Shown: positions 1 to 64,000 of the stretch, piece after piece | Layout: each line of letters starts with the position of its first letter | Numbering within the stretch: position 1 is the stretch's first letter | Origin: Clostridiales bacterium | GTDB lineage: Bacteria > Bacillota > Clostridia > Christensenellales > JAISNN01 | Direction: 5' to 3' | DNA length: 64,000 nucleotides | NCBI GenBank assembly: GCA_031275485.1 | Contig: JAISOS010000073.1 | Coordinates: forward strand, 1-64,000 | Made by a program: the position numbers and the translations under genes | Notes under the pieces: model-generated | What the model was told of the DNA's origin: nothing | Seen by the model: the letters and a program-made list of their open reading frames with translations, nothing else | Database searches by the model: none

Positions 1-153
1 TTCTTGACCCACGTTAGGTTCCCCCTTTGATACTTTTTTTGCCTTCTCAACACTATTGTACCGAAGCCCCCCTCGCGGGTCTCTTTTTATCCGTTGCTTT
101 TCATTTTATAACTTGCCAATTGCTTAAAAAATATTTTTACGGCGTTAAATCAA

Positions 154-182
154 TTGCATTTATCATGTAAATGATGTATAAT
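154..182 (+). promoter_or_regulatory. putative sigma-A type promoter of the lipoprotein gene
   Basis: TTGCAT (154-159), 17-nt spacer, TATAAT (177-182), upstream of the 262 start codon. Confidence 0.55.
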
Positions 183-261
183 AAAAAATAATTATAATGA
201 TTTAAGATTGTTAAAAATAGACTATAGGTTTACGTTCGCAAAAAAAGGAGAATCTCAAAAA

Positions 262-2355
262 ATGAAGAGGAAAATTTTTCTCATAACCGCGCTGATAATC
301 TGTCTTTCGTTCGTCTTTTCGTCGTGCGCGCTGTTGACACTGAACGAGGAGCGCCGCAGTAAAAATATCGTCGCGACGGTTTACTACACCGCCGGCAACG
401 GAAATGAATATTCGCGGAGCATAAACAGGCTTCGCCTTACGCAGACCGTCAATCAAGTTTTAAATCAGTATTACAACTATTACGGTAGCCTGCCCGACGG
501 CTTCGACATGGCCGAGGAGGTTGACGGAATTTTGGAGCAGCTTTGCGACTACGAGCTGACGGTTCTTTACGCTATAGACTATCTCTCGCAGGCAAAGGCG
601 GGATATATATATGCCGAAGGCGAGAATAAAGGCAAATGGAACGGAAACAAGGGCTACGCGTTTTTGGAAAATATCGTTCCCGACAATGCGTATACGGACG
701 CGAACAAGGACGTCTGCAACGGCGCGGTAAAAGCCGAAAGCGCGGTTTTGACCCGCGCGGAATTTGATAAGGTAATAAAGAACACGAATGAGCAGTACGA
801 AACGCTGTTCAAGGAATATTTGAGCACCGTCGAGGCGGAGCAAAAAGCGCGCGAGGACGCGAAGAAGGACGAGGCGGATGAAATCGACGAGGGTGAGGAT
901 GAAAAAACTTTGACTCCGCACATCGTTAAGACTGCCGAGGAGGAGGAATTCGAGTACGACGCCGAAATAGAGGAGATAACCAAGCGTTATCCCGACGATT
1001 ATTTGGAATTCACGGGCATAAACGAGGCCCAAAAGAACGGCGACGCGAAAGAAGCGTCAAACCGCAAGGACGCATGGAACAGGACGAAATCGGCTTTGAC
1101 AAAGGCGTTTATAGATTACGATTACCTTTTGGAGCAGGCGCTGGAAAGTATGGTTATATACGAATACAAGCGCGAACTTACGAGCTATAAAAAAGTAACC
1201 GAGGGGGAGATAGAGGCTTATTTACAAAAAATTATAGAAGAGAATAAGAAAACCTACAAAAAAACGGACGACTACGTTACCGCTATGAACTCATCCTACG
1301 ACGGTATTTATTATCACAAAAACGTTGACGGCAAATATTTTTACGTCAGAAATATAGTTCTTACCTTTGACGAGGCGACGCTTGCGGCGGTGAACGCTTA
1401 CATTCAAAACAATTATAAGGACGCGGACGCGGCGGAAGCGGATCCAAAATTTGTGAAAATGGTAGAGGATCTTGCGAGAGACATAAAGGTCAACGTTTCA
1501 AATATATTCTACGATCCGAATGACGGAACATTGCTGTTTTATAAGCCCGACGAATCGTTTTTTAGCGAGAAAGAATTGGAGGATATAGAGCAATTAAAGG
1601 CGGAAATAGCCGACGAGGAATGGGGTAACGCGGAATTTATAGAGAAAATAGAGACTGAATGGGAGGAAAATCCGCGCATAATATTCTTGCTTTCGGCGGC
1701 GGTAGGAGTATCCGACGCGTATGTCGTCGAGGGCGTAAGCGCGGCTATGATTTTGGATATTTACGCGAAGTATATGGAAAAGGTGGAAGAAAACAGAATC
1801 ACAAACGAAGAGAGCGATTTAATCTACGCGAAAAATATACTCGAGGCGTTTGACGCGTGGTTTTACGCGCTGAACGAGGACGGCGAGTCTTCTTTCAATT
1901 CCGCTCAGGGTTATTTCGTATATGAGGACGTCGGCTATTATAAGTCGTTTTTGGATCTAAGCGACGCGCTTTACGAAAGCGGCTTGGGCGGAATCGGCGG
2001 CGGTAACGCCGTGGGGAATTATTATTATGAGGAAAGCGGTAAAAAAGCGTATGGAAAGGCGTCGCGCGCGGGCTATCATATGCTTATGATTTCATACGTG
2101 CCTTTCGGACAGGAATCGGACGTCGTTCTTGACGACGGTTCGGGCGACGGCACGCTCGGCTTGGATCATATCCTCGACTATTATGCGGACGCGGATAATG
2201 ACGTTAGAACGGCTATCAAAAACATTTTGCAAGAGGAGAGCGACAACAACCTCTACTTTGTGGAGCAGAGGAGTGTGTTACGGTTAAAAGACGAGGGCAG
2301 AGCAAGATATGAAACCGTTGAAAAAAATTATAAGGATTTGAAAAAATCGTCGTAA
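262..2355 (+). CDS. hypothetical lipoprotein, possibly secreted-foldase-like
   Basis: ORF 208..2355; ATG at 262 follows AAAGGAG; signal peptide with lipobox-like FSSC; internal acidic Glu/Asp stretch; no family recognised confidently. Confidence 0.75.
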   Translation: MKRKIFLITALIICLSFVFSSCALLTLNEERRSKNIVATVYYTAGNGNEYSRSINRLRLTQTVNQVLNQYYNYYGSLPDGFDMAEEVDGILEQLCDYELTVLYAIDYLSQAKAGYIYAEGENKGKWNGNKGYAFLENIVPDNAYTDANKDVCNGAVKAESAVLTRAEFDKVIKNTNEQYETLFKEYLSTVEAEQKAREDAKKDEADEIDEGEDEKTLTPHIVKTAEEEEFEYDAEIEEITKRYPDDYLEFTGINEAQKNGDAKEASNRKDAWNRTKSALTKAFIDYDYLLEQALESMVIYEYKRELTSYKKVTEGEIEAYLQKIIEENKKTYKKTDDYVTAMNSSYDGIYYHKNVDGKYFYVRNIVLTFDEATLAAVNAYIQNNYKDADAAEADPKFVKMVEDLARDIKVNVSNIFYDPNDGTLLFYKPDESFFSEKELEDIEQLKAEIADEEWGNAEFIEKIETEWEENPRIIFLLSAAVGVSDAYVVEGVSAAMILDIYAKYMEKVEENRITNEESDLIYAKNILEAFDAWFYALNEDGESSFNSAQGYFVYEDVGYYKSFLDLSDALYESGLGGIGGGNAVGNYYYEESGKKAYGKASRAGYHMLMISYVPFGQESDVVLDDGSGDGTLGLDHILDYYADADNDVRTAIKNILQEESDNNLYFVEQRSVLRLKDEGRARYETVEKNYKDLKKSS

Positions 2356-2416
2356 GAGACGGCGCATTGTCAAGAGAGTCATACCGTAAACGGCGGCGGA
2401 ACGCGGCGCGCGATAC

Positions 2417-2470
2417 CCGAAAGAGTTTTTAAAAGACGGATAAAATGCCGTCTTTTAAAAACTCTTTCGG
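2417..2470 (+). terminator. 23-bp perfect inverted repeat, probable terminator or processing hairpin
   Basis: CCGAAAGAGTTTTTAAAAGACGG - 8 nt loop - CCGTCTTTTAAAAACTCTTTCGG, just after the lipoprotein stop; no strong T-tract follows. Confidence 0.6.
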
Positions 2471-2761
2471 CGGTTTCCGGTTTGTTTTATCGGGAGTATC
2501 TTTTTTGTAAATTTCTTGGATGCCTCCCCCTTTCAAAAAGTGCGGGACTAATCGGGGACTTTGTAGCGGGGGTTCGGCAAAAAAGCGCAACCGCAGGTTT
2601 CGATTATATTTCGCAAAAAAAAACTTGTCGCAACGCTCGACTCGAACAGAGTTGCAAAAAATGGAAGTTTTTGAAAAAAGGCGCGGCGGGGGAATTTTTT
2701 TCAAAAAAGGTTTTCTTGCATAGCTTTTCCTTTTTTCAAAAAATGCGGAGAGTTTCGAAAA

Positions 2762-3457
2762 ATGTTAAAACCGGGAGAAAGTTTTGACAGCCTTGAATAC
2801 AAGGGGCTTGGCATAATTCAGCGCGCGGAGTTGTATCGTTTTACCTCGGATGCGGTCGCTTTGGCAAACTATGTTAAGGCACGTCCGACGGACAGGGTTT
2901 TGGATTTGGGTTCGGGCTCGGGCATTATCGGCACGCTGATTGCCGCAAAGCGCGGCGCATCCGTTGTCGGCGTGGAGATACAGGCGGAGTTGTGCGATAT
3001 GGCGGAGCGTAGCGCGCAAATAAACGGCTTGTTGGAAAAACTGGAGTTTTTGAATATGCGGGTGCAGGACGCGCGAGACGCGAGTGCGGATGTCGGTAAA
3101 CCGTTGCCGCGCGGAGGTTTCGATGCAATCGTTTCCAATCCGCCCTACGGGAAAAGAGCGGACGCGGCGGGTATATCCAATATGTCTGAGGCAATCGCGC
3201 GCGCCGAATGTGAAATTACGCTCGGCGAAATCGTAGCGGCGGCGGCGTTCTTTTTGCGGTTCGGCGGGCGGTTCTATACCGTGATAAAAATGCGGCGCCT
3301 GGCGGAAATCCTGTCGCTTATGACCGCGAATAAGATTGAGCCGAAGGAACTGATTCTAATAATTAACGCGCCGGATAAACCGCCCGATACCGCTCTGATA
3401 TGCGGTATACGCGGTGGCAAAACTGGTATGAAAACGTCGCTACGATATAATTTTTAG
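2762..3457 (+). CDS. tRNA1(Val) (adenine(37)-N6)-methyltransferase-like (TrmN6/YfiC family)
   Basis: Class I SAM motif VLDLGSGSGIIG, N6-adenine MTase motif SNPPYGK; position upstream of rsmI is typical of Firmicutes. Confidence 0.85.
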   Translation: MLKPGESFDSLEYKGLGIIQRAELYRFTSDAVALANYVKARPTDRVLDLGSGSGIIGTLIAAKRGASVVGVEIQAELCDMAERSAQINGLLEKLEFLNMRVQDARDASADVGKPLPRGGFDAIVSNPPYGKRADAAGISNMSEAIARAECEITLGEIVAAAAFFLRFGGRFYTVIKMRRLAEILSLMTANKIEPKELILIINAPDKPPDTALICGIRGGKTGMKTSLRYNF

Positions 3458-3521
3458 GGAGAAGAGAAGGGGCTTATACGGGGTCTTTTCTTGGGAGAAA
3501 AGGCTTTCCCCCGCATAAAAA

Positions 3522-4448
3522 ATGCGAGAAAAAGGAATACTTTACGTGGTAGCCACGCCGATAGGTAATCTCGGCGATATATCGGGACGCGCTTTAGATA
3601 CGCTGTCGTCGGTCGATATAATAGCGGCGGAGGACACCCGCCGTTCGGGGCTTATGCTGTCGCGGTTAGGGATCAAGAAACCGCTTATAAGCTATTATAA
3701 GGAAAAGGAAAAGAGTCGCGCCGTTCTTATAGTCGATAGACTGAAAGAGGGGAAGACCGTCGCCCTGATTTCCGACGCGGGTACGCCCTGTGTTTCCGAT
3801 CCGGGCGCGGAGCTTGTCAGACTCGCGAGAGAGGAGGGCATACCCGTTTCGCCGATTCCGGGTGCGTGCGCGGCGACGGCGGCGTTTTCGGTCAGCGGTA
3901 TCGGCGGAAACGGATTCGGAGGATGCGGCAAACACGAAAACGGCGAACGCGAATACGAAAGCGACGGAGGTAAATGCGGGAACGGCGGACGCGGCGAAGG
4001 TTTGAGCGGCTATGTTTTCATCGGTTTTTTGCCGCGAAAGGCAAAGGACAGGAAATCCTTAATCGGAGCGTTCGTCTCGTCGCCGCTACCTTTGATTTTT
4101 TATTCCGCGCCGCACGACGCGCAAAAGGATTTGGAATTTTTATACGGCGAACTGGGCGCGCGGCGCGTATATATAATGCGCGAAATGACAAAAATTTACG
4201 AGGAAATAATAACGGGCGTTTTGGGGGAGTTATTACTTGAAAATCCCAAGGGCGAATTCGTCGTGATAGTCGAGGGAGCGGGCTTTGCGCCGCCGCCGTC
4301 CAATTTGACGGAAGAGGAGGAACTTGCGGAATTGTTGGCGGGCGGGATGTCTTCGAAAGAAGCCGTAAAGACGGTTGCGAAAAACCGTAAAACGGCGAAG
4401 GACGTAATTTACAAAAAATATTCGACAATGAAAAAAAATGACGAATAA
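3522..4448 (+). CDS. rsmI: 16S rRNA (cytidine(1402)-2'-O)-methyltransferase
   Basis: LYVVATPIGNLGDISGRAL, EDTRRSG, ISDAGTPCVSDPGAELV, FIGFLPRK, FYSAPHD motifs. Confidence 0.95.
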   Translation: MREKGILYVVATPIGNLGDISGRALDTLSSVDIIAAEDTRRSGLMLSRLGIKKPLISYYKEKEKSRAVLIVDRLKEGKTVALISDAGTPCVSDPGAELVRLAREEGIPVSPIPGACAATAAFSVSGIGGNGFGGCGKHENGEREYESDGGKCGNGGRGEGLSGYVFIGFLPRKAKDRKSLIGAFVSSPLPLIFYSAPHDAQKDLEFLYGELGARRVYIMREMTKIYEEIITGVLGELLLENPKGEFVVIVEGAGFAPPPSNLTEEEELAELLAGGMSSKEAVKTVAKNRKTAKDVIYKKYSTMKKNDE

Positions 4449-4612
4449 AGACGAAAACCGGGAAGAATGAAGAATTCGATTTACAAAAAAATATTCGGCG
4501 GCATAAAAAAGCCGAAAAGAAGAGTGAAAACGAAAAGTAACAGAGATTGTAATTTGCAAAAAAATATTCGGCAAGGTTGAAACGGCGCGAAAAAGACGCA
4601 CGAGGGAATATC

Positions 4613-5698
4613 ATGAAATTTTCCGAATTGCTTAAGGGGCTTACTCCCTATACTGCGGGAGAGCAGCCTAAGAATAAAAAATATATAAAGCTCAACACCA
4701 ACGAAAACGCCTATCCGCCTTCGCCGTCCGTGCGCGGAGTATTGGCGGCTTTCGACGCGGACGCGCTCAGACTCTATCCGGATCCCGACGCGTCGGAATT
4801 GAAGCTCACGCTTGCCGAGCGGTACGGTTTAAGTCCCGAAAATATTTTTACTGGAAATGGTAGCGACGAGATTTTGGGCTTTTGTTTTCCGGCGTTTTTC
4901 GACCGCGAAAGCCCGCCCGTGCTGTTTCCGGACGTCACATACAGTTTCTATCCCGTGTACGCCGCTCTCTACGGCATACCCTACAAGACGCCTCCTCTTC
5001 GCGCGGATTATACGGTGGACGCCGCTTGCTATTCGCCTCTCGTTTCACCCTCGCAGGGAGTGATTATAGCCAATCCCAACGCGCCCACGGGCATAGCGCT
5101 TCCGCTTTACGGAATAGAGGAAATTCTCGTGCAAAACCGCGAAACCGTCGTTATCGTAGACGAGGCTTACGCGGAATTCGGCGGCGTTACCGCGATGCCT
5201 CTGATTGACGAATACGACAATCTTTTAGTCGTGCGCACGTTCTCCAAGGCCTATTCGCTCGCGGGCATACGCTGCGGCTACGCGGTTGGGCAAAAGCCGT
5301 TGATAGACGCGCTCGGCGTTATAAAAAACAGCTTTAACAGCTACACGCTTGACAGTCTGACGATAAAGATCGCCGCCGCCGCATGTCGAGATATGGAATA
5401 CTACGATATGATTAACGAGCGGATAGCAAACATACGCGACGGTGCGGCGCGAAGATTGAGAGCGGACGGTTTTACCGTACTCGATTCGGCGGCGAATTTT
5501 TTATTTCTGAAAAAAGACGGCGTGTGCGGTGAACGGCTTTTTTCCGCGCTCAAAGAACGCGGGATTCTGACGCGGCATTTTAAGGGTTCGCGCACCTCCG
5601 ATTTTATCAGAGCTACCGTCGGAACGGACACGGAAACCGAGGTTTTTTGCGGCGCCGTAAAGGAAATCGCGGACGGTATTTTGCATGGGAAAGGGTGA
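4613..5698 (+). CDS. hisC: histidinol-phosphate aminotransferase
   Basis: KLNTNENAYPPSPSV, NPNAPTG, VDEAYAEF, RTFSKAYSLAGIRCGY motifs; start at 4613 preferred over ORF start 4577. Confidence 0.9.
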   Translation: MKFSELLKGLTPYTAGEQPKNKKYIKLNTNENAYPPSPSVRGVLAAFDADALRLYPDPDASELKLTLAERYGLSPENIFTGNGSDEILGFCFPAFFDRESPPVLFPDVTYSFYPVYAALYGIPYKTPPLRADYTVDAACYSPLVSPSQGVIIANPNAPTGIALPLYGIEEILVQNRETVVIVDEAYAEFGGVTAMPLIDEYDNLLVVRTFSKAYSLAGIRCGYAVGQKPLIDALGVIKNSFNSYTLDSLTIKIAAAACRDMEYYDMINERIANIRDGAARRLRADGFTVLDSAANFLFLKKDGVCGERLFSALKERGILTRHFKGSRTSDFIRATVGTDTETEVFCGAVKEIADGILHGKG

Positions 5699-5716
5699 GA
5701 TTTTTTTAATTTACCC

Positions 5717-5752
5717 GGCGGAAACCCTTTGTTCGCAAAAAGGGTTTCCGCC
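5717..5752 (+). repeat. Family A palindrome copy
   Basis: GGCGGAAACCCTTTGTTCGCAAAAAGGGTTTCCGCC. Confidence 0.85.
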
Positions 5753-6057
5753 GCGCCCTTATCCCAAAATACTCAACGTAATATTTAAAACGTATCTACG
5801 AAAGCGTTCGTTATAAAGACCGTCCGAATATTTCCTTTTAAATGCGCCGAAAAAGTCCCTTTTTAGACCCGCACGGCGTGCGCGGCAAAAGAAATGCCGC
5901 TTTAAACGGTGGAACAAAGTCCTGTTTGAATAGGAAATTTATAGGGCGTATCCGTAAAAAGGATTCGGCGCGTCGTTCGCGGGACTGCGCTGCTTATGCA
6001 ATGTCGATTTATAACGGATATAATATATTAAATATTATGAAGGTTTTTTAGAGAGGG

Positions 6058-6100
6058 GCATCGGGGGACTTTTGTTCGCAAAAGGTTCTCCGTGCATAAA
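6058..6100 (+). repeat. Family A palindrome copy (degenerate)
   Basis: GGGGGACTTTTGTTCGCAAAAGGTTCTCCGTGCATAAA, 31 nt before the 6131 start. Confidence 0.7.
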
Positions 6101-6130
6101 TCTCCTCATTAAAAAAATCTAAGGTAAGAA

Positions 6131-7387
6131 ATGAAAGACAAGCTGATCCCGTTAATTATCGGCAAGGGACCGGAGAAAAAGTGGACGTTGAACAAAGCGT
6201 CGCGGGTCGCGCTTTTCATCGTCAGTTTTTTCGTCGCGGGTTATGCGCTTTTTGTTTCCTTGTCGTCGGGCGGCAGGGTAGTCGGTTTGAGCGGTTTTTT
6301 ATCGGCGGTTACGGCGAACGGCGGCTGGTTTCTCATAGCGGTTTTGCTGTTTTTGACGGTAATTTTGGCGGAGACGGCGCGGTTTGTCATTTTGATTTAT
6401 GCGACGAAAAAGACATTCCGCCCTGTCTTAGCGTTCAGAACCTTTATGATAGGCAGGTTTTATAGTGCGGTAACGCCTTTCGCGAACGGCGGACAGGGCT
6501 TGCAGGCGCGGATTTTAACGGATGCAAAGCTGGGTAAGGCGGTCTCTTTCAGCGTACCGTTCTCACAGGTTTTTTTAAAGACGCTGACGTGGAACATATT
6601 ACTTTTGATTTTTTTTATTTTCAACTCGCAGGAAATACAGGGCTTGAAGTGGTGGGCGCTTGCGGGTTTGGTTTTCAACGGCATATTTCCACTTTTATTC
6701 TTTATATTTTCTGTCAACGAAAAGGCGGCGAAGCGCATAATCGCCGCAGTTTTAAAGCTAGGTACGCGCGTAAAAATTGTAAAGAACTACGATGCTTTTT
6801 TGGGCGGCGCATGGAGCTTTTTAGAGGATCTGAGTATATCGGTAAAGAGTATCGTTCGCAATTTGCGACCGTTTCTCGCGTTGCTGCTACTGTACGGCGT
6901 CGAGTTTATGGCGGTTATGAGCATACCCTATTTTCTGTTCAAGGGAGCGGGCGCGGACGTAAGTTACAATTTTATGCTCATATCGTATATGTACATATAC
7001 CTTTCCACGACGTTCCTGCCCATACCGGGCGGCGCGGGCGCTTACGAGCTACTTTTTCTCACTATGTATTCGGCTCTCGCGGGCGACGGTATGGCGTATT
7101 GGCTGATGTTCACCATGCGTTTTTTTACGTATTTTTTCTATATAATAGGCGGATATATCGTGCAGTTGGTCGATTCGGCGCTCAAATACGCGCGGAAACG
7201 CCGAGAAATCCGTAGACTCATAGCGGAGCATACCGAGAAGGAAAACCGAAAAAACGAGGCGGCGCGAACGGCTGAAGGCTGTGAGGAGAGCGGCGGGAAG
7301 ACGGACGAAAAAACGATGAAAAAAGTGATAAAAAACAACGGTACGGGGATTGGGAAAGATACAAAAAACGGTAAAAAAACGACGTAG
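6131..7387 (+). CDS. flippase-like / lysylphosphatidylglycerol synthase TM-domain family protein (UPF0104-like)
   Basis: Multi-TM protein; FLPIPGGAGAYE motif characteristic of this family; low-complexity basic C-terminal tail. Confidence 0.75.
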   Translation: MKDKLIPLIIGKGPEKKWTLNKASRVALFIVSFFVAGYALFVSLSSGGRVVGLSGFLSAVTANGGWFLIAVLLFLTVILAETARFVILIYATKKTFRPVLAFRTFMIGRFYSAVTPFANGGQGLQARILTDAKLGKAVSFSVPFSQVFLKTLTWNILLLIFFIFNSQEIQGLKWWALAGLVFNGIFPLLFFIFSVNEKAAKRIIAAVLKLGTRVKIVKNYDAFLGGAWSFLEDLSISVKSIVRNLRPFLALLLLYGVEFMAVMSIPYFLFKGAGADVSYNFMLISYMYIYLSTTFLPIPGGAGAYELLFLTMYSALAGDGMAYWLMFTMRFFTYFFYIIGGYIVQLVDSALKYARKRREIRRLIAEHTEKENRKNEAARTAEGCEESGGKTDEKTMKKVIKNNGTGIGKDTKNGKKTT

Positions 7388-7862
7388 AAAATGACGAAAA
7401 CGATAGAAAAAACGATGAAAAATACGGTAAAAAAGCATAGAAAACGGCGGCGAAAGCGGCAAAAAACACTATAAGGACAACATAGAAAGCGGAAATGGAA
7501 ACGACGCGGCGAACGATACGGAAAATGTAAAAAAAATTGAGAAATGAAGTAAGAAGCGTTTCTTTTACCGGCGACGATCGGAAAAGGTCAAAAACCGCCA
7601 AAAAAAGCGAAAAAAGGAATGAACCCCCTATGAAAAAGAAGTAATATCCGATTTAAAATATAGCCGTACAAAAATACGTCAAAAAAGAAAGCGCGTCGGC
7701 GTGGCGAAACAATGAACACGGAAAGCGAAAGCCGGTCAAGCCTTTTTGAAAAGGCGAAGTCGTCAAGTCGGCGGCGGGGTATTTGCGGTCTCTTTTTTTC
7801 AAAAGAAGATTTAACCGCCGCGAATCCTTAACAGACGCTCTTCACAAAAAATCGGAGACTGT

Positions 7863-9182
7863 ATGGAATTGACAAACAACACGGCGCGTCGAACCGTCAA
7901 ATACGGCGCGGACGACAATGCGGCGCGACAACGCGTATCGGATACATATGCGGACGGCGGCGCGGAGCGACAAGCGGTCAAATGCTGCGGCGCGGGAGAC
8001 GCGGCACGGCATTTAATGAAAGTACATGCGGGCGGCAATGTTACGGTCTGCCACGCGGGCGGCGCGGCGGGGGACTACGCTTCCGCGCTTATAAGGACGC
8101 TTGCCAGGGCGGGATGCGTAATAACCGAGCGACGTGTGACGGGAGGATTTTGCGGTGGCACTGCGGACGCGCTTTTGCCGATAGACGCGATAAGGCTGAT
8201 AATCGGCGTAGGCGGCGAGGAATTTGGAGAAATTTTGGCGGCGGTGGCTTTTGAAAAGAGTGTAAAATCGGCGTATATCCCGACGGTAAAGCGGTATGCG
8301 GAAGCGCCTGCGGATTACGCGGTCTTTTATTACGACGACGGCTTTTTGCGGCGCAGACTCGCGGCTTTCGGCGCGGTGATAGAGGACGGTTCTCTGACGG
8401 ATAAGGCTGGCGAAAAAGAGCGCGTTTCGGCGTTGGGTTTCGGTTTGGCGCGGGTTCTCGGGCGGTTTGAGCGGATTTTTTCCCGTTTAGCGGGCGAGGG
8501 CGTGCTGTATACGGGTGATTACGAAAGGGCATTGCGTATGCTGGACGCGGATTGCGCCGAGGCTTCGGACAATATAAGCGGCTTGTATAGTGTCGACGGT
8601 GTTAACGGCTCTTTGAATTGCGCGGTCGGAGAGAAAAGCGGAAACGGTTCGGACGGCGTAATAAACGGCGGCTATTGCGAAGCGGCGCGTCCGTCGAGCG
8701 CGGTCTACGCTTCGTTGCTGTACAACAAAAAAAATCCGGCCGTCACGACGGGCGAGGCGGCTTTCATAATCTCTTATATTACGGTAAAGCTGTACAAGCT
8801 GTATTTGGAGTGCGGCGCGGTTGATTTGAGCGTACCCAAAAACTATAATTTATGGACGGAGACGCTCGCGAACGGTTTCGGCGCGGATGCGGTGCGGCTT
8901 TTGCGCGATTTGGAATGCTCGGACGCCGATTATTTTCGGCGCGCCCACATTGCGAACGAATACAAGCCGGAACTGCGCGGTCTCATCGGCGAATTGGACG
9001 CGAAACTGTCCACGTTGTTAAAAAAATTTAAGAGAACTTACGCGGACGCGGGCTACTTTGTGAAGGATGCGGTAAAGGGCGGTGAAATAATCCGCTGTAT
9101 CGCGCTTGCCGCGCCCCTATCAGCCGAAAACACGCTTTTAAAGCATATGGACGAACGCGGAATTTTGGACAGATTTTTATAA
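7863..9182 (+). CDS. hypothetical protein, possible divergent iron-containing dehydrogenase / glycerol-1-phosphate dehydrogenase superfamily member
   Basis: Long ORF; IIGVGGEEFGEILAAVAF...YIPTV resembles the nucleotide-binding region and the C-terminal IIRCIALAAPLSAENTLLKHMDERGILD resembles the family C-terminus; repetitive N-terminus. Confidence 0.45.
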   Translation: MELTNNTARRTVKYGADDNAARQRVSDTYADGGAERQAVKCCGAGDAARHLMKVHAGGNVTVCHAGGAAGDYASALIRTLARAGCVITERRVTGGFCGGTADALLPIDAIRLIIGVGGEEFGEILAAVAFEKSVKSAYIPTVKRYAEAPADYAVFYYDDGFLRRRLAAFGAVIEDGSLTDKAGEKERVSALGFGLARVLGRFERIFSRLAGEGVLYTGDYERALRMLDADCAEASDNISGLYSVDGVNGSLNCAVGEKSGNGSDGVINGGYCEAARPSSAVYASLLYNKKNPAVTTGEAAFIISYITVKLYKLYLECGAVDLSVPKNYNLWTETLANGFGADAVRLLRDLECSDADYFRRAHIANEYKPELRGLIGELDAKLSTLLKKFKRTYADAGYFVKDAVKGGEIIRCIALAAPLSAENTLLKHMDERGILDRFL

Positions 9183-9232
9183 ACCGGTTATTTCGAAAAT
9201 GACGTTCGATTAGGGCGGTTTGCAAGTTTAAT

Positions 9233-9267
9233 AAATATAGCCGTTATAAAATATAACGGCTATATTT
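9233..9267. terminator. bidirectional terminator-like hairpin between convergent genes
   Basis: Perfect 16-bp inverted repeat AAATATAGCCGTTATA-AAA-TATAACGGCTATATTT; overlaps the stop codon of the minus-strand gene. Confidence 0.7.
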
Positions 9268-10135
9268 ACACTATACCCAAAATATCCGTGAGCCAGTCGA
9301 TGGGTACGGCGACGAGACCGATTATAATGAGGAGCAATACGGAGACGACGACATCCACAGCGTAGCAAAAAATCGGATGGCGACCGACGAAAGTAACGGG
9401 GATGTGCCATTTCTTATTGAGGAAGGGAAACAGGCTTTCGCGTTCGGGATATATGAAAGGCGAAGCCGCCGCGCCGAGCAGGAAGTAGCCTATCCACGGG
9501 ATTAAGTAGAAATCGTCCATAGAGTGGAGACTGCTGCGTTGATTGAACAGCGAGGAAAATAAATCGTCTCCCCAGACTATGACGCCACTTTCGGTGCGCG
9601 CGTAGAGTACGAAAAAGAATACGGAGGCGGCGATAAATATGCCCGAACGTGCGTATTTGTCTTTGATTAGGAGACCGACCGCGAGATGGAAGAGGTAGCA
9701 GAGGGCGAACATATGGAAAACGCCGTGCGTAACCAAAAAATAATTGTCGCCGAGAATAAAGCCGAGAAGTAAGGTCGCGAGCGTGAGCGCGGCGGCGAAA
9801 GAGGCGGTTTTAAAAAAGCTGTTGAAACGCTTTTTTGAGAAAGATACCGAAAGCCCCGCGACGGTGAAAAATGTCGCTATAACTGCCGGCTGAACGGTGA
9901 ACAGCTTGAATTCGGAAAAATACACGGATTCCGCGAACTCTAAAAACCGCATGAGCGACCCCTCGCCGAGATAGCCCCGCCACATCTCGCTGAAAAGAAT
10001 GCATGCGACGGCGAAGTGGTCGAGCATCATCAGGATAACGCAGACTCCGCGCGCGAAATCCAATTCCCATACGCGCTCTTTATAGGCGGGCTTAATTTTT
10101 TTCCGTTTATTTTTTGCCATATTAAAAATCCGCAA
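9266..10135 (-). CDS. DUF1624 / heparan-alpha-glucosaminide N-acetyltransferase-like membrane protein
   Basis: WELDFARGVCVILMMLDHFAV N-terminal motif and multiple TM segments. Confidence 0.8.
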   Translation of the reverse strand: MRIFNMAKNKRKKIKPAYKERVWELDFARGVCVILMMLDHFAVACILFSEMWRGYLGEGSLMRFLEFAESVYFSEFKLFTVQPAVIATFFTVAGLSVSFSKKRFNSFFKTASFAAALTLATLLLGFILGDNYFLVTHGVFHMFALCYLFHLAVGLLIKDKYARSGIFIAASVFFFVLYARTESGVIVWGDDLFSSLFNQRSSLHSMDDFYLIPWIGYFLLGAAASPFIYPERESLFPFLNKKWHIPVTFVGRHPIFCYAVDVVVSVLLLIIIGLVAVPIDWLTDILGIV

Positions 10136-10477
10136 CCTTTTCGTTTATTAGCCGAATATTTTCCCGCGCAACTCCGGCGCGGAATTTTTTTATAGACGCG
10201 GTTTTTCGCTCCGGAGTTCGCGCAATTTTATGTCCGTCATACTTTCAAACGCTACTTGATCGAAATTGAAAACGCAATCGTTATATTGAAGGATATTTCA
10301 GTTCGTATAGCGGTTATGAATCTGAATTGCGTTAAAGATAAATTTTGATTTTTTTGCCGCGGGAAGCAGGAGACGTAAGGGACCTTTTCGTATCCGAGTA
10401 ATACGGAAAGCCGTTCTTTTCGCCGCTTGCGGCAAAAAAGGCGGCGTTCGGCTTGCTCCGTTATATTTCATAACGAC

Positions 10478-10708
10478 TTATATTATCAGCCGGTACATAG
10501 TCTCGCCCGACGCGGGTGAAAGCGAGAGAATTTCGGCTGTTATTTTCTTTTCGCCGAAAGATATTTCCAATATATCGCCGATTTTGACTTCCTTAGAGGG
10601 CTTCGCGGGTTTGCCGCCCACGTAGACTCGCGAAGCGGCGCAAGCCCCGTTCGCGACGGTGCGGCGTTTTATCAGTCTCGAGACCTTTAAGAATTTATCG
10701 AGGCGCAT
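10478..10708 (-). CDS. rqcP: S4-domain RNA-binding protein (RqcP/YabO-like)
   Basis: [45 protein letters not shown], a typical S4 domain of about 76 aa. Confidence 0.85.
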
Positions 10709-11241
10709 ATTCTCACCTTTTTGTTTATAAATTTTTTTCGGACATCCTTCGAAACTTGACGGCGAATAACTTTCAGGCGGTTTTTGCGCGCCGCCGCGTC
10801 GTTTTTGACGACGAATACTCCCGCCGGACGCCGGAAAAAGCGACGCGGCGGCACGTAAAAAAAAACAATAAAAGATATCGTCGGCATGGTTTCGAAAGAG
10901 GTCTTTTTTTCCTGCGAAAAATTCGGTCGTTTAACGGTCTTGTTAAACTGTGAAAAACCGCCGCGCCGTCTTTTTAAAAAGGACGTTTTCAAATTAGACG
11001 CCGTTTAATTTTTAATAAGTATAAAATTTTTTCCCGCTTTGCCGTTCGCCGTTACACCGGACGAGCGTTTTTTCATACCGGCAAAATTCCCCCCCGCAGT
11101 ATGTTTTCGCCGCTCATTTGCCCGCGATACGGGCGGACGGCGGCTTTAAGGACGGCTTTTGAAGATTTTCAATTTCCATTGTAATTTTTACGCTAAAAAC
11201 AAAAAATTTTCAAATTTTTGCAAAAAATAGAGTAAAAAGTC

Positions 11242-11270
11242 TTGACTATTGACAGAAAAGAGTTTATAAT
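11242..11270 (+). promoter_or_regulatory. putative promoter of the rpoB-rpoC leader
   Basis: TTGACT, 17-nt spacer, TATAAT. Confidence 0.65.
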
Positions 11271-11587
11271 ATTAAAATGTGTCAATATCTATAATGGTCA
11301 GTTTCGTCTGTTTAGACGCCTTTCATGCGCGTTAAACGCGCGCGGACAACGATTTAAAATAATGAGATAACGCGCTCGGGCGCATATCATCCGCGTATTA
11401 TGCGGCGCGTATCCGATTGCGCGGCTACGTACCGTGCGTCCGACCCCGGCTACTTACGCATTACATAAGCGCGCGCCGCATACGCGATTACCGTCCTTAC
11501 GCATTACATGGCGCGATATGCGCCTTCATAGAATCGCCGAATTACATAATACGCAACGCATATTTAGGATTGCCTAAAAAAGGGGGT

Positions 11588-11644
11588 TCCGCCGAATGAA
11601 ATTAAATACGCTTTAAAGGGTTAATTTCGGCGGGCTTTTTTTAT
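11588..11644 (+). terminator. intrinsic terminator/attenuator-like hairpin in the rpoB 5' leader
   Basis: CCGCCGAATGAAATTAA ... TTAATTTCGGCGGG followed by CTTTTTTT, about 85 nt before the rpoB ATG. Confidence 0.65.
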
Positions 11645-11726
11645 CGGCGCTTTCCGCTGATATTATATCACGAATTTTATAAAATTTCAACATATATTTT
11701 ACATTTTCTTATGAGGAGAATATTTC

Positions 11727-14700
11727 ATGCCTTCAAAAATTCACAAAATCGTTTGCGGCAGGACCGAGCGTATGTCGTTCGGAAAAATCAAGGACATTTT
11801 ACCCATCCCGTATCTTGTGGAGATTCAAAAAAATTCTTTTCAGAATTTTTTTGAATCGGGCATAAAGGACGTTTTGGAGGACTTTTCACCTATGACGGAT
11901 TTCAGTAGCAGACTGGAATTGCATTTTTTGGACTATCGCTTCGACGGAGAGCCGAAATACGGAATTAAGGAATGTAAGGACCGTGACGCGACTTATTCTA
12001 TTCCGCTGAAAGTCAGGGTCAGGCTTGTAAATAAGGAGAACGGGGAAATCATAGAAAGCGACGTTTTTATGGGCGATTTTCCGCTTATGACGGAAAACGG
12101 TTCTTTTATTATAAACGGCGCGGAAAGAGTCGTCGTCAGCCAGCTCGTCAGAAGCCCGAGTGTGTACTGCGAAAAAGTGCAGGACAAAAACGGCGTGAAC
12201 AGGTTTAATACGACGGTCATTCCGGGCAGGGGCGCGTGGCTGGAATTCGAGCAGGACGCGAACGGTATACTCTGGGTGCATGTGGACAGGGGACGGAAAG
12301 TTACGGCGACAACGCTGTTCCGCGCGCTGGGACTCGGCGACGACGACAAGCTTAAAAGGCTGTTCGGCGAGGACGACGAGATGATGGCGGCGACGATAGA
12401 GAAGGACGCCGTGAACGGCAGGCAAAAAACCGAGGACGAGGCTAAGGTCGAGCTCTACAAAAGACTGCGCCCGGGCGAAGTGCCGACTATGGACGGTATA
12501 ACCTCTACTATAATCAATCTTTTTTTCAACAAAAACCGCTACGATATAGCGCGCGTGGGCAGGTATAAATTCAACAAGAAGCTGTCTTTCGCTACGCGTC
12601 TTTGCGGAAACGAGCTTGCGGAGAATATCGTCAACCGTGAAACGGGAGAGATTCTCGCCGAAAAGGATACGGCGGTCGACTACGCGACGGCGCGGGCTAT
12701 TCAGGACACGGGCATAAACGAGGCGTACTTAAAGCGCTCCGACGGCAAAAAATATAAGCTGATCGGAAACGCGCGAGTCAACATAAAGGCGTATCTGCCG
12801 CATATCGTGGACTGCGAGCCTTCTGAGCTTGGTATAAAGGAGGACGTATATCTCCCCGCGCTTAAAGCGTTGCTGGCCGAGCGGGATGGAAAGTCCGCCG
12901 CCGAGATTAAGGATGCGATAAGAGAAAATGCGGACAGGCTCGTGGGCAAGACGATTACTATCGAGGATATAATCTCGATAGTTTCCTACAATTTGGGCTT
13001 AAATTACGGCTTCGGCGGCGTGGATAATATCGACCACCTCGCAAACAGACGCATCCGCTCGGTAGGCGAGCTTTTGCAGGCCCAGCTCCGCGTCGGCTTG
13101 ACGCGCTTGGAGCGCGTCGTAAAGGAGAGGATGTCCATAACTCAGGATCTTAGCCAGGTTACGCCGCAAAGTCTCATAAATGTCAGACCGGTGTCCAGCG
13201 CGATTAAGGAATTTTTCGGCTCTTCACAGCTTTCGCAGTTTATGGACCAGCCCAATCCGATAGCGGAGCTTACGCATAAGAGAAAGCTGTCCGCGTTAGG
13301 TCCCGGCGGCTTGAACAGAGAAAGGGCGGGCTTCGAGGTTCGCGACGTTCACCACTCGCATTACGGCAGAATGTGTCCGATAGAAACTCCCGAAGGGCAG
13401 AATATCGGACTTATAACCTCTTTGAGCTCTTATGCCCGCGTCAACGAATACGGCTTTATAGAAGCGCCGTACAGAAAGGTGGACAAAGCGACGGGTATAG
13501 TCACGGAGGAGATTCGGTATCTCGACGCGGACGAGGAGGACAAGTATATCGTCGCTCAGGCGAACGAGCCTCTCGACGACGACGGACGGTTCGTCAACAA
13601 AAGAGTTACGGCGAGAATCCGCGACGACATACGCGAAGTCGCGAACGAGGTCGTAGACTATATGGACGTGTCGCCTAAGCAACTAATATCCGTCGCGACG
13701 GCGCTCATTCCGTTCCTTGAAAACGACGACACGAACCGCGCGCTTATGGGCTCTAATATGCAACGGCAGGCGGTGCCGCTTTTGAAGCCCGAGGCGCCTA
13801 TTATCGGCACGGGCATGGAACATAAAATCGCCTACGACAGCGGCGTTATGGTGCTGTCCAAAACGAACGGCGTCGTCAAATACGTTTCCGCGAACAAAAT
13901 CGAGGTCGAAAGCGAGACGGGGGAAATAACGTATGCGTTACAGAAATTCGCGAAAAGCAATCAGGGCACGTGCGTAAACCAAAGGCCGATAGCGAAAGTC
14001 GGAGATAACGTAAAAAAGGGAGATATACTGGCGGACGGACATTCCACGGACAACGGCGAATTGGCTCTCGGCAGAAATGTTTTGATAGGCTTTATGTCTT
14101 TCGAGGGTTATAACTTCGAGGACGCTATACTGATAAGCGAGGATTTGGTAAAGGACGACGTTTTTACATCTATCCACATAGAGGAACACGAAATGGAAGC
14201 GCGGGACACGAAGCTGGGTCCGGAATCCATAACCAGAGATATTCCGAACTTGGGCGAGGACGTGCTGAAATATCTCAACGAGGACGGCGTGGTCATGGTC
14301 GGCGCGGAGGTGCGCGCGGGAGACATATTGGTGGGTAAGGTTACGCCGAAAGGCGAAGCCGATCTCACGCCGGAGGAAAGACTGCTTCGGGCGATATTCG
14401 GCGAGAAGTCGAGAGAGGTCAGAGATACCTCGCTTAGGGTACCTCACGGCGAGGGCGGCATAGTCGTCGACGTGAAGACGTTCACAAGGGAAAACCGCGA
14501 CGAATTGGCGCCGGGCATCAACAAGCTGATAAGAGTATATATAGCGCAGAAAAGAAAAATCTCCGTAGGCGACAAGATGGCGGGACGGCACGGCAACAAG
14601 GGCGTTATTTCGCGCATTATGCCGAAAGAGGATATGCCGTTTACGGCGGACGGCACGCCGCTTCAAATCGTTTTGAATCCTTTGGGCGTGCCTTCGCGTA

Positions 14701-15527
14701 TGAATATCGGACAGGTTTTGGAGGTTCACTTGGGACATGTCGCGAAACTTCTGGACTGGAAAATCGCGACCCCGGTGTTCGACGGCGCGACGGAGAATGA
14801 CATAAAGCTCTTGTTCAACGAGAACGGACTGCCCGAGGACGGCAAAATTCAGCTTTACGACGGCAGGACCGGGCAGCCGTTCGAAAACAACGTTACGGTT
14901 GGTTACATGTATATGCTGAAGCTCGTTCACTTGGTGGACGACAAAATTCACGCGAGAAGCACGGGTCCTTATTCTCTCGTCACGCAACAGCCTTTGGGCG
15001 GCAAGGCGCAGTTCGGCGGACAGCGATTCGGCGAAATGGAGGTCTGGGCGCTGGAAGCATACGGCGCGGCGAATATTTTGCAGGAAATTCTGACGGTCAA
15101 GTCCGACGACGTAGTGGGCAGAGTCAAGACCTACGAGTCGATTGTAAAGGGGAACAATATCAGCGATCCGGGTATTCCGGAGGCGTTCAGAGTATTGATA
15201 AAGGAATTCCAGAGCCTTGCTTTGGACGTGAGACTGCTGACGGAGGACATGAGGGAAATTCAGGTTTCGAGCCTAAACGAGGAGGACCGCGACACGGGTG
15301 CGGACGACTTTGATTTGAAGGATGCGGAGACTTTTGATTTGGATTTGCTTGGCGCGGGCGGTAGGCCGGACGGCGGAGGGAGCATATTTGACGACAACGA
15401 CGGGACGGACGATGCGGACGAGGGCTTGGACGAGGTTTTAAAGGACGTGTTCGGCATGGACGGCTTGGAAGAAGCCCGCGATATGGACATTTTGAAATCG
15501 CTTATAGACGACGACTCCGAACTTTAA
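11727..15527 (+). CDS. rpoB: DNA-directed RNA polymerase subunit beta
   Basis: Full-length Rpo[52 protein letters not shown] motifs; acidic C-terminal tail. Confidence 0.99.
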
Positions 15528-15557
15528 TTAGGAGCTTTTGCAAGGAGAGAAAAATTT

Positions 15558-18500
15558 ATGTTTGAATTGAACAATTTTGAGGCAATGCAAATAGGCGTCG
15601 CTTCTCCCGAAAAAATCAGAGAATGGTCGCACGGCGAGGTAACGAAACCCGAAACCATCAATTACCGCACACAAAAGCCCGAAAGAGACGGTCTGTTTTG
15701 CGAGAGGATTTTCGGACCTACGCACGACTGGGAATGCTATTGCGGCAAGTATAAAAGAATTCGCTATAAGGGCGTGATATGCGACAAGTGCGGCGTCGAG
15801 GTTACGAAAAGCAAGGTCAGACGCGAGAGAATGGGGCATATAGAGCTTGCCGCGTCGGTTTCGCACATCTGGTATTTCCGCGGCGTACCTTCGCGTATCA
15901 GCATAGCTCTCGATATGTCGCCTAAGGATGTCGAACAGGTGCTGTATTTCGTGTCCTACGTCGTTTTGGATCCGGGCGAGACCGCGCTTCAAAAAAAACA
16001 GGTAATCGTAGAAAAGGAATACAGAGACTTGATAGAAAAATACGGAGCTAAGGCGTTTAAGGTCGGCATGGGCGCGGAGGCTGTAAAGCTCCTCCTTTCG
16101 GAGATAGACCTTGACGAGGAGGCGAAAAGTATAAGAGCGGTGATAGCCGGTTCTACGGGGCAGAAAAGGCTTAAAGCCGTCAAAAGATTGGATATTATAG
16201 AGTCCTTTAAGAGGAGCGGCAACCGTCCGGAATGGATGATTTTGGACGTGCTACCCATCATACCGCCCGAAATCCGTCCGATGGTTCAGCTTGACGGCGG
16301 CAGATTCGCGACAAGCGACTTGAACGACCTGTACAGGCGCGTTATAAACAGGAATAACCGTTTGAAAAAACTGTTGGAGCTGTCCGCGCCCGATATAATC
16401 ATAAGAAATGAAAAGAGAATGTTGCAAGAAGCCGTAGACGCCCTGATCGACAACGGCAGGCGCGGCAAGGCGGTCTCGGGAGCGGGCAACAGAGAGCTGA
16501 AATCTCTTTCGGGAATGTTGCGAGGCAAGCAGGGCAGATTCCGTCAAAACCTTTTGGGCAAGCGCGTGGACTATTCGGGACGTTCGGTTATCGTCGTCGG
16601 ACCTGAGCTTAAGCTCTATCAATGCGGTTTGCCGAAAGAAATGGCGTTAGAACTTTTTAAGCCTTTCGTTATGAAAGAACTTGTCGCGGAGAACCACTGC
16701 CATAACATAAAGAGCGCGAAACGCTTTGTCGAGAGGAGCAAGCCCATTGTTTGGGATATTTTGGAAAACGTCATAAAAGATCACCCCGTGCTATTGAACC
16801 GCGCTCCGACTCTGCACAGACTGGGAATTCAGGCATTCGAGCCGGTTTTAGTCGAGGGCAGAGCGTTGAAAATTCATCCGTTAGTCTGTTCGGCGTTCAA
16901 CGCCGACTTCGACGGCGATCAAATGGCCGTGCACGTGCCGCTGTCCGTGGAAGCGCAGGTCGAAGCGCGATTTTTAATGCTGTCCACAAACAATATTTTG
17001 AAACTTTCCGACGGCAAGCCTATCGTGTCGCCTACGCAGGATATGGTGCTAGGCATATATTATCTCACCATAGACAAGCCGGGCGCGAAGGGCGAGGGCA
17101 GAAAATTTAAATCGACGAACGAAGCGCATATGGCTTATGAAATCGGCGAAATTGCGCTCCAAGCTAAGATCACGGTCAGAAAGACGCTTATGATAGACGG
17201 CGTTTCCGTGACGAAAAACCTTACGACGACGGTAGGGCGCATTATTTTCAACGAAAATATTCCGCAGGATCTAGGATTCGTTCCGCGCAATACGCCCGAG
17301 CAGATGCTGGATCTCGAGGTGGACAGGTTCGTGGACAAGAAAACGCTCAGCAAGATAATCGACCTTGTGTACAAAAGCAAGGGTTCTACGGGAACCGCCG
17401 AGGTTCTTGACAAAATCAAAAGCATGGGCTTTAAATATTCGACGATAGGCGCGATTACCGCAAGCGTTTTCGATATGACGATTCCGGGCGTAAAAAGAGA
17501 GGTTGTCAACGCGGCGGAGGAGAAAATCCTTGAAATCGAAAAGAGCTACAAGAGAGGCTTGGTCACCGAGGAGCAGAGATACAACGAGGTCGTGAGAACC
17601 TGGCGAGAGACCACCGAAAAGGTTGAAAAAGCGCTGTTCGACGCGCTGGGCGAATTCAATCCGATTAGAATGATGAGTAAATCCGGCGCGAGAGGAACCT
17701 CCGCGCAGATAAGGCAGCTTGCGGGTATGAGAGGACTTATGTCAGACCCGACGGGGCGCGTTATGGAGTTGCCCGTCAAGTCGAGTTTCAGAGAGGGCTT
17801 GACAGTTCTCGAATATTTCATATCCTCGCACGGCGGCAGAAAGGGTCTCGCGGATACCGCTCTTAAAACCGCCGACTCGGGTTATTTGACGCGCCGACTC
17901 GTGGACGTCGCGCAAGAGATGATTATAAGAAGCGAGGACTGCCGCGATACGAAGGGTACGGCCGTTCAGGCGATAAAGGGTACGAAAGGCGAGATTATCG
18001 AGCCTCTTAGAGACAGAATCGCGGGCAGGTATACCGTTGCCGACGTCGTCGACCCGAAAAGCGGAGAGGTTATAGTAAAAGGTGACGAGATGATTTCCGA
18101 CGAGCAGGCGCAGGATATTGAAAATGCGGGCATAGAGGATGTCGCGATAAGAAGCGTTCTTACCTGTAAGGCGCGCTACGGCGTGTGCTCCAAATGTTAC
18201 GGCAGGGATATGGCGAGCGGTAAAACCGTGAAAATCGGCGAAGCCGTGGGAACCATAGCCGCGCAGTCCATCGGCGAACCGGGAACGCAGCTCACGATGA
18301 GAACCTTTCACACGGGCGGTGTCGCCACGAGTGATGACATCACGCAGGGTCTGCCGCGCGTCGAGGAATTATTTGAAGCGCGCAAGCCGAAGGGCATGGC
18401 GATAGTTTCCGAGCTTGCGGGCGTCGTCAAGATTACCGACGTCGAAAACCGTAAATCCGTGGAAATAACCACGCCGGACGGTGAAATAAAGGAGATGCTA

Positions 18501-19172
18501 CTGCCTTTCGGCGCAAGGCTTGCCGTGCAGAGCGGCGATACCGTCGAGCCGGGTTCGCCTCTGACCATAGGGTCTATAAATCCGCAGGATATTCTGCGCA
18601 CGAGAGGCGTAAAGGGTGTACAAGACTATCTCGCGCGAGAGGTGCAGGCGGCGTACAGAATCTCGGGTGTGGAAATCAATGACAAGCACGTCGAAATCAT
18701 CGTCAGACAAATGCTCCGTAAGGTCAAAATCGAGTCCGAGGGCGACACGGATATGTTGCCCGGCGAGTTGGTAGACATATTCACCTACGAGGAAAAAATC
18801 GAAAAGACCTTGCAGGACGGCGGCATTCCCGCGACGGCAAAGCGAACCTTGCTGGGCATAACCAAAGCTTCGCTTGCCACCGAATCTTTCCTTGCCGCCG
18901 CATCCTTTCAGGAAACCGCGAGAGTCCTCACCGACGCCGCCATAAAAAATAAGACGGACAGACTCATCGGCCTCAAAGAAAACGTCATTATCGGCAAGCT
19001 TATACCGGCGGGTACGGGTATGAAATGCTATAAAAACGTTTCGACCGTTCCCGTCAACAGGCCGAAGCCCGAGACGGAAATCGAGGACGAGCAGATCTAT
19101 AGCCGTGAAATCGAGGAGCTTGAAGTCGAAAATATCGATCTGTTTGCCGAAAATACGGAAGGTTTGCTCTAA
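15558..19172 (+). CDS. rpoC: DNA-directed RNA polymerase subunit beta'
   Basis: [12 protein letters not shown] catalytic motif, zinc-binding [39 protein letters not shown]. Confidence 0.99.
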
Positions 19173-19195
19173 AAAAGGGAGTAGCTTTTAAAATT

Positions 19196-19235
19196 GCGCG
19201 GGGAAGTCTTTTATGAACAAAAGACTTCTCCGCGC
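19196..19235 (+). repeat. Family A palindrome copy after rpoC
   Basis: GCGCGGGGAAGTCTTTTATGAACAAAAGACTTCTCCGCGC. Confidence 0.85.
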
Positions 19236-19565
19236 CTCTTTACAAAAAATTTTAATAGTAGTTTTAAATTGTCGTGACGAATAAACCTATCGGGTACTAT
19301 TTTTCATCGCGAAAATTTAGAATTTCCGCTTCAATGCTTTTGACAGTGATTCCTCTTTTAAGCCGTATAAAGCGCACATAATCGCTGTTCCGAGAAACTT
19401 TAAAAAGGATTCCGAATTTTCGTTAAATCTGCCGGGCTTTATTTTTATTACGAAAATTTAGAATTTCCAATTCATAACGGCTATATAATTCTATATAAGA
19501 AAAATGTTGCGGCTGTGTTTTTTCTTATGAGACAAGCAGAAGCGTTGAAGCTTTTGAAAGAGGGC

Positions 19566-19607
19566 GCGGGGGAAGTCTTTTGTTCACAAAAAGTTTTTCC
19601 CGTATAA
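19566..19607 (+). repeat. Family A palindrome copy before purM
   Basis: GCGGGGGAAGTCTTTTGTTCACAAAAAGTTTTTCCCGTATAA. Confidence 0.8.
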
Positions 19608-19637
19608 TTTAAAAAAATAAAACGGGGGATTTTAAAA

Positions 19638-20666
19638 ATGGGAATAACATACGGTGAATCGGGTGTGAATATAAGCGCGGCGGACGCGGCGAAGAAAAAA
19701 ATGGCGGAATACATAGACGGCGGGTCGTCGCGCGTACTCAACAAAACGGGCGCGTTCGCGTCGGTTTTCGACATAAAATTTCCCGAAATAAAAAATCCAG
19801 TCCTCGTATTGAAAACGGAGGAACCGGGAACCAAGCAAAAACTCGCGGTCGAATACGATAAGGTCGAGAATGTGTGCTACGATATGATTAATCATTTGAC
19901 GAACGATATTTTGGTTATGGGCGCGACGCCGCTCGCCGTGCAGGACGCGATAATATGCGGCGAAATCCAACCGGATATAGTTGATAGGATTGTCAAGACC
20001 GTAGCCCGCGCTTGCAAGGAAAACGGTAGCGTGCTGACGGGAGGCGAAACCTCCGAGCAACCGGGCGTCGTCGATAAGGGGACGTATGTTCTTACGTCGA
20101 GCATTGTCGGAATCGCCGACAGGGAAGCGATAATCGACGGCTCGAAAATCAAAGAGGGCGATATGGTTTTGGCTCTCGCCTCGAACGGTGTGCATACCAA
20201 CGGCTATTCGTTTTTGCGTATGCTTATGCGGGAAAAGCCGGGAGTAAAGGACGCTCTAATAGACGGTAAAAGATTCATAGACGTCATTTTGACACCGCAT
20301 AAGTCTTACTATAAGGAGCTTATAGGACTATTCGGCAACCCGAATCTTGCGGGTATGGCGCATATCACGGGCGGAGGCGTCAAGGGCAATTTGAACAGAA
20401 TCCTGCCCGACAATCTGAGTGCGGAGGTCGACGTTTCCAAAATTCGTATTCTGCCGATTTTCAGGTTTGTCAAGGCGGAATCCGGCGCGTCCGACGAGGA
20501 GCTTTTAAAGACTTTCAATATGGGAGTGGGAATGACGCTGGTCGTCGCGAACGGCTCGGAGGAATTCTTTATGCGGCGGCTGAACGCGCTCGGTGCCGAT
20601 TGCTATCCTATCGGCAGAATCGTTAATGGTGACAAAACCGTAAGATTTATAGGAAAGCTTAATTAA
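19638..20666 (+). CDS. purM: phosphoribosylformylglycinamidine cyclo-ligase (AIR synthase)
   Basis: YGESGVNISAADAAKKKM, LTGGETSEQPGVV, LASNGVHTNGYSFLR, GMAHITGGGVKGNLNRILP. Confidence 0.95.
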   Translation: MGITYGESGVNISAADAAKKKMAEYIDGGSSRVLNKTGAFASVFDIKFPEIKNPVLVLKTEEPGTKQKLAVEYDKVENVCYDMINHLTNDILVMGATPLAVQDAIICGEIQPDIVDRIVKTVARACKENGSVLTGGETSEQPGVVDKGTYVLTSSIVGIADREAIIDGSKIKEGDMVLALASNGVHTNGYSFLRMLMREKPGVKDALIDGKRFIDVILTPHKSYYKELIGLFGNPNLAGMAHITGGGVKGNLNRILPDNLSAEVDVSKIRILPIFRFVKAESGASDEELLKTFNMGVGMTLVVANGSEEFFMRRLNALGADCYPIGRIVNGDKTVRFIGKLN

Positions 20667-21545
20667 ACGCTAGGCTTTCGGGAGAGAATGGGATTGCGGA
20701 GTATAAAAACGCCGCGTCGGCGTTTTTATTTACGCGCGCGGTTATAAGCTCGGTTATGTAATTATCAATAAGAGCGTTTCGCTGTTTCTTGTCGAATGAA
20801 ACGGGTCGGGCATAGTGTCACCCACCTTTGAATTGATTAAGATCATACGGTATTATAAACGGCGTAAAATATCTTCGGGCTTTTGAGCGGAGATGCAATT
20901 TTGCGCCGTTTTTGTTTTTTGACCGTTCTTCGCCCCGCAAACGCGGATGCGCAAAACTAAATCCATATTGCCGGCGTATGCCGTTTGCAAAATCTTCTTT
21001 CCGTACCGCAGTTTAATGCTTCCGCCGTTTTATGATCAAACGTATATCGCATATTTTTATTTTTCGTCGCCCGTATCATCGTTTTGCGCTTGTTATTTAT
21101 CTTGCGCTTTTGAATTTAGGCGTAGGATTTGTTTCACGCCAAGCGACGCCGTTAATAAGCCGCAAACTCAAATTTTGCACAATTTCGCCGATATCTCATA
21201 TCGAACCGTTCGATTTTAATACCCTTAAAGCAGGCGGCAAGTCAATTTTTGTGGAATCTCTATAATCCTCAGAAAAATTAAATCGATTATCCCATTCGTC
21301 GGCGTAGCCGCCGTATGCCGTTCCGCTCGGACGCTTGAGAACGCCGTCGATTCTCATCCGACAGGGCGGATTCGCAAAAATTAAATTTATACTTTTAGCG
21401 GGTAATTGAATTAGAGTATATCGGCGCTAATTCCGATGAAAGTATACCGTAAGCTCTCTTTTTCTGTCCGTCTAGCGTCTATATGCGCCGGACGGAATAA
21501 ACAAAAAATTTTCCGTATCAAAAACACGAAAATTCCCGAAAAGTA

Positions 21546-21574
21546 TTTACAAATTTTTGATTTTGTGTTATGAT
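21546..21574 (+). promoter_or_regulatory. putative promoter for the first small membrane protein
   Basis: TTTACA, 17-nt spacer, TATGAT, followed by GGAGGTG and ATG at 21607. Confidence 0.55.
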
Positions 21575-21606
21575 ATAGCCGAGATAAACTCACGGAGGTG
21601 TTTTTT

Positions 21607-22167
21607 ATGTATAAAAAAGCAAAAATCGGCGGGATATTATTAACCGCGTTGTACGCTGTCGCGTTGATCGGCGCGTTGGCCGCGATTGTTTTGGGTCTTA
21701 TGTACGCGGGGGAGTTCGCTCCGCTGACGGGGGATCTGATCGGCGTAATCGAAGGGTTTGAGGACTTTTTCGGTACGATATCTCTTGCAATCTCGCTTGC
21801 GGTCATAGTCATAGCGGCGCCCGCCGCGATAACTTTTACGATATTCCTCGTCGCGTCGTCTTCGGTCATTAAAAAGAGCGGGTTGAACGCGGAGGGTTTC
21901 GCGAAAAAGAGAGCTTCGCTTATCGTTTTCACCGCGTTTAATTTGCTGTTCGCGGCGGTTCTTGCGGCGGTCGGGGTCCTTGCCGTAATCGCGTCAATTG
22001 TTCCGATTGGACCGCAGCCGCAGGGCGGGGCGGTAATTGCGTCGTCGGTCGCTGAAAGCGCATTCGATCCGTCCGTGCTCGCGCTGTTCGCGGTTCCGGT
22101 GTATATTATTACGGCGTCCGCGCTTATCTGCGCGGATATAGCCAAGAACGGACGCGACAGGGGTTGA
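21607..22167 (+). CDS. hypothetical membrane protein (paralog 1)
   Basis: Good SD (GGAGGTG), several hydrophobic segments; similar to the protein at 22812..23318. Confidence 0.75.
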   Translation: MYKKAKIGGILLTALYAVALIGALAAIVLGLMYAGEFAPLTGDLIGVIEGFEDFFGTISLAISLAVIVIAAPAAITFTIFLVASSSVIKKSGLNAEGFAKKRASLIVFTAFNLLFAAVLAAVGVLAVIASIVPIGPQPQGGAVIASSVAESAFDPSVLALFAVPVYIITASALICADIAKNGRDRG

Positions 22168-22811
22168 CCGTCCTTGACGCCCATTAAGGAATAGAGCGGG
22201 TTTTTTCGCGGCGAATTTCGCGTTTACCACGAGTTTTCCGCGCAGAATAATCACGGCGGATTCGGTCGCCGCCGCACAATTTATCTTGCGCGCTTTTTTC
22301 GTCTTTTATGCCGACAAAATCACGCGGTTTTCACTCGCTTAGCTTTGGATAGAGTCGCAAAAAAGCCGCGTTTTTTTGATGCAAAGTCCGCGACGGATGT
22401 ATCGCCGGCTAATTTAATCGGTGGTTCCATTGGAAAACTGCGCTTTCGCGTGCGGAATTATTTTGCTTAATTATGAATAGCGGCTTGCGTTTTTCACTCG
22501 GGATAATCTTTTAATAAAATCGCGCGCAATTTTCCATGCGCGACTCGGGATGCGGAAATTCTTGAAATTTGACGCGGAAACGCGCAAATTAAGATCGGAA
22601 AAAGCTTTGCGTAACTAATAAAGAAAGTAATGCAATCGCCTAATTCGATTTCGTTAGATAATACATAGAAATAATGCGGCGACATAGCTAATGAGTCGCA
22701 AAGCGGTCGTGGAGGCGATTGCGTTGTGTTCGGGTAACGCGAGCGGATGAAATAATAAAACCGCGTTTTAAAACGCGAACGAAAATAATACGGCGACGGA
22801 GGGATTTACGT

Positions 22812-23318
22812 ATGCGCAAGAAAGTCAAAATATATACGTATAAGAACGCCGAAATCGGCGGGAAAATGATGGAAGGCGCTTACGGCGTTCTTGCGATATT
22901 CGCGTTGTTCTTGATCGGAATGGAACTGTTGTCGCAAGGTTTTTTTATCGGCGAGCTTTTGCGCGTAGCGGACGAGGCGTTTGCGGAGAATTTCAACGAG
23001 TTTTTCAAAATCACGCGGTTTATCGAAGCGGAAGATTTTCTGCCAATGCTTTTTTATGTAGTAAGTTTGATAATTTTTACCGCGCTTTTTGGCGTTTCAA
23101 GACAGGTCGCGGCGATTGGTCGCGCCGATACGGGAACCTTTTTTAAGAAAAGAATAGGACTTTTTATTTTTGCCGCTTTGCAGATTGTTTTCGGAATTAT
23201 TTTGTTTATAGTCACCGTGCGTTATATGATTTTTGCGGTTTTTCCGGCGTATTTAATCGCGGCTGGCGCGCTTATTGCGGCGGATGTTTTTAAGAGCAAA
23301 AAGAATTTGAGAAACTGA
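22812..23318 (+). CDS. hypothetical membrane protein (paralog 2)
   Basis: SD GGAGGG; shared pattern YKxAxIGG...AYxVxxIxAL at the N-terminus and I.A.ALI.AD at the C-terminus with 21607..22167. Confidence 0.75.
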   Translation: MRKKVKIYTYKNAEIGGKMMEGAYGVLAIFALFLIGMELLSQGFFIGELLRVADEAFAENFNEFFKITRFIEAEDFLPMLFYVVSLIIFTALFGVSRQVAAIGRADTGTFFKKRIGLFIFAALQIVFGIILFIVTVRYMIFAVFPAYLIAAGALIAADVFKSKKNLRN

Positions 23319-23537
23319 GCTAAGTATGCGTTCGGCGGAAGTCTTTTGTCAGATGTCTTCCGAGATCGTGCCGACGGTATTTTGTCGTTTTCAGCGCGCC
23401 GCCGGCGTTGTATTTCCCTAGCGTACCGCGAGATTATGCGCCGTCAAAAGCGCCGTTGCGGTATGTTGCTCAAAAGTCGTCTAAAAGCCGTTTGCCGTTT
23501 GCCGTTAAATTTCGTAAAGGCGCACGGTTATTTAAAA

Positions 23538-23591
23538 AAAATATGCGCGGGAAACCTTTTCTTGACGGAAAAGGTTTCCCGCGCATATTTT
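23538..23591. repeat. Family A palindrome copy, 24-bp perfect stem
   Basis: AAAATATGCGCGGGAAACCTTTTC-ttgacg-GAAAAGGTTTCCCGCGCATATTTT. Confidence 0.9.
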
Positions 23592-23620
23592 CATATAAAA
23601 ACGATAAAGCTTTTTGGAAA

Positions 23621-23671
23621 GGGAAGCGATGAAAAACCTTTTTTGAATAAAAGGCTTTCTTCCCGTATAAT
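23621..23671 (+). repeat. Family A palindrome copy (degenerate)
   Basis: GGGAAGCGATGAAAAACCTTTTTTGAATAAAAGGCTTTCTTCCCGTATAA. Confidence 0.65.
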
Positions 23672-23694
23672 CTTTCAAGACAGGCTTTGAGCGT

Positions 23695-27252
<3,558 letters not shown>

Positions 27253-27364
27253 CTACATTATAACGAATATGGCTCTTTTTTGCAAGTAAATAGCAAGGTA
27301 TTGCGGAAATTTTCACAAACTTTTTTGTTTTTCGTGGAGAGAGGTTTTCTTTTTTTAAAAATTA

Positions 27365-27406
27365 TGCGGGAGAAACCTTTTATGAATGAAAGATTTTCTC
27401 CCGCGT
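27365..27406 (-). repeat. Family A palindrome copy, reverse orientation
   Basis: TGCGGGAGAAACCTTTTATGAATGAAAGATTTTCTCCCGCG, then TACCTTTCCCGAAAACC. Confidence 0.8.
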
Positions 27407-27539
27407 ACCTTTCCCGAAAACCTCGGCGGTTTACGTTTGTTGGACTTTTAAATTATAATCCGATGAATCGGAATCGAGTTAAAGACAAACGTTGAATTTT
27501 TTACCTCAAGCCGCTAAAAAGTTCTCTTTCGTGGTTCGC

Positions 27540-27625
27540 GCAATACGAAAAACGGTTCTTTTTTACCGCAAGCGGTAAAAAAGACGACGTTTAGCTTGCG
27601 CAATTTCGATTTATAGCGGTTATAA
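27540..27625. repeat. Family B hairpin-containing intergenic repeat
   Basis: AATACGAAAAACGGTTCTTTTTTACCGCAAGCGGTAAAAAAGACGACGTTTAGCTTGCGCAATTTCGATTTATAGCGGTTAT; related segments at about 10400-10480, 31080-31165 (inverted), 40015-40085, 51265-51330 (inverted). Confidence 0.65.
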
Positions 27626-27648
27626 ATTCTCAAAATTATACGATTTTT

Positions 27649-29571
27649 TTATTTTACGCGCAATGCCCTAAGGGCGTTAAACACGGCGAGGACGGCAACG
27701 CCCACGTCGGCAAAAACGGCGAGCCACATATCCGCTAAACCGAGAACGGAGAACAGCAGGACGGCAAATTTGACGGAGATAGCTAGAACCGTGTTTTGAG
27801 CGGCGATGGACAGCGTTTTTTTGGAAACACGTATGGCTACGGCTATTTTCGACGGCTCGTCCGTCATAAGCACGACGTCTGCGGCTTCTACGGCGGCGTC
27901 CGAGCCCAAACAGCCCATAGCCACGCCTATATCCGCGCGCGCGAGCACGGGCGCGTCGTTTATGCCGTCGCCCGCGAAAATCAGCTTGCCTTTCGCCGAC
28001 TTGCGTTTGAATAATTCTTCGAGCTTTTCCGCCTTGTCCTGAGGCAACAGACCTGCCGCGAAGTCGCCGATACCGAGCGCGGCGGCGATTTTTTTCGCTT
28101 CGGCGGGCGAGTCGCCCGTCAGCATGGCTATGTGCTTTACGCCTGCGGCTTTTAGATCGGACACGGCCTTTTTTGCGTCGTCCTTGATTTCGTCGGATAC
28201 GGCGAGCATTCCTTCATATTTCCCGTCGACGGCTATATAAACCGCCGTTCCGGAAAATTCGGCGGCAATTTCGTTGTCGAAAAACTCCGCTTTACCGGAA
28301 TCGGCGATTTTGTCGTCCGTGATTTCCGCGCCGATTTTCGCCATAAAGCGGGCGTTTCCCGCGTAAATTTTTTTTGAGCCGACGATAGCGGATACGCCGT
28401 AGCCGGCTATTTCCTCCGCGTCCTTTATAATATTCTCGGATATTTTGCCGCCGCGCGCTATGAACGCGTCTTTTACGGCGAGCGCGACGGGGTGCGCGGA
28501 GTAGTTTTCGGCATGCGCCGCGAGAGATAACAGCTCGTATTCTGAGAGACGCGGCGAGGAAACCGCGCCGATTTTGAACGCGCCCTTTGTGAGCGTACCC
28601 GTCTTGTCGAATACGACGATTTCGGCGCGTGCGAGAGCCTCCAAATAATTGCCGCCTTTTATGAGTATGCCTTTTTTTGACGCGCCGCCGAGTCCTCCGA
28701 AAAAGCTCATCGGAATGGAAATGACAAGCGCGCACGGACATGACACAACGAGGAAAGTCAGAGCGCGGTAGAGCCAGGCGGGGAAGCTGTTCCAGCCCGT
28801 AAGCGCGGGCGGCGCGACCGCCAAAACCGCCGCGACGGCGACGACGGCGGGAGTATAGTACCGCGCGAATTTCGTGATGAAGTTTTCCGAATTAGATTTT
28901 TTCGAGCTTGCGTTTTCCACGAGGTCGAGGATTTTGCTTACCGTCGATTCGCCGAACGCCCTCGTTACGCGCGCGGTTATTACGCCGTTTAAATTTACGC
29001 AGCCGCTCAGAATTTCCGAGCCCTCGAACACGTCGCGGGGAGCGGATTCGCCTGTCAGCGCGGCGGCGTCCACCGAGGACGAGCCTTCCGTAATCACGGC
29101 GTCGAGCGGGATTTTTTCGCCGGGCGCGACGACAATCAGATCGCCCGCCTTTACCTCGCAGGGGTCAACCCTGACGGTTCCGCCGCCGTCATTTCTCACA
29201 AGGTTGGCATAGTCGGGGCGTATGTCCATAAGCGCGGCGATGGATTTTCTGGATTTCGCGACGGCGAAGCTCTGACACGCCTCGCCCGCTTGATAGAAAA
29301 GCATGACCGCGACAGCCTCCGGATATTCGCTGATACAAAACGCGCCCGCCGCCGCTATCGTCATCAAAAAGTTTTCGTCGAAAATTCTGCCCTTTAATAT
29401 GTTCCTGAAAGCGCGCAGAAAAACCTCGCCGCCCGTGATTAAAAGCGCGGCAAGATATGGAATGAACGTTAGATAACTTGGGATAAAATTTAATAATCCC
29501 GCGTAATCCCCCGCTAGAACGGTTGCGAAAACCGCCGCGCCGACGGCGAGGCGCACGATTGTTTTTTTCAT
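27649..29571 (-). CDS. heavy-metal translocating P1B-type ATPase (Zn/Cd/Pb-like)
   Basis: SCPCALVISIP, DKTGTLTKG, GDGINDAPVLARADIGVAMG; start at 29571 (MKKTIVRLAVG) preferred because the upstream ORF extension overlaps a palindromic repeat. Confidence 0.93.
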   Translation of the reverse strand: MKKTIVRLAVGAAVFATVLAGDYAGLLNFIPSYLTFIPYLAALLITGGEVFLRAFRNILKGRIFDENFLMTIAAAGAFCISEYPEAVAVMLFYQAGEACQSFAVAKSRKSIAALMDIRPDYANLVRNDGGGTVRVDPCEVKAGDLIVVAPGEKIPLDAVITEGSSSVDAAALTGESAPRDVFEGSEILSGCVNLNGVITARVTRAFGESTVSKILDLVENASSKKSNSENFITKFARYYTPAVVAVAAVLAVAPPALTGWNSFPAWLYRALTFLVVSCPCALVISIPMSFFGGLGGASKKGILIKGGNYLEALARAEIVVFDKTGTLTKGAFKIGAVSSPRLSEYELLSLAAHAENYSAHPVALAVKDAFIARGGKISENIIKDAEEIAGYGVSAIVGSKKIYAGNARFMAKIGAEITDDKIADSGKAEFFDNEIAAEFSGTAVYIAVDGKYEGMLAVSDEIKDDAKKAVSDLKAAGVKHIAMLTGDSPAEAKKIAAALGIGDFAAGLLPQDKAEKLEELFKRKSAKGKLIFAGDGINDAPVLARADIGVAMGCLGSDAAVEAADVVLMTDEPSKIAVAIRVSKKTLSIAAQNTVLAISVKFAVLLFSVLGLADMWLAVFADVGVAVLAVFNALRALRVK

Positions 29572-29606
29572 ATGTCGGCTCCTTGTTTTTTTATTTTTTA
29601 AGATTC

Positions 29607-29647
29607 CGCAGGGAAACCTTTTATGAACAAAAAGGCTTTCCCCGCGC
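29607..29647 (-). repeat. Family A palindrome copy, reverse orientation, before the P-type ATPase gene
   Basis: CGCAGGGAAACCTTTTATGAACAAAAAGGCTTTCCCCGCGC, then TCCTTCCCC. Confidence 0.85.
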
Positions 29648-29942
29648 TCCTTCCCCAAAAAATCGACGTCTACAATGTTATGCAAAGCGGCGCAGTCTTA
29701 CGAATGGAAAGAAAAAGCCTCTTTTAGAGAGAAAGCAAAACGAAACGTTATCCTCCGTTGAAAAATCTCTCCGTAACACTTTTTTTCTTTCGTAAAAACT
29801 TAGCGCAAATCCCCTTTTTCTTTTGCAAATGCAAAAGAACTTAGTTGCGGCATTTCCCTAATGCCGAGCAAAAAATATAACCGCAATAGTTGGTTTGAAT
29901 GTAAACATTAAAACACACATTAAGTTTTTTGAGAAAGAGACC

Positions 29943-29979
29943 CGAGCGGGAAGCCTTTGTTAAAAGGTTTCCCTCGCAC
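29943..29979 (+). repeat. Family A palindrome copy
   Basis: CGAGCGGGAAGCCTTTGTTAAAAGGTTTCCCTCGCA. Confidence 0.8.
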
Positions 29980-30006
29980 AAATCCTTTTAAAAAAATTAA
30001 AAAATT

Positions 30007-30228
30007 TCAGCGCGCCGTGAGCTTTGCGTCCGGTTCGATTTTTTTAACGGCTTTTTCGGCGAGTTTGACGATTTCGTCCATACTCGACTCGGAGGCGTTA
30101 ATGGACATTCTGCCGGTCATAAAATTCAGCGAGCAAGCTTCCACGCCGTCTATCGCGGCGATTTTTTTCTCCATCTTGGCGGCGCAATTCGCGCAGTCGA
30201 GATTTTCCACTCTGAATATTTTAGTCAT
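30007..30228 (-). CDS. stand-alone heavy-metal-associated (HMA) domain protein
   Basis: MTKIFRVENLDCANCAAKMEKKIAAIDGVEACSLNF; CxxC metal-binding motif. Confidence 0.9.
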   Translation of the reverse strand: MTKIFRVENLDCANCAAKMEKKIAAIDGVEACSLNFMTGRMSINASESSMDEIVKLAEKAVKKIEPDAKLTAR

Positions 30229-30464
30229 AATGTAAACTCCTTGTTAAGAATATTTTTGATTTCTTATTCGTTCGACAGTTAGGATAACGTATATTTTTTG
30301 CCCGTTGATACGCTATTCGCCCGCCTCGAATATATTTCCGATATGCCTGTCGGCGAGGGATAGAGAACGCATTCGCCCGATGCGGCAAAAGCTTACGGGG
30401 ACGGTCGTTTTATAAAGCCGAATAGCCGCCGCTTGATTCGCCGCCGTATAAATTTCCGCGTTTT

Positions 30465-30830
30465 TTACTCGTTGATATGCTCTCTGCCCGCTTCGAATAT
30501 GTTTTTAATATGATCGTCGGCGAGGGAATAGAATACGACTTTACCTTCGCGGCGGAAATTTACGAGGTTTGTTTGTTTCAAAAAACTAAGTTGATGGGAG
30601 ATCGCCGACTTCGAGGCGTTGAGGAGTACGGCAAGGTCGCAGACGCAAAGCTCTTGCTCGTCGAGCGCCCAAATGATTTTTACGCGGGTGCTGTCGCCGA
30701 ATACCTTGAAAAAGGTTGAAAGGCGGTTAAATTCATCGGATTTCGGCATTTTTCCTCTGACCTTTTCCACTGCGTCGCCGTGTATAACGTCGCAGTCGCA
30801 GAGAGATTCTCTTTCATTCGTTTCTTTCAT
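30465..30830 (-). CDS. ArsR/SmtB-family metal-responsive transcriptional regulator
   Basis: ELCVCDLAVLLNASKSAISHQLSFLKQTNLVNFRREGKVVFYSLAD winged helix with ELCVCDL metal-box. Confidence 0.95.
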   Translation of the reverse strand: MKETNERESLCDCDVIHGDAVEKVRGKMPKSDEFNRLSTFFKVFGDSTRVKIIWALDEQELCVCDLAVLLNASKSAISHQLSFLKQTNLVNFRREGKVVFYSLADDHIKNIFEAGREHINE

Positions 30831-30907
30831 TTTGGAAAGCTCCTTTTCGGGTATTATTTAATACATTATACGCAAAACGGTTTATCGATTGCTCAACCGT
30901 CGAATAT

Positions 30908-30937
30908 ATTATAATTGAACAATCATTCAATTGTCAA
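30908..30937 (-). promoter_or_regulatory. promoter with embedded ArsR/SmtB-type operator for the metal operon
   Basis: Minus strand: TTGACA - 18 nt - TATAAT; the spacer holds TGAA-N6-TTCA (30916-30929), the consensus form of SmtB/ArsR metal-sensor operators. Confidence 0.8.
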
Positions 30938-31210
30938 GCGTTTTTATGTAAAAAGATAAAAAATAAAATTATTTTTTATGAACGCCGTAAAAAAATAAGA
31001 ACCGGATTGAAAGGTAATCAACCGATTCTTATTTTAGCGTTTAAAATTGATTCCAATATTATAGTCGTTACGAATTCGCGCGGGCTAAACGCCGCCTTTT
31101 TAGCCGTTTACGGCAAAAAATCAACGGTTATATTCGCGCAATTCCAATTCCATAACGGCTATAAAACGTTAAAATTTTTTGGAATAAAACGATAAAGTTT
31201 TTTGAAAAAA

Positions 31211-31256
31211 GACGCGGGGGAACCCTCCTATTGTTTACAAAAGATTTCCCCCGCGT
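31211..31256 (+). repeat. Family A palindrome copy
   Basis: GACGCGGGGGAACCCTCCTATTGTTTACAAAAGATTTCCCCCGCGT. Confidence 0.8.
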
Positions 31257-31283
31257 GCGTCTTTTAAAAAAGTCCGAAAACTT

Positions 31284-34200
31284 TTAGTCGTCTCTAAACT
31301 TGTCGTATTCGTCGCGGATTTCCCGAACGGCAGGGGAAACGCCTCTTTGTCTGCTCTTAGCGGCCTTGAACACGGTCAGCTTGCCTTTGAATATTTTCTC
31401 GTTGACGAACCGCAACGCGGCGTCTTTCTTTCTCTGATAGAAGTAAACAAGCACTATGACTACGGTCAGACCGCCCACGACCGCAGATGATATGACCAGC
31501 CATTGGAGATTCGGCGCGGCGTTGCCGGCGGGTTCATCGTCAACCGGCGGATTGATAGTTGTGGAGTCGGGCACGCGCAGGAAAGCGACGGTGTCGAATT
31601 TTTTGAGTACGGCGGACGCGTTGCCCTTACCCGTGTAATCCTTACCGGCATTGTCATAATCATCCTCAAAAGCGGCGAGCAGGCTTTCATAATCGTCTGC
31701 GGAGCCGGAGAATTTCTTTATAGTAAAATTGTCGATACCGACTACGCCGCGCATGCCGTTGTCGGAATTGCCCAGACCGAACGACAGGTTGACGGAGGAA
31801 ATAGACGAAGCCATTTCGTTATAAACGTAGAATGTGAGCTTGGTATATCCGTAAACCGATATGCCGTCGTCATCACCGGGATCCGCGTCCGCAAATGCGC
31901 CGTCTCCGTAGCCGTAGAGTAAGCGCTGATCGTAAACGGTTTTCGTGTCGGGACCGTCCGAACGGATATTAAAGGTAATGGACAGCGTGTCGAGCGTCAG
32001 CGATACCGCCGCGTTGCCGCCGTCCGCGAGGTCGAGCGTCTTGACATAGACGGAAACCTCGTATATCGTCTTTGACGAGAAAGTCTTTGACGACGATTTA
32101 TAGGTGTGGGAAAGATCGTCCGAATTCAGCCATATGACGAGCATATTCCTGCCCATGCCGCCGTAGAGCCGATCGATAGGGTCATCCACGTCCGTCAGGA
32201 CGTTTTTGACGTTCGTTTCCAAATCTATTACGCCCGCGACGACCTCGGAGGACGAGCCTTTATTGGTCGTTCCGATCCAGCCGATAGGCGTATAGAGGTA
32301 TTTTTTCTTATCCTCGATAGGCCGTTTGTCTTCCTCTTCGTCTTCCTCATTGTTATTGTTCTCGTCATCCCCGGCGCTTTCGATCGGCAGGTTGTCGTTG
32401 TCCGTTACGAACGTACTCTTATTGTCGCCGTAGCTGTCGAAGCTGTCGGTAACGTAGGTGATAGCGATAAAATATGTGGAATCTCTAAGCCCGTAAGCAA
32501 TCCATTTGCCCTCGACGGTGATAGGGGAAGTCCGGTCAAACATGGCGTAATCGCCGTTAGACTCGCCGTTGTTGACGATATAATTCACGACGGCGTCGAA
32601 ATATTCGGAGGCGTAATAATCGGTAAGTCCTACCGTTATATCCGAAACGGTTTCGACGCGGATATTGTCGAACAGCACGACGCCCGTCGAATAGGCGGTC
32701 TTTTCCTTGTTCCCGAGCCAGAATTCAAGATTCACGCTGACGCCGGACTGTCCGATTTCGACGTAAAAAACGTATTCGCGCCAGTCGGTTCCGAGATTTT
32801 CAAGTTTATACTGCGTCTTTTGCGCAATGCCGTCGGGCGTGTAAATCATAGACGGCGAGGTTGTGCTCGACGTGAGGTAGATATACGCGTTGTCGGGCGT
32901 GCCGGAGAGAACTATCGCCATAACCGAAATGCGGTAGTAGGTATTGGCGGACAAGGATTTCGAAGAAGAGGTTTTATAACCGTAGGTAAGACTCATAGAG
33001 TCCGCGCCGCCCTCGCCGTCGAGAACTCTGTCGGTCAGCATAAGAAGGGTGTTGGATTTATTGAGCAGAGAATCCTCCGGCAGACTGCCGTAAACTACGT
33101 CGTAAGCCTTAGCCTTTATGTCATCTTTGTGCGCTTCGATATCGCCGGCTGATTTTATCCAATCCGCGTCGAAGCCGAATATGTCGTTCATACCGTAATC
33201 GAACGCGAGCGAGGCGAGCAACTTATAATTGTCAAGGTCGATTATGCCCGACAAAACGTCGTATTTTGTCAGCGTTTTACCGCCCTCGTAAATCTTTCCG
33301 TCCTGGAAAGTCCACGATGACGGCACGCCCGGCATAGTCCACACGCCGTCGTCGCCGTATTTGGAATTCGCCGCGTCGATAGTGTCGAATTCGCCGTTGG
33401 TAATGCCGCCTACGGTCGAGAGCGTTTCCGTCGCGAACTCGTATTTTTTAGCGTGGGTGCCAGTCGACGCGGAATTGTATTCGCCGTACGTGATTTTATA
33501 GAAACTCGGATAGACTATATAAAGATCGCCCTTTGCGAGCGTTTCGGGAGAGGTGTAGTTGCCCGAGCCGAACACTATTTCAAGGTCGATATATTTTGAA
33601 TTTTGGAAAGCGTGGCTACCCGCAATATAGAATACTACCTCCGTCCAGCCGTCGTTGTCCGTATCCTCAGTCGTAACCACTCCCGTAACGCTTGAAAGCG
33701 CGGCGCGGTCGTAGGTTTTGCCGTCGTCGCCGTCGTATATGCCTTCGCCCTTTTTGTTCTCCGTGTATTGGACGACATAGAGACTTACGGAGGAGGCGGA
33801 GTTTTTTGGCAGGTTGGCGGTCTTAATCCATACGGAAAGCCTATAATAGCCGAGAGGCGCGATCTCGAACGCGCCGAGTCCGTTGTCGCTTGCGGATGTC
33901 TGCGCGCTTGACGGTTTGATTGTGAATATACCGTAGCCGTCTATCGACAGACTGAGAACGTTGCCCTTACCCTCCATAACATAAGGCAGACCCGCATTCT
34001 CCGGAGACTCTATCACGCCGAAAAAATAATCGCTTTCGTCCACCGGCTTATACACGGGCGTGCTTGAGGAAATTTTTTCGGGGTCTATGTCGTTCGGCTG
34101 TTTCAAAGACCAACTGTCTGCGGCGTTGCTGTCGAAAAAGTCCCAATTTTCTATAAGGTTGCCGTTTTCGTCGGAGCTTATATCGGCGACGACGTAGCTC

Positions 34201-36599
34201 CTTACCGAATAGCCGTTCTCGCCAAAGTCCGCGTCGTTTGTGGTAACCGTTTTGTCGGGCAGTATGCCGGAGACGCTCGCGTCGAACTCATAGCCGGACG
34301 ACAGATCCGTATGGTTTTCTAACTCCGCGAAGGAGTCCGCGTATTCGAGCCGCAGCGTGTCTACGAACATAAGCCCCTTGACGTGCGTGCTCACGTCCTC
34401 CGCGCCGCCCTCGCCGAGATTGTACGATATGGCAAAGGTGGTATTTTGGAATTGGTTTGCGCGGACGTAGAATATATATTCCTCCCATTCGCCTTCGGTT
34501 ACTATGCCTTTGATTTCTATAACCGTCGAGCCTGCGGTCAGCTTGAGATTTCCGCCGAGAAGCTCGTTCACGGACGCGCCGCCCGCTAAAAGCTCCTTGT
34601 TGTACGCCTTGGTTATCGGCGTGCCCTCGCCGTTGTTGTCCTGATAGTATCTGTCCATGCCGTATTTGTATGAGGTGGAGTAAAAACTCGCGGAAGCGGA
34701 AGACGACTCGGAATCCGCAAAATACAGAGAGGTTCCCGCAGGGTCGTCGGTAAACTTTGCGTAGGCGTTTTTGTACGCGGTGAACTGCCTGTACGTAACC
34801 GCCCAATCCGTCGGATCCTTGCCGTATTCCTCCGTTCCGTTTGAATTGGCAAGAAGGTCCAACAACGCCGCGCGTATTTCACTGTCGTACTCGGGCGTTT
34901 CAAATAACTCTACCTCCGGAGTTTCGGGATCCTCGTCATGATCCCAGGTTTTCGGGACGTCCGGAGTTTCGGGGTTCTCGTCGTGATCCCAGTATACGTA
35001 TTCGGCAAAATTCAACGGGTTATAGGTTTCGTTTCCCGTCGCCGCGTAGGCGTCCTTAAGCCATTGGAATACGTTTTCGTCGGTAACGAATATATCGCCG
35101 TTGCTCGATGAAGACGAACTGTTATTCTTCAACGTGTAGAGCGTGTCGATAATGGATATCATGGCGTTCTCATAGGAAGTGGAGGTAATATAGCCGCCGT
35201 CGGACAGCGAATCCCTAAACGAAAGCTCGCCGGACGGCGAAACGACGTCCAGGTACCGCGTAATCGTCGTGTTCGTCTTTGTAGGTAAATTTATGCGGAT
35301 CGCGAGGCGTATGTTACTCGTCCCGTCCGTCTGGATGTATGTCGCGGCGGAATAAATTTTTGAGTAAGAGCCGTCGGTTGCCTTATAATAATCACCCGCC
35401 TTATCCGACACGTAGCTGACAAAGGAGAGGTTGTCGGTTCTGACCCACACGCTCACCGCGTAATACTTGCTGCGCTCCATGACTATGCCGCTCGTAGACG
35501 AACTCGCGTAGCCGTAGGCGGTGTAGTCCTTGTTCCAAAGCATAAGCAAAAAGCCGTCGTCGGGGAAGTCGGGCGTAGCCGCCGCCCCGCCCTGTCCCAC
35601 GGGAGTCTCCGCGATAGAAGTTCCCACGTTCGCCGCGTCGGAATTCGTATAGTCCTTTGAAACCATACCGTAGGAAATGCGCGACGAGCCGCCCGGAGCG
35701 GATGCCTTGGAGGAATCCTTCGAGGCTCCCGCAACGGTGCTGTAGTCGTTAGGGGAAACGGGAGCGCCGTCCTCCTTGTATGTGGAGGAGGACGCGTCAA
35801 AATTCGGGTTAGGCAAAGCGAGAGAAATTATTGTTTCGGCCGGTTTTTCAGAAGCGGCGGACGACTCGTCGTATTCTTTTTTTGTAAGCTCCCTCGCCGT
35901 TACGTGGTCGAAAAATACCGCGAAAGAACCGGCCTCGCTCGCCGTTCCGTTCCAAAGACGCACGGATACGGATTTGGAGCTTGTCTTGTGCGCCGCGATA
36001 TAGAAAGTATAGGTTTTCCACGCGTTCTCTGTGTCGATGGCGCCCGAATCGTACCATGCCGAGCCGCGAAGCTGTATGTGCGCTTTCGCGCCTTTCATCG
36101 TGTAGACGGATACTTTCAATTCGTAATACTTGCCCGCCGCCGCGGACAGAGACTGACTGTAATAGTAAGACGTCTTTTCCAACGAATTATCCTCGCCGCT
36201 GTAAATCATAAGCACATAGGGATCGTTTGTGGCGGTCTTATTATCTCCGTCATAATTTGTGAACGGATTCGGAACGTTCGCGGACCAGTTCTTTTTCGAC
36301 GATTCGTATGCCGCCGCCGCAGTGTTGATTATGCCAGCTTTTAGCTGTTCCGTGGCAATCGACGAAGCGCCGCTGATTCCGTTCGTACCCGACCAGCTTG
36401 TCGCGGTGTACGGCGCGTCCGTGCCCGAATACTTCGTGAAATCGCCGTTGGTTATGAGATTCGTAACCGCCGCCTCATCCCATGTTACGCCGCCGTCCGT
36501 ATTCTCGTCCGTGCAGGACGCGAGCGTAAGCAACAGCGACAAAATCAATACAAAACAGATTAAAAAACGCGAAAGCTTCTTTTTTTGCAAATTATCCAT
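31284..36599 (-). CDS. very large lipoprotein/membrane-anchored surface protein with repeated carbohydrate-binding-module-like modules
   Basis: 1771 aa; lipobox TLASC near the N-terminus; recurring YY.LSVWIKT / FYV... jelly-roll-like segments; C-terminal TM (WLVISSAVVGGLTVVIVLVYFY) with a basic cytoplasmic tail. Confidence 0.8.
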   Translation of the reverse strand: MDNLQKKKLSRFLICFVLILSLLLTLASCTDENTDGGVTWDEAAVTNLITNGDFTKYSGTDAPYTATSWSGTNGISGASSIATEQLKAGIINTAAAAYESSKKNWSANVPNPFTNYDGDNKTATNDPYVLMIYSGEDNSLEKTSYYYSQSLSAAAGKYYELKVSVYTMKGAKAHIQLRGSAWYDSGAIDTENAWKTYTFYIAAHKTSSKSVSVRLWNGTASEAGSFAVFFDHVTARELTKKEYDESSAASEKPAETIISLALPNPNFDASSSTYKEDGAPVSPNDYSTVAGASKDSSKASAPGGSSRISYGMVSKDYTNSDAANVGTSIAETPVGQGGAAATPDFPDDGFLLMLWNKDYTAYGYASSSTSGIVMERSKYYAVSVWVRTDNLSFVSYVSDKAGDYYKATDGSYSKIYSAATYIQTDGTSNIRLAIRINLPTKTNTTITRYLDVVSPSGELSFRDSLSDGGYITSTSYENAMISIIDTLYTLKNNSSSSSSNGDIFVTDENVFQWLKDAYAATGNETYNPLNFAEYVYWDHDENPETPDVPKTWDHDEDPETPEVELFETPEYDSEIRAALLDLLANSNGTEEYGKDPTDWAVTYRQFTAYKNAYAKFTDDPAGTSLYFADSESSSASASFYSTSYKYGMDRYYQDNNGEGTPITKAYNKELLAGGASVNELLGGNLKLTAGSTVIEIKGIVTEGEWEEYIFYVRANQFQNTTFAISYNLGEGGAEDVSTHVKGLMFVDTLRLEYADSFAELENHTDLSSGYEFDASVSGILPDKTVTTNDADFGENGYSVRSYVVADISSDENGNLIENWDFFDSNAADSWSLKQPNDIDPEKISSSTPVYKPVDESDYFFGVIESPENAGLPYVMEGKGNVLSLSIDGYGIFTIKPSSAQTSASDNGLGAFEIAPLGYYRLSVWIKTANLPKNSASSVSLYVVQYTENKKGEGIYDGDDGKTYDRAALSSVTGVVTTEDTDNDGWTEVVFYIAGSHAFQNSKYIDLEIVFGSGNYTSPETLAKGDLYIVYPSFYKITYGEYNSASTGTHAKKYEFATETLSTVGGITNGEFDTIDAANSKYGDDGVWTMPGVPSSWTFQDGKIYEGGKTLTKYDVLSGIIDLDNYKLLASLAFDYGMNDIFGFDADWIKSAGDIEAHKDDIKAKAYDVVYGSLPEDSLLNKSNTLLMLTDRVLDGEGGADSMSLTYGYKTSSSKSLSANTYYRISVMAIVLSGTPDNAYIYLTSSTTSPSMIYTPDGIAQKTQYKLENLGTDWREYVFYVEIGQSGVSVNLEFWLGNKEKTAYSTGVVLFDNIRVETVSDITVGLTDYYASEYFDAVVNYIVNNGESNGDYAMFDRTSPITVEGKWIAYGLRDSTYFIAITYVTDSFDSYGDNKSTFVTDNDNLPIESAGDDENNNNEEDEEEDKRPIEDKKKYLYTPIGWIGTTNKGSSSEVVAGVIDLETNVKNVLTDVDDPIDRLYGGMGRNMLVIWLNSDDLSHTYKSSSKTFSSKTIYEVSVYVKTLDLADGGNAAVSLTLDTLSITFNIRSDGPDTKTVYDQRLLYGYGDGAFADADPGDDDGISVYGYTKLTFYVYNEMASSISSVNLSFGLGNSDNGMRGVVGIDNFTIKKFSGSADDYESLLAAFEDDYDNAGKDYTGKGNASAVLKKFDTVAFLRVPDSTTINPPVDDEPAGNAAPNLQWLVISSAVVGGLTVVIVLVYFYQRKKDAALRFVNEKIFKGKLTVFKAAKSRQRGVSPAVREIRDEYDKFRDD
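34915..34992 (-). repeat. 45-nt period in-frame duplication in the 1771-aa surface protein
   Basis: WDHDENPETPDVPKT / WDHDEDPETPEVELF; 33-nt near-identical copies at 34915-34947 and 34960-34992. Confidence 0.85.
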
Positions 36600-36640
36600 T
36601 TTTATTCACCTTATTTTATTTTATATTAAGAATTATATTT

Positions 36641-36676
36641 GCGGGAAAACTTTTATTCACAAAAGACCTTCCCGCG
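36641..36676 (-). repeat. Family A palindrome copy, reverse orientation, before the 1771-aa gene
   Basis: GCGGGAAAACTTTTATTCACAAAAGACCTTCCCGCG. Confidence 0.8.
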
Positions 36677-37080
36677 CTGCTTCCAAAAAAACTTAGAATT
36701 TTATCACGGCAATAGATAAATCGGTATTTTATTACGGCGGCGCGCCCTCTCTTTTTTTGAAAGGTAGCGTCCGCATAAACGGAAAGAGATTGGTCTAAAA
36801 TGTTTGCCGTCTTATCGGTTTATCGGTCCCGAAACGCCGGACGCGGAAAGAGTTGCGGCGGCGTTCTTTAAAAAGACTATAAAATACAGTATAAATTATT
36901 ATAATATAAATCGGGGCATTATGCAAACAATTTTAGGCACATAAAATATAAATCCGCGTTTTTTAGATTATAAAGTATGTAAAATTATAGATAATATATA
37001 TAAAAGACGCCGGACGGCGGGGAAGCCGTTATATTTCATAACGATCATAAAACGCCGAACGGCGCGTTCGCGGAGGGAAA

Positions 37081-37476
37081 ATGTTTAAAACGTTAAATAT
37101 TCGGGCGTTAAACGAAAAAATAAACGCGGCGTTTTTGTTTATAGCGGGGGCGGCCGTCGGCTTTGTCAACGGCTTTTTCGGCGGCGGCGGGGGTATGCTC
37201 GCCGTACCTATTCTTTTTGCTCTCCGCAAAAATATCAAAAAAGCGCACGCGACCGCTATGGCGGTCATTCTGCCGTTGTCCGCCGTCAGCGGAGTTATTT
37301 ATTTTATTAAAGGCGCGGCGGATATTCCCGTACTGCTAATTGCGGGCGGCGGCGTGATTGCGGGCGGCGTTTTAGGCGCGTTCCTCCTTAAAAAAATAAA
37401 AAACGAAGGGCTCGCGCTCCTATTTTACGTCCTTATGGTTCTTTCCGGCATTTATAGCCTGGTGTGGGGAAGTTGA
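37081..37476 (+). CDS. half-size TauE/SafE (TSUP) family membrane protein
   Basis: GAAVGFVNGFFGGGGGMLAVPIL and AHATAMAVILPLSAVSGVIY motifs; 131 aa. Confidence 0.8.
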   Translation: MFKTLNIRALNEKINAAFLFIAGAAVGFVNGFFGGGGGMLAVPILFALRKNIKKAHATAMAVILPLSAVSGVIYFIKGAADIPVLLIAGGGVIAGGVLGAFLLKKIKNEGLALLFYVLMVLSGIYSLVWGS

Positions 37477-37902
37477 AAAATCTTTTTAAAAACGGTGAGG
37501 ATTTTTTAAGCCTTTCCAAAAAACTTTTGCGCGTTTTTGCGGTTATATTCAAACGAAAACATTGCGGATAAGCTCTTTTTCAAACGGAATACTAACGAAG
37601 TCGCCGACATATTTTCCGAGGCGAGAGGCCGAGTGTCAAGCGAAAAAACGAACGAATAAAAAATCCGTCCGTTTTTTGTTTTTTGTAATTTACCGGATAA
37701 ATACGCGATAGATTTCGGAATCCGCGCACACCGACAAACCTCTTTCCGGACCTGACGGCAAAAGACGCCGTCGGCGCGGTTTTTAAAGAGATCTAATGAA
37801 TAACGCGCGTCTTTGCGCGGGGCTTATATCGTTCTTTTTTCTTGTGAACGGCTCCGTGAAAAGCTCGAAAGTTCACCGCAAATCCGACGTTTTTATTTGC
37901 GG

Positions 37903-38124
37903 CTAGTATTTTTTGTTTCCGTTCCCGTCGCATTGTTTTTTCAACGCGAGAACGGCGTTCACGCCGAAAACGACCGTCCCTATGCCCGCAAAAAACGGAA
38001 CGGCGGTACTGACGATATAAGCGAAAAGTAAATTGACGCCGGAAAAATCGACCGTAAGCGAAACGATAAACGCTATCAAAAAAACGCCCGTCAAAACGGA
38101 ATAGAATACGGTTTCTTTTTTCAT
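37903..38124 (-). CDS. small hypothetical membrane protein (73 aa)
   Basis: AAGGAG SD on the minus strand before MKKETVFYSVLTGVFLIAFIV; two predicted TM segments. Confidence 0.6.
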   Translation of the reverse strand: MKKETVFYSVLTGVFLIAFIVSLTVDFSGVNLLFAYIVSTAVPFFAGIGTVVFGVNAVLALKKQCDGNGNKKY

Positions 38125-39114
38125 ACCCGTTACGCTCCTTATAAAAAAATCTTTTGTGTTTATAGTTTATTATAAAATCAAAAAAATGTCAATATATTTT
38201 GAGAATTAAGATGCGAAAAAACGGTTCCGTTAAATAAAATCAAAAATATTAACCGAGTTTAGCGTGTCGAATCGGTGAAAAATGCGCTTTTTGGGCGACA
38301 TTTTATCGGACGGCGGCATTTTTGTTTTGCTTATCCGAAGCTTATCGCGCGCCGGGATAAACGGCGTTACTCCCGCTCCAGCCGTTTCAACCGTTCCGAA
38401 AAAACGACGGCTCCGGCGCCGCAATCCGGTTGCGCGCCATGCGACGCTTCAAATCCCGCGCCCGCGCTTTTGAAAAAAGCGGATAAAGCCGCAGAAAGGT
38501 TTCGCGGGAATTTTAGCGCGCAAGCGGTTGACAAATCGCGCGATAGGGTATATAATTACAAACAAACAAAAAAGCGCCCGTACCTTTCCTCAAAAACGGC
38601 CGATGAAAACGCGCGGACATATTTTTCGGTATTAAAGTCTAAGAGCATGTACGAATAGGGTTTAAACGCGTCCGCCGCTCGCGGATCTTTAAAAACGCGG
38701 GCGGGACAAAATCTCCCTTAGTTTGCATTAGACCTCTTCCGGAACTGCGCTTACGGTATCTTTTGCCGTTTTACAGCGTGCCGCCGCATCGTAATTTTCA
38801 TAATATACTGCATATACTGCGGGAGTGCGCGCCGTCAAACGCGCCGCGGCGGTTCGCGAAAACCCTCTAAAAGCTATTCGCCGCCAAATTTCAAAAGATG
38901 TATATTGTCAAATGCCCGCTTACGGGATCGGGCGTTTCTATGAAAGAATTCCTTAGGTAAAGAATATTTTTGAGCGTTTATTCATATCGTTTAAAAAAGA
39001 AGCGATTCGGTATCGCCTAATCGGAAAAAGAGCGGATAATTTTGCGTTGCGAATATCGCGGCGGACGCTCCGAAAAAAATGGGGCGGGTGCCGCCGTTAC
39101 GGATATGATATATT

Positions 39115-39810
39115 ATGTTTAAAGAATTGAAAGCGGATTTGAACGCGGTCGTTGAGAAAGATCCGGCGGCGCGTAATAAAACGGAGGTCGTACTCGCCTA
39201 TTCGGGCTTTAAGGCGATCTTGTATTACAGAATCGCCCATTGGCTTTATAAAAAAAAGCTGAAACTTTTGGCGCGGCTTTTAAGCCAGCGCGCAAAGTAT
39301 AAAACGGGTATCGAAATACACCCCGCCGCCGTAATCGGCAAGGGAATATTTATAGACCACGGTATGGGCGTGGTTATAGGCGAAACCGCCGAGGTTGGCG
39401 ATAATGTGGTAATCTATCAAGGCGTAACCTTGGGCGGCACGGGCAAAGATACCGGTAAACGCCATCCGACTATTGAAAACGACGTTATGATAAGCTCCGG
39501 TTCTAAGGTTTTGGGTCCCATCACTATAGGCAAGGGAAGTAAAATAGGCGCGAACAGCGTGGTTCTCAAAAACGTGCCGCCGTATTCGACTGTCGTGGGT
39601 GTTCCGGGCAGAATCGTCCGGCGCAAGGGCGAGCGCGTAGACGATATTCTGGACCAGATAAAGCTCCCGGACCCCGTTGTGGACGAGTTTAAACGCATCG
39701 CGGTGCGGCTGAAAAACCTTGAAGAGGAGGCGGGAATAGACGCGTGCAAATACTCCGTTTCGCTATCCGACGACGAGACGGGCGCGGAGTTTTGGGGCGA
39801 TGGAATTTAG
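39115..39810 (+). CDS. cysE: serine O-acetyltransferase
   Basis: Hexapeptide-repeat protein: [46 protein letters not shown]. Confidence 0.95.
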
Positions 39811-39835
39811 GGGTGGGAGTTTGTTTGAAAAGTTA

Positions 39836-39879
39836 CGCGTAGGAAGCCTTTTATCGGGGGGGAAAGCTTTCCGCGCGTG
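39836..39879 (+). repeat. Family A palindrome copy (degenerate)
   Basis: GCGTAGGAAGCCTTTTATCGGGGGGGAAAGCTTTCCGCGCGTG. Confidence 0.6.
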
Positions 39880-40243
39880 CCCCTTTTCAAATGACCTTAT
39901 CGTTTTTTTTACGCTTATTTTTATAATTAATATAATCGTTACGGATCGGAAGCCGGTAAAAATAACCGTTGAGTTTTTTGTCGCGGGACGTTCTTAAAGA
40001 TTCTTTATTCGTATTTGCGTAATAGGAAACGCCGTTTTTTTCGCGGTAAGAGTCAAAAAGTCCGCTTTTAGCCTGCGCGATTGTCAAGTTAAATAAATAC
40101 GTTAAGTAAAGTTATGAGTAAATGCAATTGAGTAAATAACGTCGACGCGACGCATAGCGCGTAAAGCTATGCGGACACGCAACGAAATAAAGGAAAACGC
40201 GCGAAGGAAACGCGGCGAGTTTTCGCAACGGGAGAATTGACGG

Positions 40244-41680
40244 ATGAAACTTTTTAATACCCTTTCGAGAAAAAAAGAGGAGTTTACGCCTATCGCCGAA
40301 ACGGTGCGTATGTATTCCTGCGGACCGACCGTGTACAGCTTCGCGCATATAGGAAATTTCAGAACATATATCTTTACCGACCTTTTGCGCCGCGTTCTCA
40401 AATATAACGGCTATATAATCGACGGCGTGATGAATATAACCGACGTGGGGCATCTTCTCTCCGACGCGGATACCGGCGAGGATAAAATGCAAAAAAGCGC
40501 AAAGGAGCAAAATAAATCGCCGCAGGAAATCGCCGATTTTTACACCGAAGCGTTTTTTCGGGATATTAAAAAGCTGAATATAAATATGCCCGAACGGATA
40601 GTCAAGGCGACCGACCACATAGATGAGATGATAGCGTATGTAGCCGCCCTTCGGGAAAAGGGCTACGCCTACGCGATAAGCGACGGAATTTATTTCGACA
40701 TAAGCAGATTCGGCGGCTACGGCAAGCTTTCCGGCGCGTGCCTCGACGACAAAATCGCGGGCGCGCGCGTCGAAATAAACGCCGAGAAACGTAATCCCGC
40801 CGATTTTGCGCTCTGGAAAAAGGCGGAAAAAGAGCACATAATGCAATGGACGAGTCCGTGGGGGATGGGCTATCCCGGTTGGCATATAGAATGTTCCGCG
40901 ATGAGTATGAAATATCTCGGCAGACATTTTGATATACACACGGGCGGCGTCGACCATATTCCCGTTCACCACGAAAACGAAATTGCTCAAAACGAGGCGC
41001 TTACGGGTGAAAAAAGCGTTAATTATTGGGTGCATTCCGAGTTTCTGCTCGTGGACGGCGGTAAAATGAGTAAAAGCCTAAAAAATAACTACACGATAGA
41101 CGACTTGGAAAAACGCGGCTTTTCCGCTCTCGATTACCGCTTTTTTTGCCTCAACGCTCATTACAGAAAAAAATTGAATTTTACGGCGGAAGGACTCGCC
41201 GCCGCGAAAACCGCACTGGCTCGCCTCAAAGCCGCCGTCGCCGCGCATAGAAACGCCGAAAGAAGCGCGGCGTTGAAAGAGCCTATTTCCGCGTATATCG
41301 CCGAGTTCGAGGAGGCGATAAACGACGACCTCAATATACCGCTCGCGCTGGGCGCGCTGTTTAAAATGGTGAAAGAAAAGAAAAGCGCGGACATATATGA
41401 CGCCGCGCTCGTTATGGACGGCGTTTTCGGACTGAAGCTCGGCGAGGAAACCGCCGACGACGGGGTCGGGAGTCGTGCCGGAACCGCGGCTGGAACCGGC
41501 GAAAAAACCGGAGAAATCGCGGGAATCATTCCTCCGGAAATCGTCGCGATGATTGAGCGAAGACGGGTTGCTAAATCGCTGAAGGATTACGCGCTCGCCG
41601 ACGGGATAAGAAAGGAAATCGAAGAAAAAGGTTATAAATTAATCGATACGAAAGACGGCGCGCGGGCGGAGAAGATATAA
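40244..41680 (+). CDS. cysS: cysteinyl-tRNA synthetase
   Basis: MYSCGPTVYSFAHIGNFRTYIFTDLLRR, GWHIECSAMSMKYLG, KMSKSLKN motifs. Confidence 0.97.
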   Translation: MKLFNTLSRKKEEFTPIAETVRMYSCGPTVYSFAHIGNFRTYIFTDLLRRVLKYNGYIIDGVMNITDVGHLLSDADTGEDKMQKSAKEQNKSPQEIADFYTEAFFRDIKKLNINMPERIVKATDHIDEMIAYVAALREKGYAYAISDGIYFDISRFGGYGKLSGACLDDKIAGARVEINAEKRNPADFALWKKAEKEHIMQWTSPWGMGYPGWHIECSAMSMKYLGRHFDIHTGGVDHIPVHHENEIAQNEALTGEKSVNYWVHSEFLLVDGGKMSKSLKNNYTIDDLEKRGFSALDYRFFCLNAHYRKKLNFTAEGLAAAKTALARLKAAVAAHRNAERSAALKEPISAYIAEFEEAINDDLNIPLALGALFKMVKEKKSADIYDAALVMDGVFGLKLGEETADDGVGSRAGTAAGTGEKTGEIAGIIPPEIVAMIERRRVAKSLKDYALADGIRKEIEEKGYKLIDTKDGARAEKI

Positions 41681-42039
41681 GTAAAGAACGGAGATTTTTA
41701 CAAGAACCCGATTACGTATTCCGAGGTTTCTTAAAAATATACGGAGGAAATCCGGATCGGTATAATTTACGGGGGCGTTATCGTTTTTTAAAAAACATGC
41801 GTAGGATTTGAACAAAAGGCTTTTCCCCGCGCCCCTTTCCAATAAACTTTGACGTGCGTTTTACGGTTTCGTTTAAACAAAGCTATACGGTTAAGTTTTT
41901 TTTTGCGTAATACAAATAAATGTTGCTAAACGCTGCGGCTGAATTTCCATGCGGAATATAATGGAAATAAAATATGGAAAAACCTGAGGAATTAGAGAAA
42001 TAGAGTATGGAGAAAGCGCGGGAATTAAGGAAGTAAAAT

Positions 42040-43464
42040 ATGAAAAAAGCGAGGGTGATAGGCGCGGGACTCGCGGGTTGCGAGGCGGCGTATCAGCTGT
42101 TGAAAGGCGGTGCGGAGGTCGAGCTTTTCGAGATGCGCCCGCATAAAAAAACGCCCGCGCACGTTACGGGCGATTTCGCCGAATTGGTATGCAGTAACAG
42201 CCTGAAAAGCGAGGATGTTTTTACGTCGTCGGGGCTTTTGAAACGCGAAATGGAGCTTATGGATTCGCTGATTCTGCGTTGCGCGAACGCCGCCCGTATT
42301 CCGTCGGGTTCCGCGCTCGCGGTGGACAAGGAGCGGTTTTCGGAGGCGGTGCAACGCGGGCTTGCGCGGTTTTCCAAGCTCACGGTCGTAAGGCGCGAAA
42401 CGGAAAAAATCGAAAACGTGCCGCAAATAATCGCGACTGGACCGTTGACGGACGGCGGGCTTATGGACGAATTGCAGAAATTGACGGGCGGCGCGGCGTA
42501 TTTTTTCGACGCCGCCGCGCCGATTGTGAGCGCGGAAAGCATAGATTACGAACGGGCGTTTTTCCAGTCGCGCTACGGTAAGGGCGGCGATGGCGGCTAT
42601 CTAAACTGTCCGTTGGACAAGGATGAATACGGGCGGTTTTACGAGGAGTTAATCGCCGCCGAGTGTGCCGAAATCAGGGACTTTGAGGAAAGAGCGGTTT
42701 TTTCGGGTTGCATGCCCGTGGAGATTATGGCGAAACGCGGGCGCGATACGCTGAGATTCGGACCGATGCGCCCCGTCGGGATTCGCGGAATTGACGGCAA
42801 AAGACCGTATGCCGTCGTACAATTAAGACGCGAAAACGCCGGAGGCACGATGTATAACTTGGTTGGCTTTCAGACGCATTTGAAATTCGGCGAACAGAAA
42901 CGCGTCTTTTCACTTATTCCCGCGTTAAAAAACGCGGAATTTTTGCGCTTCGGCGTAATGCACAGAAATTCCTACGTCCTCGCGCCCGCCGTATTAAAGG
43001 AGACCTTCGCGCTGAAAGCCGAGGGATACGGGCATATTTTTATAGCCGGTCAGCTAAGCGGTGTCGAGGGATACGTCGAAAGCGCGGCAAGCGGTCTTGT
43101 CGCCGCGAAAAATATGCTCAGGATTCTGCCGGAATTATCGGACGCGCAACCGTTCGCGCCGTCAAAAGGAACGGAAACGGGTATGCGTTCGCATGAAAAT
43201 ATTGCGAATGCGCCGCAGTTTATGCTTTCGCGTGAAACCGTATCGAACATATCGCAGTTTATGCCGCCTCCCGAAACTATGACGGGCGCGCTCTGCCGCC
43301 ATATCGCGTATGCGGAAGCGAAAGATTTTCAGCCGATGAACAGTAACTTCGGGTTGTTGCCACCGCTTGAAAAAGCCGTAAGGGACAAAAAAAAGCGCAA
43401 GGAGGAATACGTAAGACGGGCGGGCGCCGCTATGGATGAATATATAAAAAACGAGAGAAAATAA
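42040..43464 (+). CDS. trmFO: methylenetetrahydrofolate--tRNA-(uracil-5-)-methyltransferase
   Basis: VIGAGLAGCEAAYQL, FEMRPHKKTPAHVTGDFAELVCSNSLKS, GQLSGVEGYVESAASGLVA. Confidence 0.97.
   Translation: MKKARVIGAGLAGCEAAYQLLKGGAEVELFEMRPHKKTPAHVTGDFAELVCSNSLKSEDVFTSSGLLKREMELMDSLILRCANAARIPSGSALAVDKERFSEAVQRGLARFSKLTVVRRETEKIENVPQIIATGPLTDGGLMDELQKLTGGAAYFFDAAAPIVSAESIDYERAFFQSRYGKGGDGGYLNCPLDKDEYGRFYEELIAAECAEIRDFEERAVFSGCMPVEIMAKRGRDTLRFGPMRPVGIRGIDGKRPYAVVQLRRENAGGTMYNLVGFQTHLKFGEQKRVFSLIPALKNAEFLRFGVMHRNSYVLAPAVLKETFALKAEGYGHIFIAGQLSGVEGYVESAASGLVAAKNMLRILPELSDAQPFAPSKGTETGMRSHENIANAPQFMLSRETVSNISQFMPPPETMTGALCRHIAYAEAKDFQPMNSNFGLLPPLEKAVRDKKKRKEEYVRRAGAAMDEYIKNERK
43195..43284 (+). repeat. 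39-nt in-frame tandem repeat within trmFO
   Basis: ENIANAPQFMLSR / ETVSNISQFMPPP / ETMTGAL. Confidence 0.75.
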
Positions 43465-43625
43465 AGCGCGTAAAAACGATCTCGGGACACATAGCCTAAA
43501 CGATCCCGGCGACACGGCGGCATAGCGTTAAGCGTTTTATTGTTTTTTGCTACGCCGGCGTTAACAAGGCGGATATTTCCGCCGAATTTGAGGCGCGCGA
43601 TAACCGTTAGTTTTTTTGGAAAGGA

Positions 43626-43667
43626 GCGCGGGGGAAACCTTTTATGAACAAAAGGTTTCCCCTGCGT
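43626..43667 (+). repeat. Family A palindrome copy after trmFO
   Basis: GCGCGGGGGAAACCTTTTATGAACAAAAGGTTTCCCCTGCGTAA. Confidence 0.9.
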
Positions 43668-43762
43668 AAGTTTTAAAAATAAAAAAGTAAAAAGGCGGAC
43701 GGATTCGCCGGATGTCTGAATAAATTTGTTAAAAAAAATTACGCGATTTCGGTTTAATACGG

Positions 43763-43790
43763 TTGATTTTTATTTTATTTATGGTATAAT
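43763..43790 (+). promoter_or_regulatory. putative promoter of the [FeFe]-hydrogenase cluster
   Basis: TTGATT, 16-nt spacer, TATAAT, about 60 nt before the ATG at 43851. Confidence 0.6.
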
Positions 43791-43850
43791 ATAGTGGTTG
43801 TTAAAATAATGACAAAGTGATTTTATTTTTGACGCGGAGCGGAGGATACG

Positions 43851-44345
43851 ATGGCTAAGATCAAATTGACAAAGGCGGCGTTCAACGGTACGGCGGCGCA
43901 GGAGGCGGAATTGAGGGCGGCGCTTGCCGAAATTAAAAAGAAAAAAGGCGCGATTATGCCAGCGTTGCAAAAGGCGCAGGAAATTTACGGATATTTGCCC
44001 GTAGAGGTGCAGGTTATAATTGCCGAGGAATTAAACGCACCCGCAGAAGAGGTGTTCGGCGTGGCGACGTTTTATTCGCAATTTACGCTCAATCCTCGCG
44101 GACGGTATAACGCGAGCGTGTGTCTGGGCACGGCGTGCTATGTGAAAGGGGCTGGAGAGGTTTTGGATGCTTTGAAAATTCAGCTAGGAATAGAAACGGA
44201 CGAATGCTCGGCGGACGGCAAATTTTCGCTCAACGCGACGAGGTGTATAGGTTGTTGCGGACTCGCGCCCGTGATGACGATTAACGACAACGTCTACGGC
44301 AAGATCGGCGCGGACGACGTGGAGAAAATTTTGCGGAATTATTAG
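43851..44345 (+). CDS. NuoE-like [2Fe-2S] subunit of electron-bifurcating hydrogenase (HndA/HydC-like)
   Basis: Thioredoxin-like [2Fe-2S] motifs CLGTACYVKGA...CIGCCGLAPV. Confidence 0.92.
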   Translation: MAKIKLTKAAFNGTAAQEAELRAALAEIKKKKGAIMPALQKAQEIYGYLPVEVQVIIAEELNAPAEEVFGVATFYSQFTLNPRGRYNASVCLGTACYVKGAGEVLDALKIQLGIETDECSADGKFSLNATRCIGCCGLAPVMTINDNVYGKIGADDVEKILRNY

Positions 44346-44539
44346 GGAACTCGCCGAAAATTTTAAAAACGGCTGAATTTTGTTGCGGCGCGGCACAAAC
44401 GAAATTACGGAACCGCATAATCGCAAAGCGCGAACAAATAATATTTTATCGCTTGTACGGAAATATTTAATATAGATGAAAAAGCGAAATTGCGGAGTTC
44501 CAAACAAGTATTTTTAGGGTTTTTACGAGATTTTAAAAT

Positions 44540-45088
44540 ATGAGAGAATTGTCCTTGAACGTACTCGATATAGCTGAAAATTCTATAGCGGCGGGCGCGG
44601 CGCGAATAGATATTTCGCTGACGCTGAATGAAAACCTTTTGGAAATTTCAATAAAGGATAACGGTTGCGGTATGAGCGGCGATTTTTTGGCAAGGGTCGC
44701 GGATCCGTTTACGACGTCGAGAACCACGAGAAGGGTAGGCGTGGGCATACCTTTTTTCAAGATGGCGGCGGAAATGACGGGCGGCGGCTTTCGTATCGAA
44801 TCCAAAGAGGGAGAGGGTACGGAAATTGCCGCCGTATTCGATATAGAGAGCGTGGACTTTATGCCTATGGGCGACATAGGCGACACGTTGGGCGCGCTCG
44901 TTATGCACGCTCCCGACACGGAATTTACGCTTAGGATAGACGTTCGCGGAAACGTCTGCGAATTTTGCACGGCGGAGATTAAAGAAATTTTGGATGGTCT
45001 GCCGATAGACGCGCCCGAGGTTATAAGCTTTATTAAATCGACTGTGAAAGAAAATTTCGACAGTATAAACGGAGGGATTATTCCATGA
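44540..45088 (+). CDS. HATPase_c (histidine kinase-like ATPase) protein of the hydrogenase cluster
   Basis: LDIAENSIAAGAARIDI, IKDNGCGMSGDFLARVADPFTTSRTTRRVGVGIPFFKMAAE (N, G1, G2 boxes). Confidence 0.9.
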   Translation: MRELSLNVLDIAENSIAAGAARIDISLTLNENLLEISIKDNGCGMSGDFLARVADPFTTSRTTRRVGVGIPFFKMAAEMTGGGFRIESKEGEGTEIAAVFDIESVDFMPMGDIGDTLGALVMHAPDTEFTLRIDVRGNVCEFCTAEIKEILDGLPIDAPEVISFIKSTVKENFDSINGGIIP

Positions 45089-45453
45089 AATCAATAGAGG
45101 AATTAAAGGCCATAAAAGCCAGAATGCAGGCGGAAATCAACACCCGCGACGCGTCTACCGACGCGGATACGCGCATAGTCGTCGGCATGGCGACTTGCGG
45201 TATCGCCGCGGGTGCGAGACCCGTTCTAAACGCATTCCTAGAGGAGGTACGCAATAAGCGTCTGAGCGGCGTGAGAGTTACGCAAACCGGCTGTCTCGGA
45301 ATGTGTAAATTAGAGCCTATGGTCGAGGTGTTCGTGCCGGGCAAGGAAAAGGTGACGTATGTAAAGGTTACTGCGGATGCGGCGCGGAAAATTGTCGCCG
45401 ATCATATCGTGAACGGTAGCGTCGTGAACGAATACGTTATAACTAACGTGTAG
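45085..45453 (+). CDS. (2Fe-2S) ferredoxin domain protein, HndB-like
   Basis: VGMATCGIAAGARPVL...VTQTGCLGMCKLEPMVEV; overlaps the preceding gene by 4 nt. Confidence 0.9.
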   Translation: MKSIEELKAIKARMQAEINTRDASTDADTRIVVGMATCGIAAGARPVLNAFLEEVRNKRLSGVRVTQTGCLGMCKLEPMVEVFVPGKEKVTYVKVTADAARKIVADHIVNGSVVNEYVITNV

Positions 45454-46109
45454 GCAGGAAGAATTAGGATAAGGACGGTTGTTGTAAATTTAATATTAAT
45501 GCCGACGGAAAGCGGCGGCGGGATGCAAATGAAGACGGATGATTTGCGGCAAATATTTCGCTCTTTTTGAATTTTGGCGGCTTCGTGAATAAAATAACGG
45601 TGAACGTTCCCTCGCGCAGAGTTGTTTATTTCTGTAGTATTTTTTTTCGTTTGGTTCGTTTGTTCGGTAATAAAACGATCGAAGACGTTTTCCGCGCGGC
45701 GGGGCGGAAAGGCTTGCTTATTTCGGCTGTTTTACATACTTAGTAAGCCTCTCGAAGCTTCCGATAGGGATGTAAGGATATGCGTAGGCGCCGCGTTAAG
45801 TTTTGACGGCGTAGGCATATAATCGAGGCGGTATATAATGCCGGGCATAATAAAGCGTTCGCCGGAGTGTTCGGTTTTTCTTTGTGCCGGACTGTCATAA
45901 ATGCCTATACCCGGCTGTATGCCTTTGAAACGCTGTTTCGCGTGTGGGAGTTAGGCCACGTGTAACAAGCTTTGCGTCCGTAAGCGCGGCTTGCCGCTCT
46001 GGGCAACGCTTTTTCCTGCGTTCATCGCTACGGCGGAAAAAGCGTCCGGCGGACGTGCGATTTTGAAGTAATCGCTATATAACCGTTAGTTAGCATCGAA
46101 AGTTTTTTT

Positions 46110-46147
46110 GGGAAAATGTCTTTTTGTCAAAAAAGGCTTTTCCCGCA
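46110..46147 (+). repeat. Family A palindrome copy inside the hydrogenase cluster
   Basis: GGGAAAATGTCTTTTTGTCAAAAAAGGCTTTTCCCGCATAA. Confidence 0.7.
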
Positions 46148-46222
46148 TAAAAAAGCCGCGTAAAAATCTCCGGCTCAATTAAAAAACATTTAATAATATT
46201 TAAGATACAGGAGAACGTTTAA

Positions 46223-48013
46223 ATGATTAGAAACCACATTCTTGTTTGCGGCGGCACGGGCTGTACATCCGGTAAAAGCCGCGAAATTCTGGAAAGATTC
46301 AATCGCCTGCTCGCGGAAAACAACCTTTCCTCCGAGGTGCAGGCGATTATGACGGGCTGTTTCGGACTCTGCGCGTTGGGACCCGTCGTCGTCGTCTATC
46401 CGGAGGGCGCGTTTTACAGTCAGGTCAAAGAGACCGACGTGGACGAAATCGTTTCGGAACACATCGTAAAGGGCAGAATCGTCAAAAGACTGCTTTATTC
46501 CGAGACGGTGAAGGAGGGCGAGAACGCAGTGTCCTCGCTCAACGAAACGAGTTTTTATAAAAAGCAGATGCGTCTGGCTCTCAGAAACTGCGGCGTAATT
46601 AATCCCGAAAATATCGACGAGTACATTGCTTACGACGGTTACGCCGCGCTCGCTAAGGCGCTGACGGAGATGACTCCTCAGGGAGTTATAGACGTAATAA
46701 GAGCGTCGGGACTTAGGGGGCGCGGAGGCGCGGGCTTTCCGACCGGTAATAAATGGCAGTTTGCGCGAGACGTTTCGGGAGATACTAAATATGTGTGTTG
46801 CAACGCCGACGAGGGCGACCCGGGCGCGTTTATGGACAGGTCGGTCTTGGAGGGCGATCCGCACGCGGTACTGGAGGCTATGGCGATAGCCGGCTACGCT
46901 ATCGGCTCGAATCAGGGCTATATATATGTCCGCGCCGAATATCCCATCGCCGTTTCGAGGCTGAACGTCGCGATAAAGCAGGCGAAAGAATACGGTCTGC
47001 TCGGAGATAATATATTCGATACCGGCTTTAATTTCGACATAGAGATACGCTTGGGAGCGGGCGCGTTCGTTTGCGGAGAGGAAACCGCGCTTATGACGTC
47101 AATCGAGGGAAACAGAGGCGAACCCCGTCCCCGTCCGCCTTTTCCGGCGGTCAAGGGGCTTTTCGCGAAGCCTACGATTTTGAACAACGTCGAGACTTAC
47201 GCTAACGTAGCTCAGATTATCTTAAAGGGCGCGGAGTGGTTCGCGTCTATCGGCACGGAGAAATCTAAGGGTACGAAGGTGTTCGCCGTGGGCGGTAAGA
47301 TACAGAATACGGGGTTGGTCGAGGTGCCTATGGGTACGACGCTCCGGACGATAATAGAGGACATAGGCGGCGGCATACCGAACGGCAAAAAGTTCAAGGC
47401 GGCGCAGACGGGCGGACCTTCGGGCGGCTGTATTCCCGCGAGTCATCTCGACATAGCCATAGATTATGAGAACCTTTTGGCGATCGGTTCTATGATGGGA
47501 TCGGGCGGTCTTATAGTCATGGATGAGGACACTTGTATGGTGGATATTGCGAAATTCTTTTTGGAATTTACCGTCGAAGAGTCTTGCGGCAAATGCACGC
47601 CGTGCAGAATCGGCACGAAGCGGCTGTACGAAATGTTGGAAAAGGTTACGAAAGGCACGGCGACGGAGCAGACGCTTGCGGAAATGGAAAAGCTCTGCTA
47701 TTATATAAAGGACAATTCGCTTTGCGGGCTGGGGCAGACCGCGCCTAATCCCGTGCTGTCCACGCTCAGATATTTCAAGGACGAATACCTCGCGCACGTC
47801 AACGGAAAGCGTTGCCCGTCGGGCGTATGCAAGAGCCTGATTTCTTTTCAAATAAACGAAAAATGCGTGGGATGCACACTTTGTTCTAGGAAGTGTCCGG
47901 TTAGCGCGATTACGGGTAAGGTCAAGGAACGCCACGTTATCGACAAAGAAAAATGTATAAAGTGCGGCGTTTGCTACGAGAACTGCAAGTTCAAAGCGAT
48001 AACGAGAGGATAA
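46223..48013 (+). CDS. NuoF-like NAD(P)H-binding subunit (HndC/HydB-like)
   Basis: N-terminal [2Fe-2S] domain, RGRGGAGFPTGNKWQF, ESCGKCTPCRIG, C-terminal 2x[4Fe-4S]. Confidence 0.95.
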   Translation: MIRNHILVCGGTGCTSGKSREILERFNRLLAENNLSSEVQAIMTGCFGLCALGPVVVVYPEGAFYSQVKETDVDEIVSEHIVKGRIVKRLLYSETVKEGENAVSSLNETSFYKKQMRLALRNCGVINPENIDEYIAYDGYAALAKALTEMTPQGVIDVIRASGLRGRGGAGFPTGNKWQFARDVSGDTKYVCCNADEGDPGAFMDRSVLEGDPHAVLEAMAIAGYAIGSNQGYIYVRAEYPIAVSRLNVAIKQAKEYGLLGDNIFDTGFNFDIEIRLGAGAFVCGEETALMTSIEGNRGEPRPRPPFPAVKGLFAKPTILNNVETYANVAQIILKGAEWFASIGTEKSKGTKVFAVGGKIQNTGLVEVPMGTTLRTIIEDIGGGIPNGKKFKAAQTGGPSGGCIPASHLDIAIDYENLLAIGSMMGSGGLIVMDEDTCMVDIAKFFLEFTVEESCGKCTPCRIGTKRLYEMLEKVTKGTATEQTLAEMEKLCYYIKDNSLCGLGQTAPNPVLSTLRYFKDEYLAHVNGKRCPSGVCKSLISFQINEKCVGCTLCSRKCPVSAITGKVKERHVIDKEKCIKCGVCYENCKFKAITRG

Positions 48014-48024
48014 GGAGAATTACG

Positions 48025-49773
48025 ATGAGCGATATAAAAACGGTTAATTTAAAAATAAACGGTATGCCCGCCGCCGTACCCGCGGGTTCGACGATTTTGG
48101 AGGCGGCGCGCTATGTCGGAATAAAAATTCCGACGCTGTGTTACTTAAAGGACATAAACGCCATAGGCGCGTGCCGCGTATGCGTCGTCGAGGTCAAGGG
48201 CGCGAGAAGCCTCGTCGCCTCCTGCGTTTATCCCGTAAACGAGGGAATGGAGGTGTTTACGGCCACTCCTAAGGTGCTGGAAAGCCGCAGGACTACGGTA
48301 GAGCTTATGCTCTCCGACCATAACAAAAATTGCCTGTCGTGCGTCAGAAGCACAAATTGCGAATTGCAGACGTTGGCGGAGGAACTGGGTTGCAACGCGC
48401 AAAAATTTTCGGGCGAAACGAAGTTCTATCCTGCGGACGCGACGCACGCGTCCATTATCAGGGACAACAGCAAATGTATACTTTGCCGCCGGTGCGTCGC
48501 CGCCTGCAAAAACTATCAGTCCGTAGCCGTCATAGGCGCGAACGCGAGAGGCTTCGACACGCACGTGGGTTGTCTTTTCGAGAGAAGACTGAACGACGTC
48601 GCATGCGTGGGTTGCGGTCAGTGTATCAACGTGTGTCCGACGGGCGCGCTCCGCGAAAAGGACGGGATAGACGACGTTATGCGGGCTATGAACGACCCGT
48701 CCAAAACGGTAATCGTAGGAACCGCGCCGTCCGTTAGAATCGCGCTCGGCGAGGAGTTCGGCTATCCGACGGGTACGAACGTCGAGGGCAAAATGGCGGC
48801 GGCGCTAAGGCGTTTGGGCTTTAAGCACGTTTTCGACGTGGATTTTTCCGCCGATCTCACGATTATGGAGGAAGGATACGAGTTTTTATCGCGGGTCAAA
48901 AACGGCGGCGCGTTGCCTATGATAACTAGTTGCTCTCCGGGTTGGGTAAAATTTATCGAGCACAATTTCCCAGAGCTTATACCGAATCTCTCATCCTGCA
49001 AGTCTCCGCAGCAGATGTTCGGCGCGGTCGCGAAAACCTATTACGCCGAAAAACTCGGCGCGGATCCGAAGGATATGTACGTCGTCACGGTTATGCCGTG
49101 CACGGCGAAAAAATTCGAAAAGGGCAGATCGCATCAAGACGCGGCGGGCGTTCCCGACGTGGACGCCGTGTTGACGACGAGGGAGTTTGCGCGGTTTATA
49201 AAGCGTCAGGGAATAATATTTAAAGAGCTTCCGGACGAACCTTTCGACGCGCCTTTCGGGATAGGTTCAGGGGCGGGCCTGATTTTCGGTTCGTCGGGCG
49301 GCGTTATGGAAGCGGCTCTCAGAACGGTCGCCGAGGTCTTGGAGGGTAAGCCCTTGAAAGGGGTTGATTTCTGCGCCGTAAGGGGCTTGGACGGCGTCAA
49401 AGAGGCGGAATACGCCGTCGCGGAAATGAAAGTAAAGGTAGCGGTCGCGAGCGGTCTCAAAAACGCGCGCGCACTTATGGAAAAGGTTAAAAGCGGCGAG
49501 GCGGATTATCATTTTATCGAGATTATGGCATGTCCGGGCGGCTGTCTGAACGGCGGCGGTCAGCCTATCAAAACCGCGTATGAGAGGAATTTTACGGATT
49601 ACCGCGCCGACAGAATGAACGCGATTTACAAATCCGACAGGGCGATGACGCTTAGGAAAAGCCATGAGAATCCCGCGATTAAGGAAATCTATAAGGAATA
49701 TTTCGGCGAACCGAACAGCAACAGAGCGCATCACGTTTTGCATACAAAATATACGGGCAGAAGCAAAATATAG
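48025..49773 (+). CDS. [FeFe] hydrogenase catalytic subunit (HndD/HydA-like)
   Basis: N-terminal [2Fe-2S] ferredoxin, HNKNCLSCVRSTNCELQ, 2x[4Fe-4S], H-cluster motifs TSCSPGW, MPCTAKKFE, ACPGGCLNGGGQP. Confidence 0.96.
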   Translation: MSDIKTVNLKINGMPAAVPAGSTILEAARYVGIKIPTLCYLKDINAIGACRVCVVEVKGARSLVASCVYPVNEGMEVFTATPKVLESRRTTVELMLSDHNKNCLSCVRSTNCELQTLAEELGCNAQKFSGETKFYPADATHASIIRDNSKCILCRRCVAACKNYQSVAVIGANARGFDTHVGCLFERRLNDVACVGCGQCINVCPTGALREKDGIDDVMRAMNDPSKTVIVGTAPSVRIALGEEFGYPTGTNVEGKMAAALRRLGFKHVFDVDFSADLTIMEEGYEFLSRVKNGGALPMITSCSPGWVKFIEHNFPELIPNLSSCKSPQQMFGAVAKTYYAEKLGADPKDMYVVTVMPCTAKKFEKGRSHQDAAGVPDVDAVLTTREFARFIKRQGIIFKELPDEPFDAPFGIGSGAGLIFGSSGGVMEAALRTVAEVLEGKPLKGVDFCAVRGLDGVKEAEYAVAEMKVKVAVASGLKNARALMEKVKSGEADYHFIEIMACPGGCLNGGGQPIKTAYERNFTDYRADRMNAIYKSDRAMTLRKSHENPAIKEIYKEYFGEPNSNRAHHVLHTKYTGRSKI

Positions 49774-49827
49774 CGTAATTTCGTCGGGCCTGCCGCGTAA
49801 TATCACCGAAGTTTTTTGGAAAAGGGA

Positions 49828-49867
49828 GCGGTGGAAAGCCTTTTGTGAACAAAAGGCTTTCCACCGC
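49828..49867 (+). repeat. Family A palindrome copy, 18-bp perfect stem with TGAA loop
   Basis: GCGGTGGAAAGCCTTTTG-TGAA-CAAAAGGCTTTCCACCGC. Confidence 0.92.
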
Positions 49868-49910
49868 ATAATTTTTTAATAAAAATAAAAAGGTTTCCCA
49901 TTTTTTTTCT

Positions 49911-49938
49911 TTGAGTTTTTTCTTTGTTGTGCTATAAT
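49911..49938 (+). promoter_or_regulatory. putative promoter upstream of the first ECF ATPase
   Basis: TTGAGT, 16-nt spacer, TATAAT. Confidence 0.5.
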
Positions 49939-50118
49939 GTTATCTAAATAAGAGCGGAATTTTCAGGAGCGCGAGACCCCGTTTTTACGGTGCCTTGTCC
50001 GCAAAAACGGGAAACGAAGCGTAAACCGAAAGCGAAGCGGCGGCAAAAAGAAAAAAAGCTATGCCGCGAGAAATTAAAAAATGCCGCGGCAAAAAAAATC
50101 GGAAAAAACGGAGTTTTT

Positions 50119-50943
50119 ATGATAGAACTTGAAAACGTCGGCTTTTCATATAGGGACGGCGAGGAAAACGCGATAACCGCCTTGAACGGCGTAACTCTCG
50201 ATTTTGCAAAGGGTGAATTTACCGCCGTTCTGGGGCGTAACGGAAGCGGGAAAAGCACGCTCGCGAAGCTATTGAACGCGTTATTGCTACCGACGGAGGG
50301 CAGAGTTCTCGTATTCGGAGCGGATACGGCGGACGAAAACGAGTTGTTCGGGATAAGAAAGAGCGTGGGAATAGTATTTCAGAATCCGGACAATCAGACC
50401 GTCGCGAGCATCGTCGAGGACGACGCGGCGTTCGGACCGGAAAACTTGGGTTTGCCGCGCGAGGAAATTATACGCCGCGTCGATTGGGCGCTGAAAGCCG
50501 TAGGAATGGAGGAATACCGTTTCGCGTCGTCGTCGGGAATGAGCGGCGGCCAAAAACAGCGCGCCGCAATCGCGGGAATACTGGCTATGAAGCCGAAAGT
50601 AATAGTATTCGACGAGTCAACCTCAATGCTTGACCCGAGCGGCAGGAAAGAGGTTATGTCCGTCATTAGGAAGCTGACGGGCGAGGGCTTAGGCGCGATA
50701 CTGATAACGCACGATATGGGCGAGGCGGCGGATGCGGACAGGGTAGTCGTGCTTGACGGCGGCGCGGTCGTCGCGGACGGCACGCCGAGAGAGGTTTTTT
50801 CGGGTGCGGACGTCGGCGCGTATAATTTGAAATTACCGCTTGCGGCGGCTATCGCCAAAAGACTCGAGGACGGCGGAATTCGGACGGACGGAGCCTTTAC
50901 GGAGGCGGAATTAACCGAGGCGATATACCGCGCTTTAAAGTGA
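50119..50943 (+). CDS. ecfA1: energy-coupling factor transporter ATP-binding protein
   Basis: Walker A GRNGSGKSTLAKLLNALLLP, FQNPDNQTVASIVEDDAAFGPENLGL, SGGQKQRAAIAGILAM; start at 50119 preferred. Confidence 0.93.
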   Translation: MIELENVGFSYRDGEENAITALNGVTLDFAKGEFTAVLGRNGSGKSTLAKLLNALLLPTEGRVLVFGADTADENELFGIRKSVGIVFQNPDNQTVASIVEDDAAFGPENLGLPREEIIRRVDWALKAVGMEEYRFASSSGMSGGQKQRAAIAGILAMKPKVIVFDESTSMLDPSGRKEVMSVIRKLTGEGLGAILITHDMGEAADADRVVVLDGGAVVADGTPREVFSGADVGAYNLKLPLAAAIAKRLEDGGIRTDGAFTEAELTEAIYRALK

Positions 50944-50987
50944 AATAAGGGGCTTTACGCGAAGAGAGTTTTTGAAAAAAATTATAT

Positions 50988-51025
50988 GCGGAAAATCTTA
51001 TCATAAAAGAAAAGATTTTCCGCGC
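50988..51025 (-). repeat. Family A palindrome copy, reverse orientation
   Basis: GCGGAAAATCTTATCATAAAAGAAAAGATTTTCCGCGCGC. Confidence 0.75.
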
Positions 51026-51651
51026 GCTCCTTATCGAAAAACCTTAACGGAGGGGTAACGGTTCCGTAAAAAGAAAACGCCTCGGATAGTTTTTTTGGGA
51101 AAGACAAAACGTCGCCGTAGCCGTATTTTTCATAATCCGATTCGCGCTCTTTATCAAAAGACTTCGTTATACCTTTCTTAAAACTTGCGGATTAGCGCAA
51201 GATATGGTATAATAAACGACAACGGATCGCGACGCTATACGGTCGTTATTGCGGTAAAGATTGAGGTCGCCTTTTTCGCGGCGAACGACGAAAAAACCGT
51301 ATTTTCGTATTGCCCGGATACGTCCCCCCCTTTTCGTGTCTCTCGCGGCAAGAAATTCAACGCTTATTTTCCGCGCAATTCCTATGCTGCCGGCCGTATG
51401 GCGAATAAACCTTTAAACTGCACGCCGCGCAGCTTAAACGATCGCGGTCACGCGGCTGTAAAACGCTTTGCAGCTTACGGTTTTTTCACTGTGACGGCGC
51501 TAAAAGGGCGGGTATCTCCGGCAAATTTGAAGCGGGCTTCAAATTTCTTTTAAATTACGCGGCGCGTATTAAAAGTTTATTCGGTATAACCTCAAGCGCG
51601 GGTTTTAGGCTATGTCGGTCGTGTTATATTATTAAAGTCTTTTGAAAATGG

Positions 51652-51692
51652 GCGCGGGGAAAGCATTTTGTTTGCAAAAGGCTCCTCCCGCA
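51652..51692 (+). repeat. Family A palindrome copy before ecfA2
   Basis: GCGCGGGGAAAGCATTTTGTTTGCAAAAGGCTCCTCCCGCATAA. Confidence 0.8.
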
Positions 51693-51722
51693 TAAGCCTC
51701 AACAAGAAAGGAAAAACGTCTA

Positions 51723-52610
51723 ATGCCGATCACGGTAAAAAATTTATCATATACGTATATGAAGGGCACGCCTTACGAACGCGCCGCGTTGAAGAACGTC
51801 TCCTTGGAAGTGGAGGACGGCGTTTTTTTAGGCATAATCGGCGCGACGGGCAGCGGAAAAAGCACGTTTATAAAGCATTTGAACGGCTTGATTAAATTGA
51901 CGGAGGGCAACGGGGGCATTGTCGTAGACGGAATCGACCTGACCGCCAAAAAGCCGGATTTAAAGCTGGTGCGGCAAAAAATAGGTATGGTTTTTCAGTA
52001 TCCCGAGAGCCAATTGTTCGCGGAAACCGTACTCGACGATGTGTGTTACGGTCCGAGAAACATGAAAAAAAGCAGAGAGGAATGCGAAGCTCTGGCGAAA
52101 GAGGCGATGACGCTTGCGGGTTTGGATTTCGAGAACTTTAAAGGGCGTTCGCCGTTCGAGCTTTCGGGTGGAGAAAAACGCCGCGCCGCGATAGCGGGCG
52201 TCATTGCGTGCAGACCCGAATATTTAATTTTGGACGAGCCGTCCGCAGGGCTTGACCCCAAGGGCAAGGACGATATCTACGCCTTAATCGGTCGCATAAG
52301 GGCGGTCGATAAGGTTACGGTCGTCGTCGTTTCCCACGACGTAGACGAGATTTGCGAGTATGCCGACAGGATAGCCGCGTTCGATAAGGGCGAGATTTTC
52401 GCGGAATTCGACGCGGAGGATATAGGCGAATACGGAAGAGTTCTGCGCGAAAAGGGCTTGGGGATTCCGCTGACGGCGCGCGTCGCGGAGGAGCTGAAAA
52501 GGCGCGGTATAGAAGCGGATTTTAAGGTGCGAGAAAAGGACTTTACCGAGAGCGTTTTACGGTATTATGCCGCTAAACGCGCGGTAAAAAAGGAGGGCGG
52601 CGGTTTATGA
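51723..52610 (+). CDS. ecfA2: energy-coupling factor transporter ATP-binding protein
   Basis: GATGSGKSTFIKHLNGLIK, FQYPESQLFAETVLDDVCYGPRNM, LSGGEKRRAAIAGVIA. Confidence 0.94.
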   Translation: MPITVKNLSYTYMKGTPYERAALKNVSLEVEDGVFLGIIGATGSGKSTFIKHLNGLIKLTEGNGGIVVDGIDLTAKKPDLKLVRQKIGMVFQYPESQLFAETVLDDVCYGPRNMKKSREECEALAKEAMTLAGLDFENFKGRSPFELSGGEKRRAAIAGVIACRPEYLILDEPSAGLDPKGKDDIYALIGRIRAVDKVTVVVVSHDVDEICEYADRIAAFDKGEIFAEFDAEDIGEYGRVLREKGLGIPLTARVAEELKRRGIEADFKVREKDFTESVLRYYAAKRAVKKEGGGL

Positions 52611-53431
52611 AAGATATGACGTTCGGACAATATTATCCCGCGGATTCGCCCGTGCACAGGCTTGATCCGCGCACAAAGTTGCTCTTCGTGTTTTTTTACA
52701 TTATCGCCGTATTTTTTATCGAATCGTTTTTGGGATACGCGGCGGTCGCGCTTTATATCGCCGTCATAATAATCGCGTCGAAAATTCCGTTTAAGACCGT
52801 ACTGAAAAGCGTTCGTGCCGTTATATTCATTCTGCTGTTAACAATGCTTTTGAATCTGTTGTTTTACAGGGAGGGAGAGGTCGTTTTCGCGTTCTGGATT
52901 GTCCGCGTAACCGGAGCCGGCTTGAAGTTTTCGCTTACCATGGCGCTCCGTCTGATTTTGTTAGTGGCGGGCACGGCGATGCTGACCTTTACGACCACGC
53001 CGACCGCGCTCACCGACGCGCTTGAAAGCGTCTTGAAACCCTTAAATATTTTCCGTATAAACGTGCGCGATTTCGCGCTGATTATGAGCATAGCGCTCAG
53101 GTTTATCCCGTCCGTCAGGGAGGAAGCCGACAGAATTATTTCCGCGCAAAAGGCAAGAGGCGCGGATTTTGACACGGGGAATATAGTGCGGCGGGCAAGA
53201 GCCATGTTGCCCGTTTTGATTCCGCTTTTCGTAAGCTCGTTAAGACGCGCCGACGAGCTGGCGCTGGCTCTCGATTCGCGTTGCTACAACCTCTCTGACA
53301 AACGCACGAAAATGAAGGTTTTGAGATATAAAACGGCGGATTTGGGCGCGGCTTTTTACGCGCTGATTTTCGTCGGGCTTATAATTTGGGACAGGCTTTT
53401 TTTGACCGGAATAGCCGGGCGGATCATATGA
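52607..53431 (+). CDS. ecfT: energy-coupling factor transporter transmembrane protein
   Basis: Overlaps ecfA2; SPVHRLDPRTKLLF and ISAQKARGADFDTGNIVRRARAMLPVLIPLFVSSLRRADELALALDSRCY. Confidence 0.94.
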   Translation: MKDMTFGQYYPADSPVHRLDPRTKLLFVFFYIIAVFFIESFLGYAAVALYIAVIIIASKIPFKTVLKSVRAVIFILLLTMLLNLLFYREGEVVFAFWIVRVTGAGLKFSLTMALRLILLVAGTAMLTFTTTPTALTDALESVLKPLNIFRINVRDFALIMSIALRFIPSVREEADRIISAQKARGADFDTGNIVRRARAMLPVLIPLFVSSLRRADELALALDSRCYNLSDKRTKMKVLRYKTADLGAAFYALIFVGLIIWDRLFLTGIAGRII

Positions 53432-53594
53432 AAAAGGGTATGAAAAAACGCGTAAAAAATATGTCGTAAAACGCGGTATAGAAGCGCTAAAAATCATATG
53501 AAAAAAAATACGAAAAAGGCACAGAAAACGCGCAAAAAAATACATAAAAAACGTATAAAAATACAATAAAAATAACGAAGCTTTTTTGGAAAGA

Positions 53595-53634
53595 GGCGCG
53601 GAGAGCCTTTTGTGAATAAAAGCCCCCCGCGCAT
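53595..53634 (+). repeat. Family A palindrome copy before the phosphoesterase gene
   Basis: GGCGCGGAGAGCCTTTTGTGAATAAAAGCCCCCCGCGCATAAA. Confidence 0.8.
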
Positions 53635-53678
53635 AAATTCTCCTTAAAAAAGAAAACGTATAAAAACGGCGGCGTATT

Positions 53679-54368
53679 ATGATATATGCGATAAGCGATT
53701 TGCATCTTTCCTCGGCTGTCAACAAGCCTATGAACATATTCGGCGGCAATTGGGAGAACTATTGGGACGACATAAAAGCCGATTGGCAAAGCAGGGTGAA
53801 GTCCGACGATTTGGTGCTGATTGCGGGCGACATTTCGTGGGCGATGCGTTTGGAGGACGCCGTACCCGATTTGAAGGACATAGCCGCGTTGAACGGAAAA
53901 AAGGTCATAATAAAGGGCAATCACGAGTACTGGTGGAATTCCTATTCCAAAGTCAAAGCCGCGTTGCCCGATAGCGTTTACGCGATTCAAAACGACGCGC
54001 TTAAACTGAACGGCGTAATTATCGCGGGTACGCGGGGCTGGTCCGTTCCGGACAGGAATTCGACAGCCGAGGACATAAAAATTTACGAGCGGGAAAAGTT
54101 GCGTTTAAAGCTGACCTTAGACTTCGCCGCGCGGCTCCGTGCGGACGGCGAGGATATATATTTTATGACGCATTACCCGCCGTTTAACGCTAACGGCGAT
54201 GACAGCGATTTTACGGAAATCATCTCGCGATATCCCGTCAAATGCGCGGTTTACGGACACCTGCACGGCAGGGACGCAAGAGCGCGTTTCGAGCTTAAGA
54301 AAAACGGAATAACGTACTACCTTACATCCTGCGACTTAGTCGGCAATAAGCTGATTGAGCTTTTTTGA
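53679..54368 (+). CDS. calcineurin-like metallophosphoesterase
   Basis: MIYAISDLHLS, IAGDISWAM, IKGNHEYWW, MTHYPPF, YGHLHG. Confidence 0.93.
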   Translation: MIYAISDLHLSSAVNKPMNIFGGNWENYWDDIKADWQSRVKSDDLVLIAGDISWAMRLEDAVPDLKDIAALNGKKVIIKGNHEYWWNSYSKVKAALPDSVYAIQNDALKLNGVIIAGTRGWSVPDRNSTAEDIKIYEREKLRLKLTLDFAARLRADGEDIYFMTHYPPFNANGDDSDFTEIISRYPVKCAVYGHLHGRDARARFELKKNGITYYLTSCDLVGNKLIELF

Positions 54369-54399
54369 AAGTTTATTAAGTTTTTTTGGGAAATGGGTG

Positions 54400-54438
54400 T
54401 GCGGAGGAACCTTTTGCGAACAAAAGATCCCCCCCGTA
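54400..54438 (+). repeat. Family A palindrome copy before bioB
   Basis: TGCGGAGGAACCTTTTGCGAACAAAAGATCCCCCCCGTAAA. Confidence 0.75.
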
Positions 54439-54473
54439 AAGGTCTTATCATTAGCAAAAAAGGAGAAATTTTT

Positions 54474-55436
54474 ATGAATACGGTCGCGCTTGCGAAAAGA
54501 GTTACCGAGGGATACGAGATTGATAAAGACGAGGCGGAGGCGTTAATCGACGTCGATTTGGACGAGCTGGCGGCTTGCGCGGACGGAATCAGGCGTAAAT
54601 TTTGCGGTAACGCGTTCGATATATGCTCTATAATAAACGGCAAAAGCGGCGGGTGCACGGAAAATTGCAAGTTTTGCGCTCAGTCCAAGCAACACGATAC
54701 GGGCTGTCAAACCCACGCGCTGATAGAGGCGGATACGGTAGTCGCCCGCGCCGTCGATAATTACGAAAAGGGCGTAAAACGCTTTTCGATCGTTACGGCG
54801 GGCAGGACGCTTACGGACGGCGAGGTGACGGGCGTGTGCGCGAGCTACGAAGCCGTGGGGCGGGCTTGCGGCGTTTTTAAATGCGCGTCGCACGGGCTTT
54901 TACGCTATGAGCAGTTCGTAAAATTGCTGGCGGCGGGCGTAAAGCGCTATCATTGCAACCTTGAAACCTCGCGGAATTTTTTTTCGAAAATTTGCTCTAC
55001 GCACACTTACGACGACAAAATCACGGCGATAAATACCGCTAAAAAAGCGGGACTGGAGGTGTGTAGCGGCGGGATTATTGGATTAGGCGAGAGCTTCGGG
55101 GACAGAATAGATATGGCGTTCGAATTGCGCGGTTTGGACATAAAATCCGTGCCTATGAACGTTCTCAATCCCGTCAAGGGTACGCCTTTTGAAAATCTTC
55201 CGGTTTTGAGCTATGACGAGGTTATAAGAACGGTAGCCGTTTACCGTTTTATTCTGCCCGACGCCGCGCTCCGAATGGCGGGCGGGCGCGGTTTGTTCCG
55301 CGACAAGGGCGAAAGGGCGTTCAAGTCGGGCGCGAACGCCGCCGCGACGGGCGATATGCTGACTACGGGCGGCATAAGTATCGCCGCCGATACGGCGCTT
55401 GTGAGGAGCTTGGGCTACGAGGTGAAATTGTTATGA
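54474..55436 (+). CDS. bioB: biotin synthase
   Basis: Radical-SAM CTENCKFCAQS, YHCNLETSRNFF, GGIIGLGES, NVLNPVKGTPFE; start at 54474 after AAAGGAG. Confidence 0.95.
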   Translation: MNTVALAKRVTEGYEIDKDEAEALIDVDLDELAACADGIRRKFCGNAFDICSIINGKSGGCTENCKFCAQSKQHDTGCQTHALIEADTVVARAVDNYEKGVKRFSIVTAGRTLTDGEVTGVCASYEAVGRACGVFKCASHGLLRYEQFVKLLAAGVKRYHCNLETSRNFFSKICSTHTYDDKITAINTAKKAGLEVCSGGIIGLGESFGDRIDMAFELRGLDIKSVPMNVLNPVKGTPFENLPVLSYDEVIRTVAVYRFILPDAALRMAGGRGLFRDKGERAFKSGANAAATGDMLTTGGISIAADTALVRSLGYEVKLL

Positions 55437-55706
55437 AAAAGCGCCCCGCGTCCGCTCCTGAACGCCGCAATTTCATCATTCCGCGATGCGGCGTAGCGGC
55501 TTAGCGGAATTTTTACTACGGCGCGTTCACTCAAACGTAAGTAAACGGAAGGATTTTAGGCGGTTTTCGTTCTTTTCAAAGCGTTTAACGGCGGTGCGCG
55601 GGAAAACAACAATGCCGAAAGAGGTAAGTAAACGCAAGAAACGCGCCGTTTGCGCTTTATTTGAACACATCACAAAACATAAGGGGATTTAAGGGAGGGA
55701 TAAAAG

Positions 55707-56266
55707 TTATACGACTAAATTCGCCCCCGCCGTTATAAGTTCGGAAAACAGCCGTTTTTTTGAGCATGCGGACTCTGTACGCGTTCTCGCCATAATAACC
55801 GTATCTTTAACGTCGAACTCCAAAAGCCGGAACATTTGCCTCGCATAATCGAAATATACTTTAAACTTGTCCGCGTCCGGATTGCCTTGCGTAAACACAA
55901 TCGCAAGTTTTCTGTTCGCGTTGTCCTCTTTAAAACGCGGCGAAAATCTCGGCGTAATTTGGGCGAATAATCTATCGGTGAATATTTTTGCCTGCGCGCT
56001 CATTTGTCCCATATAAACGGGGGTGTCCAGCACGAGTCCGTCGGCTTCTTTCAACGCGGCGTATAGCTTTTGCATATCGTCTCCAGACCGCACTCGTCGC
56101 TTTTTACGTAGCATAGACAGCTGCGGCAGGGATTTATATTGAGTTCGTCGGCGTTCCACATCTCGACGCTTGCGCCCTGTTCTTTCGCGCCGTCGAGTAT
56201 TTTGGCGACGGTCTACGCCGTGTTTCCGTTCTTATGCGGACTCGCGTTATAACCTATGATTTTCAT
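55707..56266 (-). pseudogene. flavodoxin / NADPH-dependent FMN reductase family protein, disrupted
   Basis: Minus-strand reading from ATG 56266: MKIIGYNASPHKNGNTA*TVAKILDGAKEQGASVEMWNADELNINPCRSCLCYVKSDECGL, then a frame change into ...GDDMQKLYAALKEADGLVLDTPVYMGQMSAQAKIFTDR. Confidence 0.8.
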
Positions 56267-56518
56267 ACAAAGCGTCTCCAGATCGGTTTATTTATTTATT
56301 TATATTGAAAGGCATTGGACTTCTTGCGAAACTGAGTCGGTCGAGTATCCTTTACCGCTTTCGGTGCGCCGCCGCGTTGTTTTTTCTAACATACCGCGAG
56401 AGCATGCGCAGTCAAAAACAACGCGGTTTCGCGCCGAAAACCGCTTAAAAACTATTCTCCGTCAATTCTCGAAAAAAATCCGTTAAAAAATCCCGTAAGA
56501 TTTAAAAATTTAAGCGTC

Positions 56519-58585
56519 TTATAATTTCATCACAACCTCGAACGCGCTCCTTGTCGCGTCGGCTATGCGTCCCGATTTCAGAGCGTCGCCGATTACAAAC
56601 ACATTCGCGCGTTTATTTTTTAATTCATTGTATAGAGCGTTTTCGGGGCGTACGCCCATTGCGAGTACCGTCGCATCCGCCGCTATTTTCGTTTGTACGC
56701 CCGTCTTTGTGTGTTCGGCGATTACGCCGCCGTCCTCGATTTTTACGAGTCTTAGCGAGGTCAGAATTTCCGCGCCAAGCTCTTTCAATTTCGGCAGTAT
56801 GTCGTCCGGGTGCTGCATCCACATTCCCGGCGCGGGTCTGTCCGCCATTTCTATCACGGTAACGCGGTTTTTTTGCGCCAAAATCAGCGCGGCGTCAAGT
56901 CCCGTCATGCCCGATCCGACGACGGCGATCCTTTGATTTTCGGGCGCGAACCTTCCGTCGAAAACCGCCGGAGAAGGGTATACGAAAGGCGAGTCTATAC
57001 CGTCGATATTTTTCGGAATCAAGGGCGTGCCGCCGGTAGCGACTATGACCGCGTAAGGGGCGAGGTGCTCGGTAATTTCTGCGGTTGCGGCAGTTCCGTA
57101 AAGGATTTTCGCGCCGTTCAGTTTCGCGGCGTACTCCAAGTCTTCGACGCACATGCCTATGCGTTCTTTACTCATTTGGTTCGCGGCGAGCGCGACCTGT
57201 CCGCCCGGCTTGTCCGCCTTTTCGTATACCGTAACCTCGAAGCCGCGTAAGGAAAGCAACTCCGCCGCCGTCAGCCCGGCGACGCCCGCGCCGGCTATGA
57301 CGACGCGTCTGCCTCCGCCGTCCTTTTTCAGACTCAAATTTTCCCGACCCAAAAGCGGATTGACGGAGCATTCGCCGTGTCCGCCAAAAAAGGCGTTGCG
57401 TTGCATGCTTTCGAAACAATAAAGGCAACATATGCATCTTTTGATTTCCTTTTCGTGTCCCGAATATGCCTTAGCGGCGAAACGCGGGTCGGCTATATGC
57501 GGGCGGCCAAGTGCGGCGAAGTCCGAAACGCCCGTAGACAGCTGGCGTTCGGCGTCGTCGGGCGAGCGAAGCAGATTGACGGCGATGACGGGGATATTTA
57601 CGGCGGCTTTTACCGCCTTTATCATATCCGTACGCCAGCCGGTCACGAACGACGGCGGCTCAAGCCAATAATTGAACGCATCGTAAGACGCGCAGCTCAC
57701 GTCGAGCGCGTCCGCTCCGAGTTTTTCAATATATTCCGCCGTTTTTACGCCGTCCGCAAGCCCGTACCCTATGTCGGGGCGTCCGATTTTTCCGTACATC
57801 TCGTCGACCGACAAACGGACTACGATAGGAAAGTCCGGACATTTTTCTTTTATGCCGCCTATTATTTCGGCAAGGAAGCGCATACGGTTCTCGAAGCTGC
57901 CGCCGTATTCGTCGGTTCGGCGGTTGGTATACGGGCTTATAAATTGCTGAATCAGATAGCCGTGGGCGGCATGCAAATACACGCCGTCGCAGCCCGCGTC
58001 CCTGACGCGCGCCGCGCCTTCTATAAAGTCGGTCGCGAGTCTTTTTATTTCGCCGTATCTCAGCGCGCGGACTCTGCCGCCCGAAAAATAGCTTGGTTCA
58101 ACCTTTGACGGGCAGACCGAAGCCGGCACGATATTTTTATCCAAAAGGAATTTTCCCGCCGTCGGCGCAAGCTTAAAAAACAGTCTGCCGAAAGCGGGCG
58201 TGAGCTTGTTCATAACGCGGCAAAGCGGAACGGTTCCGATCATAAGACCTATATTCTGTCGACCCGGATGATGAAGCTGTATAAAAAGTTTAGCGCCGTG
58301 CGCGTGTATCCTTTCGGCGAACGCGGCGAGAGGCGCGGTGTTAGCGTCGCGGCTCACGCCGAGCTGATTAAAAGCCGCCGCGCCAGTAACGTCGTTTACG
58401 CGCGTTATTTCGGTCACGATAAGACCCGTGCCGCCTTTCGCCCGCTCCTCGTAGTAGGCGGTCATTTCCGGCGTAGGAGAGCCGTCGAGGCCGCCGAAAC
58501 CCATCATCATAGGAGGCATAACCAAACGGTTTTTTATCTCGCAGTTTCCGATTGCGAGCGGAGAAAAAAGCGTTTTAAATCGCAT
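56519..58585 (-). CDS. NADH:flavin oxidoreductase / Old Yellow Enzyme family (2,4-dienoyl-CoA reductase-like, two-domain)
   Basis: N-terminal OYE TIM barrel (HAAHGYLIQQFISPYTNRRTDEYGGSFENRMRF), Fe-S cysteines CICCLYCFESM, C-terminal FAD domain VVIAGAGVAGLTAAE. Confidence 0.93.
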   Translation of the reverse strand: MRFKTLFSPLAIGNCEIKNRLVMPPMMMGFGGLDGSPTPEMTAYYEERAKGGTGLIVTEITRVNDVTGAAAFNQLGVSRDANTAPLAAFAERIHAHGAKLFIQLHHPGRQNIGLMIGTVPLCRVMNKLTPAFGRLFFKLAPTAGKFLLDKNIVPASVCPSKVEPSYFSGGRVRALRYGEIKRLATDFIEGAARVRDAGCDGVYLHAAHGYLIQQFISPYTNRRTDEYGGSFENRMRFLAEIIGGIKEKCPDFPIVVRLSVDEMYGKIGRPDIGYGLADGVKTAEYIEKLGADALDVSCASYDAFNYWLEPPSFVTGWRTDMIKAVKAAVNIPVIAVNLLRSPDDAERQLSTGVSDFAALGRPHIADPRFAAKAYSGHEKEIKRCICCLYCFESMQRNAFFGGHGECSVNPLLGRENLSLKKDGGGRRVVIAGAGVAGLTAAELLSLRGFEVTVYEKADKPGGQVALAANQMSKERIGMCVEDLEYAAKLNGAKILYGTAATAEITEHLAPYAVIVATGGTPLIPKNIDGIDSPFVYPSPAVFDGRFAPENQRIAVVGSGMTGLDAALILAQKNRVTVIEMADRPAPGMWMQHPDDILPKLKELGAEILTSLRLVKIEDGGVIAEHTKTGVQTKIAADATVLAMGVRPENALYNELKNKRANVFVIGDALKSGRIADATRSAFEVVMKL

Positions 58586-58980
58586 AAAAAAACCTCGTTT
58601 TTTATTTTTTTTATTTTAAAAATTACGCGGAGGAAACCTTTCGCGGACTTATCGGGCGCGGCGTCGGGGACACGCCTTTATTCGCGGGTATTTCGGCAAA
58701 AGTTCCGCCGTATTTTTAAACCGCGCCCGCGTTTTTTGTTTTTATTTACGCAGAAAAGTCCGCCGCTCTTTCGTGCCGTGCCCTATGGTTTCCCCGCGTC
58801 CCTTTTCAAAAAACCTCGGTATTTTTGTTTTAAATTATATAACAAAAAAATACCGCGTTCATTTTTTTCGCCAAGCTGTCGCCGCGAGAGCCGTCTCGCG
58901 AAGTTCGCGTTCAGCCGCTTGCATTACGCCCGAATTTTGTGTTTTTATAAAGGTTTCAGCCGAATAAAGCCCGTATTTTT

Positions 58981-59123
58981 AATCGCGTAAATTCCGCGGG
59001 AAGACGGCGTCTTTAACTGCGGTAAATTCCGTGTAAAATCACGTTTTTAAACCGCGTAAATTTCGTGTAAATTACGTATAAAAAACGCGTTTTAACCGCG
59101 CAAATGCCGCGCAAAATGCCGCG
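58981..59123. repeat. degenerate tandem repeat, unit about 30-45 nt
   Basis: Repeating (A)ACCGCGTAAATTCCGTGTAAAATCACGTTTTT-like units. Confidence 0.65.
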
Positions 59124-59626
59124 ATGTAGAATTGCCGTCCCGATAATTGTAACCTATAAAAACTCCGATGTCAATACAAATCGCCGCGTCCGCAAAATTT
59201 TTTTGTTACCGTATAAACAGACGCGCCGTTTTTTCCGGCGAGTCTGTTTTTTATTACGGCGTTTCGGCGGCGGGAAATTTCAAATAGCTGCGCTTATTGT
59301 TTTATATGCCCGCCGACGGTAAGACGCGCCGCGTGCGTTTCGTTGAACGGGGAGACGGGACTTAGTTTAGATTTATTTTTATTAAAACTATTCCCTCAGA
59401 CACTCGGACCGTCGGTTATATTCCGAACGAGTCGGTCTGCGGAAGCTAATTCAAAAAATGCGGTCATACTTTCTTATCGTCGGGAGGATAAAGGTTCTTT
59501 TTTTGTGCAATTTTTATTGAATAATGGCATATTATATATAGTCGTAACGAACGCGAAACGATTGCGGAGACATTACGTTTCCATGTATAATGAAATTAGT
59601 AAATTAATAAAGTTTTTAGAAAGGAA

Positions 59627-59670
59627 GACGGGAAGAAATCTTTTTTTAACAAAAAGTTTCTCACGCATAA
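59627..59670 (+). repeat. Family A palindrome copy before the hydrolase gene
   Basis: ACGGGAAGAAATCTTTTTTTAACAAAAAGTTTCTCACGCATAAA. Confidence 0.7.
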
Positions 59671-59684
59671 ATTAAACAAAAAAT

Positions 59685-60416
59685 ATGATTAATCATATAA
59701 TTAAGGGCGAAAAGGGTAACGGCGACATTATTTTTTTACACGGGTTCGGGGGGAGCGCCGTCAGCTTTTCCTATGCCGCGAGTTTTTTTTGCAAAAAATA
59801 CCGAACGACGGCGGTGGATTTTTATGGTTTCGGCGATACGCCCCCGCCGGAAAAACCTTTGACGGTGGACGACTACGCGGGGTCGGTAGAGGAGCTTATG
59901 TATTATTACGGGATGAACGGCGCGGTTCTCGTCGCGCACTCGTTCGGCGGGAGAATCGCGATCAAACTCGCCGCAGAAAATCCGAAAATCAAAAAGCTGA
60001 TACTTGCGGATAGCGCGGGAATAATTCCGAAACGGACGGCGGCGTACTATTTCAGGGTATATTTATATAAATTTCTCAAAAAATTGCGAATAAAGATCAA
60101 ACTCGGAAGCCGCGATTATAGGTCGTTATCGGGCGTTATGCAAAAGACCTTCGTGAATATCGTGAACACCGACATGACGCCGTATCTCGGCAAAATAAAG
60201 TGCCCGACTTTGATTGTTTGGGGTGAAAACGACAAGGAAACGCCTCTTTATATGGGCGAAATTATGCGCGGAAAAATCGGAAATTCAGCCCTTGTCGTCT
60301 TTAAAAACTGCGGGCATTTCGCATATTTGGAGGAGAGCTATAAGTTTTTAAAGCTCGCGGAGGAGTTTCTGGCGAAGGATGACGCGGATATGCCGTTTGG
60401 TGATCGCCGCGTTTAG
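59685..60416 (+). CDS. alpha/beta hydrolase
   Basis: FLHGFGGSAVSF, VAHSFGGRIAIKLA nucleophile elbow, VVFKNCGHFAYLE. Confidence 0.9.
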   Translation: MINHIIKGEKGNGDIIFLHGFGGSAVSFSYAASFFCKKYRTTAVDFYGFGDTPPPEKPLTVDDYAGSVEELMYYYGMNGAVLVAHSFGGRIAIKLAAENPKIKKLILADSAGIIPKRTAAYYFRVYLYKFLKKLRIKIKLGSRDYRSLSGVMQKTFVNIVNTDMTPYLGKIKCPTLIVWGENDKETPLYMGEIMRGKIGNSALVVFKNCGHFAYLEESYKFLKLAEEFLAKDDADMPFGDRRV

Positions 60417-60581
60417 CCAAAGGCTTGCGTTTTATACGTTTTAGAAGAGCCGCGAATTAAAAAACGCGCGAAAAATCGAATAAAAAATACGTAAAAAACA
60501 TATAAAAAACGTGAAAAAATACATGTAAAACATGCGAAAAACGTATAAAAAATAATATTGTATTAAAGTCTTTCGGAAAGA

Positions 60582-60621
60582 GGCGCGGGGGAAACCTTTT
60601 GTTCGCAAAAGGTTTCCCTCC
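60582..60621 (+). repeat. Family A palindrome copy before murF
   Basis: GGCGCGGGGGAAACCTTTTGTTCGCAAAAGGTTTCCCTCCTCA. Confidence 0.85.
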
Positions 60622-60704
60622 TCATGAAAAAAAGAAAAATATCCGAAAACATGAAAACGTTTTCCCCGCGCAGTTTTCTAAAAACATCTAACGGGAAGTA
60701 AAAT

Positions 60705-62570
60705 ATGTTTTTATTGCCGTTCACGGGCGCGGCGCTGATCAGCCTCGCCGCGTACGATTATCTGAATTTTTTACAGCTGAACAATTACCGCATAATTAAG
60801 AGTCTGAAAAATTTTCTAAAAAAGCGGTATGCGGAAGCCGTTTTTATGTTCCTTTTATTCGCGTCCGCGCTTTTTGTCTGTCTTTTTTTTCAAAATAATC
60901 TATATGCCGTGCTCGTATTCGCGGTATGCGCGTCCGCCGCCGTAGCGGTCATTCGGCGCGGGAACAAAAAACGTCTTGTAAACGCTAAAAATCCGCTTGT
61001 TTTCACGAAGCGTGTGAAACGGCAGTATATTTTTATAACCGCGTTTAATCTTGTAATTTTTTCGGCGGCGTATATGCTTTTCGATATAAGAACATATCTC
61101 TTTTTCGCGTATGCCGCCGCCGCACTTTATGCCGTCGATTTATCCGTATCCGTCGCAATTATAAACGCGTTTGAAAAAATGAATAATAAACGTCTCGCCG
61201 CCGCGGCGGCGAAAAAATTGGCGTCGTATAAAACCCTGGTGAAAATAGGCGTGACCGGCAGCTACGGAAAGACCTCCGTTAAAAACATTTTGTACGCTAT
61301 GCTTAAAAGGAAGTACGCGGTCGCGGCAACGGAAAAAAGCTATAATACGCCTATGGGAATAGCTAAATCTATCGGGAATATCGACGAAAACACTCAAATT
61401 TTCATCGCCGAAATGGGCGCGAGAAAAAAAGGCGAAATAAAGGAGCTTTGCGACATTGTAAAGCCCGATTGCGGCGTTATTACGGGCGTCGCCGAGCAGC
61501 ATTTGGAAACCTTTAAAAGCCTTGAAAATATAATCGCGGCGAAATCGGAGCTGTTTTTCGCGATAAGCGGGAGAGAGGACGGTTTTTGTGTTTTTAATTA
61601 CGACGACAAAAATATAAGGAGAATGAAAATCGCGCGCGCCCGAAACGCCGTAATTGCGGGGACGCGAATCGCGGACGGTCTTGTCGCGGCGGACGGTATT
61701 CCCGAACGGTCGGGAGGCGCAAAAACACGCGATAATTCGGACTGCGGCAATTCGCGCGAAGACGGCGAAACAAATAAAGAGCGAAAAGTGGCAATACGGC
61801 TCGCAAATTGTTATGCGCGCGGCGTGTCCGCGAACGAAAACGGCGTTGCGTTCGAGCTGATTTTTGTTTGTAAAAACGCGGGATGCGGGCAAGCCGTCGA
61901 AAGTGGGGAAGCATTCTCAAAATATATACGCGCCGCCGGAAACGGAAAAAATCCGAAATTCAAAGACGCGAAAGACGGGCGTACCGCCGCAAGCGCGGAA
62001 ATTTCATCGGAATTTAAAGGTACGGAAGACCGGCGCGCCGCCGAGAGCGTGGCAATATCCTCTAAACTGATAGGCGAGGCAAACGCGACGAATATAGCCG
62101 TCGCCGCCGCCGCCGCGTATTGTCTGGGCGTGTCCGCCGAGGATATAAAAATAGCCGCAGAGGAATTGGAACCCGTGCCGCACAGAATGCAGGTCATAAA
62201 AAGCGGCGGATTGACCGTGATAGACGACGCTTATAACAGCAATCCCATAGGCGCGGCGGCGGCTTTGGAAACTCTCGCCTCGTTTAAGGGACGCAAAATC
62301 GCGGTCGCGTGCGGTTTTGCCGAGCAGGGTAAAAATACCGCCGCGGCGAACGCCGGACTCGGACGGCAAATAGCGGCGGCTGCGGACGTCGCGGCGCTTG
62401 TGGGCGCGGGCGCGAAGCATATTTTAAAGGGATTGAAGGAAAGCGGTTTTCCCGAAGAAAACATATTTTTATATCCGTCTCTGAACGAGGCGAAAAAAGA
62501 CTTTTCGCGGATATTCGAGGACGGCGACGTGATTTTATTCGAGAACGATATGCCCGACAATTTGGAATAA
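60705..62570 (+). CDS. murF: UDP-N-acetylmuramoyl-tripeptide--D-alanyl-D-alanine ligase with N-terminal TM region and internal insertion
   Basis: GVTGSYGKTSVKNILYAML, EMGARKKGEIKELCDIVKPDCGVITGVAEQHLETF, ANATNIAVAAAAAYCLG, DDAYNSNPIGAAAALETLASF. Confidence 0.92.
   Translation: MFLLPFTGAALISLAAYDYLNFLQLNNYRIIKSLKNFLKKRYAEAVFMFLLFASALFVCLFFQNNLYAVLVFAVCASAAVAVIRRGNKKRLVNAKNPLVFTKRVKRQYIFITAFNLVIFSAAYMLFDIRTYLFFAYAAAALYAVDLSVSVAIINAFEKMNNKRLAAAAAKKLASYKTLVKIGVTGSYGKTSVKNILYAMLKRKYAVAATEKSYNTPMGIAKSIGNIDENTQIFIAEMGARKKGEIKELCDIVKPDCGVITGVAEQHLETFKSLENIIAAKSELFFAISGREDGFCVFNYDDKNIRRMKIARARNAVIAGTRIADGLVAADGIPERSGGAKTRDNSDCGNSREDGETNKERKVAIRLANCYARGVSANENGVAFELIFVCKNAGCGQAVESGEAFSKYIRAAGNGKNPKFKDAKDGRTAASAEISSEFKGTEDRRAAESVAISSKLIGEANATNIAVAAAAAYCLGVSAEDIKIAAEELEPVPHRMQVIKSGGLTVIDDAYNSNPIGAAAALETLASFKGRKIAVACGFAEQGKNTAAANAGLGRQIAAAADVAALVGAGAKHILKGLKESGFPEENIFLYPSLNEAKKDFSRIFEDGDVILFENDMPDNLE
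61959..62066 (+). repeat. 54-nt in-frame tandem repeat within murF
   Basis: FKDAKDGRTAASAEISSE / FKGTEDRRAAESVAISSK. Confidence 0.8.
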
Positions 62571-62660
62571 CGCCGTTTGTTAAAACATAAAATTATGCGG
62601 GTATATTCTGAAACACGGGCGGGTATATTCCGAAATATAATAAAACGCTGGGAGAAATGT

Positions 62661-63893
62661 ATGAAAAAAAATATTCTTGTAATTTTCGGAGGGAAGTCGT
62701 GCGAGCACGATATTTCCGTAATTACGGCGGTGCAGGCTATGCGCTCTATGAACGGTGAAAAATACGGGGTTTTTCCGTTTTATATAGACGGCGTGAACGG
62801 AAAAAGCTACACGGGCGCGGCGTTGAAAAAAATCGGAACTTACAGGAATTTCAATTCGAAAAGATCCGCGCTGAAAACCGCTGAGCTGACGCGCGGAGGC
62901 ATAATTCTTATACGGATCGGATTTTTAAAAAAACGCGTAAAAATAAAAATCGACGCCGCGCTGATATGCTGCCACGGCGGAATAGGCGAAAACGGCGGCG
63001 TTCAAGGGCTTTTAGAATTCTATGATATTCCTTATACTTCGCCTGGGATCGCCGCGTCCGCCGTCTTTATGGACAAGACGCTGACAAAGAGCTTTTTAAT
63101 CGGCGGGGAATTGCCCGCGCTGCCGTATTTTGCCATTGCCGATACCGAAATAGACGCAATACGGCTTGGCGGCGCGGATGCGGTTATAAATACTGATACG
63201 GATAAGAGCGAGGATACCGACAAGAAGACAAGCGCGGAAGCGGGCGAGGGCGCGGACTTGAAGTATCCTCTGATCGCGAAGCCCGCGTCGCTCGGTTCGA
63301 GCATAGGCATAAGCGTGGCGCGTACCTTGGACGAACTGAAAACCGCCTGCGTGACAGCCGCCGAATTCGATTCGAAAATCATCGTCGAAAAAGCTTTGGA
63401 GGATTTTTGCGAAATAAATTGCGCGGCGGTACGGGACGGGGAAAATATAATTGTTTCCGAATGCGAGAAACCCGTATCGTGGAGCGAATATTTGACTTTC
63501 GACGAGAAATACCGCCCGTGTCCGAATTCGGGAGGCGCGAAAAACCGCGGCGGTACGAAAAACCCGAAACGCGAATACCCCGCGGTAATTCCCGCGAATT
63601 TGAGGGACGCCGTTCGAGGACTCACGCGCCTCATATATTCGCGCTCGGATATGAAAGGCAGCGTCAGAATTGATTTTTTGATAGACAAGCGCGACGGGCG
63701 CGTCTACGTCAACGAAGTTAATACCGTTCCCGGTTCGCTCGCGCATTACTTGTTCGCGGAGAACGGCATAACCCTTTCCGATCTTATAGATATTATGATA
63801 AATACTTGCTTAAAGGAAAAAATGAAGACCGACGCAAAAAAATATATCTATAAATCCGACGTTTTGGACTGTTTTTCGGCGGCGGATTTTTAA
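62661..63893 (+). CDS. ddl: D-alanine--D-alanine ligase
   Basis: FGGKSCEHDISVITAVQAM, CCHGGIGENGGVQGLLE, KPASLGSSIGIS, VNEVNTVPGSLAHYLF; start at 62661 preferred. Confidence 0.94.
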   Translation: MKKNILVIFGGKSCEHDISVITAVQAMRSMNGEKYGVFPFYIDGVNGKSYTGAALKKIGTYRNFNSKRSALKTAELTRGGIILIRIGFLKKRVKIKIDAALICCHGGIGENGGVQGLLEFYDIPYTSPGIAASAVFMDKTLTKSFLIGGELPALPYFAIADTEIDAIRLGGADAVINTDTDKSEDTDKKTSAEAGEGADLKYPLIAKPASLGSSIGISVARTLDELKTACVTAAEFDSKIIVEKALEDFCEINCAAVRDGENIIVSECEKPVSWSEYLTFDEKYRPCPNSGGAKNRGGTKNPKREYPAVIPANLRDAVRGLTRLIYSRSDMKGSVRIDFLIDKRDGRVYVNEVNTVPGSLAHYLFAENGITLSDLIDIMINTCLKEKMKTDAKKYIYKSDVLDCFSAADF

Positions 63894-64000
63894 TTTAAAA
63901 AAATTTTAAAGGAATTAAAAAAAAATTTTCGAAGCGTGAAACCGCGTTTTTTCGGAATTTGCCACGCTAAGCCATTTTTAAAAGGAAATTTATTTCCGCC

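What the first reader, a model, noticed from the sequence alone, without database searches (positions are those of the whole stretch)
27330..27640. Composite two-hairpin element: Family B module joined to Family A
Read on the minus strand (toward nifJ) the block runs GCAAGCTAAACGTCGTCTTTTTTACCGCTTGCGGTAAAAAAGAACCGTTTTTCGTATT, about 100 nt of AT-rich spacer, then a Family A palindrome. The same order appears at 31075-31256 (GCGCGGGCTAAACGCCGCCTTTTTAGCCGTTTACGGCAAAAAATCAACGGTTAT ... Family A). Related B segments occur at about 10400-10480 and 40015-40085, an inverted one at 51265-51330, and a possible one at about 45960-46085. This hints at a unit of about 300 nt, such as a non-autonomous mobile element or a structured leader RNA.
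Basis: seen in the sequence. Interest (0 to 1): 0.6.

Follow-up and report, generated by a model that had tools for sequence, protein, structure and literature searches.

The report
Palindromic mobile repeats clustered between genes
The block is a decayed copy of a 170-bp palindromic jumping element, one of at least about 80 in this uncultured gut-type Clostridia genome, sitting beside a second, independent hairpin repeat; the pairing is a real statistical pattern, but of a kind already known from other bacteria.

Summary
The "B block" is part of a 170-bp, full-length imperfect palindrome with ends TATAGYCGTTAYGAA, present in at least 82 copies in the part of the genome examined. Family A is a separate palindrome of about 78 bp. 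The pairing is not chance: of 30 A copies within 100 bp of a B, 29 turn the same (left) end to B, and 25 lie within 28 bp. It is nevertheless not one 300-nt unit. Most B copies have no A beside them, A joins either end of B, A is common in relatives that have almost no B, and one B copy sits at a TA inside an A element. B arms show no compensatory change, and the A-B block lies upstream of the conserved nifJ promoter, so a leader RNA is rejected. Both elements are missing at orthologous intergenic sites in relatives. Best reading: B is a non-autonomous TA-ended element (MITE), probably once moved by an IS630/mariner-type transposase, that often landed on the AT-rich shoulder of A. It is a new family of a known kind.

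The parts
27463..27624 (-). Family B element, nearly full length (model positions 1-159 of 169), two arms
   Evidence: nhmmer E 1.6e-38; alignment of 42 full-length copies
27350..27428 (-). Family A palindrome beside B, left end facing B, gap 24 bp
   Evidence: nhmmer E 1.5e-18; gap
27257..27285 (-). nifJ promoter TTGCAA-17-TATAAT, conserved in five sister genomes and lying between the A-B block and nifJ
   Evidence: orthologous upstream regions
31060..31163 (+). Family B element with internal deletion (104 bp)
31190..31270 (+). Family A palindrome beside that B, left end facing B, gap 26 bp
10306..10478 (-). Full-length Family B with no A nearby, next to the stop codon of an S4-domain gene; absent beside the G004 orthologue
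   Evidence: E 6e-40
39931..40083 (-). Family B element, absent from the orthologous intergenic region of five sister genomes
39821..39902 (-). Family A palindrome beside that B, left end facing B, gap 28 bp; also absent in relatives
51247..51385 (+). Family B element (model 20-155), between two A copies
50970..51049 (-). Family A copy left of that B
51630..51707 (+). Family A copy right of that B
9236..9264 (.). 29-bp minimal B remnant, the two terminal repeats joined (TATAGCCGTTATAAAATATAACGGCTATA)
5950..6022 (-). Decayed B half between two inverted A copies (5699-5778 and 6036-6111); the intergenic region is only about 40 bp in G003 and G001

Best explanation
Family B is a miniature, non-coding, full-length palindromic transposable element (MITE) of about 170 bp. 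Its ends are TATAGYCGTTAYGAA and it inserts at TA. It was probably moved in trans by an IS630/Tc1-mariner-type transposase whose autonomous source is no longer recognisable in this assembly. Family A is a second, independent palindromic repeat of about 78 bp, older or more widespread in the genus. B preferentially landed at TA sites on the AT-rich left shoulder of A (...TATAAAAACGTTAAAGTTTTTTGG...), and at least once inside A. The 'composite' is therefore adjacent or nested insertion of two repeat families in the same intergenic regions, now decaying neutrally, and not one mobile unit or an RNA leader. Shown: repeat nature, ends, palindrome, lineage specificity, adjacency bias, one related empty site, absence of covariation. 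Inferred: the transposase type, insertion (rather than co-mobilisation) as the cause of the adjacency, and the order of events outside the one nested case.
For: 82 non-redundant B copies; 117 terminal motifs vs 5 control; consensus folds end to end. Internal-deletion derivatives from 29 to 140 bp and 36-54-bp mini forms in G004. Related empty site: B copy G000:C55:10602-10768 interrupts an A element at TA, and removing B while leaving one TA restores A. No duplication longer than TA. A and B absent at the orthologous 40-kb and nifJ regions, and A-B-A absent at the 5.7-kb region, where G003 and G001 have about 40 bp. A is abundant in G004 (at least 151, scoring cap reached) and present in G005 (44), while B gives 9 and 2 hits there. 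Adjacency: 25 of 29 left-facing gaps under 100 bp are 28 bp or less, P 4e-9 against uniform. Neutral decay: Watson-Crick pairs 1726 observed vs 1734 expected if the arms vary independently.
Against: No autonomous B with a transposase was found. The one IS630 transposase in the assembly (C30:14187-14594) has ends that share only TAYAGC with B. The TA duplication rests on one clear related empty site, whose right half is A-rich. A pairs facing left-end-in (20, against 3 right-end-in, two of which overlap) could also be read as true A-X-A units. B orientation beside A is mildly biased (21:8, P 0.02).
Confidence: 0.78

Rival explanations
1. A'-X-A is the mobile unit: inverted Family A copies are long terminal repeats that carry variable interiors (B, module C, others), and the unit inserts as a 350-430-bp block between genes.
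For: Neighbouring A copies face left-end-in 20 times vs 3 right-end-in, two of those overlapping double calls. A right ends lie a median 28 bp from a gene and left ends 340 bp. The whole A'-X-A interval at 5.7 kb is absent in G003 and G001. A second recurrent module C lies between some A copies and the interior.
Against: Interiors of A'-X-A intervals without B share almost no sequence. Most A copies and most B copies stand alone. B is bounded by its own TATA ends, and removing B alone heals an A element. The sample of loci was drawn by B matches, which biases the pair count.
Confidence: 0.15
2. B or A-B is a structured regulatory RNA leader (for example of nifJ) or another conserved RNA.
For: The consensus folds into a very stable hairpin, and many copies lie upstream of genes.
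Against: RNAalifold finds no consensus pair over 30 copies. No covariation in B. No Rfam match in the window. The nifJ promoter, conserved in five relatives, lies downstream of the block, and the relatives lack the block. Copies also lie just after stop codons and in both orientations.
Confidence: 0.04
3. Chance similarity of AT/GC-skewed intergenic DNA.
For: Copies are only about 70-85% alike.
Against: E-values down to 1e-40; 117 vs 5 control motifs; conserved 170-bp boundaries.
Confidence: 0.01

Closest known systems
RUP (repeat unit of pneumococcus, 107 bp), thought to be moved by IS630-Spn1 (PMC2229807, PMC3049150)
   Same: Small non-coding palindromic repeat, TA at the ends, about 100 copies, Firmicute host, scattered between genes; [quoted passage not shown]
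   Different: B is 170 bp with unrelated sequence, its copies are much more diverged (about 20% from consensus), and no matching autonomous IS was found
Correia / NEMIS elements of Neisseria (107 and 155 bp; PMC2229807)
   Same: Inverted terminal repeats, TA termini, one long stem-loop, full-length and internally deleted forms
   Different: Sequence and host differ; no IHF site or RNase III processing tested; B is palindromic over nearly its whole length
ERIC / IRU (127 bp, enterobacteria; PMC2229807)
   Same: Imperfect palindrome with TA termini in intergenic regions
   Different: Different size, sequence and host
REPINs (inverted REP doublets with a RAYT transposase; PMC3116915)
   Same: Family A is a short, very abundant extragenic palindrome with compensatory changes, often found as inverted neighbours
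   Different: A copies lie 170-400 bp apart when paired, and no Y1/RAYT transposase was found in this genome

Membership tests
Bacterial MITE (TA-ended small mobile repeat) | Under 200 bp, non-coding, many dispersed copies | tested here: met
   About 170 bp, 82 non-redundant copies; no conserved reading frame (window copies 10306, 27463, 39931 and 51247 read by eye)
Bacterial MITE (TA-ended small mobile repeat) | Terminal inverted repeats with 5'-TA at the ends | tested here: met
   TATAGYCGTTAYGAA at both ends; 117 hits vs 5 control
Bacterial MITE (TA-ended small mobile repeat) | Filled versus empty sites show insertion with target duplication | tested here: met
   One related empty site with TA; orthologous regions in relatives lack it but are too diverged for base-exact junctions
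IS630/Tc1-mariner-derived element | Ends match an autonomous IS630-type element | tested here: not met
   The single IS630 copy in the assembly shares only TAYAGC at its ends; assembly about 91% complete
IS630/Tc1-mariner-derived element | TA target duplication | tested here: met
   One clear case; no longer duplication across 42 copies
REPIN / RAYT system (considered for Family A) | RAYT (Y1) transposase encoded in the genome | tested here: not met
   No PF01797 match in the own genome; only one sub-threshold match in the genus
REPIN / RAYT system (considered for Family A) | Inverted doublets with compensatory changes in the stem | tested here: inconclusive
   Inverted neighbours and stem covariation seen, but spacing is 170-400 bp
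Structured leader RNA | Conserved, covarying structure in the transcribed leader of orthologous genes | tested here: not met

The most novel reading that the evidence does not exclude
Family A hairpins act as interchangeable caps of modular intergenic mobile elements (A'-module-A, module = B, C or others) that spread as blocks and set the borders of most long intergenic regions in this lineage, by a transposition mechanism other than RAYT.
Probability: 0.12. Interest if true: 0.6.

Novelty: new member of a known kind. Interest (0 to 1): 0.33.

Why it matters
It adds an undescribed, lineage-specific palindromic MITE family to a little-studied uncultured Clostridia group and documents preferential insertion of one miniature element beside another. 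Annotation pipelines should treat these blocks as mobile repeats, not as conserved RNAs or regulatory leaders. The strict A orientation (one end towards genes, one towards B) remains only partly explained and can be tested with close strains.

Tried and rejected
A target duplication longer than TA was sought in 42 copies: none. A TIR-bounded autonomous element: the 4.3-kb pair on C9 encloses ordinary arginine-biosynthesis-type genes. Nested insertion of B into a module C-A junction was considered as a general rule: only one clear junction (L126), and other-side flanks of A-linked B copies are unrelated to C. Protein-coding origin of B was considered because some copies read open over short stretches: the frames differ between copies. 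Rfam found nothing. B was absent from viral contigs (exact terminal pattern), phage and plasmid records.

Full report
OBSERVATION. The minus-strand block at 27330-27640 is as described. A search of the window's own genome (2.03 Mb, 92 contigs) with it gives about 45 further significant places. The element is an imperfect palindrome over its whole length. Its two arms can be told apart (GCAAGCTAAACGCCGCC versus AGATAAACGTTGAATT), so copies have a direction. Profile searches recover 82 non-redundant copies in the stretches fetched. In the window they confirm 10306-10478, 27463-27624, 31060-31163, 39931-40083 and 51247-51385, and reject 45960-46085. The terminal motif alone gives 117 hits against 5 for the backwards control.

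THE COMPOSITE. Family A is a palindrome of about 78 bp, with 26 copies in the window at E below 1e-3. Within 100 bp of a B copy, 29 of 30 A copies turn the same (left, TTAAAGTTTTTTGG) end to B, and 25 of the 29 left-facing gaps are 28 bp or less, P 4e-9 against a uniform spread. Part of the orientation bias follows from a rule that holds without B: the right end of A is the one nearer a gene in 20 of 26 window copies, median 28 versus 340 bp; against that background the orientation bias alone has P 0.004. The tight gap is the stronger signal. The relation is nevertheless loose. Fifty-two of 82 B copies have no A within 150 bp, A attaches to either B arm (21:8), most A copies have no B, and gap lengths vary.

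WHICH MOVED. A is present in sister genomes: G004 at least 151 copies (only 150 candidates were scored, so both this and the own-genome count of 152 are lower bounds), G005 44, G002 16. B is essentially confined to the own genome, with 9 weaker matches in G004 and a terminal-motif excess only there (35 vs 4), including 36-54-bp mini forms. These models were built from own-genome copies, so relatives may be undercounted. At the 40-kb and nifJ intergenic regions, five relatives have neither A nor B. At 5.7 kb, G003 and G001 have about 40 bp where the window has an A'-(decayed B)-A stretch of 433 bp. One B copy (C55:10602-10768, locus L008) interrupts an A element: CAAAAGGTTCCCCTCCGCA-TA[B]TA-ATTTAAAAAAAATTAAAAAG. 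Deleting B with one TA gives an A element matching intact copies at up to 90% over 39 bp, E 7e-8. This shows B moving into a pre-existing A with a TA duplication. Its weakness is that it is one case and its right half is A-rich.

MECHANISM. TA ends beginning TAYAGY, a TA duplication and deletion derivatives fit a MITE of the IS630/Tc1-mariner type (established knowledge of these families; PMC2229807 for bacterial MITEs). The assembly holds one IS630 transposase (PF13358, split frame), whose own ends match B only at TAYAGC. The source is therefore not identified, and membership in an IS630-derived family is not claimed. Copies differ from the consensus by about 20% per site; two-sided changes in paired positions occur 124 times against 96 expected, and about half of them pair. 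Watson-Crick pairing of the two arms is what independent change predicts (1726 vs 1734), and RNAalifold finds no consensus pair. B is decaying neutrally. A does show stem covariation (269 vs 232), so A may be maintained or corrected as a hairpin. I do not know by what.

NOT A LEADER. The nifJ promoter TTGCAA-17-TATAAT at 27285-27257 is conserved, with small variation, in all five relatives and lies between the block and nifJ, so A and B are not in the nifJ leader.

KNOWN KINDS. RUP, Correia/NEMIS and ERIC are the close analogues (PMC2229807). In pneumococcus, BOX, RUP and SPRITE cluster and have inserted into one another (PMC3049150), which is the precedent for the composite. REPINs (PMC3116915) resemble Family A, but no RAYT/Y1 gene was found. 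The host is an uncultured Clostridia; the nearest named records by rpoC-type protein are Candidatus Stercoripulliclostridium (70%) and a Christensenella-named metagenome bin (68%). No description of these repeats was found in the library searched.

VERDICT. A real, mobile, previously undescribed repeat family of a familiar kind, with a genuine but secondary association with Family A.

Noticed in passing
window 10740-10907 and 38720-38910: Another dispersed repeat family of about 170-190 bp, with many copies in the own genome at 73-86% identity; the 10.7-kb copy contains a 33-nt inverted repeat.
   Followed up: partly
window Family A copies, e.g. 5699-5778 and 6036-6111; 19182-19257 and 19543-19619; 50970-51049 and 51630-51707: Family A copies come as inverted neighbours with left ends inward and right ends a few to 30 bp from a gene start or stop; right-end-in pairs are nearly absent.
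   Followed up: partly
L072, L126, L002, window 2594-2662 and 41847-41924: Module C (about 70 bp, ...CCGCAACGTTTGGTTTGAACGGAATTATAAAAACG) precedes some A copies and may be a diverged relative of a B arm.
   Followed up: partly
G000:C15:32327-32692 (L223): Family A copies in a regular array about 137 bp apart.
   Followed up: no
window 2417-2470: 54-nt hairpin with 23-bp arms, unrelated to A or B, just after the gene ending at 2355; perhaps a strong terminator.
   Followed up: no
G000:C30:14187-14594 (L150/L151): Single IS630-family transposase in two frames (121 and 175 aa), possibly frameshifted, with a Family A copy beside its 3' end.
   Followed up: partly
window 7285-7480, 53492-53572, 60450-60551: Loose arrays of AAAAACG/AAAAATACG-type short repeats.
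   Followed up: no
G004:C23 about 29500-30000 (L162): In the sister genome the 40-kb intergenic region carries its own repeat (ATCAAGATACGATAACGC...), so relatives have different intergenic repeat families.
   Followed up: no
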